Assembly (NCBI RefSeq): GCF_026013565.1 | Contig: NZ_JAPDOB010000001.1 | Coordinates: forward strand, 930,001-994,000 | From: Sphingomonas arvum | GTDB lineage: Bacteria; Pseudomonadota; Alphaproteobacteria; Sphingomonadales; Sphingomonadaceae | Length of the DNA: 64,000 nt | Direction of reading: 5' to 3' | Shown here: piece after piece, positions 1-64,000 of the stretch | Layout: every line of letters begins with the position of its first letter | Position numbering within the stretch: the first letter of the stretch is position 1 | Notes under the pieces: model-generated | Databases searched by the model: none | What the model saw: only the letters and a program-made list of their open reading frames with translations | Told to the model about the DNA's origin: nothing | Translations under genes and position numbers: made by a program

Positions 1-1
1 C

Positions 2-70
2 CGCGACAGCACGCCGGCCATCTGGAGCATCCTGATGTTCCAGGCGTGGCTGCGCTCCCGCGACGCTTAG
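2..70 (+). CDS. C-terminal end of a protein entering from the left, probably an asparagine-synthase-like protein (partial)
   Basis: Only the last 22 codons are inside the window, ending in TAG at 68-70. The tail has Trp, Ile and Leu followed by 'FQAWLRS', which resembles the Trp/Leu-rich C-terminus of AsnB-type amidotransferases found in exopolysaccharide loci. That likeness is suggestive, not proven. The stop overlaps the stop of the convergent ABC exporter gene by four bases. The upstream sequence is needed to name it. Confidence 0.45.
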   Translation, partial: RDSTPAIWSILMFQAWLRSRDA

Positions 71-1767
71 GCGGCGATCCGCTCCTCGATCCGGGCGATG
101 CGGCCGCGGTCGAGGTGGATCAGGCGATCGCATCCGGACAGCGCGCTGTCCCGATGGGCGATGGCCAGGATCGTGACGCCTTCGGCCTGCAACTCGTCCA
201 GTGCCCGGACCACCGCGGCCTCCGTCACCTGGTCCAGTGCACTGGTCGCTTCGTCAAGCACCAGCACCCGCGTCTCCCGGTAGATCGCCCGAGCCAGGCC
301 AACCCGCTGGCGCTGCCCGCCTGACAGCCGCGCTCCCCGCTCACCGACCATGGTCTCCAAGCCTTGCGGCAGTTCGGCGACGAGCTCCTCCAGTTGCGCC
401 AATCGCAGAGCGCGCTCGAGACGGCCTGGGTCGCGCTCGGTAGGCGAAAGCCCGAAGGCGATATTTGCCGCGATGCTGTCGTCAGCCAGGAACACCGCCT
501 GCGGGACATGGGCGATCAACCGTCGCCAGCGAGCCTGATCCTGCGTGCCGACCTCGCGACCGTCCACCAGCAGGCGCCCGGCCTGCGGCGGCAACAGGCC
601 CATCAGCACGTCGGCCAGCGTGCTCTTGCCGCTGCCGGTCGGCCCGACCAGGGCGACGCGTTCGCCCCGGCGGATGGTAAGGTCGATCGCGTGAACGGCG
701 TTCCGGTCGCGTTCGGGGTAGGAGAAGCTGACCTCCTCCAGGCGGATTTCCTCCAGGAAGGGGAGGGGCTCCGGTCCCGGCTCCTTCAGCACCGGCAGCG
801 GGAGGGTCAGCAGCCGTTCGACTTCGCCGACGATCGCGCTGTTGGCGGCCAGCGACGCCCAGCTCTGATAGAGCTGCTGGAGGAGGGGCAGCAAGCGCTG
901 GCAGCCGAGGGCCAGTGCGCCAACCTGCGGCAGGGCGGCGATCAGCCCACCATTTCGGGCACTCAGCCACAAGGCGGCGCAGGCCAGGGCGGTGATGCCG
1001 ATGCCCTCGACCAGAAAGCGGGGTGCGGCCGCGAACAGGCCATAGCGGGCGTACGCGCGGCTGAGCGCCCGGTCGCTACGGCTGAACTCGGCGACGTGTA
1101 CCCCGGCCGAGCCATCGAGGATGATGTCGCGGATCGCCCCATGGCTTTCGCCGACCAGCCGCAGACGACGGTCGGCGCCATCGTTGAGGTGATCCGAAAT
1201 GCGGCCCAGCCGTGGGCGCAACAGCCCAGCGATGAGAGCGTAAAGGATGCCGAGCACAATCAGTGCAAGGCCCGCGGCGAAGGGTTCCAACCACAGCAAC
1301 ACGGCCATGATTGCCAAGGAGATCAGGCCAGCCGCGAGCCCCTGAAGCAACGGCAGCAGGACCCGCCAGACCAGCTCCTGAACCTTGCCGAGGGCGGCGA
1401 GGACGGTGCTCGAATGCTGCTGAAGATGGTAGGCGTAGGGTTGCAGGAGCAGGCGGCGATGGATCTCCACTGCCCAGCCGTGCCCAACCCGGCCGGCAAA
1501 GTCCTGCGACCAGCTGCTCAGCGCCAGGCGCAGCAGGCTGGCGCCGAGGGCTGCACCGACAAACAGCGTCATTGCCGCCCGTAGCGACAATCCGGGCAGG
1601 ATCGCAGGTCCTGCGCCTGCGAGATGCGCCAGGAACGGCACCAGTGCTCCGATGGTGAGCAGGTCCGCCGCCGCCCCGGCCATCATCAGGACGAACAGCA
1701 GCACGGCTTCCCGCCGCTGATCGGCGGGGATCAGGCGAACAAGGGTGCGGAAGGGGTGAGCTGGCAT
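67..1767 (-). CDS. ABC exporter with fused membrane and ATPase domains
   Basis: About 566 residues in the usual half-exporter layout: an N-terminal membrane domain with several hydrophobic helices (roughly residues 15-300), then a nucleotide-binding domain. The latter has Walker A GPTGSGKST near residue 374, the ABC signature LSGGQRQR near 480, and Walker B 'VLVLDEAT' just after it. Such proteins act as homodimers in the inner membrane and export lipids, glycolipids or peptides. Position beside an exopolysaccharide operon suggests a glycan or lipid-linked substrate; a peptide from the nearby peptide locus is an alternative. I chose ATG at 1767; an in-frame TTG at 1797 would overlap the preceding gene. 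Neither has a convincing ribosome binding site. Confidence 0.85.
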   Translation of the reverse strand: MPAHPFRTLVRLIPADQRREAVLLFVLMMAGAAADLLTIGALVPFLAHLAGAGPAILPGLSLRAAMTLFVGAALGASLLRLALSSWSQDFAGRVGHGWAVEIHRRLLLQPYAYHLQQHSSTVLAALGKVQELVWRVLLPLLQGLAAGLISLAIMAVLLWLEPFAAGLALIVLGILYALIAGLLRPRLGRISDHLNDGADRRLRLVGESHGAIRDIILDGSAGVHVAEFSRSDRALSRAYARYGLFAAAPRFLVEGIGITALACAALWLSARNGGLIAALPQVGALALGCQRLLPLLQQLYQSWASLAANSAIVGEVERLLTLPLPVLKEPGPEPLPFLEEIRLEEVSFSYPERDRNAVHAIDLTIRRGERVALVGPTGSGKSTLADVLMGLLPPQAGRLLVDGREVGTQDQARWRRLIAHVPQAVFLADDSIAANIAFGLSPTERDPGRLERALRLAQLEELVAELPQGLETMVGERGARLSGGQRQRVGLARAIYRETRVLVLDEATSALDQVTEAAVVRALDELQAEGVTILAIAHRDSALSGCDRLIHLDRGRIARIEERIAA

Positions 1768-1777
1768 TCGGCGAGGA

Positions 1778-2050
1778 TCAGCGCCGGGCGAGCGCAAGGA
1801 TGCCAGAACAGCGGCGGGAGAGGAGCAGGAGCAGGGTTGGCAGCAGCATGGTCAGCAGCACGTCCTTGGCACCTTCGCCCCACTGCATGCCGGGGTCGGG
1901 CCATCGCTCCACGACCAGGTCGTTCGCTTCGTTGGCGAGCTCCAGGCCGAAGGCCAGCAACCACGGACGCCGGTCTGCGACGTCCGTCCGCAGGATGGCT
2001 GCAACGACCAGTTGCAGGAGCACCCCGGCGATGACGTGGAGGCTGTCCAT
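1778..2050 (-). CDS. Small membrane protein of unknown function
   Basis: 90 residues with two hydrophobic segments (about 5-22 and 62-80) separated by a polar stretch rich in Glu, Asn and Asp ('ELANEANDLV', 'RWPDPG'). This pattern of two helices around a conserved-looking acidic/Asn loop recurs in small sphingomonad proteins, but I cannot assign a function. It ends 10 bases before the ABC exporter start on the same strand, so the two are probably co-transcribed and the protein may be an accessory of the exporter. Confidence 0.6.
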   Translation of the reverse strand: MDSLHVIAGVLLQLVVAAILRTDVADRRPWLLAFGLELANEANDLVVERWPDPGMQWGEGAKDVLLTMLLPTLLLLLSRRCSGILALARR

Positions 2051-2113
2051 GCTCGCGCCGCTCAGGTGGGCGACGAACAGCTTGACCTGGTACCAGATGG
2101 GCAGGCCGGCGAC

Positions 2114-2536
2114 TTAGGCCGGCGACACCGGCGGCGGCTTGATCGCATTGTCCTTGCCGCTGCCCGCGAGCAGGGCGATACCCGCCGCGAGCGTGGCGAG
2201 GCCGAGCAGGATGGGCAGGAAGCCAAGCCCGCGCATGGTTGCGCCGGTCGCCACGGGGGCAAGGGGCGCCGCTTGTTCAGCCACCGGCACCGGGGCCGCA
2301 TCGACCTGCGGCAGGACGCAGCCGGGCACTCCTGCCTGCGCCGTTGCAGCAGTCGTCGCCGCCGCAGCGCCGCAGAGGGCCGCGCCCGAATTGGTGGAGC
2401 CGAGCGCACTCAGCGCAACCCACGGGCTGACGAGTGAGGCCTGAATAGCTTCGGTCCGAGCGGCTGCCACTGCCGGCGTGCTGGCCAGCATGGACAGGGC
2501 CACAGTTCCCGCAGCGATCTTGACAGTCAGCCCCAC
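2114..2536 (-). CDS. Exported Ala-rich protein with C-terminal membrane anchor, unknown function
   Basis: About 140 residues. The GTG start at 2536 is chosen because GAGGAG lies six bases upstream and the resulting N-terminus is a good signal peptide (Lys, then an Ala/Val/Leu core ending in 'PAVAA'). The middle is low-complexity Ala/Pro/Val with three cysteines. The C-terminus has one strong hydrophobic helix ('FLPILLGLATLAAGIALL') and a short polar tail. No family recognised. It is the first of three minus-strand genes (with the small membrane protein and the ABC exporter) divergent from the glycosyltransferase operon. Confidence 0.6.
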   Translation of the reverse strand: MGLTVKIAAGTVALSMLASTPAVAAARTEAIQASLVSPWVALSALGSTNSGAALCGAAAATTAATAQAGVPGCVLPQVDAAPVPVAEQAAPLAPVATGATMRGLGFLPILLGLATLAAGIALLAGSGKDNAIKPPPVSPA

Positions 2537-2688
2537 AACTTGCTCCTCGGCACACGAAACCGCCTTGGCGTAGCACACCCCGCTCTCATGTGAACCCCTC
2601 AAGTAAGCGGGACCGATTAAGAGATAACAAACGAAGCGACTGGGCGTCACTGGCGTCGGCAAGGCATCTCGCGCATAGCCCCTTGTGG

Positions 2689-3822
2689 ATGTCCGATCAC
2701 GAACAGAAGCCGCGGCTGGTGGTCGCCGCCAACTCCTTCTGGAACTTGCGGAATTTTCGAGGTGGGCTGATCCGTGGCCTAGCGGGTGCGGGTTTCGCCC
2801 TGACGCTGGTCGCACCCGACGCTGAGAACCAAGCCGGGCTGCCGGGCCGGGGGATCGCTCTGCCCATGCGTAGTGACGGCCTCAATCCGCTGGCGGATAC
2901 GCGCTTGCTCTCTGCCTTCGTGGCGCTGCTCAAGCGGGAGCGGCCCGTCGCACTGCTCAGCTGGACCGCAAAGCCCAACATCTACGGCGCCCTCGCGGCG
3001 CGGCTTGCCGGAATTCCGGCCCTGCCCAACGTCAGCGGTCTCGGGACCGCGTTCATCCGGGGCGGCCTGCTCCAGCAGCTGCTGTCATCGCTGTATCGGG
3101 CGGCCTTCGCGCGCTGCCCAGCCGTGTTCTTCCAGAATGGCGAGGATCTCGACCTTTTCGTTGCCAAGCGGCTGGTGCGCCGCGAACAGGCGCGCTTACT
3201 GCCGGGCTCAGGGGTCGACCTGGCGCGGTTCGCCACCCACCCCATGCCCGCCGACGGGGGTCTGTTGCGGCTGCTGTTCGTCGGCCGACTGCTGGGCGAC
3301 AAGGGGGTGCGGGAGCTCGTCGCGGCCGCGCGGATCCTCAAGCGCGAGCAGGCGCCCGTGTCGGTGCAATTGCTCGGCTTCGCGGGAGTAGCGAACCGGA
3401 CGGCGATCACCGGCGCCGAGCTGGAGGGCTGGGTGCGGGACGGGCTGGTCGACTATCTGGGACATGCCGATGATGTTCGGCCAGCCTTGGCTCAGGCGCA
3501 TGGGGTCGTGCTGCCATCCTACCGGGAAGGGCTGCCGCGCTCGCTGCTCGAAGCAGCCGCGGTTGGCCGGCCATTATTGGCGAGTGACGTGCCGGGCTGC
3601 CGGGATGTCGTTGCGGATGAGGTGAACGGGTACCTGTTTCCCGTCCGCTCGCCGGAGGGGCTGGCGGACGCCATCCGCCGCTGGCTGCGCCTCAGCCCGG
3701 CCGAGCGTGCCGCCATGGGCGAGGCCGCTCGGCGTACCGTCGAACAGCGGTTCAGCGAGGAGCAGGTGGTCACCGCTTACCTGCGCGAGCTCGACGCCTT
3801 GGTCGGACAGGCGCGGACATGA
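2689..3822 (+). CDS. Glycosyltransferase family 4 (GT-B fold)
   Basis: 377 residues from ATG at 2689. The C-terminal half has the classic GT4 donor-binding pattern: 'LLFVGRLLGDKGV' followed by 'PSYREGLPRSLLEAAA', with the EX7E-type glutamates and 'GRPLLASDVPGC'. The N-terminal half carries the acceptor-side Rossmann-like fold. It should transfer a sugar from a nucleotide-activated donor to a lipid-linked intermediate at the cytoplasmic face. First gene of the exopolysaccharide operon: its stop overlaps the next start (ATGA at 3819-3822). No clear Shine-Dalgarno precedes the chosen start; an in-frame upstream extension encodes unlikely sequence. Confidence 0.85.
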   Translation: MSDHEQKPRLVVAANSFWNLRNFRGGLIRGLAGAGFALTLVAPDAENQAGLPGRGIALPMRSDGLNPLADTRLLSAFVALLKRERPVALLSWTAKPNIYGALAARLAGIPALPNVSGLGTAFIRGGLLQQLLSSLYRAAFARCPAVFFQNGEDLDLFVAKRLVRREQARLLPGSGVDLARFATHPMPADGGLLRLLFVGRLLGDKGVRELVAAARILKREQAPVSVQLLGFAGVANRTAITGAELEGWVRDGLVDYLGHADDVRPALAQAHGVVLPSYREGLPRSLLEAAAVGRPLLASDVPGCRDVVADEVNGYLFPVRSPEGLADAIRRWLRLSPAERAAMGEAARRTVEQRFSEEQVVTAYLRELDALVGQART

Positions 3823-4613
3823 GCGGGATGCTTCGTCGCTGGCGGCGCTCACGCCAGGCCGAACGTCGAGGGGTCGAGGGGTACCGGGCCTATGGGATCG
3901 GAGACGTCCATGGCCGGCTCGATCTGCTCGTGGAATTGCTGGACCGCATCCGGGAGGATCACGCGGCGCGTGGCGACACCGCCGAGCTGCTGCTGGTGTT
4001 CCTCGGCGACCTGATCGACCGCGGCCCGGACAGCAGCGGCGTCGTCGAACTGGTACGCACCGGACCGATCCCGGGCGCCCGCACGGTTGCACTGGCTGGC
4101 AATCACGAAGAGGTGCTGCTGCGCCTCCTCGGCGGCGAGCGAGGGCTGCTGGCCCAATGGCTCAGTTTCGGCGGTGACGCCTGCCTTGCGAGCTACGGCG
4201 CCGATCCGCGCTTGTTCGAAGGTCTGCCGGAAAGCGAAGGCCTGGCCGAGCTGCAGCGCTTGATCCCGCCGGAGCACCGGGATTTTCTCGCCAGCCTGGC
4301 GGACACGTTCCGCTTCGGCGATTACCTGTTCGTCCATGCGGGTCTACGCCCGGGCACCGCGCTTCACAACCAGAGCCCGCGGGACCTGCGCTGGATTCGC
4401 CAGCCATTTCTGGATGATCCGCGCGACCATGGGATGACCGTGGTGCACGGCCACACCATCACGGAGGAAGTCGACATTCGAACGCATCGCATCGGCATCG
4501 ACACTGGCGCTTACCGCAGTGGCGTACTGACAGCGCTGGCGATCGAGGGTGATCAGCATTGGCTCATCCAGCAACGAGCGTCATCAGAGCAAGGCGGAAA
4601 GGAGGTCCGATGA
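3819..4613 (+). CDS. PPP-family metallophosphoesterase (Ser/Thr phosphatase type)
   Basis: 264 residues with all PPP metal-binding blocks in order: GDVHG near the N-terminus, '[10 protein letters not shown]', 'GNHEE', 'FVHAG' and 'VHGHT'. These coordinate two metals and hydrolyse phosphoesters; family members act on phospho-Ser/Thr proteins or diadenosine polyphosphates. It sits between a glycosyltransferase and an epimerase, overlapping both by four bases, so it is made as part of the polysaccharide operon. Operons with a Wzc-type kinase usually carry a tyrosine phosphatase of another family, so this one may balance phosphorylation here. That role is inferred. Confidence 0.85.
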
Positions 4614-5632
4614 CGATGGTCGAATGGCTGCCGCACGACCTCCAGCAGGCGGTCGCGGCCGAGCGGCGCCGCTGGCTGGTGACCGGGGCGGCGGGCTTCA
4701 TCGGCTCAAACCTGGTTGAGGCATTGCTGGCGCTCGGCCAGGAGGTTGTCGGCCTCGACAATTTCGCAACCGGGCACCGGCGCAACCTGGACGAGGTGCT
4801 GGCCACGACGCAGGGCGGCAGCTTCCGGATGGTCGAAGGCGACATCCGCGATCGCGCCGCCTGCGCGGAGGCGGCCGCCGGGGTCGGTGTCGTGCTGCAC
4901 CAGGCGGCATTGGGCTCGGTCCCGCGCTCGATCGCCGACCCGCTGACCAGCCACGACGTCAACGTCACCGGCTTCGCCAACATGCTCGAAGCGGCACGCT
5001 CCGCTGGCGTGCCCCGGTTCGTCTACGCGGCGTCCAGCTCCACCTACGGCGACGAGCCCCACCTCCCCAAGCGGGAAGAACGGATCGGCAACCCGCTGTC
5101 GCCCTATGCAGCGACCAAGCTTGCCAACGAGATCTACGCCGGCGTCTGGGCCCGCAGCTATGGCTATCGGGCGACCGGCCTGCGCTACTTCAACGTGTTC
5201 GGGCCTCGCCAGGACCCCGATGGCCCGTACGCTGCGGTCATCCCCAAGTGGGTGGCGGCGATGATCGCGGACGAGGAGATCGTCATCAACGGCGACGGCG
5301 AGACCAGCCGCGATTTCTGTTTCGTCGCCAACGCCGTGCAGGCGAACCTGCGCGCCGCCCTTGCGCCGGACGCGGCACAGGGCGAGGTCTACAATGTAGC
5401 GGTCGGAGAACGGACCTCGCTCAAGCGGCTGTTCGGCCTTTTGCGGGACGGCCTGGCCGAGCACGGCATGGTCTATGCGCGCGAACCGCGGTTCGGACCG
5501 GCGCGAGCAGGCGACGTGCGCCATTCGGAGGCCGACATCGGCAAGGCGGGCAGCCTGCTCAACTATCGTCCAACCCACAGCCTCGGCGCCGGCCTGGCGG
5601 CCGCACTGCCCTGGTACGTTCGAAATCGCTAA
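4610..5632 (+). CDS. UDP-sugar 4-epimerase / dehydratase family (WbpP/TviC-like)
   Basis: 340 residues from ATG at 4610, overlapping the phosphatase stop. An N-terminal extension of about 20 residues precedes the NAD-binding 'TGAAGFIGS'. The catalytic Ser-Tyr-Lys set is visible as 'AASSSTYGD' and 'SPYAATK' of the short-chain dehydrogenase extended family. The extended N-terminus and the '[16 protein letters not shown]' segment fit the UDP-N-acetylglucosamine 4-epimerase subgroup of capsule loci (WbpP, TviC). It would supply UDP-GalNAc or a uronic derivative to the polysaccharide. Exact substrate is inferred. A 111-base gap with no gene follows. Confidence 0.85.
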
Positions 5633-5743
5633 ACTGCTTGTTAGCGAAGGAAACTTTGGTAGCGAGTAGCGGGGGGCACCGGGCAGCGACCAGGTATCGA
5701 GCGATGGTCGCGAGTCGCGGCAGGCGGGGAAGGGATTCAAGTC

Positions 5744-6433
5744 GTGGTACGGCAAGCGTCATTATTGTTGGTCGCACTGAGCGGGATGGCGCTTGCCGGG
5801 TGCGCCGACCGCCGTGGGGGTCCGATTCCCTATGACGTTGCGCTGGCCGCGCCCGACTTGCCCAAACCCGTCGCACTGGAGCAGAACTACCGGATAGCGC
5901 CGCTTGATACGCTGACCGTGAAGGTGTTCAAGATGCCGGACCTGTCGGGCGACTATGAAGTCGACCTGACCGGGAACCTGTCCATGCCGCTGATCGGCTC
6001 GATCCCGGCCGCCGAGCTGACCACCGCTGAACTGGATCAGCGGCTGACGGATCGGTACGGCGCGAAATATCTCGAGCACCCCGACATCACGGTTGGCGTC
6101 AAGGCTTCAACTCGTCGGAGCGTGACGGTGGATGGAGCGGTGAAGCAGAGCGGATCCTTCGCGATTGCTGGCCCGACCACCTTGATTCAGGCCGTCGCGC
6201 AGGCGGGCGGGACTGCCGAAGACGCCAACCCGCGCCGCGTTGCCATCTTCCGGACGGTCGCCGGCAAGCGGCAGGCAGCGGCCTTCGATCTCACTGACAT
6301 CCGGCGCGGGAAGGCCGAGGATCCGGCGATCTATCCCGGTGACATCGTGGTGGTCGACGGCTCGTCCGTGAAGGCGGCCCAGAAGGCGCTGCTGCAGAAC
6401 ATTCCGCTTCTGTCCATCTTCCGTCCGTTCTAG
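5744..6433 (+). CDS. Polysaccharide export lipoprotein (Wza/GumB-like, OPX family)
   Basis: 229 residues from GTG at 5744, with a purine-rich 'GGGAAGGGA' upstream. It starts with a lipoprotein signal peptide and lipobox LAGC at about 16-19. It then has the polysaccharide export domain ('YRIAPLDTLTVKVFKMPDLSG') and a SLBB-like beta-grasp segment ('VTVDGAVKQSGSF'). OPX proteins form the outer-membrane or periplasmic channel for capsule and exopolysaccharide export with a Wzc/GumC partner, which is encoded directly downstream. This length fits the short GumB-type members that lack the large outer-membrane helix. Confidence 0.88.
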   Translation: MVRQASLLLVALSGMALAGCADRRGGPIPYDVALAAPDLPKPVALEQNYRIAPLDTLTVKVFKMPDLSGDYEVDLTGNLSMPLIGSIPAAELTTAELDQRLTDRYGAKYLEHPDITVGVKASTRRSVTVDGAVKQSGSFAIAGPTTLIQAVAQAGGTAEDANPRRVAIFRTVAGKRQAAAFDLTDIRRGKAEDPAIYPGDIVVVDGSSVKAAQKALLQNIPLLSIFRPF

Positions 6434-6463
6434 CACCGGCCGACCCATGGGAAACAGCAACTC

Positions 6464-8692
6464 GTGAACCGCGACCTCGCCATTGGCGGCCCCGGCAACC
6501 GGGCATTGTCCGACCGGGTGGTTCCGCCGAACCGCACCATCGGCATCCACGAGCGACATCAGGGCCCGCGTCTCGATCTCCCGACCTTGCTGAGGATCGT
6601 GCGCGAGTGGCGCTGGCTGGTGCTTGGCGCCGCCGCGTTCGGACTGGCGCTTGGCGTGGTTACCACCCTGCTCAAGACGCCGCTCTACAAGGCCTGGGTC
6701 ACGTTGGAGGTCAATCCGCCGCGGGTCGAGATCACCGACGAGCAGCAGCGCGAGCGGTCCAGTTCGGGCGACGACACCTGGGATTTCCTGCAGACCCAGG
6801 TCGGACTGCTCGGCAGCCGCAGCCTGGCCGAGCGGGTCGCACAGGACCTCAACCTCGTCAGCAACCCGGCCGTCGCCGGAAACGGCGATGCGACGGCACG
6901 GCTGAAGACGGCGGCGTCGACGGTCGCTGGCGGACTGCAGGTTACGGCGCCTGAGGAGGGACGGCTGATCCGCTTCAACTACACCAGTGCCGACCCGGCG
7001 CTGGCGGCGCAGATTGCCAACGGGGTCGCGGACGGATTCATCAATTCCAACCTGCAACGCCGCTTCGAAGCGTCCAACTACGCGCGCCGCTTCCTTGAGC
7101 GGCAGATCGGCAGGACCCGCAACGACCTGGAACGGTCGGAGAAGCAGCTGGTCAGCTATGCCCAGAGCCAGGGCATCATCAATCTTGGCGAGGCGGGCGA
7201 CGGCAAAAGCGGATCGAGCGATGGCGGTTCGCTGCAGGCCGAGTCGCTTTCCGCGCTCAACAGCGCGCTGGCGGAAGCGACCGCCAAGCGCGTAGCGGCC
7301 GAGGGCGCCTACCGCGCCGCCCTGTCGAGCGGTCCAACCACGGAAGTGAACACCAGCACGCAGGCGCTGCGCCAGAGCAGGGCTGCGCTGGAAGCGGAAT
7401 ACCAGGACAAGCGCACGCTCCTGAAACCCGACCATCCTGACATGCTGAGCCTGCGGTCCCGCATTGACGAACTCGACCGACAGATCGCGCGCGAAACGGC
7501 GCGGGTCAGCGGCGGTCGCTCCAACTCGCTTGCGCAGGAGTATCGCGCGGCCCTGGCGGCGGAGCGGGCTCTGCAGGGGCGGGTCTCCGGGCTGAAGGGC
7601 TCCGTGCTCGACCTGCGCGGGCGCAGCGTGCGGTACAACATCCTCCAGCGCGAGGTGGACACCAACCGGGCGCTCTATGATGCCCTGCTGCAGCGCTACA
7701 AGGAGATCGGGGTTGCCGGCGGGATCGGCGCTGCGCCGATCTCGATCGTCGACCGGGCCGACGTGCCGGGTGCGCCGTTCACCCCCAACATGCCCCTCAA
7801 TCTGATGATCGGCTTGGGGCTGGGCGTGCTCGCCGGCGTCGGTGCGGCGGTCGGATTCGAGTTCCTGAGCGACACCGTCAGGACCCGGGAAGATGTCCGA
7901 TCCAAGCTCCAGGTCGCCTGCCTGGGCTCGGTACCGAAGCATGGCGGCCGGGGCGCGGGCGGGCCGCTGGTCGACGAGTTGCGCAACCCCTCGTCACCGG
8001 TCTCGGAGGCGTACACGGCGGTCACCGCGGCGCTGCGGTTCACGACGGAAGAAGGCGTGCCGCGCACGCTGCTGGTCACCTCCACGCGGGAAAGCGAAGG
8101 CAAGTCGTCCACCGCGCTGGCCGTGTCGCAAAGCTTCGCCCGGCAGGGCCGGTCCGTCCTGCTGATCGACGCCGACCTGCGCAAGCCGTCGTTCCAGACC
8201 GGCCGCGACGAGCAGGGCCTGACCGGGCTGCTCACCAACCATGACCAGCTGGCCGAACAGGTCGTCCCGACTCAGTTCGAGAACATGTGGCTGCTGCCGT
8301 GCGGGCCGCTGCCCCCCAACCCCGCCGACCTGCTGTCCACTCGCCGCTTCGGCGCTATCCTGGAGGAAGCAGCCCAGCAGTTCGACGTGGTGGTCGTCGA
8401 CGGGCCGCCCATCCTCGGCCTCGCCGACGCCCCGCTGCTGTCCGCCAGTGTCCACGGCGTGCTGTTCGTCGTGGAAAGCGGCAAGACCCGCACCCGCGCG
8501 GCGGTGGAATCGCTCAACCGGGTGGAAGCGTCGGGCGCCCACGTGCTCGGCGCGGTGCTGACCAAGTCGACCGAGCGTGACGGCGGTGCCGGATATTACA
8601 GCTATCGCTACGGGCAGGTCGAGGACCGGCGGCCGAACAAGCTGGTCATGATCGCGCACCAGCCCGCGGGCGAGGAGCAGTCCCCGCGTTGA
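6464..8692 (+). CDS. Chain-length determinant / bacterial tyrosine autokinase (Wzc/GumC-like)
   Basis: 742 residues, GTG start. A Wzz-type domain with two membrane helices (near residues 50-70 and 440-465) encloses a long periplasmic coiled-coil region. The C-terminal cytoplasmic BY-kinase domain has Walker A 'ESEGKSSTA' near 542, Walker A' 'LLIDADLRKPS' near 565 and Walker B 'VVVDGPP' near 642. A terminal tyrosine cluster ('GYYSYRYG', about 709-716) is the usual autophosphorylation site. It controls polymer length and couples synthesis to export with the upstream OPX protein. Full-length fused kinase, unlike split Gram-positive systems. Confidence 0.9.
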   Translation: MNRDLAIGGPGNRALSDRVVPPNRTIGIHERHQGPRLDLPTLLRIVREWRWLVLGAAAFGLALGVVTTLLKTPLYKAWVTLEVNPPRVEITDEQQRERSSSGDDTWDFLQTQVGLLGSRSLAERVAQDLNLVSNPAVAGNGDATARLKTAASTVAGGLQVTAPEEGRLIRFNYTSADPALAAQIANGVADGFINSNLQRRFEASNYARRFLERQIGRTRNDLERSEKQLVSYAQSQGIINLGEAGDGKSGSSDGGSLQAESLSALNSALAEATAKRVAAEGAYRAALSSGPTTEVNTSTQALRQSRAALEAEYQDKRTLLKPDHPDMLSLRSRIDELDRQIARETARVSGGRSNSLAQEYRAALAAERALQGRVSGLKGSVLDLRGRSVRYNILQREVDTNRALYDALLQRYKEIGVAGGIGAAPISIVDRADVPGAPFTPNMPLNLMIGLGLGVLAGVGAAVGFEFLSDTVRTREDVRSKLQVACLGSVPKHGGRGAGGPLVDELRNPSSPVSEAYTAVTAALRFTTEEGVPRTLLVTSTRESEGKSSTALAVSQSFARQGRSVLLIDADLRKPSFQTGRDEQGLTGLLTNHDQLAEQVVPTQFENMWLLPCGPLPPNPADLLSTRRFGAILEEAAQQFDVVVVDGPPILGLADAPLLSASVHGVLFVVESGKTRTRAAVESLNRVEASGAHVLGAVLTKSTERDGGAGYYSYRYGQVEDRRPNKLVMIAHQPAGEEQSPR

Positions 8693-9837
8693 TCCGGCGC
8701 GCAGGGCTCGTCGTCGCGACTCTTGCAGCGGCCGTGCTGGCTATTCGGGAGGCGACGGTGGACGCCTTTTCCGAGCAACGGCCGGAGCTTGCCGCGAAGC
8801 TGTGGGCGAACCACCCGAAGGTCGTCGCCGCGCGCGGCATGGCGGCGATCGGCGCCGCCGCGGCAGTGGGCAAGCCGCCACCACCCGCGGTCACCACGGC
8901 GATCAGGTCCATTATCCGGCGCGATCCGCTGAACGCCGCCCCCTTGCTGGTCGCCGGAACGGAGGCCTTTGCGACGGGTCAGGTCGGGCGAGCCGAGCGC
9001 CTGCTGCTCGCGAGTGGCGAGCGCGACCCCTTCGCTCCAGCGCCGCGCTTCCTGCTGACGGACCTCTATCTGCGGCAGGGCAGGGCTAGCGAAGGAATGC
9101 GCCAGCTCGACTATCTGCTCCGCCGGGTGGGTCCGAACGCCACCGCGCTGCTGCCGTCGCTCGTCCGGTTCGCCCACTTGCCGGGCGGCGCCGATCAGTT
9201 GCGGCCGCTGGTGGCCGGCCAGCCGGAGTTGCGCGAACCGCTGCTGGAGCTGCTGGCGGCCGATCCTGTCAATCTGCCAGCGATCCTTGCGCTGGCGGGG
9301 CCGCGCAAGCGCGGCGCGGCTCCGCAATGGCAGGCGACACTGCTGGCCTCCATGGTCGAGCGGCAGGACTATCAGAGTGCGCACCGGCTGTGGCTGCGGC
9401 TCGGCGGGACCGAGGCAGGTGGCGAAAGCCGGCTGTTCAACCCGCATTTCCTGCCCGGAGGTCCGCCGCCACCATTTAACTGGCGCCTCGGCAGTGGCAG
9501 CGGCGGCGTCGCGGAAGCGCAGCCGGGGGGCGGGCTCCATCTGCTCTACTACGGCCGCGAGAACATGGTCTTGGCTGAGCAGCTGCTGTTGCTTGCACCG
9601 GGCAAGTATCGTCTGCGACAGGAATGGGCGGGGGAAGTCGCCAACCTGTCATGGGCGCTGGTCTGCCTGCCCGCTGGTACAACCCAACAAGGCGCTGCGG
9701 AAGCGGAGCCGCGCTTCACGGTCACGGCGGGCTGCGCAGCGCAGCGGCTGGAGCTGCGCGGAACGGTCGCGGACTCGAGCTCGACGACCGATGCCATCAT
9801 CCGGCAGGTCCGTCTGGTGCGCGAGAACGGCCGATGA
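8689..9837 (+). CDS. Membrane-anchored repeat protein of the exopolysaccharide operon, unknown function
   Basis: 382 residues from a TTG start that overlaps the kinase stop (TTGA). One N-terminal hydrophobic segment precedes Ala/Leu-rich helical pairs (about 60-240) that look like degenerate TPR units, for example 'ERLLLASGERDPFAPAPRFLLTDLYLRQG'. The C-terminal 120 residues are predicted beta-rich ('YRLRQEWAGEVANLSWALVCL'), like a carbohydrate-binding jelly roll. Proteins of this shape occur between Wzc and Wzy genes in sphingomonads. A periplasmic scaffold role is possible, but no function is shown. Confidence 0.7.
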   Translation: MIRRAGLVVATLAAAVLAIREATVDAFSEQRPELAAKLWANHPKVVAARGMAAIGAAAAVGKPPPPAVTTAIRSIIRRDPLNAAPLLVAGTEAFATGQVGRAERLLLASGERDPFAPAPRFLLTDLYLRQGRASEGMRQLDYLLRRVGPNATALLPSLVRFAHLPGGADQLRPLVAGQPELREPLLELLAADPVNLPAILALAGPRKRGAAPQWQATLLASMVERQDYQSAHRLWLRLGGTEAGGESRLFNPHFLPGGPPPPFNWRLGSGSGGVAEAQPGGGLHLLYYGRENMVLAEQLLLLAPGKYRLRQEWAGEVANLSWALVCLPAGTTQQGAAEAEPRFTVTAGCAAQRLELRGTVADSSSTTDAIIRQVRLVRENGR

Positions 9838-11165
9838 ACCAGCGGGTCCGCCATGCGGTTGTGCCGTGCTACCTCCTGCTCTGCCTGTTCCTGGGCGGAA
9901 GTGCCCAAGGAGTGTGGGGCAACCTGGTCCTGCAATTGGTCGGGGTCGGCATCCTTGCGTGGGCCCTGTGGGCTGATGACCCCGTGAGCCCGAGCCGCTC
10001 CGCTCGCCAACTTGGATGGACCGCAGCGGGCAGCATCCTGTTGATATTGCTCCAGCTGATCCCGCTGCCGCCCGCCGTGTGGACGCTGCTGCCGGGCCGT
10101 GCCCCGGCGGTCACGGGCTTCCGGCTGCTCGGTGAGCCGCTGCCCTGGCTGCCCCTGTCGCTCACTCCTTACGACAGTCTGTCCTGCCTGCCGCCGCTGA
10201 TCCCGCCGCTGGCGATCCTCGCGGCGATGCTGCGTGGAGGCGTTTACCGAAGCTCATGGCTGGCCGCGGCCATCGTACTGGGCGCGCTGGCCTCAATCCT
10301 GCTTGGTGCAATGCAGGCGACCACCGGATATTATTACCTCTACCCTTATTCGAGCCTCGGTTCGGCGACCGGTTTCTTCGCGAACGGCAATTTCCTGGGC
10401 ACCTTGCTGCTGACCGCGGTCGCCTATCTCGCCGCCCTCACCTCGCGCGGGCGCGGGGATGATCGCCGGGGCGGGCCGCTGCTGGCAATCGGCCCGCTCC
10501 TCGTCCTGCTGGTCGGCCTGGCGCTGAGCCGGTCGCTCGCCGCCCTGCTGCTCACCTTGCCGGTCGTGCTGGCCAGCGTCCTGCTGTTCGGCACGGCACT
10601 GGTTCGCAGCAGCAAGTGGGTCGCCTGGGTGGCGGCGGGCGCCGCAGTGCTTGCATTGGCCGGCTACACCCGGCTCCCGGCACTGACCGACCCGAACAAC
10701 GCCGTGTCCAGCGCAAGCCGCGCCACCATCTACCGCACCACGGGTGAAGCCATCGCCGAAGTCTTTCCGGCCGGCTCCGGCGCCGGGTCATTCGCACGCG
10801 TCTATGCGCTGCACGAGCAGCCGGCGGCGTTCCAGGGCGCGTACGTCAACCACGCCCACAACGACTACCTCGAGATCGCGCTGGAATTCGGACTGCCCGG
10901 CCTCGCCCTGCTCGCCTGGTTCCTCTGGTGGTGGGTAGGGCGCGCGATCGCCATCTGGCGGTCCCCGGCAAGCAGTGCCTACGCCCGAGCGGCAAGCATC
11001 GCTTCGGCGGCGATCCTGGCCCACAGCTTGGTCGACTTCCCGGCCCGTAACGCCGCCCTGGCCAGTGTCTTGGCCGCCTCGGTCGCACTAATGGCCGAAC
11101 CGCGCCGATGGAGCGCCCGGGTGGTGTCGGACGAGCGGCCGGCGCGGCACCTTACCCTGTCATGA
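9834..11165 (+). CDS. O-antigen ligase / polysaccharide polymerase family membrane protein (Wzy/WaaL-like)
   Basis: 443 residues from ATG at 9834 (ATGA overlap with the preceding gene). About ten to twelve hydrophobic helices with a periplasmic loop containing the Wzy_C signature: 'NHAHNDYLEIALEFGLPGL' near 340, plus 'FANGNFLGTLLL' near 185. These enzymes join undecaprenyl-linked glycan repeats or ligate glycan to an acceptor. As the last gene of an operon with OPX and Wzc proteins it most likely polymerises the exopolysaccharide. Its 3' end overlaps the convergent nucleotidyltransferase gene by 14 bases. Confidence 0.87.
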   Translation: MNQRVRHAVVPCYLLLCLFLGGSAQGVWGNLVLQLVGVGILAWALWADDPVSPSRSARQLGWTAAGSILLILLQLIPLPPAVWTLLPGRAPAVTGFRLLGEPLPWLPLSLTPYDSLSCLPPLIPPLAILAAMLRGGVYRSSWLAAAIVLGALASILLGAMQATTGYYYLYPYSSLGSATGFFANGNFLGTLLLTAVAYLAALTSRGRGDDRRGGPLLAIGPLLVLLVGLALSRSLAALLLTLPVVLASVLLFGTALVRSSKWVAWVAAGAAVLALAGYTRLPALTDPNNAVSSASRATIYRTTGEAIAEVFPAGSGAGSFARVYALHEQPAAFQGAYVNHAHNDYLEIALEFGLPGLALLAWFLWWWVGRAIAIWRSPASSAYARAASIASAAILAHSLVDFPARNAALASVLAASVALMAEPRRWSARVVSDERPARHLTLS

Positions 11166-12210
11166 GTCGCCGTCCGACCAGTTCGGCGACGCGCCGCCAG
11201 CTCTCCCGCAGCGGAAAGGCCAGGCCGTTCCCGATCAGGAGCTGCGACAGGTGAATGCCGGCGGTGCCCAGCCGGCGGTCGGTCGGCTCCATGAGCAACT
11301 CCATCTGCCTGATCGCTTCCGCCGAAAGGCGACGGGTCGCCCAGTCGGCCTCCAGCCCGGTTGCGAGCGGCAGATCGAACAGCTCCGAGGCAAGAAGCAG
11401 GGCCACGCTGCCGGCCCGCCCGCACCCGAGCGCCAGCATGCGCGCATGGACACCCGCAAGCTCGACAGAGCCCCGTCCAAGCAGCAGATTGGCGAAATCC
11501 GCCAACCACTTGAGGCGGAACCAGGCGCTGGATGCGCCATGAACGGCGAGGTAGGCGAGCAACTCCGGCTCGGGCAGGGTCGGGAGCTGGAGCCCGGGCG
11601 CGACCTCGACCAGCCGCGCCGGAGTGGCGGCGGTCACTCCCGCCATCACCCGCGGATTGTCGTTCAGCCGGCTGTGCAGTTCGAGCAGCAGGTTGCCGGG
11701 GCCACGCCAGACCGACTCCTTGGATCGGCGGTGCCAGGCCGTGATCAGTCGCGGGTCCGCAGGAAGCTCCGGCCGGTAACCGAGCGCCAGCAGCAGCGGC
11801 GCTGCACGGCCAACATCGTGGGGCAGCACCAAGAGGTCGATGTCCCGGCTCATCTTCACCAGCGCGTCGCCATAGGCGAGCCGCGACAGGGTCAGGCCCT
11901 TGACGAACAGCAGCGGCAATCGCTCCTTGCCAAAGGCGATTGCGAGGCGCCGGCATTCCGCCGCCGAGTGGAGGTTGGTAGCCGCCGTCGCCTGCGCTTC
12001 CCGTTTCAGGGCGGCACCGATCGCCGGCGGCAGTTCTCGGCGCTGTTGCGCAAGGCGTCGCCACAGCAACCCGCCAATCCGGTGGCGCTCGGCGAGGCGG
12101 GGGAGGCGATCCCATCCGCCAGGGGGCGCGGCAAGCCGGTCCGTTCCCGGCAGGCAGGCGGCTGCGAGCCAGCGCAGCTGCTCGGACGGGACAGGCTTCC
12201 GGATCGTCAC
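11152..12210 (-). CDS. Nucleotidyltransferase of the NTP_transf_5 type (peptide-locus associated)
   Basis: 352 residues from a GTG start. The core has 'LLFVKGLTLS' near 100-110 and the metal-binding 'SRDIDLLV' near 121-128, the signature of the uncharacterised nucleotidyltransferase family (PF14907 type). The rest is Arg/Leu-rich helices. Members of this family are recurrent neighbours of HPr-kinase-like proteins and lasso-peptide cyclases, where their substrate is unsettled. Here it lies divergent from an HPr-kinase-like gene and near a cyclase-like gene. A second copy with the same partner lies at 45.6 kb. Confidence 0.75.
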   Translation of the reverse strand: MTIRKPVPSEQLRWLAAACLPGTDRLAAPPGGWDRLPRLAERHRIGGLLWRRLAQQRRELPPAIGAALKREAQATAATNLHSAAECRRLAIAFGKERLPLLFVKGLTLSRLAYGDALVKMSRDIDLLVLPHDVGRAAPLLLALGYRPELPADPRLITAWHRRSKESVWRGPGNLLLELHSRLNDNPRVMAGVTAATPARLVEVAPGLQLPTLPEPELLAYLAVHGASSAWFRLKWLADFANLLLGRGSVELAGVHARMLALGCGRAGSVALLLASELFDLPLATGLEADWATRRLSAEAIRQMELLMEPTDRRLGTAGIHLSQLLIGNGLAFPLRESWRRVAELVGRRLMTG

Positions 12211-12296
12211 TTGCCGCCCGCTACCATGACGCGGCGCGATGATGGAGCCCCGCGCTGACCGGCACGCCGCGTTCCTATCGCCTGTACGGCCTGACC

Positions 12297-13193
12297 ATGG
12301 TCAGCGACCTGACGCTGCCGGAACTCCAGTGCACGGGCGCATCACCGCTCGAGTATGACGTCATCCTGCGTGTAGGCGGCCTGCCGTCCGGGTTGCCGAC
12401 GAAAGCCGGCCTGCATCAGGCAGGTGGCGGCACCTTGCTCAACATAGCGGGGGTCGGCCGCTACTATTGCGCAAGCGGTCGGGAGCTGCGCGTCGAGCCG
12501 CTGCCGGAGGCACCCGCGCGCAACGTCCGCCTGTTTCTGCTCGGGTCCGGGCTGGCGATGCTGCTGCATCGACGGGGACTGCTGCCACTCCATGGCAATT
12601 CCGTCGTCATCGACGGTCGGGCCTATGTGTTCCTGGGCCCATCCGGGTCGGGCAAGTCGAGCCTTGCAGCCTGGCTGCACGACCGCGGGCATCGGCTGAT
12701 GGCCGACGACGTCTCCGTCGTTGCGATCGGCTCGGACGATCGGGCGGAAGTGCGCCCGGGCCTGCCACGCCTGCGCCTCTGGCAGGACGCGGTCGAGCGG
12801 AGCGGGCGCACTGTCGCGGGCCTGCGGCGTTCGTTCGACGAGCCCGAGCCGCTCGACAAGTTCGACCTTCCCGTGAACCGCGTCGCGACGGACGCGGTGC
12901 CGCTCGGGGGAGTGCTGCTGCTGGCGCGTGGCGGCGAGCCCACGCTCGCACCAATCCGCGGAATGGCATCGGTGCAAGCCTTGTTCGCCAACATCTATCG
13001 CGGGGAGTATCTGCGCGGGGCCGAACACCAGGCGCAATGGCAGGCCTGCGTGCGCATCGCGCGAACCTGTCCGGTCTGGTCGTGGAAACGGCGCTGGGAT
13101 GCCGCCTGCTATGACGAGGACGCCGAGCTGCTGGTCGGTGCGTTGCGCAATGGTGGGGAGATGGGTGCCGCCGGTACGCCCGCGTCAGCATAA
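12297..13193 (+). CDS. HPr-kinase/phosphorylase-like protein
   Basis: 298 residues from the first canonical start. Walker A GPSGSGKSS is at 114-122, preceded by 'LPLHGNSVVIDGRAYVF' and followed by 'ADDVSVV', which is the HPr kinase C-terminal fold without the usual N-terminal domain. In the paeninodin-type lasso system a kinase of this kind phosphorylates the C-terminal Ser of the precursor. The nearby 38-residue peptide ends in Ser. Homologues usually begin with a 'YRLYGLT' segment, and that is encoded just upstream in frame without ATG/GTG/TTG. A CTG at 12255 with GGAG seven bases ahead could be the true start. The 3' end overlaps the convergent cyclase-like gene by 85 bases. Confidence 0.75.
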   Translation: MVSDLTLPELQCTGASPLEYDVILRVGGLPSGLPTKAGLHQAGGGTLLNIAGVGRYYCASGRELRVEPLPEAPARNVRLFLLGSGLAMLLHRRGLLPLHGNSVVIDGRAYVFLGPSGSGKSSLAAWLHDRGHRLMADDVSVVAIGSDDRAEVRPGLPRLRLWQDAVERSGRTVAGLRRSFDEPEPLDKFDLPVNRVATDAVPLGGVLLLARGGEPTLAPIRGMASVQALFANIYRGEYLRGAEHQAQWQACVRIARTCPVWSWKRRWDAACYDEDAELLVGALRNGGEMGAAGTPASA

Positions 13194-14995
13194 GCCTTCA
13201 GGAACAGGCCCGCCGCGAGCGCGTCGGCAAGGCCGACCCGATACCGGCCGTAGACGGGGCCGGAATTCCACCCGCCGGTCGGCCAATGGCGGGCGGCAGC
13301 CGCCATTGCCTCGAGATCGAGCAACTCGCGCGCCAGCGGCACAGCGCCCACCTCGTCCAGCAGCGCGCGCGCTCTGGCCTGGCTGAAGTGGAGAAACCAG
13401 TCGGCGCCCTGCAGCCCACGCAACGGATTGGACAAGATCTCCGGCGGTACCCGGTCGGCCAACGCGGCCCGGGCGAGCGGCCGCATGACGCCGCCTTTCA
13501 GGCATAGATCCGGGGGCAGGGTGAGGGCGAACTCGATCAAGCGCCGGTCGGCCATGACATCGCATTCCATCGGCTCGCCTGCGGCAACCGCGCCCTTGCG
13601 GAACGCGCCCTCGTCCTCGCAGCGGATTGCGTCCAGCCGGTCGGTCGCGGGCGAGCCGGTCGACCTTCGATCCGGGACGGGCTGTCGCCACTCGGCGCGG
13701 ACAAAGGCGCTGCCGGCCGGCTCCACGGTGTTCTGGAAGGCTCGGGTGACCATCCCGAACAGTGGAGCGGGAAGCCGGTGGCCGAAGCTGTTGATGAGGA
13801 TGCCGCGCCAGCGCACCTGGCCGGTCTGCGCGGCGGCTCGGGCCTCGCCCCACCACGCGCGCCACTGCCCGGCGTCTAGGTAACCGGCGATGCTGCCGAG
13901 GCCGCCGGCGTTGAGAGTCAGATTGCCGAGCTCGCCGGTCAGGAGGGTGGTGGCGCCGAGCACGGCCGCGTGACGGCGAATCTCCGCCCACCACGACCAG
14001 TTGAACGGCGCAAGCACCATCGTCTGGGACAGCGCGATCTGCCGGCGGATCGTTTCGAACGGATCATCCGTCTCCCGGACGACCTCATGCCGAATGCCGT
14101 AGTGGTTGGCCGCAAGCGCTGCCAGGGCGGTCTCGTCGGCGCGTCGGCCGCGGGGAAGCCCTTCTTCCACGTCGGCGGTCGGCCCGGAGGTGAAGGCGGT
14201 CAGTCGATCCGGCGCGACCAGCCGGGCGGCGGTGGCAGTCACCGCGTTGCTGTCCCACCCGGAACTGAGGTGCGTCGCGACCGGGCCATCCCTCAGCCGG
14301 CTGCGGACCGCCTCTTCGATCAGCGCGCGATACCGTTCGACATGATGGGCGCCCCGACTGTCAGTTAGGGTGGACGGGTTCCAGTAAATCCGCGAGCGAA
14401 GTTCCCGGTCGTGCACGGTGACGAGCTCGCCCGGCCGGACGCGGGCCACGCTATCGAACACCGTCGCGGCATCGGCCAGGGGCACCTGCGCCAGCCGCCG
14501 AGCCATTGTGCGCAGGCACGGCCGAAGCGACGCTCCGAAGCGCGCCAGGCAGTTCGGCATCGACGCGAACGCCAGTCCGCCGTTGACCTTGGCATAAAAG
14601 AGCGGCAGCTGCCCGGTGACGTCGCGCGCGAGGGTGAGGCGCCGGGTTCGTCGATCGTGGACGGCGAACGCGAAGTCGCCGGCCAGCCGGTCGAGCACAT
14701 GCTCGCCCCATTCCAGCCATGCGGTGGACAGCACGGCGGCGTCGCTTGCCCGGTGGGACAATCCAAGCGCGCTCGTCAGTTCGTGCCGGTTGTCGAGCCG
14801 GAGGTCGGCCGCGACGAGTAGCGGGCCGTGCTCCAGGATGGCGTCGGCCGGTCGGGCCGCCAGCCAGATGCCCGGAGCCGAGATCAGCGCGGCCTGGCCG
14901 CTCCCGTAGGGCTGGAGGTCATCGGCAGCGAGCAAGCACTGGCCGGCGCGCGCCGACGGCTCGCCTTTACCTAACAGCCCTGCGAACGCTGCCAC
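13109..14995 (-). CDS. Asparagine-synthetase-like protein, possible lasso-peptide cyclase
   Basis: 628 residues from GTG at 14995. The N-terminal class II amidotransferase-like domain lacks the catalytic Cys2 (it starts M-A-A-F-A-G), so it should not release ammonia from glutamine. The C-terminal PP-loop domain has 'LSSGWDS' at 243-249, which would adenylate a carboxylate. This combination is typical of lasso-peptide macrolactam synthetases, which join a side-chain Asp/Glu to the peptide N-terminus. It begins 24 bases after a 38-residue peptide gene on the same strand. No leader peptidase (B2) or PqqD-like leader binder (B1) was found in the window, so an ordinary amide-forming role remains possible. 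Confidence 0.7.
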   Translation of the reverse strand: MAAFAGLLGKGEPSARAGQCLLAADDLQPYGSGQAALISAPGIWLAARPADAILEHGPLLVAADLRLDNRHELTSALGLSHRASDAAVLSTAWLEWGEHVLDRLAGDFAFAVHDRRTRRLTLARDVTGQLPLFYAKVNGGLAFASMPNCLARFGASLRPCLRTMARRLAQVPLADAATVFDSVARVRPGELVTVHDRELRSRIYWNPSTLTDSRGAHHVERYRALIEEAVRSRLRDGPVATHLSSGWDSNAVTATAARLVAPDRLTAFTSGPTADVEEGLPRGRRADETALAALAANHYGIRHEVVRETDDPFETIRRQIALSQTMVLAPFNWSWWAEIRRHAAVLGATTLLTGELGNLTLNAGGLGSIAGYLDAGQWRAWWGEARAAAQTGQVRWRGILINSFGHRLPAPLFGMVTRAFQNTVEPAGSAFVRAEWRQPVPDRRSTGSPATDRLDAIRCEDEGAFRKGAVAAGEPMECDVMADRRLIEFALTLPPDLCLKGGVMRPLARAALADRVPPEILSNPLRGLQGADWFLHFSQARARALLDEVGAVPLARELLDLEAMAAAARHWPTGGWNSGPVYGRYRVGLADALAAGLFLKAYADAGVPAAPISPPLRNAPTSSSASSS

Positions 14996-15019
14996 GACAC
15001 GGGCCTGAGGGAGCGCCTG

Positions 15020-15136
15020 TTACGAACGCTGACCCGTGTTGGCCTTGCCGTCCTGAACATTGTTGGTGGTGCTGCTTTCGGCATCGCCAGCGCGGATCGT
15101 CTTCACTTCCGGCGTGCGCCACTGCTTTTTCGCCAT
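15020..15136 (-). CDS. 38-residue peptide, candidate RiPP precursor
   Basis: ATG at 15136 has a strong GGGAG six to nine bases upstream; TAA at 15020-15022. The N-terminus 'MAKKQWRTPEVKTIRAG' fits the Tyr/Trp-x-x-Pro-x-Leu/Val pattern read by PqqD-like domains in lasso leaders (W6, P9, V11). The second half is Ser/Thr/Asn/Gly-rich with one acidic residue (D29) and ends in C-terminal Ser38. If cyclised, S21 or S22 to D29 gives a 9- or 8-residue ring, or T23 to D29 a 7-residue ring. The conserved Thr at -2 of usual lasso cores is not obvious. It is followed after 24 bases by the cyclase-like gene. Confidence 0.65.
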   Translation of the reverse strand: MAKKQWRTPEVKTIRAGDAESSTTNNVQDGKANTGQRS

Positions 15137-15323
15137 GCTCTGCTCCCTGTGCCCGGCTGGTGCTGGCGAAGGCCGGCTTCGCTGCCACGGTCTGCTGGTT
15201 ATCTATCCGCAGACCAGGTGATCGACAAGCCGAGCCAAATCTTTCCAAGTCGGCAACGGGCCGGAGCGCTCACGCACCCCGACCCGCGCCACAACAGCTG
15301 TCCGTCCCGTTTGGTCTTGGGGA

Positions 15324-16175
15324 TTAACGGAACAGCGACATGATCGCCTGGGGAGCCTGGTTGGCGATCGACAGCGCCTGGATGCCCAGCTGCTGCTTGA
15401 CCTGCAGGGCCTGAAGCCGCGCGGACTCCTTGGCCAGGTCGGCGTCGACGAGGTTGCCGACGCTGCCCTCGATGACGTCGCTCAGCTTGCTCGTGAACGA
15501 GAGCTGGGCGTCGATCTTGCGCGACGCGGAACCGAGCGTCGACAAGGAGGTCTTGAGGTTCGACTGGCTGGTGGTCAGCGTGTCGACCATTGCCTGCGCC
15601 GCAGCCTGCGTGTTGACCTGGCCGGTGGTCGCGACCGTGATCACCGAACCGCCGAGGTCCAGGCCCTGGTTGGCCACGCTCAGGGAGTCCGGATCCCAGG
15701 TGCCGCCGGACACGCCATCCTGCAGGGATTGCAGCGCGGAAACGCTGCCGCCACCGCCCTTGAGGATGTTGGTGCCGTTGAAGTCGGCCGAGTTCACCAC
15801 CGTGGTGATGCGGTCGCGCAAGGCAACGAAGTCCTGGTTGATCGCATTGCGGCTGGCCTGGTCGATGCCCGAGTCCGAGGCCTCGTAGGCCTTCTTCTTC
15901 ATGTCGATCAGGATGTCCGAAATCTGTTCGGCACCGGCAACGGCGACGTCCGTCACGCTCTTGGCCCGGTTCAGCGACGAGCTGACGGACTGCAGGCCGC
16001 CCATGTCGCTGCGCAGGGTCTGCGCAATGGCGTAGGCTGCGCTGTCGTCCTTGGTGGAGGCGACGTTGTAGCCGCTATTGATGCGGCTCTGGGTCTGCGC
16101 CATCGCCTTGTTGGTCGAGCCGAGGCTCTGCAGGGCGGCCATCGCGCCGACGTTGGTGTTTACCGAGAAACCCAT
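15324..16175 (-). CDS. Flagellin
   Basis: 283 residues from ATG at 16175, with GGGAGA six bases upstream; the in-frame ATG at 16181 overlaps that site. It has both conserved flagellin ends: N-terminal 'FSVNTNVGAMAALQSL' through 'INSGYNVASTKDDSAAYAIA', and C-terminal 'LQVKQQLGIQALSIANQAPQ'. The variable D2/D3 region is very short, as is usual in alphaproteobacterial flagellins. It polymerises into the filament after type III export. No other flagellar gene lies in the window, so this is a detached flagellin gene. I see no convincing sigma-28 or sigma-54 promoter in the 229 bases upstream. Confidence 0.9.
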   Translation of the reverse strand: MGFSVNTNVGAMAALQSLGSTNKAMAQTQSRINSGYNVASTKDDSAAYAIAQTLRSDMGGLQSVSSSLNRAKSVTDVAVAGAEQISDILIDMKKKAYEASDSGIDQASRNAINQDFVALRDRITTVVNSADFNGTNILKGGGGSVSALQSLQDGVSGGTWDPDSLSVANQGLDLGGSVITVATTGQVNTQAAAQAMVDTLTTSQSNLKTSLSTLGSASRKIDAQLSFTSKLSDVIEGSVGNLVDADLAKESARLQALQVKQQLGIQALSIANQAPQAIMSLFR

Positions 16176-16342
16176 GGTCATTCTCCCATTCTGGGGTTGG
16201 AGAGGACCGCCTTCTGCGATCCTGCCGCGGCCCGGCCGCTGCACTTCGCTTCATGGGAAGGATTTCCACGGCGCGGTCCGGGTCCTCGGAAATTTTCGTG
16301 GTGAACTGGTCGTTAGGGACCCACGCGCCCGCGTCGCGCACA

Positions 16343-16378
16343 AGAAAACGGCCCCGTGTCGGATGACACGGAGCCGTT
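16343..16378 (-). terminator. Rho-independent terminator after clpA
   Basis: Just past the clpA stop on the minus strand, AACGGC-T-CCGTGTC pairs with GACACGG-G-GCCGTT around a four-base loop (one T-G pair), and the transcript then runs into TTTTC. The stem is 14 pairs long. It separates clpA from the flagellin gene downstream on the same strand. Confidence 0.8.
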
Positions 16379-16404
16379 CCCTGTAACCAAACTGCTGGAG
16401 CAGC

Positions 16405-18792
<2,388 letters not shown>

Positions 18793-18895
18793 TGGTTACT
18801 CCTTGCCGAACGCGAGAACGCCCTCGGACTTGCTCCATATGTCGTAAGCGGTTCGACCCTCATCAAGGGTCCAGGAACAAGCGCCGGGGCGGACC

Positions 18896-19090
18896 TTATC
18901 GCTTGAACAATGCATCGGCTGCCGACCGGTGCCGGGACGCGGCCGCCATGTGGGCCTGCACTCGGGCGATTTCCGCCTGAAGCGCGGCGATCCGCTCCTC
19001 CAGCTCGTCCACGCTCAGGGGTTCGAGGTCCTGGCGGGCGAGGAGGACCAGCGGGTCGTCCGGCTTGGACGAGAAGAAATCGTCATCCAT
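18896..19090 (-). CDS. DUF1192 family protein
   Basis: 64 residues from ATG at 19090. An acidic start with Phe-Phe, then 'DPLVLLARQDLEPLSVDELEERIAALQAEIARVQ', then a short basic tail. This is the DUF1192 pattern of small alphaproteobacterial proteins with a heptad-like helix. Function unknown; a protein-protein coiled coil is likely. Divergent from the quinone oxidoreductase gene with 45 bases between. Confidence 0.8.
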   Translation of the reverse strand: MDDDFFSSKPDDPLVLLARQDLEPLSVDELEERIAALQAEIARVQAHMAAASRHRSAADALFKR

Positions 19091-19135
19091 CACGGCAACG
19101 TTGACCCGGGGCCTGCCCAAGTCAATGAGTTCCGG

Positions 19136-20134
19136 ATGAACCCCGACAATGCGGCCACGATGGTGGCGATCGAGATACAGCAACCCGGCGGGCCTGACGC
19201 GCTGATCCCTGCCGAGCGGCCGGTTCCCTCTCCCGGCAAGGGTGAGGTCCTGGTCGAAGTGGCGGCGGCCGGCGTGAACCGTCCCGACGTGCTGCAGCGC
19301 CGTGGCTTCTATCCGCCGCCGCCCGGCGCCAGCGATCTGCCGGGCCTCGAGGTCGCGGGCGAGGTGGTCGCGGCGGGCGAGGGCGCGACGCACCTCATTG
19401 GCGAACGCGTCTGCGCGCTGGTGGCGGGCGGCGGCTACGCCCAATATGCGGTGGCGCCGGCCGGCACTTGCCTGCCCGTGCCCGAGAGCCTGAGCATGGC
19501 GGAAGCGGCGGCATTGCCCGAGACCGTGTTCACCGTCTGGCACAACCTGTTCGAACGCGGCGCGGCGGTGGAGGGGGAGTGGGCGCTGATCCATGGCGGC
19601 ACCAGCGGGATCGGCACCACCGCCATCGCGCTTTGCCGGCTTTTCGGGGTCAAGGCGGCCGTCACCTGCGGGTCGGACGACAAGTGCGCCGCGGCGCTGG
19701 CCCAGGGCGCGGCGGCCGCCATCAACTATCGGACGCAGGACTTCGTCGCGGAGGTGCAGCGGCTCACCGGCGGGCGCGGCGTTGAAGTGGTGCTGGACAT
19801 GGTCGGCGGCGACTACCTCCCGCGCAACGTCCAATGTCTGGCCGAGGACGGCCGCCACGTGTCGATCGCCACGCAGCGCGGGGTGACTGCCGAGCTCAAT
19901 ATCATGGACGTGATGCGCCGCCGGTTGCACCTCACCGGCTCGACGCTGCGCCCGCGGTCCACGGCTTTCAAGACCGCGCTGGCCGAGGAAATCCGGCGCG
20001 AGGTCTGGCCGTTCGTCGAATCGGGCCAGCTCCGCCCGGTAATGGACCGGACCTTCCCACTGCGCGAAGCAGCGGCTGCCCACGCCCGGATGGAGGCCGG
20101 GGACCATGTCGGCAAGATCGTGCTCACCGTATGA
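19136..20134 (+). CDS. NAD(P)H quinone oxidoreductase, PIG3/TP53I3 type
   Basis: 332 residues. Zinc-independent medium-chain dehydrogenase: an N-terminal GroES-like fold ('PDVLQRRGFYPPPPGASDLPGLEVAG') and a Rossmann domain with 'HGGTSGIGTTAI'. The 'GLEVAGEV' and 'MDRTFPLREAAAAH' segments are characteristic of the PIG3 subgroup, which reduces quinones with NADPH. I start at ATG 19136; ATG at 19160 gives the more usual N-terminus and is a real alternative. A good terminator follows. Confidence 0.88.
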   Translation: MNPDNAATMVAIEIQQPGGPDALIPAERPVPSPGKGEVLVEVAAAGVNRPDVLQRRGFYPPPPGASDLPGLEVAGEVVAAGEGATHLIGERVCALVAGGGYAQYAVAPAGTCLPVPESLSMAEAAALPETVFTVWHNLFERGAAVEGEWALIHGGTSGIGTTAIALCRLFGVKAAVTCGSDDKCAAALAQGAAAAINYRTQDFVAEVQRLTGGRGVEVVLDMVGGDYLPRNVQCLAEDGRHVSIATQRGVTAELNIMDVMRRRLHLTGSTLRPRSTAFKTALAEEIRREVWPFVESGQLRPVMDRTFPLREAAAAHARMEAGDHVGKIVLTV

Positions 20135-20190
20135 GCGTCGTGTCGGTCTTGCCCTGACCCGCCGAGCGGCGTAGACGCAATTTCATGTTC

Positions 20191-20217
20191 GGCCGCTCCG
20201 TGAGGGGCGGCCCTTTT
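20191..20217 (+). terminator. Rho-independent terminator after the quinone oxidoreductase gene
   Basis: GGCCGCTCC, four-base loop GTGA, then GGGGCGGCC (nine pairs with one G-T), immediately followed by CTTTT. It lies in the short gap before trcR. Confidence 0.85.
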
Positions 20218-20237
20218 CATGTCTGGAGACTAACGGG

Positions 20238-20942
20238 ATGGCCCAGCCGCTCATGCCCCATGCGACCGCCGCCTGGCTGGTCGACAACACCTCGCTCAGC
20301 TTCGAGCAGATCGCGGATTTCTGCGGGCTGCACATTCTGGAAGTGCAGGCGATCGCCGATGACACGGCTGCCACCAAGCTGACCGGGCGCGACCCGATCC
20401 GCTCGGGCGAGCTGACCCACGAAGAGATCGAGAAGGGCCAGGCGGACGAGAACTACCGGCTGCAGATGCACAAGGCCCCGGATCCCGTCACCCGCACCAA
20501 GGGGCCGCGCTATACGCCGGTCAGCAAGCGGCAGGACAAGCCGGACGGCATCGCCTGGATTATCCGCAACCATCCGGAAGTGACGGACGGCGCCATCGGC
20601 AAGCTGATCGGCACCACCCGCACGACCATCGCCGCCATCCGCGACCGGTCGCACTGGAACATCGCCAACATCCAGCCCAAGGACCCGGTCACCCTGGGCC
20701 TGACCAGCCAGCGAGAGCTGGATGCGGCGGTGGCCAAGGCGCAGAAGGCGGCGGGCACCCAGCAGGTCGACGACGGGCGGCTCGACACCGACCGCGCGGC
20801 GCTGATCGAGCAGCTGCGGGCCGAGCGCGAGCGTCACGCCCGCGAGGCCGACGCGGCCCTGCTCGACGCGCAGCGCGACGAGCACGGCCTGGCGCCGGGC
20901 GAGATCGTGCCGGGCATCGCTGACCCGTTCCGCCGCGCTTGA
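20238..20942 (+). CDS. trcR: Cell cycle transcriptional regulator TrcR (DUF1013)
   Basis: 234 residues. Almost the whole chain matches the DUF1013/TrcR pattern: 'MPHATAAWLVDNTSLSFEQIADFCGLHILEVQAIADD', a GcrA/CtrA-era helix-turn-helix-like core 'AIGKLIGTTRTTIAAIRDRSHWN', and 'KDPVTLGLTSQREL'. TrcR is an alphaproteobacterial RNA-polymerase-associated regulator linked to the cell cycle. The C-terminal 60 residues are charged and helical. A second cell-cycle regulator, gcrA, lies at 49.8 kb. Confidence 0.9.
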   Translation: MAQPLMPHATAAWLVDNTSLSFEQIADFCGLHILEVQAIADDTAATKLTGRDPIRSGELTHEEIEKGQADENYRLQMHKAPDPVTRTKGPRYTPVSKRQDKPDGIAWIIRNHPEVTDGAIGKLIGTTRTTIAAIRDRSHWNIANIQPKDPVTLGLTSQRELDAAVAKAQKAAGTQQVDDGRLDTDRAALIEQLRAERERHAREADAALLDAQRDEHGLAPGEIVPGIADPFRRA

Positions 20943-20974
20943 TTCCGATCCGGCCTTAGGCCACGCCAGCGCCG

Positions 20975-21214
20975 ATGAACGGCTCCCCTGAGCAACTGAG
21001 CTTCGAGGCTGCGCTGGCGCGTCTCGAAGATATCGTCCGCGTCCTGGAGCGCGGGGAAGCGCCGCTGGACCAGTCGATCGACCTCTACCAGGAGGGCGAC
21101 CGATTGAAGCGGCTGTGCGAGGAACGGTTGAAGTCGGCGCAAGCCCGGATCGAGGCCATCGCCTTTGGCCCGGACGGAACGCCCAAGGGCACGGTGCCCT
21201 TTGACGGCAGCTGA
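20975..21214 (+). CDS. xseB: Exodeoxyribonuclease VII small subunit
   Basis: 79 residues, the usual size. The pattern 'SFEAALARLEDIVRVLERGEAPLDQSIDLYQEG' then 'LKRLCEERLKSAQARIE' is diagnostic. Together with XseA (not in the window) it degrades single-stranded DNA to oligonucleotides. It is followed immediately by ispA, the common xseB-ispA pairing. Confidence 0.95.
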   Translation: MNGSPEQLSFEAALARLEDIVRVLERGEAPLDQSIDLYQEGDRLKRLCEERLKSAQARIEAIAFGPDGTPKGTVPFDGS

Positions 21215-21215
21215 C

Positions 21216-22118
21216 ATGGAGCTGGTGGTTGGGGCCGACCTGCTGGGCGAGGCGCAGCGGGTCTCGGCTGCCGTCGACCGCTTGTTCGAGGACGCGCTCG
21301 CCGACCGCTGCGACGGCCGCGATCGGCTGTGCCGGGCGATGCGGCATGCGGCGATCGGGGGCGGCAAGCGCCTGCGCCCGCTGCTGACCGTCGCGGCCGG
21401 GCGGCTGTTCGCCATGGACGAGGACCGCAGCGTCCGGGCGGGCGCGGCGGTCGAGGCGATCCACGTTTACAGCCTGATCCATGACGACTTGCCCTGCATG
21501 GACGACGACGACCTGCGCCGCGGCAAGCCGACGGTGCACAAGGCGTTCGACGAAGCCACGGCGGTGCTCGCCGGCGACTGCCTGCACGCGCTCGCGTTCG
21601 AGATCCTGGCCGATGTGGACACGCACGAGGACCCGTTCGTCCGCGCCGAGCTGGTACTCGAGCTGAGCCGCGCCTCGGGCATCGACGGCATGGCCGGCGG
21701 GCAGATGATGGACCTGACGGCCGAAGGAGCGGCGCTGGACCTTGGCGCCATCACCCGCCTGCAGAGTCTCAAGACCGGCGCGCTGATCGAGTTCGCCGTA
21801 GAGGCGGCGGCGATCATGGCGCGCCTGCCCGCCGAGGCGCGCCTGCCGCTCAAGGGCTATGCCCGCAATGTCGGCCTGGCGTTCCAGATCGCCGACGACC
21901 TGCTCGACCTTGGCGGGGACGAAGGCAAGGCCGGCAAGCGGCTGCACAAGGACGAGAAGGCCGGCAAGGCGACATTCGTGTCGCTGATGGGCGAGCAACG
22001 GGCCCGGGCGCAGGCCAACCTCCTGGTGGAGCAGGCCATCGAACACCTGCACGACCATGGCCGTGAAGCCGACCTGCTGCGCGCCATCGCGCGCTATTCG
22101 GTCGAACGGGACCGCTAG
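21216..22118 (+). CDS. ispA: Farnesyl/polyprenyl diphosphate synthase
   Basis: 300 residues from ATG at 21216, two bases after the xseB stop; an in-frame TTG at 21201 is possible. Both Asp-rich motifs are present: 'DDLPCMDDDDLRRGKPT' (first, DDx4D form) and 'DDLLD' (second), with 'GGGKRLRPLL' upstream. It condenses isopentenyl diphosphate with allylic diphosphates to farnesyl diphosphate. That feeds quinone, undecaprenyl and carotenoid synthesis, so it links indirectly to the carotenoid/retinal genes at 27-32 kb. Confidence 0.92.
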   Translation: MELVVGADLLGEAQRVSAAVDRLFEDALADRCDGRDRLCRAMRHAAIGGGKRLRPLLTVAAGRLFAMDEDRSVRAGAAVEAIHVYSLIHDDLPCMDDDDLRRGKPTVHKAFDEATAVLAGDCLHALAFEILADVDTHEDPFVRAELVLELSRASGIDGMAGGQMMDLTAEGAALDLGAITRLQSLKTGALIEFAVEAAAIMARLPAEARLPLKGYARNVGLAFQIADDLLDLGGDEGKAGKRLHKDEKAGKATFVSLMGEQRARAQANLLVEQAIEHLHDHGREADLLRAIARYSVERDR

Positions 22119-22120
22119 GG

Positions 22121-22612
22121 ATGGCCGAGCGCACCGCCGTCTACCCGGGGACCTTCGACCCGATCACGCTTGGCCACCTGGACATCATTCGGCGGGGAAG
22201 CCGGCTGGTCGACCGGCTGGTGATCGGCGTCACCACCAACCCGGCCAAGTCGCCGATGTTCTCGCTGGCCGAGCGGATGGCGATGGTTCGCCGCGAGATC
22301 CGTGACATGGCAAACGTCAGCGTGGTCGAGTTCGACAGCCTGCTGATGGACTTCGCCGAGCGGGAGGGCGCGGCGATGATCGTGCGCGGCCTCCGGGCGG
22401 TCGCCGATTTCGAGTACGAATATCAGATGGCCGGCATGAACCAGCAGCTCAACGACCGGATCGAGACCGTCTTCCTGATGGCCGACGTGTCGTTGCAGCC
22501 GATCGCGTCAAGGCTGGTGAAAGAAATCGCCCGCTACGGCGGCGCCATCGACAAGTTCGTGACGCCCGCGGTTGCTGCCGATGTTGCGGCCAAGCTTGGG
22601 CACGAGGGGTAG
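22121..22612 (+). CDS. coaD: Phosphopantetheine adenylyltransferase
   Basis: 163 residues. Nucleotidyltransferase signature 'YPGTFDPITLGHLDII' (T/HxGH), 'VRGLRAVADFEYEYQMAGMN' and the C-terminal 'IASRLVKEIARYGG', which replaces the usual ISSSxVKE. It catalyses the fourth step of coenzyme A synthesis, 4'-phosphopantetheine to dephospho-CoA. Only two bases separate it from ispA. Confidence 0.96.
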   Translation: MAERTAVYPGTFDPITLGHLDIIRRGSRLVDRLVIGVTTNPAKSPMFSLAERMAMVRREIRDMANVSVVEFDSLLMDFAEREGAAMIVRGLRAVADFEYEYQMAGMNQQLNDRIETVFLMADVSLQPIASRLVKEIARYGGAIDKFVTPAVAADVAAKLGHEG

Positions 22613-22621
22613 TACAAGACC

Positions 22622-23395
22622 ATGATTTCGCGCGCCTTCCTGCTTCCGTTCGCCTCCCTGGCGCTGGCCGCCGCACCGGCCACCGCCCAGGAGCAACCGG
22701 CTTCCACGCCGGCACCGACGGAGGCACCCGCACCGGCTCCGGCCGACGCTGCTCCGCCGCAGGCGGAAGCGCCTTCACCGGCCCCGGCGCCCGCACCCAG
22801 GATCGTGCTGCCGCCCCGCCGGACGGTTGCGATCAACGCGCCGGCCGAGGTGGTCGCCGACCCCTCGAACCAGCTCAACCTCGAACTGTCGAACGGCGGC
22901 CGCGTGGTGGTGCAGCTTCGCCCCGACGCCGCACCGCAGATGGTGGCGCGGGTGAAGACGCTCGCGGCGCAGGGCTTCTATAATGGCCTGACCTTTCACC
23001 GGGTGATCCCCGGGTTCATGGCGCAGGGCGGCGATCCCAAGGGCGACGGCACTGGCGGCTCTCCGCTGCCGGACGTACCAGCCGAGTTCAACTCCATCCC
23101 GCACCTGCGCGGCTCGGTCGCCGCTGCCCGCGCTGACGATCCCAACAGCGCCAACAGCCAGTTCTACATCATGTTCGGCCCGCGCGCGTCGCTCGACGGC
23201 AAGTACACTGTGTTCGGCCGGGTCATCCAGGGCATGAGCTTCGTCGACCAGATCGCTCCGGGCGAGCCGCCGGAGACCCCGACCCGCATCGTCCGGGCCA
23301 GCATCGGTGCGTCCGTGTCGCCAGAAGCGCCGGCGCCGAGCCGTCCAGGTACGGACGACCAGGTGCAGCCCGCGCCGACGCCGCCCGGACGCTAA
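22622..23395 (+). CDS. Exported cyclophilin-type peptidyl-prolyl isomerase
   Basis: 257 residues. Signal peptide '[19 protein letters not shown]', then a Pro/Ala/Glu linker to about residue 60. The cyclophilin domain follows (about 78-225), with '[21 protein letters not shown]', '[10 protein letters not shown]' and '[15 protein letters not shown]', and then another Pro-rich tail. It should accelerate proline isomerisation in periplasmic folding. Nine bases after coaD and followed by queA, a common order in sphingomonads. Confidence 0.92.
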
Positions 23396-23418
23396 GTCCC
23401 GCCGCCGGGAGCGGGTCC

Positions 23419-24453
23419 ATGAAGGTCGACCTGTTCGATTTCGAGCTGCCGGAGGAGCGGATTGCGCTGCGGCCCGCCCGGCCACGCGACAGCGCACGCC
23501 TGCTGCAGGTCACCGGTGAGGCGCTGAGCGATCATGCCGTCCGCGACCTGCCACGATTGCTGCGCACGGGTGACGTGCTGGTGTTCAACGATACCAGGGT
23601 GATCCCGGCGCAACTGGAAGGCCGGCGCGGCGACGCGAGCATCGGCGCGACCCTGCACAAGCGGGCGGACCTGCGCCGCTGGTGGGCCTTCGTGCGCAAC
23701 GCCCGCCGGGTACGGGTGGGCGACACCATCACTTTTGGCGGCGGCGTGGAAGCCCTGGCGGAAGACAAGGGCGCAGATGGGGCGGTGCTGCTTCGCTTCC
23801 TCGGGGAGGAGCCGGTCGAGGTGCTGCTGCACCGCGCCGGAACCATGCCGCTGCCGCCCTATATCGCGTCCAAGCGCTCGATCGACGACGCGGACGCGGC
23901 CGATTACCAGACCATGTTCGCGGCGCAGGACGGAGCGGTGGCGGCGCCCACCGCCTCCTTGCATTTCACGCCCGGGCTGATCACCGCCATCGATGCGGCC
24001 GGGATTGCGCGCGAGACGCTGACCCTGCATGTGGGCGCGGGGACCTTCCTGCCGGTCAAGGCCGACGACACGGACGAGCACCGGATGCATTCCGAATGGG
24101 GCCGAATCGACGCCGCTACCGCGGACCGGCTCAACGCGGCCCGGGCGCGGGGCGGCCGGCTGATCGCGGTCGGAACCACGTCGCTTCGCCTGCTGGAAAG
24201 CGCGGCCGGCGACGACGGCGTCATCCGTCCGTTCGAGGGCGATACCGCCATCTTCATCACGCCCGGCTACCGCTTCAAGGCTGTCGACGGGCTGCTGACC
24301 AACTTTCACCTGCCGCGCAGCACCCTGTTCATGCTGGTCAGCGCGCTGATGGGCCTCGACACCATGCAGCGCGCCTATGCCCACGCGATCGCCAGCGGGT
24401 ACCGCTTCTACAGTTACGGCGACGGCAGCCTGCTACTGCCGTCGCCGTCCTAA
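23419..24453 (+). CDS. queA: S-adenosylmethionine:tRNA ribosyltransferase-isomerase
   Basis: 344 residues of standard QueA sequence: '[21 protein letters not shown]', '[14 protein letters not shown]', '[11 protein letters not shown]', 'EWGRID', and C-terminal '[21 protein letters not shown]'. It transfers the ribosyl group of SAM to preQ1-modified tRNA, the penultimate step of queuosine synthesis. The earlier pathway genes queE and queC are at 39-40 kb. Confidence 0.96.
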
Positions 24454-24455
24454 CC

Positions 24456-25043
24456 CTAGAACTTCAGGGTGGTGGCGAGCTGGCGGAAGCTGGCGACGTC
24501 CTTGTCAAAGAAGTGGATGGCCGGCGCCTCGTAGCTCACGAGGTACAGCCGGTCGCCCACGAAGGCGCCGACCGCTTCGCCCTTGCGCTGCAGTTCGTCG
24601 TCCTGCCGCACGAAGCTGTAGGTGAACTTGATGCCCTTATGGCCGGCAACCAGCGTGGGTTCCTGGCTGTCGATGCTCATCTGGGTCGTGTTGTACTGGC
24701 TGCGGTAGCTGCTTTCGAGCAGCGCCGGAATGTCGGTGATTAGCATGTTCGGCGTCACCTTGGGCAACGGCGCGTTCTTGCGGTCGGCCGCGCGGAACAG
24801 CGTGTCGCCGACGAGCACGCCGCCGTAGAAGGTCACCTTGTTGAGCTCGTCGCCATCGAGCGTCCAGATCTCGACATTCTTGCCCCCGCGCGCGCTCAGC
24901 CGGTTCCACTCGGTACCGGGCACGGCGGACAGGGTGGAACGGGCGATCCTCGGCACGGGGCCGGGCGCCACCAGCGAGTTGGCGAGAGCCGGGCCGGCCA
25001 GGGTGGCGGCGAGGGCGGCGGTGATCAGCAGGCGCTTGGTCAT
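24456..25043 (-). CDS. Exported protein of unknown function
   Basis: 195 residues from ATG at 25043. Signal peptide 'KRLLITAALAATLAGPALA', then a soluble beta-rich domain ('NVEIWTLDGDELNKVTFYGGVLVGDTLFRAADRK', 'GIKFTYSFVRQDDELQRKGEAVGAFVGDRLYLVSYEAP'). No catalytic motif recognised. It is the last of three minus-strand genes for exported proteins, 10 bases after the M48 peptidase gene, so they may work on the same envelope process. Confidence 0.7.
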   Translation of the reverse strand: MTKRLLITAALAATLAGPALANSLVAPGPVPRIARSTLSAVPGTEWNRLSARGGKNVEIWTLDGDELNKVTFYGGVLVGDTLFRAADRKNAPLPKVTPNMLITDIPALLESSYRSQYNTTQMSIDSQEPTLVAGHKGIKFTYSFVRQDDELQRKGEAVGAFVGDRLYLVSYEAPAIHFFDKDVASFRQLATTLKF

Positions 25044-25053
25044 GGTCGGTTTC

Positions 25054-26220
25054 CTAGTTGGCGAGCAGGGCCTGGATCGCCTTGGCGTCCGCGGCATCCG
25101 GCTTGAGCTGGAGATATTCGGCAAGGGCGGTCCTGCCGTCGCTGGCCAGGCCGCTGCGCATCAGCGACAGGCCAAGTCCGCGGCGAGCCTCCGGCGCGGT
25201 GCAGCCGGCGCGGATCGCGTCGCCATAGAAGCCGGCGGCGGTAACGAGGTCCCGCGGATTACCGCGCGCGCGGTAGAGCTCGGCGCGGGCGAACAGCAGG
25301 TCGGAGGTCCAGCCGGAGCTCTGCGCCAGCTGACCCAGGATATAGTCGGTCCCGCCAAAGTCGTTGAGCTTGATCTGGTCGGCCAGCAGCATCGGCAGCA
25401 CCGGCGTCACGCCGGTGCGGTGCCCGGCGAACGCGGCATCACCGGAATCGCCATATTTGGCCGCGAGCTTGGTTAGCGTCACCGCCCGATCGAGGTCGGT
25501 CGGATGGGTGTCGAAGAAGCCGGCGGAGTAATGCTGCCGCGGCTTGCGGCCGCGTGCGACCTTTGTGGCGTCATCCTCCGCCATCACGTGCGTCCACAGC
25601 TCTGGCATGGCGCCGGCAGGGTAGGGCGAGGCGGCCAGGTACTTGAGGCCGAGCTCGTCGGCCTGGCGCTCCTGGTCGCGATTGAACCGGTAGAAGGAGC
25701 CGATCAGGGCCCACTGCAGGCCGAAGGTGTTCACTCCGGACAAGCCGCCCGCGACCCCGATCCAGCTCAGCGCGTCCGAGATGTTGCGCGCCCGCTTGAA
25801 CGCCGCCAGCCCGTGGCGAAGCTCGAAGTGCGCGAACTCATGGCCGAGCACGGCGCCGAGTTCGGCCTCGCTGCGGGCCCGCAGCAGCAGGCCCGACCAG
25901 ACCACCATCATGCCGTTCGGCGCCATCATCGCGTTGAAGCGCGGCACCTCCACGACGTAGATGCGAACGGGCTTGCAGCGGTCCTGGCCGACCGTGGTGC
26001 AGAACACCCGGCGGACGTAGGCATTGACGGTCTCGTCCCGCACCACCAGCGGCGAATCGCGCAGCTTGCGCTCCTCTTCGTCCGCCTCGCCCCACAGCCC
26101 GCGTTCATCCACGGTGCTCGGCTCATAGGCCGGCGTGTAGGTGGGGAGGGGGGGCGGCGACTTGGCTGCCGCCGGGCCGGCCGCGGCGGCCAGCAGCAGG
26201 GCCAGGCGAGCGAACCTCAC
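25054..26220 (-). CDS. Periplasmic M48-family metalloprotease with TPR-like C-terminus (BepA/YfgC-like)
   Basis: 388 residues from GTG at 26220, whose GTGA overlaps the upstream stop. Signal peptide with an Ala-rich core, then the peptidase domain with the zinc motif 'GHEFAHFELRHG' and the third ligand region 'RDQERQADELGLKYLA'. The C-terminal ~130 residues form TPR-like helices ('LLFARAELYRARGNPRDLVTAAGFYGDAI'). This is the layout of BepA, which handles outer-membrane protein assembly and quality control. Confidence 0.87.
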   Translation of the reverse strand: MRFARLALLLAAAAGPAAAKSPPPLPTYTPAYEPSTVDERGLWGEADEEERKLRDSPLVVRDETVNAYVRRVFCTTVGQDRCKPVRIYVVEVPRFNAMMAPNGMMVVWSGLLLRARSEAELGAVLGHEFAHFELRHGLAAFKRARNISDALSWIGVAGGLSGVNTFGLQWALIGSFYRFNRDQERQADELGLKYLAASPYPAGAMPELWTHVMAEDDATKVARGRKPRQHYSAGFFDTHPTDLDRAVTLTKLAAKYGDSGDAAFAGHRTGVTPVLPMLLADQIKLNDFGGTDYILGQLAQSSGWTSDLLFARAELYRARGNPRDLVTAAGFYGDAIRAGCTAPEARRGLGLSLMRSGLASDGRTALAEYLQLKPDAADAKAIQALLAN

Positions 26221-26954
26221 CGGGCGCTCGCGACCGCCGTGCTGGCGGCGGGAAAGCCTTCGAGAAGCTGGTTCACCCGCTTGGTCGCACCGACCGCGTC
26301 GCGGACATCGCCGCCCATTTGCTGGTCGGCGTTGAGCCATACGAGCTCGCCGGTCTTGAGGTCGATCAGGCCGGCATAGCCGATGTGAAGTCCCGACTTG
26401 ATGCCGACGCCGGCCATCGCGCCGAAGATCTGCAGCGCCTTGCGACCGGCAGAGCCATAATGGTCCTCCGTGTTGATGAACAGGGCGTAGTCGGCTCCCG
26501 CCAGGCCCGGCAGCCGGGTCACCTCCTGGCCGATGCTCCAGTTGAACTTGCCCTTGCGGACCTTGGTCGGCAGACGGTTGCCCGGGAAAAACTGGAACTC
26601 GATCACCGAACCGGCGAGGGTCTTGAACAGGTTCTGGTACTGGCCGAGCAGCACGGGATCGTTGCCGGCCGCGTCATCGTACGGCGTGACCCGATTGCCG
26701 AGGCGCACCTGCGTCGACTGCAGTGCCTTGCCAATGTTGTCGCGGGCCTGGGCGGTCCAGTCGGCGTTGGGCTCGAACATGCCGCCGGTCGATTGGGCGC
26801 CGACCTTGATGGAGGGACGCATCAGGACGATCCGGGCGTTGGGCGCCAGGGCGAAGCCCGGCTTGAGCCCGGTCTTCTCCTGCGCCAGCACCGGCGCGGA
26901 CACGAGCATGGCGGCCGCAACAATGGCGGCGCGCAGAAACGCGATCATCTTCAT
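26217..26954 (-). CDS. Exported protein of unknown function, possibly a lipoprotein-assembly or stress protein
   Basis: 245 residues from ATG at 26954, chosen for GGGGGAG six bases ahead. Signal peptide ending 'SAPVLAQ'. The mature part has 'ADYALFINTEDHYGSAGRKALQIFGAMAGVGIKSGLHIGYAGLIDLKTGELVWLNADQQMGGDVR', which resembles the GNA1162/CsgG-like group that builds an Ala/Gly-rich strand. I cannot assign a function. It leads the operon with the M48 peptidase. Confidence 0.65.
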   Translation of the reverse strand: MKMIAFLRAAIVAAAMLVSAPVLAQEKTGLKPGFALAPNARIVLMRPSIKVGAQSTGGMFEPNADWTAQARDNIGKALQSTQVRLGNRVTPYDDAAGNDPVLLGQYQNLFKTLAGSVIEFQFFPGNRLPTKVRKGKFNWSIGQEVTRLPGLAGADYALFINTEDHYGSAGRKALQIFGAMAGVGIKSGLHIGYAGLIDLKTGELVWLNADQQMGGDVRDAVGATKRVNQLLEGFPAASTAVASAR

Positions 26955-27054
26955 CTGAACTCCCCCGTACGCCGCGAGTCTATGGCGTCCCGATCGGAAA
27001 CAAAGGGTTAAGTCGCAAACTGTTGGCCGAACGCGCGGACCTGTGTTCGCCTTG

Positions 27055-28308
27055 CTACACCCTGGCCGCCGCGAGGGCCTGTTCGGCGATATCGCCGGCT
27101 TGCCGGACCCCGCCCGCCCCGGCGATCTCCGCCGCCGCGGCTCGGCAGCGGGCGCGCAGGGCGGCGTCGGCGAGGACGCGGTCGACCTGCCGGGCAAGGG
27201 CGCGGCGGTTCCATAGCGGCATCATGCGCTCACCCAGGCCGCGGGTCAGCAGGCGGGCCGTGGCGCCCTTCTGGTCGAACGCGATCGGACGGACGATCTG
27301 CGGCACTCCCGCCTCGAGGCAGTCGAGCGTGGTGTTGAGGCCCGCGTGGCTGATGCACAGGTCGGCGCGGCGCAGCAGGGCTCGCTGGGGCAGCAGGTCG
27401 AACACATGATCGGCGCCGATGCTGGCCGCCCGCCGCGGGTTCAGCAGGCCGCCGTGGGCCACCACCAGTTCCGCCCCCGCTGCGCGGCACGCCCGGGCAA
27501 TGGCCTTGAACACGTGCAGCCGCCCGCCCTGGAGCGTGCCCATGGTCGCGAACACCAGCGGGCGCTTGCCGTCCGGCTCGAACGGGAGCGGCTGGTCGAG
27601 GTCGCCATCCGACGGTGGGCGGATCGGGCCGACAGCCTCGAACGGGATCGGCTCAGGCCTGGGAAAGTCGAAGCCGCGGGTCACCTGGGAGATCTGCGCG
27701 GTCGGCGACAGGCAGTCGGCCAGGGTGCGGAAGCCGCTCAGCCCGTGGCGTCGCGACCAGTCCTCGATCACCCGGAAGTGTGGCCGCAGCAGCAGGTTGC
27801 CGATCCGCTCGGCTCCTTGTGCCTTTTCGAGCCCCTTGGCACTCGGGTCGTAGGGCCAATCGAGGAAGGGCAGGGGCACGCCCGGCGCTGGATTGATCGG
27901 CAGGGCGCAGGCGAGGCTGACGAATGGCAGGCGGAGGTGTGCGGCGAGCAGGCCGGACGCTGGCTCCAGCTGGTCGCCGACGATGGCATCGACCCGCAGC
28001 GCGCCGAGCAGCTCCGGGCCGGCCGCGAGCAGCTGCGCGGTGAGCTTCGCCCCGTCGCGGATGGTGCGCATGGCGCCGAATAGGCCGCCCGGACGGGTGG
28101 CGTTCTTCAGCACCTTGCTCGCGTGCGGATCACCCGGTCGAAGTGGCGCTTCGGCCACCCCCGCCCAGGGGGCACGAACCAGCCCACCGGCGCCGGCGTT
28201 GAGGAAGAACGTCGCCCGGTGCCCGCGGCGGACCAGCTCCTCGCCCAGGGCCTCGAAGGTGCGAACGTGGCTGGCGTAAGGCGGGCAGAGGAACGCGAAG
28301 TGCGCCAT
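27055..28308 (-). CDS. crtX: Zeaxanthin glucosyltransferase (CrtX)
   Basis: 417 residues from ATG at 28308. GT1 fold: the N-terminal 'FLCPPYASHVRTFEALGEELVRRGH' and the C-terminal donor-binding block 'CISHAGLNTTLDCLEAGVPQIVRPIAFDQKGATARL' match the bacterial UGT family closest to CrtX. It would add glucose to hydroxylated carotenoids such as zeaxanthin. The carotenoid ketolase gene crtW is nearby on the same strand with a DUF2585 gene between on the other strand. Macrolide-type glucosyltransferases share the fold; the neighbours favour CrtX. Confidence 0.82.
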   Translation of the reverse strand: MAHFAFLCPPYASHVRTFEALGEELVRRGHRATFFLNAGAGGLVRAPWAGVAEAPLRPGDPHASKVLKNATRPGGLFGAMRTIRDGAKLTAQLLAAGPELLGALRVDAIVGDQLEPASGLLAAHLRLPFVSLACALPINPAPGVPLPFLDWPYDPSAKGLEKAQGAERIGNLLLRPHFRVIEDWSRRHGLSGFRTLADCLSPTAQISQVTRGFDFPRPEPIPFEAVGPIRPPSDGDLDQPLPFEPDGKRPLVFATMGTLQGGRLHVFKAIARACRAAGAELVVAHGGLLNPRRAASIGADHVFDLLPQRALLRRADLCISHAGLNTTLDCLEAGVPQIVRPIAFDQKGATARLLTRGLGERMMPLWNRRALARQVDRVLADAALRARCRAAAAEIAGAGGVRQAGDIAEQALAAARV

Positions 28309-28383
28309 TGCCGCACCTGTGCGATGGGCTGGGTCGCGTAGCAATGCGAAACTTGTCGTCTTGGCCGGCATTGTGGTGGGACA

Positions 28384-28968
28384 ATGTCGCGTGCCGCCGT
28401 TCTCGCCTTTCCGCAAACCACGTTTGGCCGACCGCGCTGGAGCCCCGACGCGGACGTGCGCTTTTGGGTCGCGGCGCTGCTGTCGGTGGCGGTGCTGGCC
28501 TGCTGGCTGGGCCTGCTCGGCCGCCCGCTCGCCCCCCCGAGTGGGCTGCGGCTGTGGAGCGGTGACCTTGCCCGCGGTAACAGCCAGCAGCTGAGCGACG
28601 GCTATTCGCTGCTGCACCTGTCGTTCGGCGCGCTGATCGCGGCGCTGATGCGCCGGTATAACCCGCGGCTCGGCGGCGGCCGCCTGGCGCTCACGGTGGT
28701 GCTGTCAGCCGTGGTGTGGGAGGCCGTGGAGAACCTGCCCCCGGTCATCACCCTGTTCAGCGCTCCGGCGGGAGCGGCGAGCTACCATGGCGACAGCATC
28801 GTCAACTCGCTTGGTGATGTCGTCTTCGCCGGAGCCGGATTCGTCCTCGCCAGGCAGCTGAGCTGGCGCGGCATCGTGGCCCTGCTGGTCGGGATCGAGC
28901 TCGCCTGCGCCCTGCTGATCGGCGACGGATTGCTGTGGGGCAGCCTACGCTTGGCGGGGCTCGCGTAG
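28384..28968 (+). CDS. DUF2585 family membrane protein
   Basis: 194 residues, four to five hydrophobic helices. The conserved stretch 'NSQQLSDGYSLLHLSFGALIAALM' and 'WEAVENLPPVI...YHGDSIVNSLGDVVFAGAGF' fits the DUF2585 family. Function unknown. It is divergent from crtX (75 bases apart) and converges on crtW, overlapping it by 24 bases, so it is embedded in the carotenoid/rhodopsin island. DUF2585 genes are widespread in alphaproteobacteria, so the association may be chance. Confidence 0.75.
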   Translation: MSRAAVLAFPQTTFGRPRWSPDADVRFWVAALLSVAVLACWLGLLGRPLAPPSGLRLWSGDLARGNSQQLSDGYSLLHLSFGALIAALMRRYNPRLGGGRLALTVVLSAVVWEAVENLPPVITLFSAPAGAASYHGDSIVNSLGDVVFAGAGFVLARQLSWRGIVALLVGIELACALLIGDGLLWGSLRLAGLA

Positions 28969-29700
28969 GTCGCGCCGGTAACGCGGCAGGCGCCACCACG
29001 GCGTGTTTGGGCTGAGATGATGCTCGTGATGGTAGCCGAAGTGAAAGCAGGTCAGCAGCGAGGCCAGCCAGCCGAAATCGTTGGTCCGGCTGCGGTGATG
29101 ATCGGCGAAGGCCTGCTCCTCGTGGCGATGCGGCAGGAAGGTGCCGAAAAAGAATAGCTGCACCGACGACAGGATCGCCGGCAGCGCCCAGTACAGCAGC
29201 ACGTTGCCGATGTTGGCCCCGAGCAGCAGGACGTAGGTCCAGACAACCGCCGTGATCACCGCCGCCTCGCGCCAGCCGAAGTAGCGCCGCATGAAGCTCA
29301 GGTACCACGGCAGGAAGCGGGTCGGGTGGTCCGCCGAAAAGTCGGGGTCGCGCTCCGTCCCGACGTGCCGGTGGTGGTCGAAATGCTTGGGGCTCAGGCG
29401 ATCCATCCAGAAGCCGGCGTAGAGCAGCAGGGTGAGCCGCCCCCAGAAGCGGTTCACCGCCGGGCGACCGGGCGCGAGGCTGCCGTGCATGGCGTCATGC
29501 GCGACGATGAACAGGCCAACGCTGAGCCAGGTTAGGACCGGCACCAGCAGCGGAGCCCAGAGCAGCCCCGCCGAGGTCCAAGGATGAAAGAAGACAGCAT
29601 AAACGTGAAGCGCCAGGAACGCGGCGACGATCACGCTTGCCAGGGCGAGCCCCACGGCTGTCTGCCGCCGCTGTTCCGCCGTGCTGAGCATGCCCTTCAT
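28945..29700 (-). CDS. crtW: Beta-carotene ketolase (CrtW)
   Basis: 251 residues from ATG at 29700, with GGAAGG five bases upstream; ATG at 29691 is the alternative. It has the histidine clusters of membrane di-iron desaturase/ketolase enzymes: 'AHDAMHG', 'HFDHHRH', 'LPHRH' and 'FHFGYHHEHH'. The last motif and 'FFFGTFLPHR' are typical of CrtW rather than fatty acid desaturases. It adds 4-keto groups to beta-ionone rings, giving echinenone, canthaxanthin or astaxanthin-type products. Its start is 88 bases from the divergent rhodopsin operon. Confidence 0.88.
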   Translation of the reverse strand: MKGMLSTAEQRRQTAVGLALASVIVAAFLALHVYAVFFHPWTSAGLLWAPLLVPVLTWLSVGLFIVAHDAMHGSLAPGRPAVNRFWGRLTLLLYAGFWMDRLSPKHFDHHRHVGTERDPDFSADHPTRFLPWYLSFMRRYFGWREAAVITAVVWTYVLLLGANIGNVLLYWALPAILSSVQLFFFGTFLPHRHEEQAFADHHRSRTNDFGWLASLLTCFHFGYHHEHHLSPNTPWWRLPRYRRDLREPRQA

Positions 29701-29736
29701 GTAGGCCTTCCCACGCCAGCGGCCAAGCGGGCCGTG

Positions 29737-29762
29737 GGAACTGTCCCGTCCGCCTTCCAGTT
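29737..29762 (+). promoter_or_regulatory. Possible EcfG (general stress) sigma promoter for the rhodopsin operon
   Basis: GGAAC at 29737-29741, 17 bases, then AGTT at 29759-29762. The alphaproteobacterial general stress sigma factor EcfG prefers GGAAC, 16-17 bases, then CGTT, so one base of the -10 differs. It lies about 27 bases before the start of the first rhodopsin gene. Single-copy motif matches of this length can arise by chance. Confidence 0.35.
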
Positions 29763-29788
29763 TCGTGGGGGAGACAGGGAGAACAGCT

Positions 29789-30655
29789 ATGAATCGCAAC
29801 CAGTGGCTCGGCTTCGGCGCGGCGGCGTTCGGCGCCGGCTTCATCGCAATCCTCGCCCTTCGCCGGTCGCAGCGCAGCCAGCCGCCACAGGAGCGGCCCA
29901 AGACCTTGGCGGTGAAGACCCGCGAGGAGGAGAACGACAAGCTGATCCACAGCCTGGTCGTCCTGACCGCCGGCACCGCCTACCTCACCATGGCGAGCGG
30001 GCGCGGGCGCCACCACGCCAGCGATGGACACGAGGTGTTCTGGGTTCGCTATGTCGACTGGGTCATCACGACGCCCTTGCTGCTGACCGGCCTCGCGCTG
30101 ACGGCGCTCGGTTCGCCGTTCCGCCGCTGGGGCCTGCTGCTGAGCCTCTTGTTCACCGACGCCTACATGATCCTGACCGGCTACCTGGCCGACGAGGAGC
30201 CGCGCGGCAGCCCGATGAAGTGGACCTGGTACGGCATCAGCAGCGGGGCCATGGCCGGGGTTTACTACATGCTCTGGGGTCCGCTGATGGAGGAAGCCCG
30301 CAAGACCGGGCCGGAGGCGGAGGACGTGTACCGCCGCAACCTGACGTTCCTCAGCGCCGTGTGGGCGGCCTACCCCGTCAACTGGCTGGTCGGTCCGGAA
30401 GGGCTGGACCTGATCGACGAGGACAGCAGCACGGGCGTCTACACCGGCCTCGACATCACGGCGAAGATCCTGTTCGGCCTTTATTCGCTCAGCAACACCC
30501 AGGAGAAGTCGGCTGGCGAGCTGGCCGACGGCCGGGTTCCCGAGCACGAAATTCGGCCCTCGCCGACGGCGCATGTCGAGCGCTGGGAGCGCGGTAGCCC
30601 GACGGAGGGCCAGGCCGAAGGTGGCCGAACCCGCAGCCGGGCTCGCCGTGCATGA
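29789..30655 (+). CDS. Microbial (type I) rhodopsin, DTG motif, copy 1
   Basis: 288 residues, seven hydrophobic helices; AGGGAG seven bases before ATG 29789. Helix C has R87, D90, T94 and G101 ('RYVDWVITTPLLLTG'), the equivalents of bacteriorhodopsin R82, D85, T89 and D96, so the proton donor position is Gly (D-T-G). Helix G has D222 and the retinal Schiff-base K226 ('LDITAKILFG'). W192, Y195, P196 and W199 match the retinal pocket. E204 matches release residue E194, but the E204 position is S214. A 50-residue charged tail follows, with 'VPEHEIRPS' at 250-258. Most likely an outward proton pump; a sensor is possible. Confidence 0.93.
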   Translation: MNRNQWLGFGAAAFGAGFIAILALRRSQRSQPPQERPKTLAVKTREEENDKLIHSLVVLTAGTAYLTMASGRGRHHASDGHEVFWVRYVDWVITTPLLLTGLALTALGSPFRRWGLLLSLLFTDAYMILTGYLADEEPRGSPMKWTWYGISSGAMAGVYYMLWGPLMEEARKTGPEAEDVYRRNLTFLSAVWAAYPVNWLVGPEGLDLIDEDSSTGVYTGLDITAKILFGLYSLSNTQEKSAGELADGRVPEHEIRPSPTAHVERWERGSPTEGQAEGGRTRSRARRA

Positions 30656-31446
30656 GCGAGCAGGACTGGCTGTGGCTCGGCACCGCGGGTTTTGGCCTTG
30701 GGTTCCTCGTTCTGCTGGCGTTCGGCTGGAACCGGCGAACGCGTGACGAGGAGAGCCACTGGCTGATCCACCTTTTCGTGGTGCTGACCGCCTTCACTTC
30801 CTACCTCGTCATGGCGAGTGGGGGCGGGCGGCTGCTGCTGGCCGACGGGCGGGTGCTGTTCGTCGCGAGGTACATCGACTGGTCGATCACCACCCCGCTG
30901 CTGCTGCTCGGCCTGTCGCTGACCGCGCTGCACACGCCGTTCCGGCGTTGGGCGCTGGTGCTGGGGCTGATGGCGACCGACGCCTACATGATCGTGACCG
31001 GCCTGTTCGCGGACGCCGCGCCGGCCGGCAGCGCACTCAAGTGGACCTGGTATCTCGTCAGCAGCGGCGCCTTCGTGTTCATCTACCTGTGCCTGTGGGG
31101 CGCGATGCGGCGCGAGGCGGAGACCAGCGGCAAGCTGGCTGCGGCGGTGTACCGGCGCAACCTAACGTTCCTCAGCCTCGTCTGGCTGGCCTACCCCCTG
31201 GTGTTCCTGTTCGGGACCGAGGGGTTGCGCAGCCTGGGCGAGGGCACCGAAACCGCGCTCTACACCCTCTTGGACCTGACCGCGAAGGTCGCGTTCGGCC
31301 TGTTCTCCTTGGCGAACACCCGGCGGCGGGTCAGCGAAGAACTGCGCGCCGGGCTGGTGCCGGAACATGACCTGAGGCCAAGCCGCCAGGCGTTCCACGA
31401 GCAATGGGCGCCGGGCACCGGCCGGAGCGACGAGGACCGGCGGTGA
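30652..31446 (+). CDS. Microbial (type I) rhodopsin, DTG motif, copy 2
   Basis: 264 residues, starting at ATG 30652 in an ATGA overlap with copy 1. Helix C 'RYIDWSITTPLLLLG' gives R73, D76, T80 and G87 (D-T-G). Helix G 'LDLTAKVAFG' gives D208 and Schiff-base K212. Unlike copy 1 it keeps both proton-release glutamates (E190 and E200) and has F185 where copy 1 and bacteriorhodopsin have Trp. The tail repeats the motif of copy 1 ('VPEHDLRPS' at 236-244). Clearly a tandem duplicate of copy 1 that has diverged. Its stop overlaps the blh start. Confidence 0.93.
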   Translation: MSEQDWLWLGTAGFGLGFLVLLAFGWNRRTRDEESHWLIHLFVVLTAFTSYLVMASGGGRLLLADGRVLFVARYIDWSITTPLLLLGLSLTALHTPFRRWALVLGLMATDAYMIVTGLFADAAPAGSALKWTWYLVSSGAFVFIYLCLWGAMRREAETSGKLAAAVYRRNLTFLSLVWLAYPLVFLFGTEGLRSLGEGTETALYTLLDLTAKVAFGLFSLANTRRRVSEELRAGLVPEHDLRPSRQAFHEQWAPGTGRSDEDRR

Positions 31447-32273
31447 GCCTGGCCGCCCAGCTGCCGTGGCTGGCGGTTGCGGTGTTCCTGATCGGAACGC
31501 CGCACGGTGCGCTGGACCACCGCCTGGGGCGGCAGCTGCTGGCGCCGGGCTACGGCCGCTGGTGGGGCGCGGTGTTCGTGCTGCTCTATCTCGCGGTTTC
31601 GGCGGCCGCCCTGGGCGTGTGGCTGGCGACGCCGGTGCTGGCGCTGGCGCTGTTCCTCGGCATCGCGGCGGTGCACTTTGGCGAGCATGACAGCCCGAGC
31701 GGGCACCCGCTGGCGATCGCGGTCCGCGGCCTGGCCGGCCCGGTGGTCGCCGCCGCCGCGCACCCGGGTGAGCTGAAGCTGGTCTTCGAGTGGATCGCGG
31801 GCGAGGGCGGAACGGCGCTGGTGCCGTGGCTGGGCGGACCCGGGCTGCTGGCCTGGTTGTGCGGGGCTGCGGCGGTGCTGGTGCTGGAGCCGCGCCCGGC
31901 TGAGCGGCTGGAACTGGTGGCGGTGACCGCGCTGTTCGCCTTCGCCCCGCCGCTCCTCGCCTTTGCTGCCTACTTCGCCCTGCTGCACACGCCACGCGCG
32001 CTCAAGGGATCTAAGCGGCCGGGCGAGAGCTGGAGCGCCCTGCTGCGCTCGGCAGCGCCGTTGAGCGGCGCGGCGGTGCTGCTGGGAATAGTCGGCTTTC
32101 TGCTCTGGCGCGACCAGATGGCGGCGGAGGCGGCGCTGGTCCGCACCACCTTCTGGTGGCTCGGCGCGCTGACCGTGCCGCACATGGGCCTGGCCCTGCT
32201 GGCTAAGCGAACCAGCCCCACAGCAGCCGCGCGGTCAGCCCCAGGCTTGCGACGATCAGCAGCGGCCGGATGA
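31443..32273 (+). CDS. blh: Beta-carotene 15,15'-dioxygenase, Brp/Blh family (retinal formation)
   Basis: 276 residues from GTG at 31443, whose GTGA overlaps the rhodopsin stop, so the three genes are translationally coupled. Multi-helix membrane protein with the conserved histidines of Brp/Blh: 'GTPHGALDH' at the N-terminus, 'HFGEHD', 'LHTPRALK' and 'TVPHMGL'. It cleaves beta-carotene symmetrically to two retinal molecules, the chromophore of the two rhodopsins upstream. Its 3' end overlaps the convergent TSUP gene by 71 bases. Confidence 0.9.
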   Translation: MSLAAQLPWLAVAVFLIGTPHGALDHRLGRQLLAPGYGRWWGAVFVLLYLAVSAAALGVWLATPVLALALFLGIAAVHFGEHDSPSGHPLAIAVRGLAGPVVAAAAHPGELKLVFEWIAGEGGTALVPWLGGPGLLAWLCGAAAVLVLEPRPAERLELVAVTALFAFAPPLLAFAAYFALLHTPRALKGSKRPGESWSALLRSAAPLSGAAVLLGIVGFLLWRDQMAAEAALVRTTFWWLGALTVPHMGLALLAKRTSPTAAARSAPGLRRSAAAG

Positions 32274-32955
32274 GCCGCGCACCGAATCGCATGGCCGTGT
32301 GACTGCCGAGCCAGCCGCCGCTCATCGCACCCACCGCCATGCACAAGCCCAATAGCCACAGCACCTTGCCGCCGAGCGCGAACAGCAGCACGGCGGCGAA
32401 GTTGCTGGTCCAGTTGAACAGCTTGGTAAGCGCCGTGGCCTTGGTCAGGCCATAACCGCGCAGCGCGACCAGCGAGCTGGTGAAGAAGCTGCCGGTGCCG
32501 GGCCCGAAAAAACCGTCGTAGAAGCCGATCCCGCCGCCGATCGGCGCATAGCCGCGACTGGTCACCCGGTGGTGCGCATCCTCGTCCGTCATTCGCGGCG
32601 AGAGCAGGATGTAAGCGGCGTTGCCGAGCAGCAGCAGGGGGATGATCAGGCTCAGCCACCTGGCATCGACCTGCTGCACGACCAGCGCGCCAGTCGCTGC
32701 GCCGAGGAAGATCAGGCCGACCGCCCGCAGGTTGGGCCGCCATTCCAGCAGGCCCTTGGCGTTATAGTTCAGCAGGGCGACGAAGGTGCCGCACATCGAC
32801 TGCAGCTTGTTGGTGCCGAGCGCCAGCAGCGGAGGCACGCCGCTCGTCAGCAGGGCCGGCATCATGATCAGCCCGCCGCCGCCGGCGATGGCGTCGATGA
32901 ACCCGGTGACAAAGGCGACGGCGGTGAGGACGGCGTAAAGCCACGGTTCGATCAT
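32203..32955 (-). CDS. TSUP family membrane transporter (TauE/SafE, YfcA-like)
   Basis: 250 residues from ATG at 32955 (an upstream in-frame start at 33000 adds 15 unlikely residues). Two repeats of helices, each starting with a Gly-rich turn: 'GFIDAIAGGGGLIMMPAL' and 'GFYDGFFGPGTGSFF'. That is the TSUP signature. The family carries sulfite, sulfoacetate or related organic anions; the substrate here is unknown. Convergent with blh. Confidence 0.88.
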   Translation of the reverse strand: MIEPWLYAVLTAVAFVTGFIDAIAGGGGLIMMPALLTSGVPPLLALGTNKLQSMCGTFVALLNYNAKGLLEWRPNLRAVGLIFLGAATGALVVQQVDARWLSLIIPLLLLGNAAYILLSPRMTDEDAHHRVTSRGYAPIGGGIGFYDGFFGPGTGSFFTSSLVALRGYGLTKATALTKLFNWTSNFAAVLLFALGGKVLWLLGLCMAVGAMSGGWLGSHTAMRFGARLIRPLLIVASLGLTARLLWGWFA

Positions 32956-33119
32956 GTTCGGGCGGCCGTAGCGTGCGGCGGCGTGGAACCCAAGCGGCAA
33001 GGCCAGGCTGGTCAGCCGCGGCGGTCGGTGGCAGAAACCTCCACGATCGTCCGAGTGCGGGACGAGCCCGGAGGAGGGATGCGGGTGGCACCAGATGGAA
33101 CATCGGGCGTTGGGGCAGT

Positions 33120-33629
33120 ATGTTAGGCACCGTTGCTGCTAAGACTTGCCGGGTGACGGCGCTGGCTGGCCTGGCCTGCACCAGCTCCCTTTCGGCCGAG
33201 GGCCAGGGCACCCGGCCCGACCCGATGCGCTTCTTCGAAGGGCGCACGGAAATGGTCAGCACCGTCAAGGTGGTGATGAGCAAGCCGTACAGGTCGCGGA
33301 CCTTGGGGCAGGGCCGGTTGCTGGACGACGGCTCGCTGGCGCTGGTCCAGCAGGTGCAGGACGAGGGCAAGCCGGCTGCCAGCCGCCGGTGGAAGATCCG
33401 CAAGATCGACGACGACAGTTTCGCCGGCACTATGTCCGAAGCGGTGGGACCGGTGATGGTCCAGGAGGTCGGCGGGCGGTATCGGTTCAACTTCAAGATG
33501 AAGGGCAACCTGGCCGTGGAGCAGTGGGTCACGCCCATGGCCGATGGTCGCACGGCCAAGAGCAGCGCTTCCGTGAAGAAGTTCGGTATGCGTGTGGCCA
33601 CTTCCGAAGGCTTCATCCGCCGGCTCTAG
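33120..33629 (+). CDS. DUF3833-like exported protein
   Basis: 169 residues from ATG at 33120. Signal peptide with 'VTALAGLACTSSLSA', then 'DPMRFFEGRTEMVSTVKVVM', 'GSLALVQQVQDEGKPAASRRWKIRKID' and 'GTMSEAVGPVMVQEV', a lipocalin-like beta-rich layout that fits DUF3833. Family function is unknown; an envelope or lipid-related role is plausible. Divergent from the TSUP transporter with 164 bases between and no other gene there. Confidence 0.72.
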   Translation: MLGTVAAKTCRVTALAGLACTSSLSAEGQGTRPDPMRFFEGRTEMVSTVKVVMSKPYRSRTLGQGRLLDDGSLALVQQVQDEGKPAASRRWKIRKIDDDSFAGTMSEAVGPVMVQEVGGRYRFNFKMKGNLAVEQWVTPMADGRTAKSSASVKKFGMRVATSEGFIRRL

Positions 33630-33670
33630 GCCGCGCGTAACTCAACGCTGCCGGCTGTCTATCGCGGTTT

Positions 33671-33690
33671 GCAGGCGCAGCAGCGCCTGC
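33671..33690. repeat. Perfect inverted repeat in an intergenic region
   Basis: GCAGGCGC, four-base loop AGCA, GCGCCTGC. It lies about 40 bases after the DUF3833-like gene in a 185-base gap that holds no gene. There is no T-run on either side, so it is not a standard terminator; a structured RNA end or a protein site is possible. Confidence 0.5.
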
Positions 33691-33814
33691 ACGGTCGGTG
33701 CGCGTCGCTGATGGTGAACGAACGGCTTCACACCTAAGTCCGCCGTTCTCATAACCCACAGCTTTTCGACACCCCGATGTTCACGAATCGTTCTGCCCGG
33801 CATAAAGCTGCCGC

Positions 33815-34111
33815 ATGTCCGCGAACACCCGCCTCGACCAGCTCAGCGATCTCGTGAAGCACAAGGCCAATGTGCGAGTGACATGCCGGACCTGTGACAA
33901 GGTCGGGATCTTCGATGCCGCGCGGTTCGCTCGCTACTGTCACCTTCGCTGCTGGAACCCGCAGCTCGAGGCGCTCGCGCCTCGGCTCAAGTGCAGCCGG
34001 TGCGGAGCCCAGGGAGCGCACCTGAAGGCGACGCGGGAGCAGGCCGGCGCCGACCCCTTCCCACGTGGCGAACATGCCTGGAAGTTGCTGTTCCGTCGGC
34101 TGCGCGATTAG
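33815..34111 (+). CDS. Small Cys-rich (zinc-ribbon-like) protein, unknown function
   Basis: 98 residues. Cysteine pairs 'TCRTCDK', 'CHLRCW' and 'CSRCGAQ' with spacing suited to one zinc site, preceded by a short helix ('LDQLSDLVKHKANVRV'). This pattern is common in small sphingomonad proteins encoded as single genes. A nucleic-acid or protein-binding zinc ribbon is likely; nothing more specific can be read. An open frame on the opposite strand at 33749-34075 is a shadow. Confidence 0.7.
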   Translation: MSANTRLDQLSDLVKHKANVRVTCRTCDKVGIFDAARFARYCHLRCWNPQLEALAPRLKCSRCGAQGAHLKATREQAGADPFPRGEHAWKLLFRRLRD

Positions 34112-34165
34112 CGAGGCGGTGGCCGTGAGCTGAGCGCCCGTCGTCAGCGCTGTAGCGCCGCTACC

Positions 34166-36148
34166 TCAGACGTCGATCGCGTCGTCCTCGACGGCCGCGG
34201 CGCGGCTCTGGATGAAGGCGAAGCGATGCTCCGGGTTCTTGCCCATCAGCCGCTCGACCAGGTCCTTGACCGGCTGCCGGTCTTCGTACTGGCTCGGTAG
34301 CGTCACCCGCAGCATGGACCGGGTGGCCGGGTCCATGGTGGTTTCCTTCAACTGGCTGGGGTTCATCTCGCCCAGGCCCTTGAACCGGCTGACCTCGACC
34401 TTCTTGCCCTTGAACTCCTTGCGCTCCAACTCGGCGCGGTGCGCGTCGTCGCGGGCGTAGAGCGTCTTGTTGCCGGCCGTCAGGCGATAGAGCGGCGGCT
34501 GCGCCAGATACAGGTGGCCGCGCCGGACCAGCTCCGGCATTTCCTGGAAGAAGAAGGTCATCAGCAGGGTGGCGATGTGGGCGCCGTCGACGTCCGCGTC
34601 CGTCATGATGATGATCCGCTCGTAACGGAGCGCCGCCTCGTCCCACTTGTCGCGGATGCCGCAGCCCAGCGCCAGCTGCAGGTCAGCGATCTCGCTGTTG
34701 GCGCGGATCTTGTCGGCGGTGGCGCTGGCGACGTTTAGGATCTTGCCGCGGATCGGCAGGATCGCCTGCGTCTTGCGATTGCGCGCCTGCTTGGCCGAGC
34801 CGCCGGCGCTGTCGCCTTCGACGATGAACAGCTCGGTGCCTTCGGGATCGTCGCTGGCGCAGTCGGTCAGCTTGCCCGGCAGGCGCAGCTTCCGGGCGCT
34901 GGTCGCCGTCTTGCGCTTGACCTCGCGCTCGGCCCGCCGCTTCAGCCGCTCGTCCATCCGCTCGATGATCGAGCCCAGCAGCGCCCGGCCGCGGTCCATG
35001 TTGTCGGCCAGGTAATGGTCGAAATGGTCGCGCACCGCGGCTTCCACGAAGCGCGCCGCCTCCAGGCTGGTCAGTCGGTCCTTGGTCTGGCTCTGGAAGT
35101 GCGGGTTGCGAATGAACACGCTCAGCATCAGCTCGACGCCGTTCATCACGTCGTCCGGGGTGATGTCCTTGGCGCGCTTGTTGCCGACCAGTTCGCCGAA
35201 CGCGCGGATGCCCTTGCTCAGCGCCGCGCGCAGGCCGGCCTCATGGGTGCCGCCGTCGGGCGTCGGGATGGTGTTGCAATAATAGCTTTCGGAGCCATCC
35301 GAGTAGAGCGGCCACGCCACGGCCCACTCGGCGCTACCCTGGCCGTCGGGGAAGTCCTGCCGGCCCGCGAACGGCTGGTTGGTGACGGCCGGCCGGTCGC
35401 CGATCTGCTCGGCCAGGTGATCGGCCAAGCCGCCGGGAAACTGGAAGGTCGCCTGCTCCGGCACGTCCGGGCTGGCCAGCGACGGATCGCACCGCCAGCG
35501 GATCTCCACCCCGGCGAACAGATAGGCCTTGGACCGCGCCAGCCGGTACAGCCGGGCCGGCTCGAACCGCAGCTCGCCGAAGATCTCCGGGTCCGGGTGA
35601 AAGCTGACGGTGGTGCCCCGCCGGTTCGGCGCGGCGCCGACCTCCTCTAGCGGGCCTTGCGCCAGCCCGCGCGCGAACACCTGGCGATAAAGTTTCTTGT
35701 CCCGCGCCACCTCGACCACCGTCTCGGTCGACAGGGCGTTGACCACGCTGACGCCGACGCCGTGCAGACCGCCGGACGTCGCATACGCCTTGCCCTCGAA
35801 CTTGCCGCCCGAGTGCAGCATGGTGAGGATCACTTCCAGCGCCGACTTGCCCGGATACTTCGGGTGCGGGTCGACCGGCATGCCGCGGCCGTTGTCAGTC
35901 ACGGTCAGCCGATTGCCGGCGTCCAGCACGATCTCGATCCGGCTGGCGTGGCCCGCCACCGCCTCGTCCATCGAGTTGTCGATGACTTCGGCCGCGAGGT
36001 GGTGCAGCGCGCGCTCGTCCGTGCCGCCGATGTACATGCCCGGCCGCCGCCGGACGGGCTCCAGCCCCTCCAGCACCTCGATCGACGAGGCGTCGTAGCT
36101 GTCGGGCGTACCGGTAGGTGAGGGGGAAGAGCCGAACAGGTCCGTCAT
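34166..36148 (-). CDS. parE: DNA topoisomerase IV subunit B
   Basis: 660 residues. GHKL ATPase domain with 'EVIDNSMDEAVAGHA', 'VTDNGRGMPVD' and 'SGGLHGVGVSVVNAL'. A transducer domain follows, then the TOPRIM domain with 'IVEGDSAGGSAKQAR' and 'MTDADVDGAHIATLL'. The N-terminal 'GLEPVRRRPGMYIGG' and the overall length favour ParE over GyrB (no large insertion). It decatenates daughter chromosomes together with ParC. Confidence 0.93.
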   Translation of the reverse strand: MTDLFGSSPSPTGTPDSYDASSIEVLEGLEPVRRRPGMYIGGTDERALHHLAAEVIDNSMDEAVAGHASRIEIVLDAGNRLTVTDNGRGMPVDPHPKYPGKSALEVILTMLHSGGKFEGKAYATSGGLHGVGVSVVNALSTETVVEVARDKKLYRQVFARGLAQGPLEEVGAAPNRRGTTVSFHPDPEIFGELRFEPARLYRLARSKAYLFAGVEIRWRCDPSLASPDVPEQATFQFPGGLADHLAEQIGDRPAVTNQPFAGRQDFPDGQGSAEWAVAWPLYSDGSESYYCNTIPTPDGGTHEAGLRAALSKGIRAFGELVGNKRAKDITPDDVMNGVELMLSVFIRNPHFQSQTKDRLTSLEAARFVEAAVRDHFDHYLADNMDRGRALLGSIIERMDERLKRRAEREVKRKTATSARKLRLPGKLTDCASDDPEGTELFIVEGDSAGGSAKQARNRKTQAILPIRGKILNVASATADKIRANSEIADLQLALGCGIRDKWDEAALRYERIIIMTDADVDGAHIATLLMTFFFQEMPELVRRGHLYLAQPPLYRLTAGNKTLYARDDAHRAELERKEFKGKKVEVSRFKGLGEMNPSQLKETTMDPATRSMLRVTLPSQYEDRQPVKDLVERLMGKNPEHRFAFIQSRAAAVEDDAIDV

Positions 36149-36191
36149 TTGTTCTCGTTTCTAGCACGCTCGCCGGCCGGCGCCACAGCCT

Positions 36192-36219
36192 CTTGAACCC
36201 AGTGACAAATATACCACAT
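36192..36219 (+). promoter_or_regulatory. Possible heat-shock (RpoH) promoter for hsp20
   Basis: CTTGAA at 36192-36197 and CCACAT at 36214-36219. The alphaproteobacterial sigma-32 consensus is CTTG, 17-18 bases, then a C-rich CCATNT-type -10; here 18 bases separate CTTG from CCACAT. It is about 105 bases before the small heat-shock gene, leaving room for the structured leader described next. Confidence 0.45.
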
Positions 36220-36251
36220 CATCACCGCCGGGCGCTCATTCGAGGCTCGGT

Positions 36252-36314
36252 GACGGGCTGAGGGGAGCCCATGTGTGGCACCCGTCGGTCCGCCTTGTTG
36301 CTCAACCAAGGAGG
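36252..36314 (+). ncRNA. ROSE-like RNA thermometer in the hsp20 leader
   Basis: Three nested or adjacent hairpins precede hsp20. GACGGG (36252-36257) pairs with CCCGTC (36281-36286). Inside it GGGCT/AGCCC can pair. Then CCTTG (36293-36297), followed by TTGCT, faces CAAGG (36307-36311). The last hairpin covers the ribosome binding site AAGGAGG at 36308-36314 and includes the UUGCU-type anti-SD segment that defines ROSE elements. Those melt on heating and free translation of small heat-shock genes. Confidence 0.55.
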
Positions 36315-36322
36315 ACAAGACC

Positions 36323-36814
36323 ATGCGTACCGCTTTTGATTTCACTCCGTTCCGCCGCTCGGCCGTCGGGTTCGACCGCCTGTTCGACATGCTGGAGACC
36401 AGCGCTGCGACCGGCAACGGCGAGAACTACCCGCCGTTCGACCTGATCAAGGTCGACGACAACAAGTACCGGATCGAGATCGCCGTCGCTGGCTTCAAGC
36501 AGGGCGAGATCGAGATCACGGCGCACCAGAACTCGCTGATCGTCCGTGGCCAGAAGGCCGAGGAGAATGGCGCGAACTACATCCACCGTGGCATTGCGAC
36601 CCGCTCGTTCGAGCGCCGCTTCGCGCTGGCCGACCACATCCAGGTGACTGGCGCCGACCTGCACGACGGCATGCTCAGCCTGGAACTGGTGCGGGAGATC
36701 CCGGAGGCCATGAAGCCGCGCAAGATCGAGATCGGCAGCGCCGCTTCGCCGGCTTCGGCTGAACCGCGCACGATCGAAGCGACCAACGACGCCCGCGAAC
36801 CGCAGGCGGCCTGA
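36323..36814 (+). CDS. Small heat-shock protein, Hsp20 family (IbpA-like)
   Basis: 163 residues from ATG at 36323 with AAGGAGG eight bases upstream. N-terminus 'RTAFDFTPFRRSAVGFDRLFDML', then the alpha-crystallin domain ('YPPFDLIKVDDNKYRIEIAVAGF' to 'FERRFALADHIQVTGADLHDGMLSLEL') and a short tail. It binds unfolding proteins and prevents aggregation. The leader carries a likely RNA thermometer and a possible RpoH promoter, consistent with heat induction at both levels. Confidence 0.94.
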   Translation: MRTAFDFTPFRRSAVGFDRLFDMLETSAATGNGENYPPFDLIKVDDNKYRIEIAVAGFKQGEIEITAHQNSLIVRGQKAEENGANYIHRGIATRSFERRFALADHIQVTGADLHDGMLSLELVREIPEAMKPRKIEIGSAASPASAEPRTIEATNDAREPQAA

Positions 36815-36821
36815 TGTTAGA

Positions 36822-36856
36822 GGGCTCCGGGGGCGCGTGCCTCCGGAGCCCTTTCC
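36822..36856 (+). terminator. Terminator after hsp20
   Basis: GGGCTCCGG at 36822-36830 and CCGGAGCCC at 36843-36851 form a nine-pair stem followed by TTTCCT on the plus strand. It also lies beyond the stop of the convergent membrane-protein gene, but reads poorly as a terminator on that strand because no T-run follows. Confidence 0.75.
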
Positions 36857-37648
36857 TCAGGGCGCGTGCGGCACCGTGGGTTCGGCGGTGCCCGCCGTTT
36901 GTGCGTAGAGCCGCGCCAGCATGACGGTGAAGGGCACCGCCACCGCCAGTTGCGCCAGCTGCCCGACGAGGCCGACCAGCACCGCCGATGCGCTCCACGG
37001 TTCGGGCTGGCCGGCGACCAGGATGATGATCGAACCGAGCACGCCAGTCACCGCGCCGCTGACGATCACCAGCAACGCCAGGAACATCAGAAGGAAGCCG
37101 TACAGCCGCAGCGTGTTGCCGCGCGTCAGCTGCCAGCTGCGCCGCAGCATTGCCACCGGCCCAAGCCGCTCCGCGACCGATACCGGCGAACTCAGCAGCA
37201 GCCGGACCAGCAGGAACAGCGCGATGATCATGATGAATACGATTGCCAGCACCGCTCCGGCTGCGGCCGTTCCACCCGCCGTCGCCACGGTCAGGAAAGG
37301 GGCCACCAAAAAGGCGAGCGGCAGGCTGACCAGCATCAGCGCCGCGAATAGCCGCGGCACCGCGCGGGCCGCGCGGCCGATCGCGTCCGCGACGCGCTCG
37401 CCCGGCCGCAGCCCCAGCCACTGGATCGAAAGCTGCCCGACGAACGCCAGCAGCAGGGAGGCGAACAGGACCAGCAGGGCGCCGCCCGACGCGTTCTCCG
37501 CGTCCGCCGGCGAGGCCGGCACGAACTGCCCGGCGACCAGGCCCGGAAAGGCCATGAACGCAAGGCCGAGCGGCCACAGGAGCCGCCCATCGCGGGCCAG
37601 TATCGCCCGGGTCTCCGTCCACGCCTTTCCCAACGACAACCGCGTCAC
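36857..37648 (-). CDS. Polytopic membrane protein of unknown function
   Basis: 263 residues from GTG at 37648. Six or so hydrophobic helices; '[32 protein letters not shown]' at the start and '[23 protein letters not shown]' in the middle. The latter resembles the membrane domain found attached to glycerophosphodiester phosphodiesterases and in YciC-like proteins. No catalytic residues are evident. Convergent with hsp20 and divergent from lipB. Confidence 0.7.
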
Positions 37649-37742
37649 GCCCTGCTCCCTTGCCTGTCGGCGGGCTTATGCGAGCGACGCCATCGGGGCA
37701 ACGCTTGCGACCGCCGCCGCGCGGGGCCATTCGCGCTTCAGC

Positions 37743-38405
37743 ATGAACGGCAGCAACGACATCGAGTGGCGGGTCAGCGATGGCCTGGTGCCCTATCCGG
37801 AGGCGCTAGCCTTCATGGAGGAGCGCGCCCGCGCCATCCGCGACGAAGGCGCGCGCGAATGCATCTGGCTGCTCCAGCACCCGCCGCTATTCACCGCAGG
37901 CACCAGCGCCGATCCCGCCGAGCTGTTCAACCCGCTGGGCTTCCCGGTGTTCGAGGCCGGGCGCGGGGGCCGGTATACCTACCATGGTCCAGGTCAGCGG
38001 GTCGGCTACCTGCTGCTCGACCTGCAGCGCCGGGGCAAGGACATCCGCCGCTTCGTCCACGCGCTGGAAGGCTGGATGATCGCCGCGCTGGGCGAACTCG
38101 GCGTGGCCGCGCGGCGCGAGCCCGGGCGTATCGGCATCTGGGTGGGGGAAGGGGCGAACGAGGCCAAGATCGGCGCCATCGGCGTCCGCGTCCGGCGCTG
38201 GGTGACGCTGCACGGCTTTTCGATCAACGTCGATCCGGACCTGTCCCACTTTGGCGGCATCGTGCCGTGCGGCATCGCCGATTTCGGGGTCACCAGCCTC
38301 GCGCGGCTCGGAATTGCGGCCGGAACATCGGCCGTGGACGCCGCGTTGAGGCGCCACCTTCCTGATTTCATTGCGGAAATCGGGTCGGCACATGATGCCT
38401 CTTGA
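37743..38405 (+). CDS. lipB: Octanoyl-[acyl carrier protein]:protein octanoyltransferase
   Basis: 220 residues. Family blocks in order: '[21 protein letters not shown]', '[23 protein letters not shown]' with the catalytic Lys, and 'IVPCGI' with the catalytic Cys. LipB transfers octanoyl from ACP to the lipoyl domains of 2-oxoacid dehydrogenases and the glycine cleavage H protein. LipA, which adds sulfur, is not in this window. Confidence 0.95.
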
Positions 38406-38491
38406 GAGGCCGGCACAGCCACACTATTGTGCCGCCGATTTGTGACGCGGGCAAACCGCGCCAGATCGACTTTTCCGAAGGGAGTCTTAGA

Positions 38492-38785
38492 ATGCGTGCT
38501 CTTATCTTGGTCGCCGGTGCGGCCCTTGCGGTTTCTGCTTGCAGCAGCAACGAAGCCGCCAACAACACCACCGAGGACGTCAACCTCACCACCGACATGA
38601 ATGCCGGCATGACCGACATGAATGCCGGCATGACCGACATGAACGCCATGGACGCCAACATGACCATGGACGCGAACATGACCAACAGCATGGACGCCAA
38701 CATGTCGGGCAACATGGCTGGCAACAGCATGAACTCGATGGACGCCAACACCTCGGCGACCGCGAACACCACCAACGCGATGTAA
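38492..38785 (+). CDS. Met/Asn/Asp-rich repeat lipoprotein, unknown function
   Basis: 97 residues from ATG at 38492, with AAGGGAG eight bases upstream. Lipoprotein signal with lipobox VSAC. The mature chain is almost entirely Met, Asn, Asp, Thr, Ala and Gly: two copies of 'MTDMNAG', then 'MDANMT/MDANMS' units, and no aromatic or basic residues. The Met and Asp density could bind metal such as copper or simply be flexible. Two strong terminators follow in a row. The next gene is another small lipoprotein. Confidence 0.75.
   Translation: MRALILVAGAALAVSACSSNEAANNTTEDVNLTTDMNAGMTDMNAGMTDMNAMDANMTMDANMTNSMDANMSGNMAGNSMNSMDANTSATANTTNAM
38601..38660 (+). repeat. 21-base tandem repeat inside the Met/Asn-rich lipoprotein gene
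   Basis: The unit containing ATGACCGACATGAATGCCGG is repeated twice without change and a third time with variation. It encodes M-T-D-M-N-A-G. Copy number could vary by slippage. Confidence 0.7.
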
Positions 38786-38790
38786 GCCCA

Positions 38791-38821
38791 AACGCCTCCC
38801 ACCCGGGGGGCGTTGGCTTTT
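38791..38821 (+). terminator. First terminator after the repeat lipoprotein gene
   Basis: AACGCCTCCC, loop ACCC, GGGGGGCGTT (ten pairs with one G-T), followed after GG by CTTTT. Confidence 0.75.
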
Positions 38822-38824
38822 GGA

Positions 38825-38857
38825 GAGGCTGCCGGTATCTCGCCGGCAGCCTCTTTT
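38825..38857 (+). terminator. Second terminator directly behind the first
   Basis: GAGGCTGCCGG at 38825-38835 and CCGGCAGCCTC at 38843-38853 form a perfect 11-pair stem with a seven-base loop, followed by TTTT. Only three bases separate it from the first terminator. Confidence 0.85.
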
Positions 38858-38880
38858 CATGTCCGGAGCACTAAGCGCCA

Positions 38881-39150
38881 ATGAACCGCTTCGCCCTTCT
38901 CGCCGCTGCCGCGCTGTTGCTGTCCGCCTGCGGCAAGGAACAGGCCGCCAGCGGCAACGGCACGGCTGCGGAGGAGGATTTCACGCGCGATGCGATCGTC
39001 GCCAACGACATCACCGCGATCGACGCGGCCACTGCCGACTCGGCCAACATGGCAGCGGACGTGGCGCCCGACATCGAGCTGACCAACGAAGGCGATGCGG
39101 CGGAGGGCAACGTGCCGGCGGTCGACAACGCTGCGAACAACGCCGCCTAG
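38881..39150 (+). CDS. Small acidic lipoprotein, unknown function
   Basis: 89 residues. Signal peptide 'RFALLAAAALLLSAC' with lipobox LSAC, then a low-complexity Ala/Asp/Asn/Glu chain ('AIVANDITAIDAATADSANMAADVAPDIEL'). Like its neighbour upstream it has no folded-domain signature; both may be flexible envelope proteins of the same kind. Overlaps nothing; queE ends one base further on the opposite strand. Confidence 0.65.
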   Translation: MNRFALLAAAALLLSACGKEQAASGNGTAAEEDFTRDAIVANDITAIDAATADSANMAADVAPDIELTNEGDAAEGNVPAVDNAANNAA

Positions 39151-39151
39151 C

Positions 39152-39784
39152 TCAGGCCAGTCCAACCACCTTGTGCGCCTGGAGGCTCAAGCGCCACTTG
39201 GGCCGGGCCATCGCCAGCGCGATTCCCGCCTGCACCGCCGCTGCCCGGCCAGCCCCGTCCATCGGCTGGACCAGGAAGTGGGTGAAATCCCAGGCTTCCA
39301 GTTCGGCCGGATCGATCCCGTCCTGCGGCCAGACCAGCTTCAATTCGTCGCCCGACCGCTGCACCACCTCGGTCCCGGCCTTGGGACTGACGCACAGCCA
39401 GTCGAGCCCCGGCACGGCCGGCAGCGTCCCGTTGCTCTCCGCCGCGACCCGGAACCCGCGCCCGTGCAGCGCATCCACCAGCGCCGCGTCGAGTTGCAGC
39501 ATCGGCTCGCCGCCGGTGACCACCACCAGCCGCCGCTCCGTGCCAGCCCCCCACAACCGCTCGACCTGCGCCGCCAGCGCTGCCGCATCCACGAACCTGC
39601 CGCCGCCGGCACCATCCGTCCCGACGAAATCGGTGTCGCAGAACCGGCACTGCGCCGTCGCCCGGTCCTGTTCCCGCCCGCTCCACAGGTTGCACCCGGC
39701 AAAGCGCAGGAACACTGCCCGGCTTCCCGCCTGGCAGCCCTCGCCCTGCAAGGTGAGGAAGCATTCCTTGACCGCGTAGCTCAT
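39152..39784 (-). CDS. queE: 7-carboxy-7-deazaguanine synthase
   Basis: 210 residues. Radical SAM enzyme with the unusual cluster spacing of QueE: C31, then C46 and C49 ('CNLWSG...CRFCDTDFVG'). Also 'TLQGEG' near the N-terminus and 'VVVTGGEPMLQ'. It contracts carboxytetrahydropterin to the 7-deazaguanine ring of queuosine. Followed upstream on the same strand by queC with three bases between. Confidence 0.94.
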   Translation of the reverse strand: MSYAVKECFLTLQGEGCQAGSRAVFLRFAGCNLWSGREQDRATAQCRFCDTDFVGTDGAGGGRFVDAAALAAQVERLWGAGTERRLVVVTGGEPMLQLDAALVDALHGRGFRVAAESNGTLPAVPGLDWLCVSPKAGTEVVQRSGDELKLVWPQDGIDPAELEAWDFTHFLVQPMDGAGRAAAVQAGIALAMARPKWRLSLQAHKVVGLA

Positions 39785-39787
39785 AGC

Positions 39788-40459
39788 TCAGGCGTAGCGG
39801 GTCGGATCGGGCAGGCCGGCGTCGGCGAATCCCTTGGCGCGCAGGCGGCACGCGTCGCACTCGCCGCAGGCGCCGCCGTCCGGTGCCGGATCGTAACAGC
39901 TGTGGCTCAGCCCTGCGTCCAGGCCGAGCCGCGCCGCCTCCCGCGCAATGTCGGCCTTGGTCATGTGCTGCAGCGGGGCGTGCACGGTGAAGCCCTGGCC
40001 CTCGACGCCCGCCTTGGTGGCCAGGTTCGCCAGCCGCTCGAATCCGGCGATGAACTCCGGCCGGCAATCGGGGTAACCGGAATAATCCAGCGCGTTCACG
40101 CCCACGAACAGGTCGCGCGCGCCCGCGGCCTCCGCCCAGCCGAGCGCCAGGCTGAGAAAGATGGTGTTGCGCGCCGGCACATAGGTGACGGGGATCCCCT
40201 CGCCGACACCGCTCTTGGGAACCGCAGTCGCACTGGTCAGCGCCGACCCCCCGAATGCCGTAAGGTCGAGCGGCAGGACGATATGCTCGTCGGCCAGGTC
40301 GGCCGCGATCCTTCGCGCGGCCTCCAGTTCCACCCGGTGGCGCTGGTTGTAGTCGACCGTCAGCGCCAGCACCCGATAGCCCGCCTCCCGCGCCAACGCG
40401 GCGCAGACCATCGAGTCGAGGCCTCCGGACAGCAGGACAACGGCGGAACGAGCGGACAT
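39788..40459 (-). CDS. queC: 7-cyano-7-deazaguanine synthase
   Basis: 223 residues from ATG at 40459. PP-loop motif 'LLSGGLDS' at 9-16, 'LTVDYNQRH', '[13 protein letters not shown]' and the C-terminal zinc cysteines ('[10 protein letters not shown]'). It converts CDG to preQ0 using ATP and ammonia. It forms a two-gene unit with queE; no preQ1 riboswitch pattern was recognised ahead of it. Confidence 0.95.
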
Positions 40460-40487
40460 GGCGGCGCCTTTAGGGCCGGGAGGCCCC

Positions 40488-40515
40488 AAAAAGAAGGGCC
40501 GCCCGAAGGCGGCCC
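40488..40515 (-). terminator. Terminator between the DUF3617 gene and queC
   Basis: Reading the minus strand, GGGCCGCC, loop TTCG, GGCGGCCC is followed by TTCTTTTT. It lies ahead of queC on the same strand, so queC and queE need their own promoter within roughly 30 bases, or depend on read-through. Confidence 0.8.
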
Positions 40516-40611
40516 AGGTTCGGGGCAAGCCCGATAGGGAGGAAAGCGTGCCCCAAATGATCGGACACCAGAGCCATATAGCTAAGCAACGTTAAACCAA
40601 GCCTTAATGGC

Positions 40612-40986
40612 TTAGCAATCTGCCGTCCGTCGCGCATAAAGTTTGTACGAGAACGGCTCGCCGGCATGGATGCCCTGCGTTTCCATCCGCAGCGACCGCG
40701 GGGTCACCACCGTCATGCGGGTCCGGCCGAAATCCCCGGCCGGACAGGTGTAGTGGATCACCGCTTCGGTCGCCGTCTGCGACAGCACCACGCGCGTGCA
40801 GGCGCCGCCGCGATGCTCCCACTGCGCCATCGCCGCGAGGTCCGACACGCACTGCCGCACGGGCTTCTCACCCGTGGCGCTGCGGCTGACTTCCCACAGG
40901 CCTGGCGCTACTCCGGGCAGCACCGCGGGCGCGGCCAGAGCGGCCGAGGACCCGAGGGCGGCAAGCGAGATCAGCAGGTGACGCAT
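40612..40986 (-). CDS. DUF3617-like exported protein
   Basis: 124 residues. Signal peptide 'RHLLISLAALGSSAALAAP', then 'VLPGVAPGLWEVSRS', two or more cysteines ('QCVSDLAAMAQWEHRGGACTR') and a C-terminal Cys. This is the pattern of small periplasmic DUF3617-type proteins. Function unknown. The stop codon lies inside an AT-rich nested inverted repeat. Confidence 0.7.
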   Translation of the reverse strand: MRHLLISLAALGSSAALAAPAVLPGVAPGLWEVSRSATGEKPVRQCVSDLAAMAQWEHRGGACTRVVLSQTATEAVIHYTCPAGDFGRTRMTVVTPRSLRMETQGIHAGEPFSYKLYARRTADC

Positions 40987-41010
40987 CGGCCGTTGTTTAC
41001 CACGGAAAGC

Positions 41011-41904
41011 TTACGCCAGGTGAATCGGGAAGCTGGTCGAGCAGAACTCGCAATCCACCCGGATGATGCCGTCGTCCCCGGCCATCGCCGCGCGCTCGTC
41101 CTCCGGAAAGCGGGCGATCACCGACGCGACATAGTCCGGGTTGCAGCGGCAGCCGCGGGTCAAGGCCACAGTGTCGAGCACGCGCACTTCCGGCTCCTCG
41201 TGGAACAGCCGCCAGACCAGGTCCTCCAGCGGTAGGTCGGGGTCCGTCAGCTCGTCCGCGCGGGTGCTTCCGGCTAGCGCGGCGACATGGTCCCAGTCCG
41301 GATGGTCCATGCGGGTGTGCAGTCGCTCGCGGCCGACTTCGCCTTCGGGCAGGTGCTGGAACAGCACGCCGCCCCCGACCCAGTGCCCGTCGCTGCCCTT
41401 GCGCGCGGCGAGGCGGACGATGCTCGGAATCTGCTCGGACTGCCCGAAATAGCTTTGCGCGGCCTCGGCCAAGCTGGCGCCCTCCAGCGGCACGATGCCC
41501 TGATAGCGCTCGTCCGTCGCCGGCTGGTCGAAGGTGATCGCCAGGTAGCCATGGCCGAACAGGCTGTTGAGGCTCGGCGTGCGCGCATCGGCCAGCCGCG
41601 CGGGGTCGTGCCGGACATAGCCCCGCAACTCGCCGCCCTTGTAGTCGCACACCAGCAGGTCGACGATGCCCTCCTGGGTCTGCGCCTGCATGGTCAGCTG
41701 GCCGTTCGGGTCCTTGAGCAGGGAGCCCAGCAGCGCGGTCAGCACCAGCGCCTCGGCCAGCAGCTGCTCGATCTGCGGGGGGTAGTCGTGCGCCGACAGC
41801 ACGGAGTCGAGCGCCGGGCCGAGCCGCGCGGCACGGCCCCGGGCATGGCGCGAGGGAATGGTGACGCCCAGCGTCACGTCGAGGGTCTTGATGTCGGGAG
41901 TCAT
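41011..41904 (-). CDS. hslO: Redox-regulated chaperone Hsp33
   Basis: 297 residues from ATG at 41904. Core fold segments 'ALVLTALLGSLLKDPNGQLTMQAQ' and 'GRHVGGG'-like 'GHWVGGGVLFQHLPEG', and the C-terminal zinc switch cysteines in 'RGCRCNPDYV' and 'VDCEFCSTSF'. Oxidation of these cysteines releases zinc and activates the chaperone. Starts 105 bases from the divergent DUF4126 gene. Confidence 0.93.
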   Translation of the reverse strand: MTPDIKTLDVTLGVTIPSRHARGRAARLGPALDSVLSAHDYPPQIEQLLAEALVLTALLGSLLKDPNGQLTMQAQTQEGIVDLLVCDYKGGELRGYVRHDPARLADARTPSLNSLFGHGYLAITFDQPATDERYQGIVPLEGASLAEAAQSYFGQSEQIPSIVRLAARKGSDGHWVGGGVLFQHLPEGEVGRERLHTRMDHPDWDHVAALAGSTRADELTDPDLPLEDLVWRLFHEEPEVRVLDTVALTRGCRCNPDYVASVIARFPEDERAAMAGDDGIIRVDCEFCSTSFPIHLA

Positions 41905-42008
41905 ACGACGTGCGAGATAGGAAGCGGGGCAGGGCGCCACAAGTTGGGTGGAGCGGGCTGTGGAGCCGAGCGTTTGCCAACGGACTCCACCCGACAAGGA
42001 CCTCCCCG

Positions 42009-42458
42009 ATGCTCCAGCCGCTGCTGCTCGCCGCCACCGCCGGCGCCCGCTCCATGACTCCGCTCGCCGCGGTTAGCGTCGCCGCCGCCCGGGGCGACCT
42101 GCCGTCGCAACCGGGGCTCCTCGGCCTCCTGTCAAACAAGTGGGTGGCGGCCGGCACCCTGGCGCTCGCGGCGGGCGAGATCACCGGCGACAAGATGAAG
42201 AGCGCGCCCGACCGCATCGTCCTGCTCGGCCTGGCATCGCGCCTGGTCACCGGGGCGGTGTCCGCCGCCGCGCTCGCCCGCGAGAACAAGGTGCTCGCCG
42301 GTGTGCTGGGGGCCGGAGTCGCGGTGGCCGCGTCCTACCCGACCTTCTACGCCCGCGTCCGGGCCATGCGGGACTATGGCCAGACGAAGACCGGCTTCGT
42401 CGAGGACGCGGCGGTGCTCGGGTCCGCCATTGCCATCGTCCGCTCGGCGGCCGACTAG
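42009..42458 (+). CDS. DUF4126 family membrane protein
   Basis: 149 residues from ATG at 42009. Ala/Leu-rich with three or four hydrophobic segments; 'GARSMTPLAAVSVAAARG', 'AAGEITGDKMKSAPDRI' and 'RLVTGAVSAAALA' fit the DUF4126 family. Function unknown. Overlaps the convergent helicase gene by four bases. Confidence 0.75.
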   Translation: MLQPLLLAATAGARSMTPLAAVSVAAARGDLPSQPGLLGLLSNKWVAAGTLALAAGEITGDKMKSAPDRIVLLGLASRLVTGAVSAAALARENKVLAGVLGAGVAVAASYPTFYARVRAMRDYGQTKTGFVEDAAVLGSAIAIVRSAAD

Positions 42459-44122
42459 CGGGGCTTGCGCTTCGGCCCGCCGGGCTTAGGTCCGCGCCCG
42501 CCAATCGGCCGCGCCGCCGCCTCGGCTTCGCGTGGCGGCGCCTGCTCGATGACCAGGCCGTCGTCTTCCGGCGCGATCACCGCGCGGCGCAGTGCCTTGA
42601 CGAAGCCCGGAGTCGCGCGCGGGGTCACCTCGAAATAGCTCTCGTTCTGCGCCACCCGGATCGCGCCGATGTCGTTGCGCCCGACATGGCCGTAGCGGCA
42701 GATCAGCGGCAGCAGCCAGCGCGGGTCGGCATTGTGCCGCCGGCCGGCGTTGATCCGGAACCAGGTCGAACCCTCGAAGCCAGCACGCGGGCCGGCATCG
42801 CGCTCCTCGCGTACCCCGGCCGCCAGCACGTCCTCTGGCGCCGGCAGCTCGGTCCGGAGCGTCCGCACCAGCGCCTCGGCGATCGCCAGCGGCTCCATCC
42901 GCTCCATGATGGTCTGCGCCAGCGCGCGGTCCTCGTCATCGGCGTCGACCGGCGCGGCGAGCGTCTCCAGCAGCCGCTCGCGATCCTTCTCGCGCACCTG
43001 CTCCGGGGTCGGCGGCTCGATCCACTCGGCCTCGATCCGCGCGTTCCGCAGCATGGATTCGACGGCGCGGCGGCGGCGGAACGGTACGATCAGCACCGCC
43101 ACGCCCTTGCGCCCGGCGCGCCCGGTCCGGCCGGAACGGTGCTGCAATGCCTCCGCATCGCGCGGCAGTTCGACATGGATCACCAGGGTGACGCTCGGCA
43201 GGTCGATGCCGCGCGCCGCCACGTCGGTCGCCACCAGCACCCGCGCCCGCCGGTCACGCAGCGCCTGCAGGGCATTGTTGCGCTCGTTCTGGCTGTGCTC
43301 GCCCGACAGCGCCACCGCCCCGAACCCGCGCTCGGTCAAGCTGGCGTGCAGCCGCCGCACCGCCTCGCGCGTGGCGCAGAACAGGATGGCGGTCTCCGCC
43401 TCGTGCAGCCGCAGCAGATTGACGACGGAATGCTCAATGTCGGTCGGGGACACCGCCACCGCCTGGTAGGCAATGTCGGCGTGCGCCTCGCGCTCCCCGA
43501 TCGTCTCGATCCTGAGCGCGTCCGTCTGGTAGCGCTTGGCCATGGCGACGATCGGCCGCGGCATGGTGGCGGAGAACAGCAGGGTGCGGCGGGTATCCGG
43601 AGTCGCGTCGAGGATCTCCTCCAATTCCTCGCGAAAGCCCATGTCGAGCATCTCGTCAGCTTCGTCGAGCACCGCCACGCGCAGTGCCGACAGGTCCAGA
43701 GCGCCGCGCTCCAGGTGGTCGCGCAGGCGCCCGGGCGTTCCCACCACGATGTGCGCGCCGCCCTGGAGCGCGCGACGCTCCTTCATCGGGTCCATGCCGC
43801 CGACGCAGGTCACCACCCGCGCTCCGGCGCCATCGTACAGCCACTGCAATTCCTTGCTGACCTGCAGCGCCAGTTCGCGGGTCGGCGCGATCACCAGCGC
43901 CAGCGGCTCGCGCGACCAAGGCGCCTTCTCGCCCTCAATCAGCTGTTCGGCCATCGCCAGCCCAAAGGCGACCGTCTTGCCCGATCCGGTCTTGGCGGAG
44001 ACGACCAGGTCGCGCCCGCGGGCCTGGTCCTCGACCACCGCCGCCTGGACCGAGGTGAGCGTGTCATAGCCGCGCGCCGTCAGCGCCTCGCCCAGCGCCG
44101 GGTTAATTCCATCATGTTGCAT
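42455..44122 (-). CDS. DEAD-box RNA helicase (DbpA/DeaD type)
   Basis: 555 residues. Helicase motifs 'AKTGSGKT', 'APTRELALQ', 'VGTPGRL', 'DEADEMLDMGF', 'SAT' and 'HRSGRTGRAGRKG'. The C-terminal part includes the RNA-binding DbpA-like domain ('WFRINAGRRHNADPRWLLPLICRYGHVGRNDIGAIRV') and a basic Pro/Gly tail. Such proteins remodel RNA in ribosome assembly or cold adaptation. A gene symbol between dbpA, deaD and cshA cannot be chosen from sequence alone. Confidence 0.92.
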   Translation of the reverse strand: MQHDGINPALGEALTARGYDTLTSVQAAVVEDQARGRDLVVSAKTGSGKTVAFGLAMAEQLIEGEKAPWSREPLALVIAPTRELALQVSKELQWLYDGAGARVVTCVGGMDPMKERRALQGGAHIVVGTPGRLRDHLERGALDLSALRVAVLDEADEMLDMGFREELEEILDATPDTRRTLLFSATMPRPIVAMAKRYQTDALRIETIGEREAHADIAYQAVAVSPTDIEHSVVNLLRLHEAETAILFCATREAVRRLHASLTERGFGAVALSGEHSQNERNNALQALRDRRARVLVATDVAARGIDLPSVTLVIHVELPRDAEALQHRSGRTGRAGRKGVAVLIVPFRRRRAVESMLRNARIEAEWIEPPTPEQVREKDRERLLETLAAPVDADDEDRALAQTIMERMEPLAIAEALVRTLRTELPAPEDVLAAGVREERDAGPRAGFEGSTWFRINAGRRHNADPRWLLPLICRYGHVGRNDIGAIRVAQNESYFEVTPRATPGFVKALRRAVIAPEDDGLVIEQAPPREAEAAARPIGGRGPKPGGPKRKPR

Positions 44123-44272
44123 GGCTGGAGCGCCTAGCCGCTAATGGCGCCGAGCGATAGGGCGCTAGATCGCGGCCACACTCATGCCGATGGTCTAGAC
44201 CCTTTGATAGATTTGTTGCCCGCCCGCTCCGCCATACCATGGCCGTGCAGTGTCAGCTGCCGGAGATGTGCC

Positions 44273-44560
44273 ATGAACGAGTCCATCGACCCTGTTGAAC
44301 CCGAGGCCGGGCAAGCGGACGGCCGCCGTGAATTCCTCAAGAAGTGCGGCAAATTCGCGGTGATCACGCCGCCCGCCGTCAGCTTCCTGCTTTCGACGTC
44401 CCTCAGTTCCAAGGCCATCGCTGCCTCCAGCGGCGGCTCGCGGCCCGGCTGGGGCCATGGCGACACCAATCACGATCATGTCGGCCCGCCGGGGCTCTCC
44501 AAAAAGAATGGCGGGTCCGGAGCATCGTCGAGCGGCAACGGTAACGGCCACAAGAAATGA
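44273..44560 (+). CDS. Short peptide with Tat-like signal, candidate partner of the kinase/nucleotidyltransferase pair
   Basis: 95 residues from ATG at 44273, with GGAG eight bases upstream. After an acidic start comes 'GRREFLKKCGKFAVITPPAV', which has the RRxFLK Tat signature, then a hydrophobic stretch ending 'SSKAIAAS'. The mature part is Gly/Ser/Asn/His-rich with 'GWGHGDTNHDHVGPPG'. It is followed after 71 bases by an HPr-kinase-like gene and a nucleotidyltransferase gene. A short peptide at the head of that pair mirrors the locus at 11-15 kb. Function unknown. Confidence 0.7.
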   Translation: MNESIDPVEPEAGQADGRREFLKKCGKFAVITPPAVSFLLSTSLSSKAIAASSGGSRPGWGHGDTNHDHVGPPGLSKKNGGSGASSSGNGNGHKK

Positions 44561-44600
44561 CGCAGCCGCGGCTCGGTCGCCGGCAAAGCCGGGCGTCCGG

Positions 44601-44627
44601 TCCTGACTGCGAACGATCCTGACTGCG
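44601..44627 (+). repeat. 11-base direct repeat before the second HPr-kinase-like gene
   Basis: TCCTGACTGCG occurs at 44601-44611 and again at 44617-44627, period 16. It ends four bases before the ATG at 44631 and lies where a ribosome binding site would be. Confidence 0.7.
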
Positions 44628-44630
44628 GAC

Positions 44631-45644
44631 ATGGGGCAGGGCGACGTCATGGCTTCACAGGTGATGCTGCCAGACAGCGCCCGCGCCATCCTTCAACCGC
44701 TGGGCAGTCGCAACCTGCTGTTCGTGGAGTCCGACCAGGCGCTCTACGAAGTGGACGATCCGGCTGCGTGGCGTGCGGCCGCAACGTTCGAGCCGCACCG
44801 CGGGGCCGGCCAGGACGCGACGGCGCTGCTCACCAGCCTGACCATGGCGGTGGCGGAGGTGCCGATTCACCTCCACCTCCCGTCACCGCTGCTTGCGTCG
44901 GTGGTCCGGCTCCTGGGGCACCTGCGCTCGGCCGCCCCCGCCAGCGCAACGCAGTTAAGCGTCAGGCTGAGTGGTGACCGTGCCATCCTGGCGCAGGCCG
45001 GGCGGCCAGAATGGACCTGTCCGGCCGACCAGGCCGTGCCGGCATTGAAGGCCATGCTGGTCGAATCGGTGCTGTCCTGCGCGCGGCACGACCTGGCGCT
45101 TCATGCGGCGGCGTTGGTTGAACGCGGCAGGCTCGCGCTGCTGCTCGGTAGCCCGGGCGCGGGCAAGAGCAGCATGGCGCTGGCACTGGCGCAGGCCGGC
45201 CTTGCGCTCGCGGCCGACGACGTCGCCCTGCTCGATGCCACCGGTCGCGTGACCGGCCTGCCATTTCCCCACACGGCCAAGGCCAGCAGCTGGCTGCTGC
45301 TGGCCCAGCGCTTTCCGGAGCTGGCGCTCGGCACCCCCTTCATGCGCCCTGATGGCCAGCGGGTCCGTTACATCCTGCCGCCCCGGTTCGCGCCGTCCGT
45401 TCCAACGCCGGTGGGTGCCGTTGTTGTCCTCGACCGGCGGGCGTCGGGCGCGGCCTCCGTTCAAGAGGTCGATCCGCTGGACGCGCTGTCCGAGCTTCTG
45501 GCCGATGCCGCGGGTCGCGATGATCGCCTCACCAATCGCGCATTTGTCGGCTTGACCGCCGCCGTCCGGCGGGCGCGCTGCCTGCGGTTGACCTATGCCG
45601 ACCTGATCGAAGGCCGCGACCTCCTGCTGACCCAACTTCCGTGA
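44631..45644 (+). CDS. HPr-kinase-like protein, second copy
   Basis: 337 residues from ATG at 44631; ATG at 44649 is an equally plausible start. Walker A 'LLGSPGAGKSS' at 171-181, preceded by 'LALHAAALVERGRLALL' and followed by 'AADDVALLD', the HPr kinase C-terminal fold. About 110 extra N-terminal residues (50-160) are not recognisable. Its stop overlaps the start of the nucleotidyltransferase gene (GTGA). Unlike the first locus, no cyclase-like gene is present. Substrate unknown; the upstream Ser-rich peptide is a candidate. Confidence 0.75.
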   Translation: MGQGDVMASQVMLPDSARAILQPLGSRNLLFVESDQALYEVDDPAAWRAAATFEPHRGAGQDATALLTSLTMAVAEVPIHLHLPSPLLASVVRLLGHLRSAAPASATQLSVRLSGDRAILAQAGRPEWTCPADQAVPALKAMLVESVLSCARHDLALHAAALVERGRLALLLGSPGAGKSSMALALAQAGLALAADDVALLDATGRVTGLPFPHTAKASSWLLLAQRFPELALGTPFMRPDGQRVRYILPPRFAPSVPTPVGAVVVLDRRASGAASVQEVDPLDALSELLADAAGRDDRLTNRAFVGLTAAVRRARCLRLTYADLIEGRDLLLTQLP

Positions 45645-46657
45645 CCGTTCCCGCCGGCACGCTCGGGCTGCTTGCGTCCGCCTTCCAGGGTCGGCTGCCG
45701 GCCGAGGCGGGATGGCCGGCGGTGCTTGAGCTCGCCAACCGTAGCTGGCTGACGCCCGCACTCCTGCTCGCCATCGAGGACCGCGGCCTGGCCGCCGAGG
45801 TGCCGGCGCCCGTGCTGGACTATCTTCGGCTGCTCCATGACTGCAACCTCGACCGGAACCGCCGGCTGCGGCGCCAGCTGGTGGAGGCCGTGGGCGCGCT
45901 TGACCGCCAGCAGGTCACGCCCATCCTGCTCAAGGGATGCATCAGCCTGGTCGAGAGTGGCGAAGGGCGGCTCGGCGCGCGCATGATGAGCGACATCGAC
46001 CTGGCGATCGGGGCTACCGAGCCCGAGGCCGCCGTGGCTGCGCTGTCGGCTCTCGGCTATCAGCTGACAGGTCCGCGCCAGCTGGCCCGGTCGCACGACG
46101 CGGGAGAGATCGAGCTCCACTTCGCCCCGCACGGCCGAAGCGCCGCCTACCTGCGTGGCGATCTTCGGGCGCAGTCGGACCCGGTGCAACTGGGCGGCGC
46201 GAAGGCCCTGGTGCCTCGCCCGACCGCGCGCGCACTCCACCTGCTGGTCCACGACCTCATCAAGGAAGCCGACTTCCTTCGCTGCCGCCTGGACCTGCGT
46301 CACCTGCAGGACCTCGCCTGGCTGAGTCGCTCGGAGATGGTGGACTGGAATCACATCGCTGCGATCATGAATGACCCGCTCGCCGCGGCGGCGCTGGACG
46401 TGCAACTGCTCGCGCTCCGTGACCTGTTCGGAACAACGGTTGCTCTGCGGCGAAAACCTTGGCGCTGGGCCCGTGCCTGGCATCGCGCCCGGCTGCTGGC
46501 CGCAAGCGGCGGCGTGGCGGGCAAGCTGGTCGGCGTCGGCGGCAAGCTCGCCTTCGGCTGGTTCCGAGTTGCCAGCGGAGGAATCAAGCTTGATGCGCGC
46601 AGCCCGCGACGCCTGGTCCGCGGGCTCCTGGCCACGACCCGCGGCTCGCGCATCTAG
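45641..46657 (+). CDS. Nucleotidyltransferase of the NTP_transf_5 type, second copy
   Basis: 338 residues from GTG at 45641. Core 'PILLKGCISLVESG' near 94-107 and metal-binding 'MMSDIDLAIG' near 115-124, then 'ALHLLVHDLIKEADFLRCRLDLRHLQDLAWL'. Same family as the gene at 11152-12210. Translational coupling to the HPr-kinase-like gene argues that the two act together, as the divergent pair in the first locus also suggests. Confidence 0.75.
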   Translation: MTVPAGTLGLLASAFQGRLPAEAGWPAVLELANRSWLTPALLLAIEDRGLAAEVPAPVLDYLRLLHDCNLDRNRRLRRQLVEAVGALDRQQVTPILLKGCISLVESGEGRLGARMMSDIDLAIGATEPEAAVAALSALGYQLTGPRQLARSHDAGEIELHFAPHGRSAAYLRGDLRAQSDPVQLGGAKALVPRPTARALHLLVHDLIKEADFLRCRLDLRHLQDLAWLSRSEMVDWNHIAAIMNDPLAAAALDVQLLALRDLFGTTVALRRKPWRWARAWHRARLLAASGGVAGKLVGVGGKLAFGWFRVASGGIKLDARSPRRLVRGLLATTRGSRI

Positions 46658-46729
46658 CGCTCGCCTGCAGACGTGACAGGTTGGATGCCAAGTAATTACA
46701 ATGGCCGGTAACTGCTTGAGGAGAAGGCG

Positions 46730-47074
46730 ATGCCGGTTCTTGGCTTGGTGACTGCGATGGCGCTGGCGGCCGGTTACCCGCCCTCCGGGAGCTACGGCCC
46801 GCCGGCGCCCGCGCCCCGGGTGACCCCGACCTTTAATCCGGGCGTGGACCGCGACGTGCGGCAGGTGCGGTCCGACATCGAGCATGGCCGGGACGATGGC
46901 CATTTGTCGCCTCGCGAGGCGAAGGCGCTGCGGCGCGAGGCTGCGCGGATCGGCGCGCTGCAGGAGCGCTATGCCGCAGGCGGACTGAGCGACTCCGAGC
47001 AGGCCGAACTTCGCACCCGGGTGGAGGCGCTGCGTGCCGTCACCAACGGCAAGCGCCTCGGCACCATCAAGTAG
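46730..47074 (+). CDS. Small exported helical protein, unknown function
   Basis: 114 residues; GAGGAGAAGG upstream of ATG 46730. A short signal-like N-terminus ('LGLVTAMALAAG'), a Pro/Tyr/Gly-rich linker, then a charged helical domain ('VRSDIEHGRDDGHLSPREAKALRREAARIGALQERYAAGGLSDSEQAEL'). Such 'exported Arg-rich helix' proteins are common in sphingomonads. A similar helical pattern occurs in the protein at 48385-48849. It is 72 bases after the nucleotidyltransferase gene and may be independent of it. Confidence 0.65.
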   Translation: MPVLGLVTAMALAAGYPPSGSYGPPAPAPRVTPTFNPGVDRDVRQVRSDIEHGRDDGHLSPREAKALRREAARIGALQERYAAGGLSDSEQAELRTRVEALRAVTNGKRLGTIK

Positions 47075-47098
47075 CAGGCCTGGCGAGGGGCAAGCCGC

Positions 47099-48289
47099 TT
47101 ACGCGGCCTGTTCCTGCACCTCATATTCCGCCGCCGCGGCGCTCAGGCGGTCCACGAACTCGCGCACATGCGCTTCCTCGATCACCAGCGGCGGCAGGAC
47201 GCGCACGACGTTGTCGCCGGCCGCTACCGTCAGGATGCCGCGGGTGCGCAGGTAGCCGACGAACGCGCGGCTGTCGGTCTTCATCTTGACGCCCAGCATC
47301 AGGCCCAAACCACGGACGCTCTCGAACAGGTGGTCGTGGTTGGGGATCATCTGCTCCAGCGCCGAGCGCAGCCGCTCGCCCATCTCGCGCACATGGGCCA
47401 GGAACTCAGGCGTCGCCACCACGTCCAGCACCGCTTCACCCGCCGCCATCGCCAGCGGGTTGCCGCCGTAGGTCGAGCCGTGGGTGCCGATCACCATGCC
47501 CTGCGCCGCATGCTCGGTCGCCAGGCACGCGCCCATCGGAAAACCGCCGCCAATGCCCTTGGCCGAGGCCAAGATGTCGGGCGTGATCCCGTACTGCTCA
47601 TAGGCATAGAGCGTGCCGGTGCGCGCGACGCCGCATTGAACCTCATCCAGTACCAGCATCAGGTCCTGTTCGTCGCAGACCTTGCGCAGGCCGCGCATGA
47701 ACTCAGGCGACGCCGGCCGGATGCCGCCTTCGCCCTGGATCGGCTCCACCAGGAACCCGGCCGTGTTCTCGTCCACCGCGGCCAGCGCGGCCTCCAGGTT
47801 GTCGAACTCGACCACCTTGAAACCCTCCAGCAGCGGCGCGAACCCGTCGCGCAGCTTGACCTGGTCGGTCGCGCTGATCGTCGCCATGGTCCGCCCGTGG
47901 AAGGCGTTGGTGAAGGTGATCAGCGTGTGCTTGTGCGGGTTGCCGCGCGCATGATGATAGCGCCGCGCCGTCTTGATCGCGCACTCCACCGCTTCCGCGC
48001 CCGAGTTGGTGAAGAACACCGTATCGGCAAAGGTCAGCTCCGTCAGCCGCCGCGCCAGGCTCTCGCCCTGGGGGGAGCCATACAGGTTCGACACGTGCAT
48101 CAGCGTCTCGGCCTGGCGCTGGATGGCGCCGATCAGGTGCGGGTGGCTGTGGCCGAGCAGGTTCACCGCGATGCCGCTGGCGAAATCCAGGTAGCGCTCG
48201 CCCTGTTCGCCGATCAGGTACACGCCCTCGCCCTTGACCGGACGCACCTCGCAGCGCGGATAAACGGGCATGAGCGGCGTGATGGCCAT
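47099..48289 (-). CDS. argD: Acetylornithine aminotransferase
   Basis: 396 residues from ATG at 48289 (AGGAG nine bases upstream). Class III PLP aminotransferase: 'GEGVYLIGEQGERYLDFASGIAVNLLGHSHP', 'NSGAEAVECAIKTARRYH', 'LVLDEVQCGVARTG' and the PLP-lysine in 'ASAKGIGGGFPMGA'. The overall form fits ArgD, which makes N-acetylornithine in arginine synthesis and can act on succinyl-diaminopimelate. argF, often adjacent in the group, is not here. Confidence 0.92.
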   Translation of the reverse strand: MAITPLMPVYPRCEVRPVKGEGVYLIGEQGERYLDFASGIAVNLLGHSHPHLIGAIQRQAETLMHVSNLYGSPQGESLARRLTELTFADTVFFTNSGAEAVECAIKTARRYHHARGNPHKHTLITFTNAFHGRTMATISATDQVKLRDGFAPLLEGFKVVEFDNLEAALAAVDENTAGFLVEPIQGEGGIRPASPEFMRGLRKVCDEQDLMLVLDEVQCGVARTGTLYAYEQYGITPDILASAKGIGGGFPMGACLATEHAAQGMVIGTHGSTYGGNPLAMAAGEAVLDVVATPEFLAHVREMGERLRSALEQMIPNHDHLFESVRGLGLMLGVKMKTDSRAFVGYLRTRGILTVAAGDNVVRVLPPLVIEEAHVREFVDRLSAAAAEYEVQEQAA

Positions 48290-48384
48290 GAGGAACGGCT
48301 CCTGATGTGTCACAAAGGAAAGGGCGCGGCCTCCGAACCGGAAGCCGCGCCCCATATAGCTCGACTGGCGAGCGGAACCACCCC

Positions 48385-48849
48385 TTAGCCGGGGTAGCGG
48401 CCCCGATCGTCCTCGTAGCGGTCGTCGCGGCCATCACGGTCGCGATCGTTCCAGCGGCCGTCGCGGCGATCGTCATTGTCCCAGCGGCCACCGCGGCGGT
48501 CGTCGCGATCCCGGCGCTCGTAGCGGATCGCCTGCTGCAGCTGGTTGAAACGCTGGTCGAGCTCGTAGCGCTCGCGGTTGTTCAGGCCATTGCGGGCATA
48601 ATCCCGTGTGCGGCGCTGCAGGTCGGAAGCGGCGCGGCGCAGGCGGTCGGCATCGCGGTTGCTGATCCGGTCGCGGCTATCCAGCTGGTCGATCCGCTGG
48701 CGCAGCTGGTCGGCGCGCACGATGTAGCTACGGACCAGGCCACCTTGGTTGTAGCCATAGCCCTGCGCCGGATAGTATTGCGCTGCGGCCGGCACCGCGG
48801 CGGTCAGCGCGCTGGTGGCGACGGCGGCGGCGATGAGGAACTTCTTCAT
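48385..48849 (-). CDS. Exported Arg/Asp-rich protein, unknown function
   Basis: 154 residues from ATG at 48849; AAAGGAG eight bases upstream fits this start (an in-frame GTG at 48858 sits too close). Signal peptide ending 'AAAQ'. A helical section 'VRADQLRQRIDQLDSRDRISNRDADRLRRAASDLQRRT' is followed by a disordered tail of Arg, Asp, Gly and Trp repeats (about 110-154). Charged tail suggests binding to envelope polymers or nucleic acid; no function can be assigned. Confidence 0.72.
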   Translation of the reverse strand: MKKFLIAAAVATSALTAAVPAAAQYYPAQGYGYNQGGLVRSYIVRADQLRQRIDQLDSRDRISNRDADRLRRAASDLQRRTRDYARNGLNNRERYELDQRFNQLQQAIRYERRDRDDRRGGRWDNDDRRDGRWNDRDRDGRDDRYEDDRGRYPG

Positions 48850-48958
48850 GTCATGCACTCCTTTCGAGTTGCGATGACATGCCTGCTATCGGAACGGGCG
48901 TGTGACGACCCTGAACGCGTCCGTTAGCCGCCGTTCAACAATCTTAACGCGGCCCGGC

Positions 48959-49789
48959 TCAGTTCTTGATCTTCCACCCGCTCCGAAGCAGCGCGTAGCA
49001 CACCGCCCACAGCACCAGGTTGAGCACCGCCAGCCCAGTCGCGCCGACCAGCAGCGGCGAATCGGCCGCCTTGAGGAAGCCGTAGCGAAACCCGCTGATC
49101 ACGTAGAAGAACGGGTTGGCGTGGCTGATCGCCCGGAACAGCGGCGACAATTGCTCGACCGAGTAGAAAGTCCCGCTCAGCAGGGACAGCGGCGCCACCA
49201 CGAAGTTGGTCACCGCCGCCGCGTGGTCGAATTTCTCCGCCCAAATGCTCGTCAGCAGCCCCAGGAAGCTCAACAGCAGCGCGCCCATCAGCGCGAACCA
49301 CATAGCAGCGAGCGGATGGCGCAGCGGCACGTGCACGCCCGGGAACAGCGCCATCGCCAGCCACACCGCCGCTCCGACCAGGAACGCACGGGTGACCGCT
49401 GCCCCGACCAGCCCGGCGATCAACTCGCCGGTCGACAGCGGCGGCATCAGATAGTCGACGATGGTGCCCTGGATCTTCCCCACCAGCAGCGAAAAGCTGG
49501 AGTTGGCGAAGGCGTTCTGCATCATCGCCATCACGATCAGGCCCGGCGCGATGAAGTCGGCGAACGGCACGCCCAGCACCACCTTGCCCTGGCGGCCCAG
49601 CGCCACGGTAAAGATGATCAGGAACAACAGGGTGGTCACCGCCGGCGCCCAGATGGTCTGGGTCTGCACCTTGAAAAAGCGGCGCACTTCCTTGACATAG
49701 AGGGTCTTCAGCCCTCCCCAGTTGATGCCCTGCAGGCGCGCCTCGCTCGGTGCGGTGCTGGTCCAATGGCGGGAAGGCTGGCTGTTCAC
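48959..49789 (-). CDS. ABC-2 type transporter permease
   Basis: 276 residues from GTG at 49789. Six hydrophobic helices in the ABC2_membrane layout: 'LKTLYVKEVRRFFKVQTQTIWAPAVTTLLFLIIF', 'FIAPGLIVMAMMQNAFANSSFSLLVGKIQGTIVDYLMPPLS', and 'LSGTFYSVEQLSPLFRAISHANPFFYVISGFRYG'. This is the YadH/DrrB-like group. The ATPase partner is not adjacent; it is either elsewhere or shared. Substrate unknown. Confidence 0.88.
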   Translation of the reverse strand: MNSQPSRHWTSTAPSEARLQGINWGGLKTLYVKEVRRFFKVQTQTIWAPAVTTLLFLIIFTVALGRQGKVVLGVPFADFIAPGLIVMAMMQNAFANSSFSLLVGKIQGTIVDYLMPPLSTGELIAGLVGAAVTRAFLVGAAVWLAMALFPGVHVPLRHPLAAMWFALMGALLLSFLGLLTSIWAEKFDHAAAVTNFVVAPLSLLSGTFYSVEQLSPLFRAISHANPFFYVISGFRYGFLKAADSPLLVGATGLAVLNLVLWAVCYALLRSGWKIKN

Positions 49790-49840
49790 GGCCAAAGCGC
49801 CTATCGGCTGCGCGGCCACAAGGAAAGCATAGAAGATACG

Positions 49841-50551
49841 ATGAGCTGGACCGACGAGCGGATCGAGCGCCTCAAGGCGATGTGGAACGAAGGCAAGACC
49901 GCCAGCACCATCGCGGAGGAACTGGGCGGGGTCAGTCGCAATGCGGTGATCGGCAAGGCCCACCGCCTCGGCCTCGACTCGCGTCCCTCGCCGGTGAAGC
50001 CGGGCGAGGAAAAGAGCGCCGCGGCCGAACCCGCCGCCGCCGCCCCGGCTCCGGCGCCCGTCCAGACGGCGAAGCCGATCGCGCCCGAGCCGACCCGGGT
50101 CAGGGAACGCCCGGCGATCGCCGCCGCGTTGGAGGCCGCCGCGCCCATGCCGCCGGCGACCCCGGCCGAAGCTGCGCCCGCGCCCGCCGCCGCGAGCGCT
50201 CCGGCCGCTCCGACCATGCAGTATCGCTCCATCGGGCCGGGCGGGTTCGTCCGCCAGGGTCCGGGCGAACAGCAGGCTCCGATCCCGCCCGCGCCGCCCC
50301 GCCGGCTGGTCCCCGCCAAGCCGAGCGCCGAGGTCGCCGACAAGACCAGCCTGCTCGATCTCAACGACCGCGTCTGCAAATGGCCGATCGGCCACCCGGG
50401 CGAACCCGACTTCCACTTCTGCGGGCAGCAGGCGAACCCCGGCTTCCCTTATTGCGTGCAGCATTGCGGCGTCGCCTACCAGGCGCAGCTGCCGCGCCGC
50501 GACCGCCGGCCGCCGCCGCCGCTGCCGTTTGGAGGCCCGCGGGTCCGCTAG
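49841..50551 (+). CDS. gcrA: Cell cycle regulator GcrA
   Basis: 236 residues. N-terminal DNA-binding segment 'WTDERIERLKAMWNEGKTASTIAEELGG' plus 'SRNAVIGKAHRLGL', a long Ala/Pro linker (about 50-165), and the C-terminal sigma-70-binding part with 'CKWPIGHPGEPDFHFCG' cysteines. GcrA works with sigma-70 at promoters with methylated GANTC sites in alphaproteobacteria. The linker is longer than in Caulobacter. Divergent from the ABC permease, 51 bases apart. Confidence 0.92.
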   Translation: MSWTDERIERLKAMWNEGKTASTIAEELGGVSRNAVIGKAHRLGLDSRPSPVKPGEEKSAAAEPAAAAPAPAPVQTAKPIAPEPTRVRERPAIAAALEAAAPMPPATPAEAAPAPAAASAPAAPTMQYRSIGPGGFVRQGPGEQQAPIPPAPPRRLVPAKPSAEVADKTSLLDLNDRVCKWPIGHPGEPDFHFCGQQANPGFPYCVQHCGVAYQAQLPRRDRRPPPPLPFGGPRVR

Positions 50552-50573
50552 CACCAGGGCAGGGGGCGTCACC

Positions 50574-51644
50574 GTGGAGCAGCGGCGGTCGCAGAGTTGG
50601 TGGCGCGCGCCGCTGTGGACGTTGGCGTTGGCGACTGGCGCCAAGAGCTTCGTCGACAATCCCGTGCTCGGCTCACGCCGGCTGAACGAACTGGGCCTGC
50701 ACGCCCGCCGGCTCAAGCTTGCCCATGGGCTCGCCGCCCGCCGCCGCCGCGCGCTGGCCGCCGCCGTGCCGGCCCACTGGCGGGAGCGGTTCGACCACGA
50801 TGGCTTTGTCAGGATCGACGAGGTCGTCCCGCCGGCAGACTTCGCCGCCCTCCAGCAGCGCCTCGCCACCACCCGGCTCCCGATGCGCGCCCACCTGCAG
50901 GGTGACACGGTGACTGCCCGCGTGCCGCTTGACGACGGCTCGCTGCGGCAACTGCCCGAGATCGCCGCGCTGCTCCGCCGCCGCGACCTCAGGGCCTTGT
51001 TCGCTTATGTCGCCACTACCCGGACGCCGCCGCTCCACTACCTCCAGACGATCCTGGGCGGAGCGGTCGCGGCCAGCCAAGCCGATCCGCAGATCGAGCT
51101 CCATGCGGACTGCTTCCACCCGTCGCTCAAGGCCTGGCTGTTTCTCGCCGACGTGCCTGATGACGGCCGCCCGCTGACCTATGTCGCCGGGTCGCACCGA
51201 CTGACGCCCGAGCGGCTGGCGTGGGAAGGGCACCGCAGCCAGACCGTGCTCGACGACGGCGACCGCCTGTCGCAGCGCGGCTCCCTGCGCGTCCGGCCCG
51301 ATGAGCTGCCGGCGCTTGGCCTGCCCGCGCCGACCCGCTTGGCCGTGCCCGCCAACACGCTGGTGGTCGCCGACATGTTCGGCTTCCACGCCCGCGCCGA
51401 CAGTGACCGCCCGACCACTCGCGTCGAACTATGGTCATACAGCCGCCGTCCGCCCTTCCTGTCCGACCTGGCCGAGCGCGCCCTGGGGCTTGGCCCGCTG
51501 GGCAGCCGCCGCGCCGGCCTCGCGATGCGCGCCGCGGACTGGCTCGACGCCCGCCATCTGCGCCGCCAGCACTGGCACCCGATCGGCGACCAGCTTCCCG
51601 CCGCGCCCGACCTTGGCGGCCGCGACCCGTTGTCGCTGCTTTAG
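50574..51644 (+). CDS. Phytanoyl-CoA dioxygenase (PhyH) family oxygenase
   Basis: 356 residues from GTG at 50574 with AGGGGG seven bases ahead. Fe(II)/2-oxoglutarate jelly roll: 'ELHADCFHPSLKAWLFLADV' carries the HxD pair and 'FGFHARADSDRPTTRVELW' the distal His and Arg. Family members hydroxylate lipids, sugars or antibiotics. Its position just before a GT2 glycosyltransferase and a flippase could mean glycan or lipid modification, but that is inference. Confidence 0.8.
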   Translation: MEQRRSQSWWRAPLWTLALATGAKSFVDNPVLGSRRLNELGLHARRLKLAHGLAARRRRALAAAVPAHWRERFDHDGFVRIDEVVPPADFAALQQRLATTRLPMRAHLQGDTVTARVPLDDGSLRQLPEIAALLRRRDLRALFAYVATTRTPPLHYLQTILGGAVAASQADPQIELHADCFHPSLKAWLFLADVPDDGRPLTYVAGSHRLTPERLAWEGHRSQTVLDDGDRLSQRGSLRVRPDELPALGLPAPTRLAVPANTLVVADMFGFHARADSDRPTTRVELWSYSRRPPFLSDLAERALGLGPLGSRRAGLAMRAADWLDARHLRRQHWHPIGDQLPAAPDLGGRDPLSLL

Positions 51645-51705
51645 GATGAACCCCGAAGACTCGGTCGTCCGGCGCGCCCTGCGTCAGCGGACAGGTTCGT
51701 AACCG

Positions 51706-51909
51706 TCAGGCGTCCTGGCGGGCGATGCGCTGCGTGCTTGCGGCCGGAACGGTGGCAATCCGGCGCGTGCCTTGCCAGACTTCGCACGCGAATAGGTGAC
51801 CCTGGTCCTCGACGGCCTGGACGGCGCCGGCTTCATCAGCGGCATCTACCCAGTAAGCGGATACGATCCGGTTGTCCGCGTCAGTGCAGTAAACCCGGTA
51901 ATCGCCCAT
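51706..51909 (-). CDS. Small protein of unknown function
   Basis: 67 residues from ATG at 51909, with GGGGA seven bases ahead. 'DYRVYCTDADNRIVSAYWVDAADEAGAVQAVEDQG' then 'LFACEVWQGTRRIATV' reads as a compact alpha/beta fold; similar small genes are common in sphingomonads. No function known. It lies divergent from the GT2 gene. Confidence 0.6.
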   Translation of the reverse strand: MGDYRVYCTDADNRIVSAYWVDAADEAGAVQAVEDQGHLFACEVWQGTRRIATVPAASTQRIARQDA

Positions 51910-52075
51910 CGGAACGTCCCCGCGACCCTGTTCCTCCAGACTCCTGGATAATTCCGGTTGCGAAAGCATTTCAATACGGCAATTCGATCTAGCTTCGTTG
52001 CCCCGCCACCAATCAGGTGCATCGTCCGGGCCGGTGGCGCGTTCGTGCCGCCGTGATCCAACAGAAAGGTTCCAT

Positions 52076-52951
52076 TTGGCAACGCTCGACATCGGCCTGC
52101 CGGTCTACAACGGCGAGAAATACCTCGGCGAGGCAATCGAGTCCCTGCGCGCGCAGACGTTCGGCGACTTTACCCTGTTCATTTCCGACAACGGCTCGAC
52201 CGACCGCACGCCTGATATCTGTCGGGAGCATGCGGCGGCGGACGGTCGCATCCGCTTCACCCGATCGGACGTGAACCGCGGCGCCGCGTGGAACTTCAAC
52301 ACCGTTTTCGAGGCGGGGAACGCCGACTTCTTCAAGTGGGCGGCCCATGACGACCTGCACGACCCGACCTATGTCGAACGCTGCATGGACGTGCTGCGGC
52401 GCGAACCTGCCGTGGTGCTGTGCTACACCGGCGCTCGCTACATCGATGCCGAAGGCCGCTCGATCACCGGCGACATGAGCAACCGCTGCCATCTGCGCCA
52501 GGACCGCCCGCATCAGCGTCTGCGCGGCTACTTCGGCACCTTCCCCAGCCACGTCCTGTTCGGCGTCGGCCGCCGGGCGGCGCTCGCCCGGACCCGGCTG
52601 TGGGGCAGCTTCGCCTCCGCCGACCGGGTGCTGGTATCGGAGATCGCGCTGCAGGGTCAGGTCCACGAGATCGCCGAACCCTTGTTCATCCGGCGGCTGC
52701 ACCCGGACATTAGCTGGACCATGGCCACGACCGACAAGGAATATGCCTTGTGGTACGACCCGGCCAATCGCGACAAGGTGCCGTTGTTGCGCCGGGCGGT
52801 GGAATATGTCCGCGGCGTTGGCCACGCCGGCCTGCCCTTGCCGGACCGGCTCGGCAGCTATGCGGAGGTCGCGCGCTATGCCGTCTGGGACCGGGGTTTC
52901 CGCAAGCTGCCGCGCTACGCGGCCAAGCTCGCCGCCCGCGCCGGCCGCTAG
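52076..52951 (+). CDS. Glycosyltransferase family 2
   Basis: 291 residues from TTG at 52076, with AAAGG seven bases upstream. GT-A fold: 'DIGLPVYNGEKYLGEAIESLRAQTF', then 'SDNGSTDRTPDI' and the metal-binding 'KWAAHDDLHDP' Asp pair. It transfers a nucleotide sugar to a growing glycan. Next to a Wzx-type flippase, it belongs to a second, small glycan locus separate from the 1-11 kb operon. Confidence 0.85.
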   Translation: MATLDIGLPVYNGEKYLGEAIESLRAQTFGDFTLFISDNGSTDRTPDICREHAAADGRIRFTRSDVNRGAAWNFNTVFEAGNADFFKWAAHDDLHDPTYVERCMDVLRREPAVVLCYTGARYIDAEGRSITGDMSNRCHLRQDRPHQRLRGYFGTFPSHVLFGVGRRAALARTRLWGSFASADRVLVSEIALQGQVHEIAEPLFIRRLHPDISWTMATTDKEYALWYDPANRDKVPLLRRAVEYVRGVGHAGLPLPDRLGSYAEVARYAVWDRGFRKLPRYAAKLAARAGR

Positions 52952-52960
52952 CCGGGGCCG

Positions 52961-54451
52961 CTAGGCGGCCGGCGCCAGCCGGCTGGTCAGCGAACGGGCG
53001 AGGGTGCCGATTTCGGCCAGCACCTCGCGCCCGGCCCGGTTGAGCAGCAGGCAGGGCAGCACCACCGCATAGGCCGCGATCCCGGCGACCGCGACAAAGG
53101 CGAACAGCCCGATCGAATGGTCCAGCTGCCGCACCAGCAGGGTCACCACGGCAAGGCACAGTGGCACCCCGGCCAGGAACGGCACCAGCGCCCGACCCAT
53201 GTCGCCGAACCGCACCGGCCCGACCCTCGTGGCATACCACAGCATCACTGGCGTCCGGATGAGCTCGCTCACCGCATAGGCCATGGCGACGCCCACCGCG
53301 CCCCACGGCAGGCCGATGACGAACGCCACCGACGAATAGATGCTGGTCGCGACGCTCGACACCATGGCGTCGCGCGGCCGGTCCTGGCTGACGAACAGCA
53401 TGGTCAGCGGCCCTGTCGCCAGCTGCCCCAGGCACGCCACCGCCAGCCAGGCGAAGATGCGCGCGCCGCCGACCCATTGCGGCCCCATCACCAGCGCCAC
53501 CGCCTCCCGCGCCGCGCCCGCCAGCAGGGCGATGCCCGGCACCGTCAGCAGCAGCGAGAACTGGAACGCCAGCAGGAACATTCGCCGATACCGCTCCGGG
53601 TCGCCCCGGTTCTGGCTCAGCATCGGCACCACCAGCCGCAGCAGCGGGTTGTGCACGAACAGGATCGGCATCAGCACCACCTTGGACGCCCGGTCGTAGA
53701 AGCCCAGCGGAGTCGTGCCCCACACCCGGCCGATCAGCACCTTGTCCAGGTTGCGCCCGAAATAGGTCGCGACCGACCCCACGGTGAAGTGCGCCCCGAA
53801 CCGGATCACGTCCGCCACCTGCGCCAGCGGCGCGCGCTTGCCGGGCCGCCACCCGCTGAACAGCCAACTCAGCACGAACCCGCCGAACGCCGGCCCGAAG
53901 CTCAGGAGGTAGATCGCCCAATAGGTATGCCAGATCGCCGCCGCCCCGATCGCCAGAACCGTCCCCAGCAGCAGTGACAGCCCGTCGATCAGCGCCAGCT
54001 GCCCGAAATGCAGCTGGCGGTTCAGCAACGTCATGTGCTGCGCCGCCAGCGCCCCGAACAGGATCAGCAGCCCGGACGCCGCCGTCGGCAGCGCCACTCG
54101 CGGCTCCTCGTAGAACGCCGCCACCAACGGCGCCGCCACCACCAGCAGCAGGCACAGCCCCCCGCCGATCGCCGCGTTCAGCCAGAACACGGTGCTCAGC
54201 TCCTCGTCGGAGATGCGTTCGCGCTGCAGCGTCGCCAGGCTCAGGCCCGCTTCCTGGAAGATGGTGGCAAAGGCGATGATCGGGAACACCATGCCCATCA
54301 CGCCGAAGTCGTCCGGCGTCAGCAGGCGTGCCAGCACCACGATGGAGATGACGTGCAGCACCGCCCGGCTGCCCGCCGCCGCCGCCGTCACGATCGCCCC
54401 GCTGACCGCCTTCTTGCGGTAGCCGGCGGGCGCAGGCGCTGGGTCGCTCAT
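52961..54451 (-). CDS. Polysaccharide flippase, Wzx/MATE superfamily
   Basis: 496 residues from ATG at 54451; about 12-14 hydrophobic helices. 'RKKAVSGAIVTAAAAGSRAVLHVISIVVLARLLTPDDFGVMGM' is the usual N-terminus of the lipid-linked oligosaccharide flippase group, and 'GRNLDKVLIGRVWGTTPLGFYDRASKVV' recurs in the WzxC/lipopolysaccharide biosynthesis subgroup. It moves undecaprenyl-linked repeats across the inner membrane. Convergent with the GT2 gene. The main operon at 1-11 kb lacks a flippase, so this one could also serve it. Confidence 0.87.
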   Translation of the reverse strand: MSDPAPAPAGYRKKAVSGAIVTAAAAGSRAVLHVISIVVLARLLTPDDFGVMGMVFPIIAFATIFQEAGLSLATLQRERISDEELSTVFWLNAAIGGGLCLLLVVAAPLVAAFYEEPRVALPTAASGLLILFGALAAQHMTLLNRQLHFGQLALIDGLSLLLGTVLAIGAAAIWHTYWAIYLLSFGPAFGGFVLSWLFSGWRPGKRAPLAQVADVIRFGAHFTVGSVATYFGRNLDKVLIGRVWGTTPLGFYDRASKVVLMPILFVHNPLLRLVVPMLSQNRGDPERYRRMFLLAFQFSLLLTVPGIALLAGAAREAVALVMGPQWVGGARIFAWLAVACLGQLATGPLTMLFVSQDRPRDAMVSSVATSIYSSVAFVIGLPWGAVGVAMAYAVSELIRTPVMLWYATRVGPVRFGDMGRALVPFLAGVPLCLAVVTLLVRQLDHSIGLFAFVAVAGIAAYAVVLPCLLLNRAGREVLAEIGTLARSLTSRLAPAA

Positions 54452-54609
54452 CTCGGCAGAACCGTCCACTGAAGTCTTGATCCTTGGCAGTCGACCCCGG
54501 GCCGGTCCCCGCGTCCCCCATAGCGCAACAAGCCACCGATGCGAGCCCAAAGCCCGCTGCGCTGCCCCGAGCCTTGCACAATAGGGTTTCGCCCGCTTGG
54601 CTTCCCGCC

Positions 54610-55445
54610 ATGGCCACTTCCCCGCCGCGCCGCCGCCGCCCGTTCCACCCCGACGAGCTCAGCCACTTCCTCCGCGAGCTGGCCCGCACCGGCAACGTCA
54701 CCCTTGCCGCCGCCGCGATCGGCCGGCCCAAGGGCTGCCTGTACGTCCGCCGCCGCTCCGACGCCGCCTTCGCCCTGCGCTTCGAACAGGCGCTGGCGCT
54801 GTTCCGGGATGGCGGAGCGCCGGGCGGCTACGTCGTCCAGCGTGGCGGGCCGGGCGGCCGGGTCCAGCTGCGCCGCGCCGCGCCGCGGGCGTTGCGCCCG
54901 GCCGACCTCGAACGCTACCTCCTCACCCTGGCGGCGACCGGCAGCTTCCGCCTCGCCACGACGGCCGTCGCCGCACCCGTCGGGCCATGCTCAACCGCCG
55001 CCTCCGCGACCCCGTCTTCGCCCGCGCCGAAGCCCGCGCACTCAAGACCGGGATCGCCGCGCTGGAGGCCGAGCTCGTCCACAGCGCGCTGGCCGCCCTT
55101 GGCGAGCAGGGCGAGTCCGACTGGCTGGACGACCTTGGCCCCATGCCCGGCGGACCCGGCGCGGCCAAGCGCCAGGCCCCCGCCGACCTCCCCGGCACGG
55201 CGTTCCCGATGAGCGCGGACGACGCGATGCTGATGCTGTCGCGCTACTGGCGCAAGCAGGAGCGGCAGGCTGCCGGGCGGGTCCGGGCGGAGCGGGCAGG
55301 GCAGGGCCGGACGAGGACCAGGGCCGCTGGTTCACGCCGGAACGTGGAAGTAGTGAAGGAGCCGCGGGACCATGCCGCCGACGTGACGCGCCTGGCGGAG
55401 CATCTGGCGCAGTTCGGAGCGCGGGTGCTTGCAGGGGAGGAATAG
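54610..55445 (+). pseudogene. Frameshifted two-repeat protein (terminase-small-subunit-like helical repeat)
   Basis: Reading from ATG 54610 gives 'HFLRELARTGNVTLAAAAIGRPKGCLYVRRRSDAAFALRFEQAL' and then 'YLLTLAATGSFRLATTAV', a second copy of the same unit. The second repeat continues in another frame as 'AMLNRRLRDPVFARAEARALK', and that frame stays open to 55445. Inserting one base near 54970 joins them as 'TAVGRTRRAMLNRRLRD', matching repeat one. So a single base appears to be missing. Sequencing error, a broken gene or slippage cannot be told apart here. The helical repeat resembles terminase small-subunit motifs; no phage genes are near. Confidence 0.6.
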
Positions 55446-55523
55446 CGCTCTCAGCGCCTCAACTCGCCGCAGCGCGCCTAGCGTGCTCTTGCCTAATCGT
55501 TCCCGCTATGTTCTCGGTTGCGG

Positions 55524-55706
55524 ATGGACCGCGACCGTCTCTCCCTGATTCTCCAGAGTGCCCCGGCCTGGGTTCGCCTTGGCCTGACCGTGCCCGACCC
55601 CCGCCTGCGCGAGCGGGCCGCCGATGCGCTGGCCGCAACGATCGTCGAGCGGCTGGACGAGCCGATCCGGATCGAGGACCGCAACCAGCTTGTCCTGCCG
55701 TTGTGA
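55524..55706 (+). CDS. Small conserved-looking protein, unknown function
   Basis: 60 residues from ATG at 55524. 'MDRDRLSLILQSAPAWVRLGLTVPDPRLRERAADALAATIVERL' forms a compact helical domain, with a short beta-like tail ending 'DRNQLVLPL'. Codon use matches the host, unlike the ATPase gene downstream. No family name is known to me. Similar short sequences recur in sphingomonads. Confidence 0.55.
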   Translation: MDRDRLSLILQSAPAWVRLGLTVPDPRLRERAADALAATIVERLDEPIRIEDRNQLVLPL

Positions 55707-55808
55707 AGTGCAGGCGAACATGGATACAAGAGGCTACCGATGTTCCTTGCCGCACGGCAATCTTAAGCGGATTTAGAAGATCGGCCTAGTTGCTCGTCGG
55801 GAGGCAAG

Positions 55809-57080
55809 ATGAACGTTTTCGAAGTATTCACTCCGACTGATACCCCGACTGTGACGTACGTAGACCGCCGCGACCGCGCGCTTGAAGCAGCACTGCGGAA
55901 TGCGCTCCGCACACCAAAGATGATTACCTCGCTTTCGGGTCCCTCCAAGAGCGGCAAGACTGTCCTCATCAAGAAGGTTCTTGATCCCGACAGCCTGATT
56001 TCAATCTCTGGCGCGGCAATCAAGAGCGCCGACGACTTATGGAACCGAGTGCTCAATTGGATGGATGCTCCTAGCGAGCAAACCAAATCCAGCGACCACG
56101 AGGTGACACTGAAGGCCGAAGCCAAAGGCGGCGGAAAGGTAAAAATCCCGCTTATCGCTGAAGGTGCTGCCGAAGCCTCTGCCGGGGGAGAATATGCATA
56201 CGGCAGAGGCACGGAAGCTCGACATACACGAGGAGGGATTGATCAGGTCATCAAGGAGATTGCGGGAGGGGATTTCGTCCTATTTATCGACGATTATCAC
56301 TATATGGACCGCGATGTTCAGGCTGAAGTAGCGCGTCAGCTCAAAGAGGCAGCCGAAGCTGGGGTCAAGATTTGTACCGCTAGCGTGCCACACCGAAAAG
56401 ATGATGTGCTCCGTGGCAATTCTGAACTTCGTGGCCGGGTTCAAGCTATTGATTTCGAGTACTGGCTCCCTGGTGAGATTGAGCAGATTGTAACTCAAGG
56501 TTTTAGTGCCTTAAATGTTGACCTTCCAAAAGAAAACCGTGCGCGGTTAGTACAAGAGTCCTTCGGTTCACCTCAACTAATGCAGCAGATCTGCCTGCAG
56601 ACATGCCTTCGCGCGAATATCGAGAACACATTACCCGAGAAACAAGAGATTGTATTCACCAAAGATGCGATCGAGAGTGTGCTGGAACAAGCATCCACTA
56701 CAACCGATTTCTCAAGTCTTCTCGAAGGTTTGCACAATGGGCCGAAACCACGCGGTGCGCCGCGAAACCAATTTCACTTCAACGATGGAACGCGCGGTGA
56801 TGTTTATCGGTGTATCCTCCTGGCTTTCAAGTGCGACCCACCGCGCTTAGCCTACAGCTACGATGACATTTACCAGCTGACTAGAAGAGTTTGCATCGAA
56901 GAAGCACCGCCGGGCTCAAGCATTGCCTCTGCTCTTGAGCAATTGCCACAGCTCGCAGAAAATCTCGAACCTCGCTCCCAGATAATCGAGTGGAGTGACG
57001 ACGTGTTCGATATCGTTGACCCTTACTTCCTCTATTTCCTGCGCTGCTCTTCGAAACTTAAGAACCTCGCGAAGACTTGA
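55809..57080 (+). CDS. Low-GC P-loop ATPase (ATPase_2/STAND-like), accessory gene
   Basis: 423 residues. Walker A 'GPSKSGKT' at 44-51, Walker B 'FVLFIDDYHY' at 156-165 and a sensor-like 'KICTASVPHRKDDV' after it. Then a helical lid, and a C-terminal 'DIVDPYFLYFLRCSS', as in ORC/ATPase_2 proteins. Residues 95-135 are Lys/Gly/Glu-rich and may be flexible. Codon use (ATT, TTA, AAA, GTA) is visibly more AT-rich than all neighbours, so recent transfer is likely. It stands alone between a small gene and hemF. Single-gene defence systems often look like this, but no effector domain is recognisable. Confidence 0.75.
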   Translation: MNVFEVFTPTDTPTVTYVDRRDRALEAALRNALRTPKMITSLSGPSKSGKTVLIKKVLDPDSLISISGAAIKSADDLWNRVLNWMDAPSEQTKSSDHEVTLKAEAKGGGKVKIPLIAEGAAEASAGGEYAYGRGTEARHTRGGIDQVIKEIAGGDFVLFIDDYHYMDRDVQAEVARQLKEAAEAGVKICTASVPHRKDDVLRGNSELRGRVQAIDFEYWLPGEIEQIVTQGFSALNVDLPKENRARLVQESFGSPQLMQQICLQTCLRANIENTLPEKQEIVFTKDAIESVLEQASTTTDFSSLLEGLHNGPKPRGAPRNQFHFNDGTRGDVYRCILLAFKCDPPRLAYSYDDIYQLTRRVCIEEAPPGSSIASALEQLPQLAENLEPRSQIIEWSDDVFDIVDPYFLYFLRCSSKLKNLAKT

Positions 57081-57147
57081 ACGGATCGGAAGTGATTGAG
57101 GGGTTGGCGCTGCGCGGCGTCCTCGCTGTACTCGGCGGCTGGCCTGG

Positions 57148-57987
57148 CTAGCGCCAGGCCGCCAAGGGCGGCAGGCTCATCAGGATGGCGTCGATGTTGC
57201 CGCCGGTCTTCAGGCCGAACAGCGTGCCCCGGTCGTACAGCAGGTTGAACTCGACGTAGCGCCCGCGGAAGGTCAGCAGGCGATCCATGTCGCCGGCGTC
57301 GAACGGCTGGTCCATGCGGCGGCGAACGATGGGCGGGAAGGCCGCCAGGAAGGCTTCGCCGACCGCCCGGGTGAAGGCGAAGTTGGCGTCGAAGTCGCCC
57401 TCCAGCCGGTCGTAGAAGATGCCGCCGACCCCGCGCGCGACCTGGCGGTGGGGCAGCCAGAAATACTCCTCCGCCCACTTGGCGTACCGCTCGTAATAGT
57501 CCGCCCCGTGCGCGTCACAGGCGCGCTTCAGCTCGGCATGGAAGTCGGCCGTGTCCTCGGGATAGGGGATCGCGGGGTTTAGGTCCGCGCCCCCGCCGAA
57601 CCAGCGCTTGCCCGTCGTTAGGAACCGCGTGTTCATGTGCACGGCCGGCACGTGCGGGTTGGCCATGTGCGCGACCAGGCTGATGCCGGTGGCGAAGAAG
57701 CTCGGGTCGTCTTCGGTGCCGGGGATGCTGCTGGCGAACTCGGGCGCGAACTGGCCATGGACGGTGGATACGTTGACGCCCACCTTCTCGAATACCCGGC
57801 CACCCATCTGCCCGCGCACGCCGCCGCCACCTGGCTGGCCGCTATGATCCGTCCGCTCCCACGGCGTGTAGGCGAAGCTCGCGTCCGATCCCGCTTCCCG
57901 CTCGATCGCCTCGAACTCGGTGCAGATGCGATTCCGCAGGGCTTCGAACCAGGTGCGGGCGGCGGCTTGCTGGGGATCGAGTTGCAT
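57148..57987 (-). CDS. hemF: Oxygen-dependent coproporphyrinogen III oxidase
   Basis: 279 residues from ATG at 57987. Family blocks 'GGGVRGQMGGRVFEKVGVNVSTVHG', 'NPHVPAVHMNTRF', 'WFGGGADLNPAIPYPEDTADFH' and 'GRYVEFNLLYDRGTLFGLKTGGN' are all present. It decarboxylates two propionates in heme synthesis using O2. Its stop lies inside a perfect inverted repeat, GGCCTGGC/GCCAGGCC, at 57141-57160. Confidence 0.95.
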   Translation of the reverse strand: MQLDPQQAAARTWFEALRNRICTEFEAIEREAGSDASFAYTPWERTDHSGQPGGGGVRGQMGGRVFEKVGVNVSTVHGQFAPEFASSIPGTEDDPSFFATGISLVAHMANPHVPAVHMNTRFLTTGKRWFGGGADLNPAIPYPEDTADFHAELKRACDAHGADYYERYAKWAEEYFWLPHRQVARGVGGIFYDRLEGDFDANFAFTRAVGEAFLAAFPPIVRRRMDQPFDAGDMDRLLTFRGRYVEFNLLYDRGTLFGLKTGGNIDAILMSLPPLAAWR

Positions 57988-58198
57988 GGCCGAACCGATA
58001 GGGCAGGCGCCGCGCCTTGCGAAGGCCGCCTTTTCCGCGAACGTTTCGCAGGTCAAATCTTGTGCTTGGCGGACGGGCTGGGCCTCGCTATCAGGCCCGC
58101 CAATCCGTCCGGGGGGCAAACCGGGGCGGGATGGTTTGTGGCGTGTGCCTTTCGATCCTCTCGGAAGCGGCGCCGTCTACATCGTGGCAAGGATTTCG

Positions 58199-58786
58199 AT
58201 GGCTACTGTGAGTGAACCCGCTCAGCCGATGATGCCCGGCGAACCGGTCGCCGATGCGAGCGGGCAGGGCGTTCGCCGCCGCGACTTCATCAACATCGCC
58301 GCGACCAGCTTCGCCGGCGTCGGCGCGGGCGTGGCGATCGTGCCGCTGCTGATGCAGTTCGCGCCGTCCGCCGACGTGCAGGCGCTGTCCACCACGGAGG
58401 TGGATATCTCCAAGATCCAGCCGGGCCAGGGCATCAAGGCCGTGTGGCGCAAGCAGCCGGTGTTCATCCGCAACCTGCTGCCGGCCGAGATCGCCGCCGC
58501 CAACAAGGTCGACGTGGGCTCGCTCCGCGATCCGCAGTCGCTGGCCGACCGGACCAAGCCGGGCAAGGCCAACTGGCTGATCACGCTTGGCGTCTGCACC
58601 CACCTGGGTTGCGTGCCGCTGGGCATCGGCGAGGGCGAGAACCGGGGCGAGTATGGCGGCTATTTCTGCCCGTGCCACGGGTCGGCCTACGATACGGCCG
58701 GCCGCATCCGCAAAGGTCCGGCGCCCAAGAATCTGGTCGTCCCCGAATACAGCTTCACGTCCCCCACGGTCGTGCAGATCGGTTGA
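58199..58786 (+). CDS. petA: Ubiquinol-cytochrome c reductase iron-sulfur (Rieske) subunit
   Basis: 195 residues from ATG at 58199 with AAGGA upstream. Tat-type anchor 'RRRDFINIAATSFAGVGAG' then a transmembrane helix. Rieske cluster ligands CTHLGC at 133-138 and CPCHGS at 157-162. It passes electrons from ubiquinol to cytochrome c1. First gene of petABC; 211 bases to the divergent hemF contain no gene. Confidence 0.96.
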   Translation: MATVSEPAQPMMPGEPVADASGQGVRRRDFINIAATSFAGVGAGVAIVPLLMQFAPSADVQALSTTEVDISKIQPGQGIKAVWRKQPVFIRNLLPAEIAAANKVDVGSLRDPQSLADRTKPGKANWLITLGVCTHLGCVPLGIGEGENRGEYGGYFCPCHGSAYDTAGRIRKGPAPKNLVVPEYSFTSPTVVQIG

Positions 58787-58798
58787 GGTAGCACACAC

Positions 58799-60118
58799 AT
58801 GAGCTTTGCCTGGGCCAAGCCCTACGAACCCACCAGCCCCTTCATGAAGTGGGTGGACGAGCGGCTGCCGGTGCCGCGGCTCGTCTACGGCGCGATCGGC
58901 GGCGGTTACCCCGTCCCGCGCAACCTCAACTACTTCTGGAACTTCGGCGTGCTCGCCGGCCTGGCGCTGATGATCCAGATCATTACCGGCATCGTGCTGG
59001 CCATGCACTACTACAGCTACGCGGGCGGCGCGTTCGACAGTGTCGAGCGGATCATGCGCGACGTGCCGGCCGGCTGGGTGCTGCGCTACGTCCACCAGAA
59101 CGGCGCCAGCTTCTTCTTCGCGATCATCTACATCCACATCTTCCGCGGCCTGTTCTACGGCTCGTACAAGGCGCCGCGCGAAATGGTGTGGATGCTCGGC
59201 GTCACCATCTACCTGCTGATGATGGCGACCGCCTTCATGGGCTACGTCCTGCCTTGGGGGCAGATGAGCTACTGGGGCGCGCAGGTCATCACCGGCTTCT
59301 TCTCGGCCATTCCGGTCGTGGGTGAGCCGCTGCGCATCTTCCTGCTGGGCGGCTACGCCCCGGACCAGGCCGCGCTGACCCGCTTCTTCTCGCTCCACTA
59401 CCTGCTGCCATTCATCATCGCCGCCGTAACCATCCTGAAAATCTGGGCCCTGCACATCCCGGGTTCGTCGAACCCGACCGGCGTGGACGTGAAGGACGAG
59501 AAGGACACGCTGCCCTTTCACCCGTTCTACACGGCGAAGGACGGCTTCGGCATTGGCGTGGCGCTGCTCATCTTCTCGATCTTCATCTTTTTCCTGCCGT
59601 ACAGCTTAGGCCATCCGGACAACTACATCGAGGCGAACCCGCTGGTGACCCCGGCGCACATCGTTCCCGAATGGTACTTTTGGCCGTTCTACGCGATCCT
59701 GCGCAGCTTCACGGTGGACTTCATCCTGCCGGCCAAGCTGTGGGGCGTGCTGGCGATGTTCAGCGCGGTGCTGGTGTTGTTCTTCCTAACCTGGCTTGAT
59801 CGCTCGCCGGTGCGCTCGTCGAGCTACCGTCCGGTGTACAAGATCTTCTTCTGGGTGCTGGTCGCGGACATCATCGTTCTCGGCTACGTCGGCCAGGCGC
59901 ACATCACGCCGCTCAACGTCGCCTTGGGGCAAGTCGCCTCGGCTTACTACTTCCTGCACTTCCTCATCATCCTGCCGCTGGTGTCCAAGTTCGAGCGGCC
60001 GCTGCCGCTGCCGAACTCGATCAGCGAAAGCGTGCTGCACGGCGAGAAGCAGGAGAGCGCACCGTTCGGGCTCGCCACGACCGGCAGCACCACCGCCGCT
60101 CCGGCCGCGGCCGAGTAA
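58799..60118 (+). CDS. petB: Cytochrome b of the bc1 complex
   Basis: 439 residues, eight or more transmembrane helices. Heme-binding histidines in 'GIVLAMHYYSY', 'ASFFFAIIYIHIFRGLFYGSY' and 'FSLHYLLPFIIAAVTILKIWALHIPGSSNP'; the quinol-oxidation PEWY loop in 'VPEWYFWPFYAILRS'. Carries both hemes b and both quinone sites. Full length b (not split b6/subunit IV). A Ser/Thr/Ala-rich tail of about 30 residues follows. Confidence 0.97.
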   Translation: MSFAWAKPYEPTSPFMKWVDERLPVPRLVYGAIGGGYPVPRNLNYFWNFGVLAGLALMIQIITGIVLAMHYYSYAGGAFDSVERIMRDVPAGWVLRYVHQNGASFFFAIIYIHIFRGLFYGSYKAPREMVWMLGVTIYLLMMATAFMGYVLPWGQMSYWGAQVITGFFSAIPVVGEPLRIFLLGGYAPDQAALTRFFSLHYLLPFIIAAVTILKIWALHIPGSSNPTGVDVKDEKDTLPFHPFYTAKDGFGIGVALLIFSIFIFFLPYSLGHPDNYIEANPLVTPAHIVPEWYFWPFYAILRSFTVDFILPAKLWGVLAMFSAVLVLFFLTWLDRSPVRSSSYRPVYKIFFWVLVADIIVLGYVGQAHITPLNVALGQVASAYYFLHFLIILPLVSKFERPLPLPNSISESVLHGEKQESAPFGLATTGSTTAAPAAAE

Positions 60119-60133
60119 GGGGTTTACAGGACA

Positions 60134-61078
60134 ATGGTCCGCATCATCGGTTTCTTCATCGGCCTCGGCTTCGTCGGCGTCCTCCTACTCTCCCTTATTG
60201 TGAACGGAGTGGATTCGATCAAGAATCCGCCGCCTGCGACCGCCGAGGAGGAGTTCCATCTCGGTGCCAAGGATGTGCGGTTCGCCTCAGACGGTGCGTT
60301 CGGCCGATTTGATCGCGAGCAGGTGCAGCGCGGCTTCCAGATCTATAAGGAAGTCTGCTCGGCTTGCCACAGCCTGAAATATGTCAGCTTCTACCAGCTG
60401 AAGGACCTCGGCTACAACGAGGCGGAGGTGAAGGCGATCGCCAACCAGTGGGCGATCGAGGTGCCGACGGTGAACCCCGAGACGGGTGAACCGAGCACCC
60501 GCAAGGCGCTGATCTCCGACCGTTTCCCGAGCCCCTACGCCAACGAAACGGCCGCTCGCGCCGCCAACAACAACGCGCTGCCACCCGATCTAAGCCTGAT
60601 CACTGAATCGCGTGAAGGCGGGGCGCATTACGTCTACTCGTTGCTGACCGGGTACCGGAACCAGCAGGGCTACCGGAACGCCAAGGGCCAGGAGTTGCTG
60701 AAGGAGTTCCCGGACGTGAAGACGCCCGCCGGGCTGCACTTCAATCCATACTTTGCGAACCTCAACATCGCCATGCCGCCGCCACTGACGTCCGACGGAC
60801 AGGTGACCTTCGCTGACGGCACCAAGAGCACGGTTGACCAGATGGCCAAGGATGTGTCCGCGTTCCTGGTGTGGACGGCGGAGCCGACGCTGGAGAACCG
60901 GCACCGGGCCGGCTGGGTAACCATGCTGTTCCTGCTGACTGCGACCGTGTTGGCCTATCTTGCGTACCGCAACCTATGGGCGAACGCGAAGCGCGAGGTG
61001 TCCGTGCGCGGTCCGCTCGAGCCGGCGTTCCGCGAGCGGATGAACGAGCAAAAGGCGGAGCGCGGCATCGCCGGCTGA
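60134..61078 (+). CDS. petC: Cytochrome c1 of the bc1 complex
   Basis: 314 residues. N-terminal membrane helix, heme-attachment CSACH at 75-79, conserved 'PPDLSLITESREGGAHYVYSLLTGY' and 'NPYFANLNIAMPPPL' with the axial Met. C-terminal anchor helix 'MLFLLTATVLAYLAY'. It completes the petABC operon and delivers electrons to soluble cytochrome c. A terminator follows. Confidence 0.96.
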   Translation: MVRIIGFFIGLGFVGVLLLSLIVNGVDSIKNPPPATAEEEFHLGAKDVRFASDGAFGRFDREQVQRGFQIYKEVCSACHSLKYVSFYQLKDLGYNEAEVKAIANQWAIEVPTVNPETGEPSTRKALISDRFPSPYANETAARAANNNALPPDLSLITESREGGAHYVYSLLTGYRNQQGYRNAKGQELLKEFPDVKTPAGLHFNPYFANLNIAMPPPLTSDGQVTFADGTKSTVDQMAKDVSAFLVWTAEPTLENRHRAGWVTMLFLLTATVLAYLAYRNLWANAKREVSVRGPLEPAFRERMNEQKAERGIAG

Positions 61079-61104
61079 GCCGATCCATGATGGGACGAGA
61101 AGGA

Positions 61105-61139
61105 GGGCTCTCGCCGAAAGGCGCGGGCCCTTCTTTGTT
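61105..61139 (+). terminator. Terminator after petABC
   Basis: GGGCTCTCGCC, loop GAAA, GGCGCGGGCCC (one mismatch, one G-T), followed by TTCTTTG. It separates the bc1 operon from apt. Confidence 0.75.
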
Positions 61140-61150
61140 GGGGAACAACG

Positions 61151-61684
61151 GTGACGATTGACCAGCTCCGTGAGCTCGTCCGGACAATCCCGAATTATCC
61201 TAAGCCCGGCATCCAGTTCCGGGACGTGACCACCCTGCTGCTCCATCAGCAAGGCCTGAGCGAGACGGTGGAGCGGCTTGCCGTGAGCGTAGCGGACAAG
61301 CCTGACCTCATCGCCGCCATTGAGGCGCGGGGTTTCGTGGTTGGAGCAGCGCTGGCAGTGCGGCTTGGCTGCGGGCTGTTGCTGATCCGCAAGGATGGCA
61401 AGCTGCCGGGCGAGACCATCGCCGAGGATTATGCGCTGGAGTACGGCAAGGATCGGTTGGCGATGCACATCGACGCTTGCACTATCGGGCAACGGGTATT
61501 GATCGTCGACGACTTGCTGGCGACTGGCGGCACGGCGCTCGCTGCGGCACGACTGGTACGGCGCGTGGGAGGAGTGATCACGGGAGCTCGATTTGTGATC
61601 GACCTGCCGGAGCTGGGCGGGGGCAAAGCGCTGCGAGCGGACGGGATCGAGGTTGCTGCGCTTATGGAGTTCGCGGGCGCATAG
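61151..61684 (+). CDS. apt: Adenine phosphoribosyltransferase
   Basis: 177 residues from GTG at 61151. 'IPNYPKPGIQFRDVTTLL', 'EARGFVVGAALAVRL' and the PRPP-binding 'VLIVDDLLATGGTALAA' are diagnostic. It salvages adenine to AMP. The 3' end overlaps the convergent DUF72 gene by 23 bases. Confidence 0.95.
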   Translation: MTIDQLRELVRTIPNYPKPGIQFRDVTTLLLHQQGLSETVERLAVSVADKPDLIAAIEARGFVVGAALAVRLGCGLLLIRKDGKLPGETIAEDYALEYGKDRLAMHIDACTIGQRVLIVDDLLATGGTALAAARLVRRVGGVITGARFVIDLPELGGGKALRADGIEVAALMEFAGA

Positions 61685-62390
61685 CAGCGCACAATGCCAA
61701 GGCGTCGCCGGTAGCCGCTGAGCTGGCGGTATTGTCGAAGATGCACCACCGCTCCGGCGCCGTGATGGCGCCGATTGCCTGGGCGTAGCCGCCGATCCGG
61801 TCAGCGTAGCTCGAACGATAGGTGACTGGAGAGCCGTGCAGGCGCCAATAGGCGAGACCGGTCCAGCCACCCGGTTCCGCAGCGGCCGGCACCCTGGCGG
61901 GGTCGGCCGCAACTCGAGCCACGCATATATCGGCGAGAAAGCTGTCGGCGTCCTGCTCGAACCAGCTGGCATGGCGGGGCTCGCAGGTAAGGCGGGCAGG
62001 GGTGCGGCCCGCAAGGTCGATGAAGAAGCTGCGTGCAATTGCCTCATCGAAGGCCAGGCGCGGTGGAAGCTGGACTAGCAGGAGGGCGAGCTTGTCGCCG
62101 AGTAGCGCAACTTGATCCAGGAAAGGGGACAGGAGGTCCGCGCAGCCCGCAAGTTGGCGCTCGTGGGTGATGATCTTCGGCAGCTTAACGGAAAAGCGGA
62201 AGTCGTCCGGCACGCTGTTCCCCCACTTCTCCCATGTGGATTGCCGGTGGGGCCGGTGAAAGCTGCTGTTGATCTCGGCACAGCGGAATACCGTTCCGTA
62301 ACGCTCCAGCCCCGAGCCGTCTGCTGGAAACGCGTCGGCGCGATCCTTGGCGATGCTCCAGCCGGCAGTGCCGATGCGGAGGTCGGCCAC
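61662..62390 (-). CDS. DUF72 family protein
   Basis: 242 residues from GTG at 62390. 'RIGTAGWSIAKD' near the start, 'FRFSVKLPKIITHERQL' and 'PARLTCEPRHASWF' are the DUF72 signature, a TIM-barrel-like family without a firm biochemical role. It is followed by a MaoC gene three bases upstream on the same strand, so the two are likely co-transcribed. Confidence 0.85.
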   Translation of the reverse strand: MADLRIGTAGWSIAKDRADAFPADGSGLERYGTVFRCAEINSSFHRPHRQSTWEKWGNSVPDDFRFSVKLPKIITHERQLAGCADLLSPFLDQVALLGDKLALLLVQLPPRLAFDEAIARSFFIDLAGRTPARLTCEPRHASWFEQDADSFLADICVARVAADPARVPAAAEPGGWTGLAYWRLHGSPVTYRSSYADRIGGYAQAIGAITAPERWCIFDNTASSAATGDALALCAAMRPRTP

Positions 62391-62393
62391 CGG

Positions 62394-62843
62394 TCAGATC
62401 CTCGGGCGACGGCGGATCAGGACGATGCTGGTGAAGGTAAGGACATCGACGCCGCCCTGGTTTGTCACGCGGGTGCGAGTGCGGAAGCTGCCGAGATCGG
62501 GCTTGGAACGGGAAGGGGTCTTGTCGAGGATCGTTGACCGTACGGTTAGGGTATCCCCCGGATACACCGGCTTCAGCCAGCGCAGCTCGTCAAGCCCCGG
62601 GGAGCCGAGGCCCGCCTGCTCCTCATGGACGACCGCGCGGGCGATCACGCCCATTGCAAGGGCGCAGGTGTGCCAGCCACTTGCAGCGAGGCGACCGAAG
62701 TGCGTCCGTGCGGCGGCTTCGTCGGAGAGGTGGAAGGGCTGGGGATCATACTTGCGCGCGAAGTCGATCACCTCGTCGCGGGTGACAGTGACGCTGCCGT
62801 AGGTGCGTTCCTCGCCGAGCGGCAAGTCTTCGAAGTAGATCAT
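62394..62843 (-). CDS. MaoC-family (R)-specific enoyl-CoA hydratase-like protein
   Basis: 149 residues from ATG at 62843. Hot-dog fold with 'IYFEDLPLGEERTYGSVTVTRDEVIDFARKYDPQPFHLSDEAA' containing the Asp-x4-His hydratase pair, and 'YPGDTLTVRSTILDKTPSRSKPDLG'. Members hydrate enoyl-CoA or act as dehydratases in lipid and side-chain metabolism. The exact substrate is unknown. Confidence 0.85.
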   Translation of the reverse strand: MIYFEDLPLGEERTYGSVTVTRDEVIDFARKYDPQPFHLSDEAAARTHFGRLAASGWHTCALAMGVIARAVVHEEQAGLGSPGLDELRWLKPVYPGDTLTVRSTILDKTPSRSKPDLGSFRTRTRVTNQGGVDVLTFTSIVLIRRRPRI

Positions 62844-62955
62844 GGAGCGACCATGCGAGCGGCTGTCACGGGAGTAAATCCCATGACGTTGGTCGCAGTG
62901 AAGCAGGCGACCCGGTGTTCCGCATCTCTCGCCAAACGCCGTTCCGCCCGGTGCT

Positions 62956-64000
62956 TCAGACGTTGAACTTGAAGTGCATGACGTCACCGTCCTGCACGAC
63001 ATATTCCTTACCCTCCTGGCGGAGCTTGCCGGCATCACGAGCGCCGCTTTCGCCATTCAGCGCAACATAATCATCGAAGGCGATGGTCTCGGCGCGGATG
63101 AACCCGCGTTCGAAGTCGGAGTGGATGGCGCCTGCCGCCTGTGGCGCCTTGGCGCCTTTCTCCACCGTCCAGGCGCGGGCTTCCTTTGGACCGACCGTGA
63201 AGAAGGTGATGAGGTGCAGCAGGTCGTAGCCCGCGCGGATGACGCGAGCGAGACCGGTCTCGTGCAGGCCCATCTCCTCTAGGAAGGCGAGCCGTTCGTC
63301 CATGTCCATGCCGATGAGGTCGGCTTCAATGGCCGCGGACACCACCACCGCGTTGGCGCCTTCGGCCTTGGCCTTATTGAAGACGGCGTTCGATAGCTCA
63401 TTGCCGTTCGCCGCGTCGTCCTCGTTGACGTTGCAGACGTAGAGGATTGGCTTGGCGGTGATCAGCTGCGCCTGGGAGAAGACGCGGGCTTCCTCGTCGT
63501 CCTTGGGCTGGGTCAGGCGGGCGGGCTTGCCCTCACGCAGCAGTTCCAGCGCCTGGCCGAGGACTGAAGCCGCAATCTTGCTTTCCTTGTCGCCCTGCTG
63601 GCCGCGCTTGACGAGGTTAGGGACCCGCTTCTCGAGACTCTCTAGATCCGCGAGCAGCAGCTCGGTCTCGACCGTCTCGGCGTCGGCCAGCGGGTCGACC
63701 TTGTTGGCGACGTGCTGAATGTCGTCGTTCTCGAAGCAGCGCAGCACGTGGACAATGGCGTCCACCTCGCGGATATTCCCGAGGAACTGGTTGCCGAGGC
63801 CTTCGCCCTGGCTGGCGCCCTTCACCAGTCCGGCGATGTCGACGAAGCCCAGCTGTGTGGCGATGATCTTGGCCGAGCCGGCGATAGCCGCGAGCTGATC
63901 AAGGCGCGGATCGGGCACTGCCACCTGGCCGACGTTCGGCTCGATGGTGCAGAAAGGGTAGTTGGCCGCCTGCGCGGCCTGCGTTTCGGTCAGCGCATTG
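62956..64000 (-). CDS. ychF: Redox-regulated ATPase YchF (N-terminus beyond the window)
   Basis: The 5' end lies beyond 64000; about 348 codons are visible. Present are '[17 protein letters not shown]' (switch region after the missing P-loop), '[41 protein letters not shown]', and the C-terminal TGS domain ('[24 protein letters not shown]'). YchF/OLA1 proteins are P-loop ATPases of the Obg family that bind ribosomes and respond to oxidative stress. Confidence 0.95.

Follow-up and report, generated by a model that had tools for sequence, protein, structure and literature searches.

Two diverged D-T-G rhodopsin genes in tandem, overlapping a retinal synthase gene, in Sphingomonas arvum

The locus and its genes

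The window analysed here is a stretch of 64,000 nucleotides from Sphingomonas arvum (contig NZ_JAPDOB010000001.1, positions 930,001 to 994,000, forward strand), and all coordinates refer to it. On the plus strand it contains two rhodopsin genes, here called opsin A and opsin B, followed by blh, with each gene overlapping the next by four bases. The features in question are as follows.

28945-29697, minus strand: CrtW-like beta-carotene ketolase, the divergent upstream neighbour (NF045690, 223.6 bits, under the cut-off of 350)
29789-30655, plus strand: opsin A, 288 aa, D-T-G rhodopsin (PF01036, 142 bits; alignment; AlphaFold model)
30652-30655, plus strand: ATGA start/stop overlap between A and B, read from the sequence, with putative translational coupling
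30652-31446, plus strand: opsin B, 264 aa, D-T-G rhodopsin (PF01036, 151 bits; alignment; AlphaFold model)
31443-31446, plus strand: GTGA start/stop overlap between B and blh, read from the sequence
31443-32273, plus strand: blh, beta-carotene 15,15'-dioxygenase (retinal synthase), 276 aa, GTG start (PF15461, TIGR03753)

Both opsins are type 1 microbial rhodopsins, matching PF01036 above its cut-off of 24.6 bits and having the Schiff-base lysine in helix G, while the blh product belongs to the Brp/Blh family (TIGR03753, 143.9 bits against a cut-off of 95.25). AlphaFold gives confident seven-helix rhodopsins in both cases (mean pLDDT 87.2 for A and 92.2 for B). The coordinates, the overlaps and the matches to PF01036, PF15461 and TIGR03753 all agree with a sequence-only reading made earlier of this DNA, which had described two opsins and blh overlapping by ATGA and GTGA. 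Judging from these overlaps, translation of A, B and blh is probably coupled. A scan of positions 29600-32400 on both strands found no promoter-like site, while a terminator scan of the same interval found two terminator-like sites against 1.0 expected, which is uninformative.

Since A and B share only 54% identity (by alignment), the second gene cannot be put down to an assembly error or to a copying event that left the two almost the same, and with both reading frames intact the possibility that it arose as an assembly or frame artefact is ruled out. Neither of the circumstances that the earlier reading had named as undermining a functional pairing (a frame or assembly error, or near-identical copies) therefore applies. 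The two frames are free of stops, and the genes are alike in G+C, with GC3 values of 0.90 and 0.92.

Elsewhere in the source genome (2.75 Mb) there are no further matches to PF01036. A TauE/SafE gene follows blh on the opposite strand. The genome has a lycopene-cyclase match (PF05834, 287 bits over positions 1-378 of 380), to be taken as supportive only, as PF05834 also matches 10 of 14 control genomes, and there is no match in the genome to the reaction-centre family PF00124. Among the neighbouring genes that were family-scanned no transducer was found, and the suggestion, also made from the letters, that the two opsins might be a pump plus a sensor has accordingly gained no support.

The same locus order (glycosyltransferase, CrtW-like gene, opsin, blh, TauE) is present in AVDCRST_MAG31 and, with one more ORF (639 aa) separating blh from TauE, in AVDCRST_MAG09, some of the genes being named by eye from ORF lists. 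Both entries are titled uncultured Sphingomonas. The counterpart of the CrtW-like ORF lies at the same place in each (72% identical in MAG31; by eye in MAG09), and in MAG31 the opsin is joined to blh by GTGA, as is B in the window. Each of these loci has just one opsin within its 12.8 kb, which is single also in the corresponding genome (G066 and G064, respectively), and in both cases it is of the A type with a D-T-S motif. Given that these two MAGs keep only the A type, B is dispensable there. In AVDCRST_MAG62 an A-type opsin lies at a contig end, the gene being cut off inside.

Functional residues

The segments of the two proteins referred to below are listed here.

29876-29917, plus strand: 14 extra residues of opsin A in the loop joining helices A and B, lacking in B (alignment)
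29927-29950, plus strand: start of helix B in opsin A, E47 E48 N49 D50 ... H54, His54 being at the Thr46 site (alignment)
30518-30586, plus strand: C-terminal tail of opsin A, ELADGRVPEHEIRPSPTAHVERW, similar in B, MAG31 and MAG09 (alignment, by eye)
30748-30771, plus strand: start of helix B in opsin B, E33 E34 S35 H36 ... H40 (alignment)
31339-31407, plus strand: C-terminal tail of opsin B, ELRAGLVPEHDLRPSRQAFHEQW (alignment, by eye)

Site numbers are those that we take to apply in bacteriorhodopsin, bridged by alignment through the SpaR numbering of PMC10154332. In this alignment both opsins have the equivalents of Arg82, Asp85, Thr89, Asp212 and Lys216, while site 96 is Gly and the Thr46 site is His in each, so that the earlier assignment to both proteins of a Schiff-base Lys, Arg82, Asp85 and Thr89 equivalents and Gly at 96 holds. 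A halorhodopsin-type chloride pump has a neutral residue at the Asp85 site, where A and B both have Asp.

Around this common core the two proteins differ at several sites of likely functional relevance. At the cytoplasmic mouth A has Asp and B has His at the same aligned site, and site 95 is Thr in A but Leu in B. At 194 and 204, a pair of sites that acts in proton release, the alignment shows Glu/Glu in B and Glu/Ser in A, B alone thus having both glutamates of the bacteriorhodopsin proton-release pair. A role for this pair in proton release is also named in the accessible part of PMC10154332. The retinal pocket differs too (by eye), A and B having respectively Gly and Leu at site 139, Met and Phe at 145, Asn and Val at 188, and Trp and Phe at 189; the last two sites, near the retinal ring, are thus Asn-Trp in A and Val-Phe in B, and they are Asn-Phe in the MAG opsins.

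The differences do not extend to the colour-switch site. Site 93 sets colour, and this green/blue switch site is Leu in both A and B; a split of the pair into a blue and a green form is therefore not supported, and two pumps tuned differently in colour, as had been suggested from the sequence, have little in their favour. The presence of the CrtW-like neighbour also raised the candidate of a xanthorhodopsin-type antenna using a keto-carotenoid. Such an antenna needs Gly at the fenestration (the Trp138 site of bacteriorhodopsin), where A and B both have Tyr, whereas Gly is found in most of the xanthorhodopsin-like sphingomonad rows aligned with them, and the candidate is ruled out on this ground.

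As regards the remaining segments, the MAG opsins also have an insertion in the helix A-B loop, its sequence varying, and a tail of the form ELxxGxVPEHxxRPS is common to A, B and the MAG opsins, its first part recalling (by eye) the tail of Methylobacterium proteins.

Relationship to known D-T-G rhodopsins

According to the accessible part of PMC10154332, rhodopsins with a D-T-G or D-T-S motif include a SpaR-like group with a His32-His33 pair and mostly Ser121/Ser199, and an MpR-like group of which most members have Glu32, Glu33 and Asp35. By alignment, the Methylobacterium proteins show these three residues at the same numbers; opsin A has this signature in full (Glu-Glu-Asp), while opsin B has two of the three residues (Glu-Glu-His). 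The His-His pair of the SpaR-like group is absent from both, the residues there being Asn-Asp in A and Ser-His in B, and at the Ser121 and Ser199 sites both have Asp at 121, with Ser (A) or Glu (B) at 199.

The trees (whose composition is given in the following section) agree with the signature on one side and are less definite on the other. In both of them 11 SpaR-like rows form a clade with support 100/99 that excludes A and B; a wider clade joining these 11 rows to A, B and the MAG opsins withstands the test in tree 2 (p-AU 0.23). In tree 1 the A/B group, the Methylobacterium proteins and 8xx8 form a joint clade (85/90), while in tree 2 the A/B group and the Methylobacterium proteins are not a clade in the best tree, a grouping of the two nevertheless not being rejected (p-AU 0.40); the three possible orders of the groups in tree 2 give p-AU values of 0.40 (A/B with Methylobacterium), 0.23 (A/B with SpaR-like) and 0.24 (Methylobacterium with SpaR-like). 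On the present sampling A and B thus stand outside the SpaR-like group, and it is their signature, not firmly the tree, that makes them MpR-like. A comparison with known groups, which the earlier reading had called for, has in this way succeeded in separating the pair from the SpaR-like clade and fallen short of a firm MpR placement. That reading had also linked the pair to a D-T-G group reported in sphingomonads: both proteins are indeed D-T-G, but SpaR of Sphingomonas belongs to a different clade and its His-His pair is absent here.

With MpR-like rhodopsins, among them MpR of Methylobacterium populi, a reported Na+/Li+ pump, A and B share the D-T-G/S motif, a helix B that begins with Glu-Glu(-Asp), a His where bacteriorhodopsin has Thr46, and a nearby blh, as in the Methylobacterium plasmid L080, where an opsin is followed by blh. 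Two Methylobacterium plasmid proteins (not MpR itself) are 33-35% identical to A and 39-41% to B. The window differs in that B has His as its third signature residue and the opsins are in tandem, while membership of the clade is not firm. The likeness to the SpaR-like "mirror proteorhodopsins" (SpaR, PspR, PaR) lies in the D-T-G/S motif, the His37 equivalent and an opsin that overlaps or abuts blh; unlike them, A and B lack His32-His33, have Asp at the Ser121 site and fall outside the clade. Proton pumping at acidic pH only, with inhibition by zinc, characterises the SpaR-like group, and for SpaR itself PMC10154332, in its accessible part, gives outward proton pumping at acid pH, with His37 proposed as the proton donor.

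In a structure search SpaR (Z 32.4 for B, 32.6 for A) and PspR (31.3 and 31.4, respectively) come out as some of the closest proton pumps of solved structure, on a level with other rhodopsins, 6kfq and a xenorhodopsin for instance. The nearest solved structure to both opsins, standing above the rest, is 8xx8 (Z 35.1 for B, 34.7 for A), Glycilhalorhodopsin from Salinarimonas soli, on which a literature search found no paper. It is 44% and 40% identical to the two opsins over 244 and 243 residues, and has the Glu-Glu signature and, as in A, Asn at the 188 site. However, the Asp and His that A and B have at the Asp85 and Thr46 sites are Thr and Gln, respectively, in 8xx8, and because of this Thr the halorhodopsin label cannot be transferred to A and B.

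History of the two copies

Tree 1 comprised 37 rows, namely 36 opsin ORFs from fetched loci plus 8xx8, with the two MAG opsins included and that of MAG62 left out; tree 2 comprised the 30 rows left after removal of 8xx8, L083, L087, L088, L046, L047 and L010. Tree 1 unites A with the MAG opsins (100/100) and places B as sister to this clade (100/99), and a constraint making A and B sisters is rejected (p-AU 0.0008). The placement is the same in tree 2 (98/99 and 95/98), with A and B as sisters again rejected (p-AU 0.0006); in both trees there are long-branch warnings elsewhere. A recent duplication of A is ruled out by these AU tests, and because A groups with the MAG opsins while B lies outside, B is an older paralogue and no recent copy of A. 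By the trees, the split between A and B predates the parting of the source species from the MAG species; either the MAG loci have lost B, or B was acquired from a close relative.

An origin of B by horizontal transfer from a related lineage, with insertion between A and blh rather than duplication here, would fit the lack of B at both syntenic MAG loci, and a donor close to the A/B clade would yield the same tree. Such an event is nevertheless unlikely, given that A and B are alike in G+C, GC3 and C-terminal tail, that A, B and the MAG opsins form one clade (100/99; 95/98) and that the searches made did not find the donor. A similarly low probability is given to the view that the two are redundant paralogues kept for dosage, doing the same job and simply providing more pump, with B in the course of being lost in the genus. 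The single opsin at the two syntenic MAG loci and the core residues common to A and B are in keeping with it, but a dosage copy would usually be near-identical, and 54% identity together with the differences at functional sites goes beyond what dosage needs.

The numbers of unique changes in A and B, respectively, are 31 and 15 or 34 and 14 with Methylobacterium outgroups, 27 and 16 with 8xx8, 28 and 16 with Solirubrobacterales, and 23 and 17, 21 and 15 or 18 and 16 with SpaR-like outgroups, while strictly derived sites number four in the A type and five in B. A may thus be evolving faster, the outgroups disagreeing on how clearly. The searches yielded no orthologue of B, so that for constraint on B one has the intactness of its own residues to go by.

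How common the pairing is

Two matches were called an adjacent pair when they lay no more than 2 kb apart on a single contig. Pairs were counted on the match lists, those from the searches of the family, the class and the order being complete. PF01036 matches occur in 11 of 71 genomes of the genus (those of G058 and G067 running to contig edges), 58 of 397 of the family and 36 of 385 of the class, with an adjacent pair in one genome each time, in the genus that of the source species; for the order, searched with the A2 profile, there are matches in 34 of 346 genomes and adjacent pairs in three. It must be remembered that these samples overlap, that every one includes the source genome and that several genomes are incomplete. 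A survey of paired against single copies had been suggested from the sequence, and its outcome is a pair in the source genome and a single A type at two MAG loci.

In a scan of a collection of 84,980 species with two short patterns, limited in reach and possibly leaving the source genome outside it, six of 87 candidate stretches encode a relative: three are A-type, three are from Solirubrobacterales and none is B-type. Among the loci read after profile searches of the class, the phylum and the order (for the order, the top-ranked matches), the window's own was the sole one with the Glu-Glu signature. A scan of viral contigs yielded a single relative (L097), which lies close to the Methylobacterium proteins.

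The other two adjacent pairs, in G1229 and G1261, come from another Sphingomonadales family. They too are rhodopsin genes in tandem, but encode D-T-E proteins, the first proteorhodopsin-like and the second xanthorhodopsin-like (by eye), lie about 100 bases apart, and have Gln (first protein) and Leu (second) at the colour-switch site; no match to blh was found in the stretches read near them. The A/B pairing is rare, not unique, and with these it makes two kinds of tandem opsin pair encountered here in Sphingomonadales. Two other situations in the literature bear comparison. Sphingomonas aerolata has two D-T-G/D-T-S homologues, each beside its own dioxygenase gene (PMC9584328, accessible part). 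Dokdonia, Nonlabens and FArhodopsin genomes have at least two rhodopsins each, as does the present one, but there the pairs are of different functional classes, and FArhodopsin is thought unlikely to bind retinal (PMC10308929, accessible part). A literature search, mostly at abstract level, found no description of a tandem D-T-G pair with an MpR-type signature and diverged functional sites; the parts are of known kinds, and what has not been seen described is their combination, i.e. the tandem arrangement, the MpR-type signature and the divergence at functional sites.

Proposed function

The reading preferred here, to which about an even chance is given, is that one operon would provide two paralogous, predicted light-driven pumps together with their retinal, the labour being split by proton uptake and release. 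Most likely both opsins would pump protons outward and differ in how release or pH affects them. Outward proton pumping is proposed because the set of Arg82, Asp85, Thr89 and Asp212, with His where bacteriorhodopsin has Thr46, is that of SpaR. In both proteins Asp85 would accept the Schiff-base proton, and the His at the Thr46 site, replacing Asp96, would help to reprotonate the Schiff base. In B, early proton release could proceed via the Glu pair at 194/204, while in A, with Ser at the second of these sites and an extra Asp at the cytoplasmic mouth, release would be expected later. The division would thus lie in proton uptake and release, not in colour, and coupled translation would hold A, B and the retinal supply in step. 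The division of labour suggested by the earlier reading is accordingly made plausible by the differences at functional sites, without its colour-tuning and sensor variants. The case for a functional pairing is one of gene anatomy, and the same locus in two relatives manages with one opsin.

Proton pumping should not simply be assumed for A and B, since Na+/Li+ pumping is reported for one member of the MpR group (Cho 2021, as cited in the accessible part of PMC10154332). It also counts against the preferred reading that 8xx8, the closest solved structure to both, bears a halorhodopsin title. A division in which A moves Na+/Li+, or both Na+ and H+, and B moves H+ is suggested by the third residue of the signature separating MpR-like from SpaR-like proteins, at which A and B differ, and by the Methylobacterium proteins, which, like A, have the full Glu-Glu-Asp. 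It is nonetheless thought improbable, even more so than the dosage reading: the signature is a sequence difference between groups in the accessible part of PMC10154332 and no tested ion determinant, B keeps two of its three residues, and the MAG opsins share E-E-D.

A mixed trimer of A and B, in which one partner tunes the other, would be helped by the co-translation that the overlaps make plausible and by the similar C-terminal tails, and SpaR is a trimer (PMC10154332, accessible part); as the A type stands alone in two MAGs, however, this is considered very unlikely. Taken as one broader proposition, a co-translated pair that either moves different ions (a Na+-type D-T-G pump and a proton pump) or forms a mixed oligomer is given the same slender prospects as the different-ion division by itself. 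Were it true, ancient paralogues would have been split by changes in the MpR signature and the proton-release pair, placing a Na+-type and an H+ pump in one operon.

Transport by MpR-group D-T-G rhodopsins and the residues that decide it are of some importance, the group having a Na+/Li+ member as against the proton-moving SpaR-like proteins (PMC10154332, accessible part). The paralogues of the window, differing as they do at the third signature residue and in the release pair, can be tested against each other in one host and one expression system.

Other rhodopsins

In the tree, the opsin ORFs of five fetched loci (L003, L014, L015, L016 and L017; five rows) form one sphingomonad rhodopsin clade, with support of 100/100. 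The alignment places a Pro at the Asp212 counterion site of these proteins (bacteriorhodopsin numbering is used throughout) and shows Asp85, Thr89 and the Lys to be kept; the Asp96 site is occupied by Thr, Val or Ala. No blh match was found within the short flanks of these opsins.

Tandem pairs of D-T-E rhodopsins occur in two genomes, G1229 and G1261 (L122:1775-3332 and L123:2134-3734), which belong to the Sphingomonadales, though to a different family from that of the window. At the residue that switches between green and blue absorption, one rhodopsin of these pairs has Gln (blue type) and the other Leu (green type). In L122 the pair is followed by crtE-, crtI- and crtB-like ORFs, the names being assigned by eye.

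In a plasmid-borne rhodopsin of Deinococcus aetherius (L083:1710-2447), the residue at the Asp85 site is Thr and that at the Asp96 site is Gln.

Gene content near the opsin loci

Two ORFs may be mentioned here:

L044:7637-9556, minus strand: 639-aa ORF of AVDCRST_MAG09 (titled uncultured Sphingomonas), flanked by blh and the TauE/SafE gene
Window 28384-28968: DUF2585 gene

A counterpart of the former is absent between blh and the TauE/SafE gene from both AVDCRST_MAG31 (likewise titled uncultured Sphingomonas) and the window. Comparison of ORF lists by eye revealed no DUF2585-type ORF at the corresponding place in AVDCRST_MAG31 or AVDCRST_MAG09; in the window this gene lies between a glycosyltransferase gene and the CrtW-like gene.
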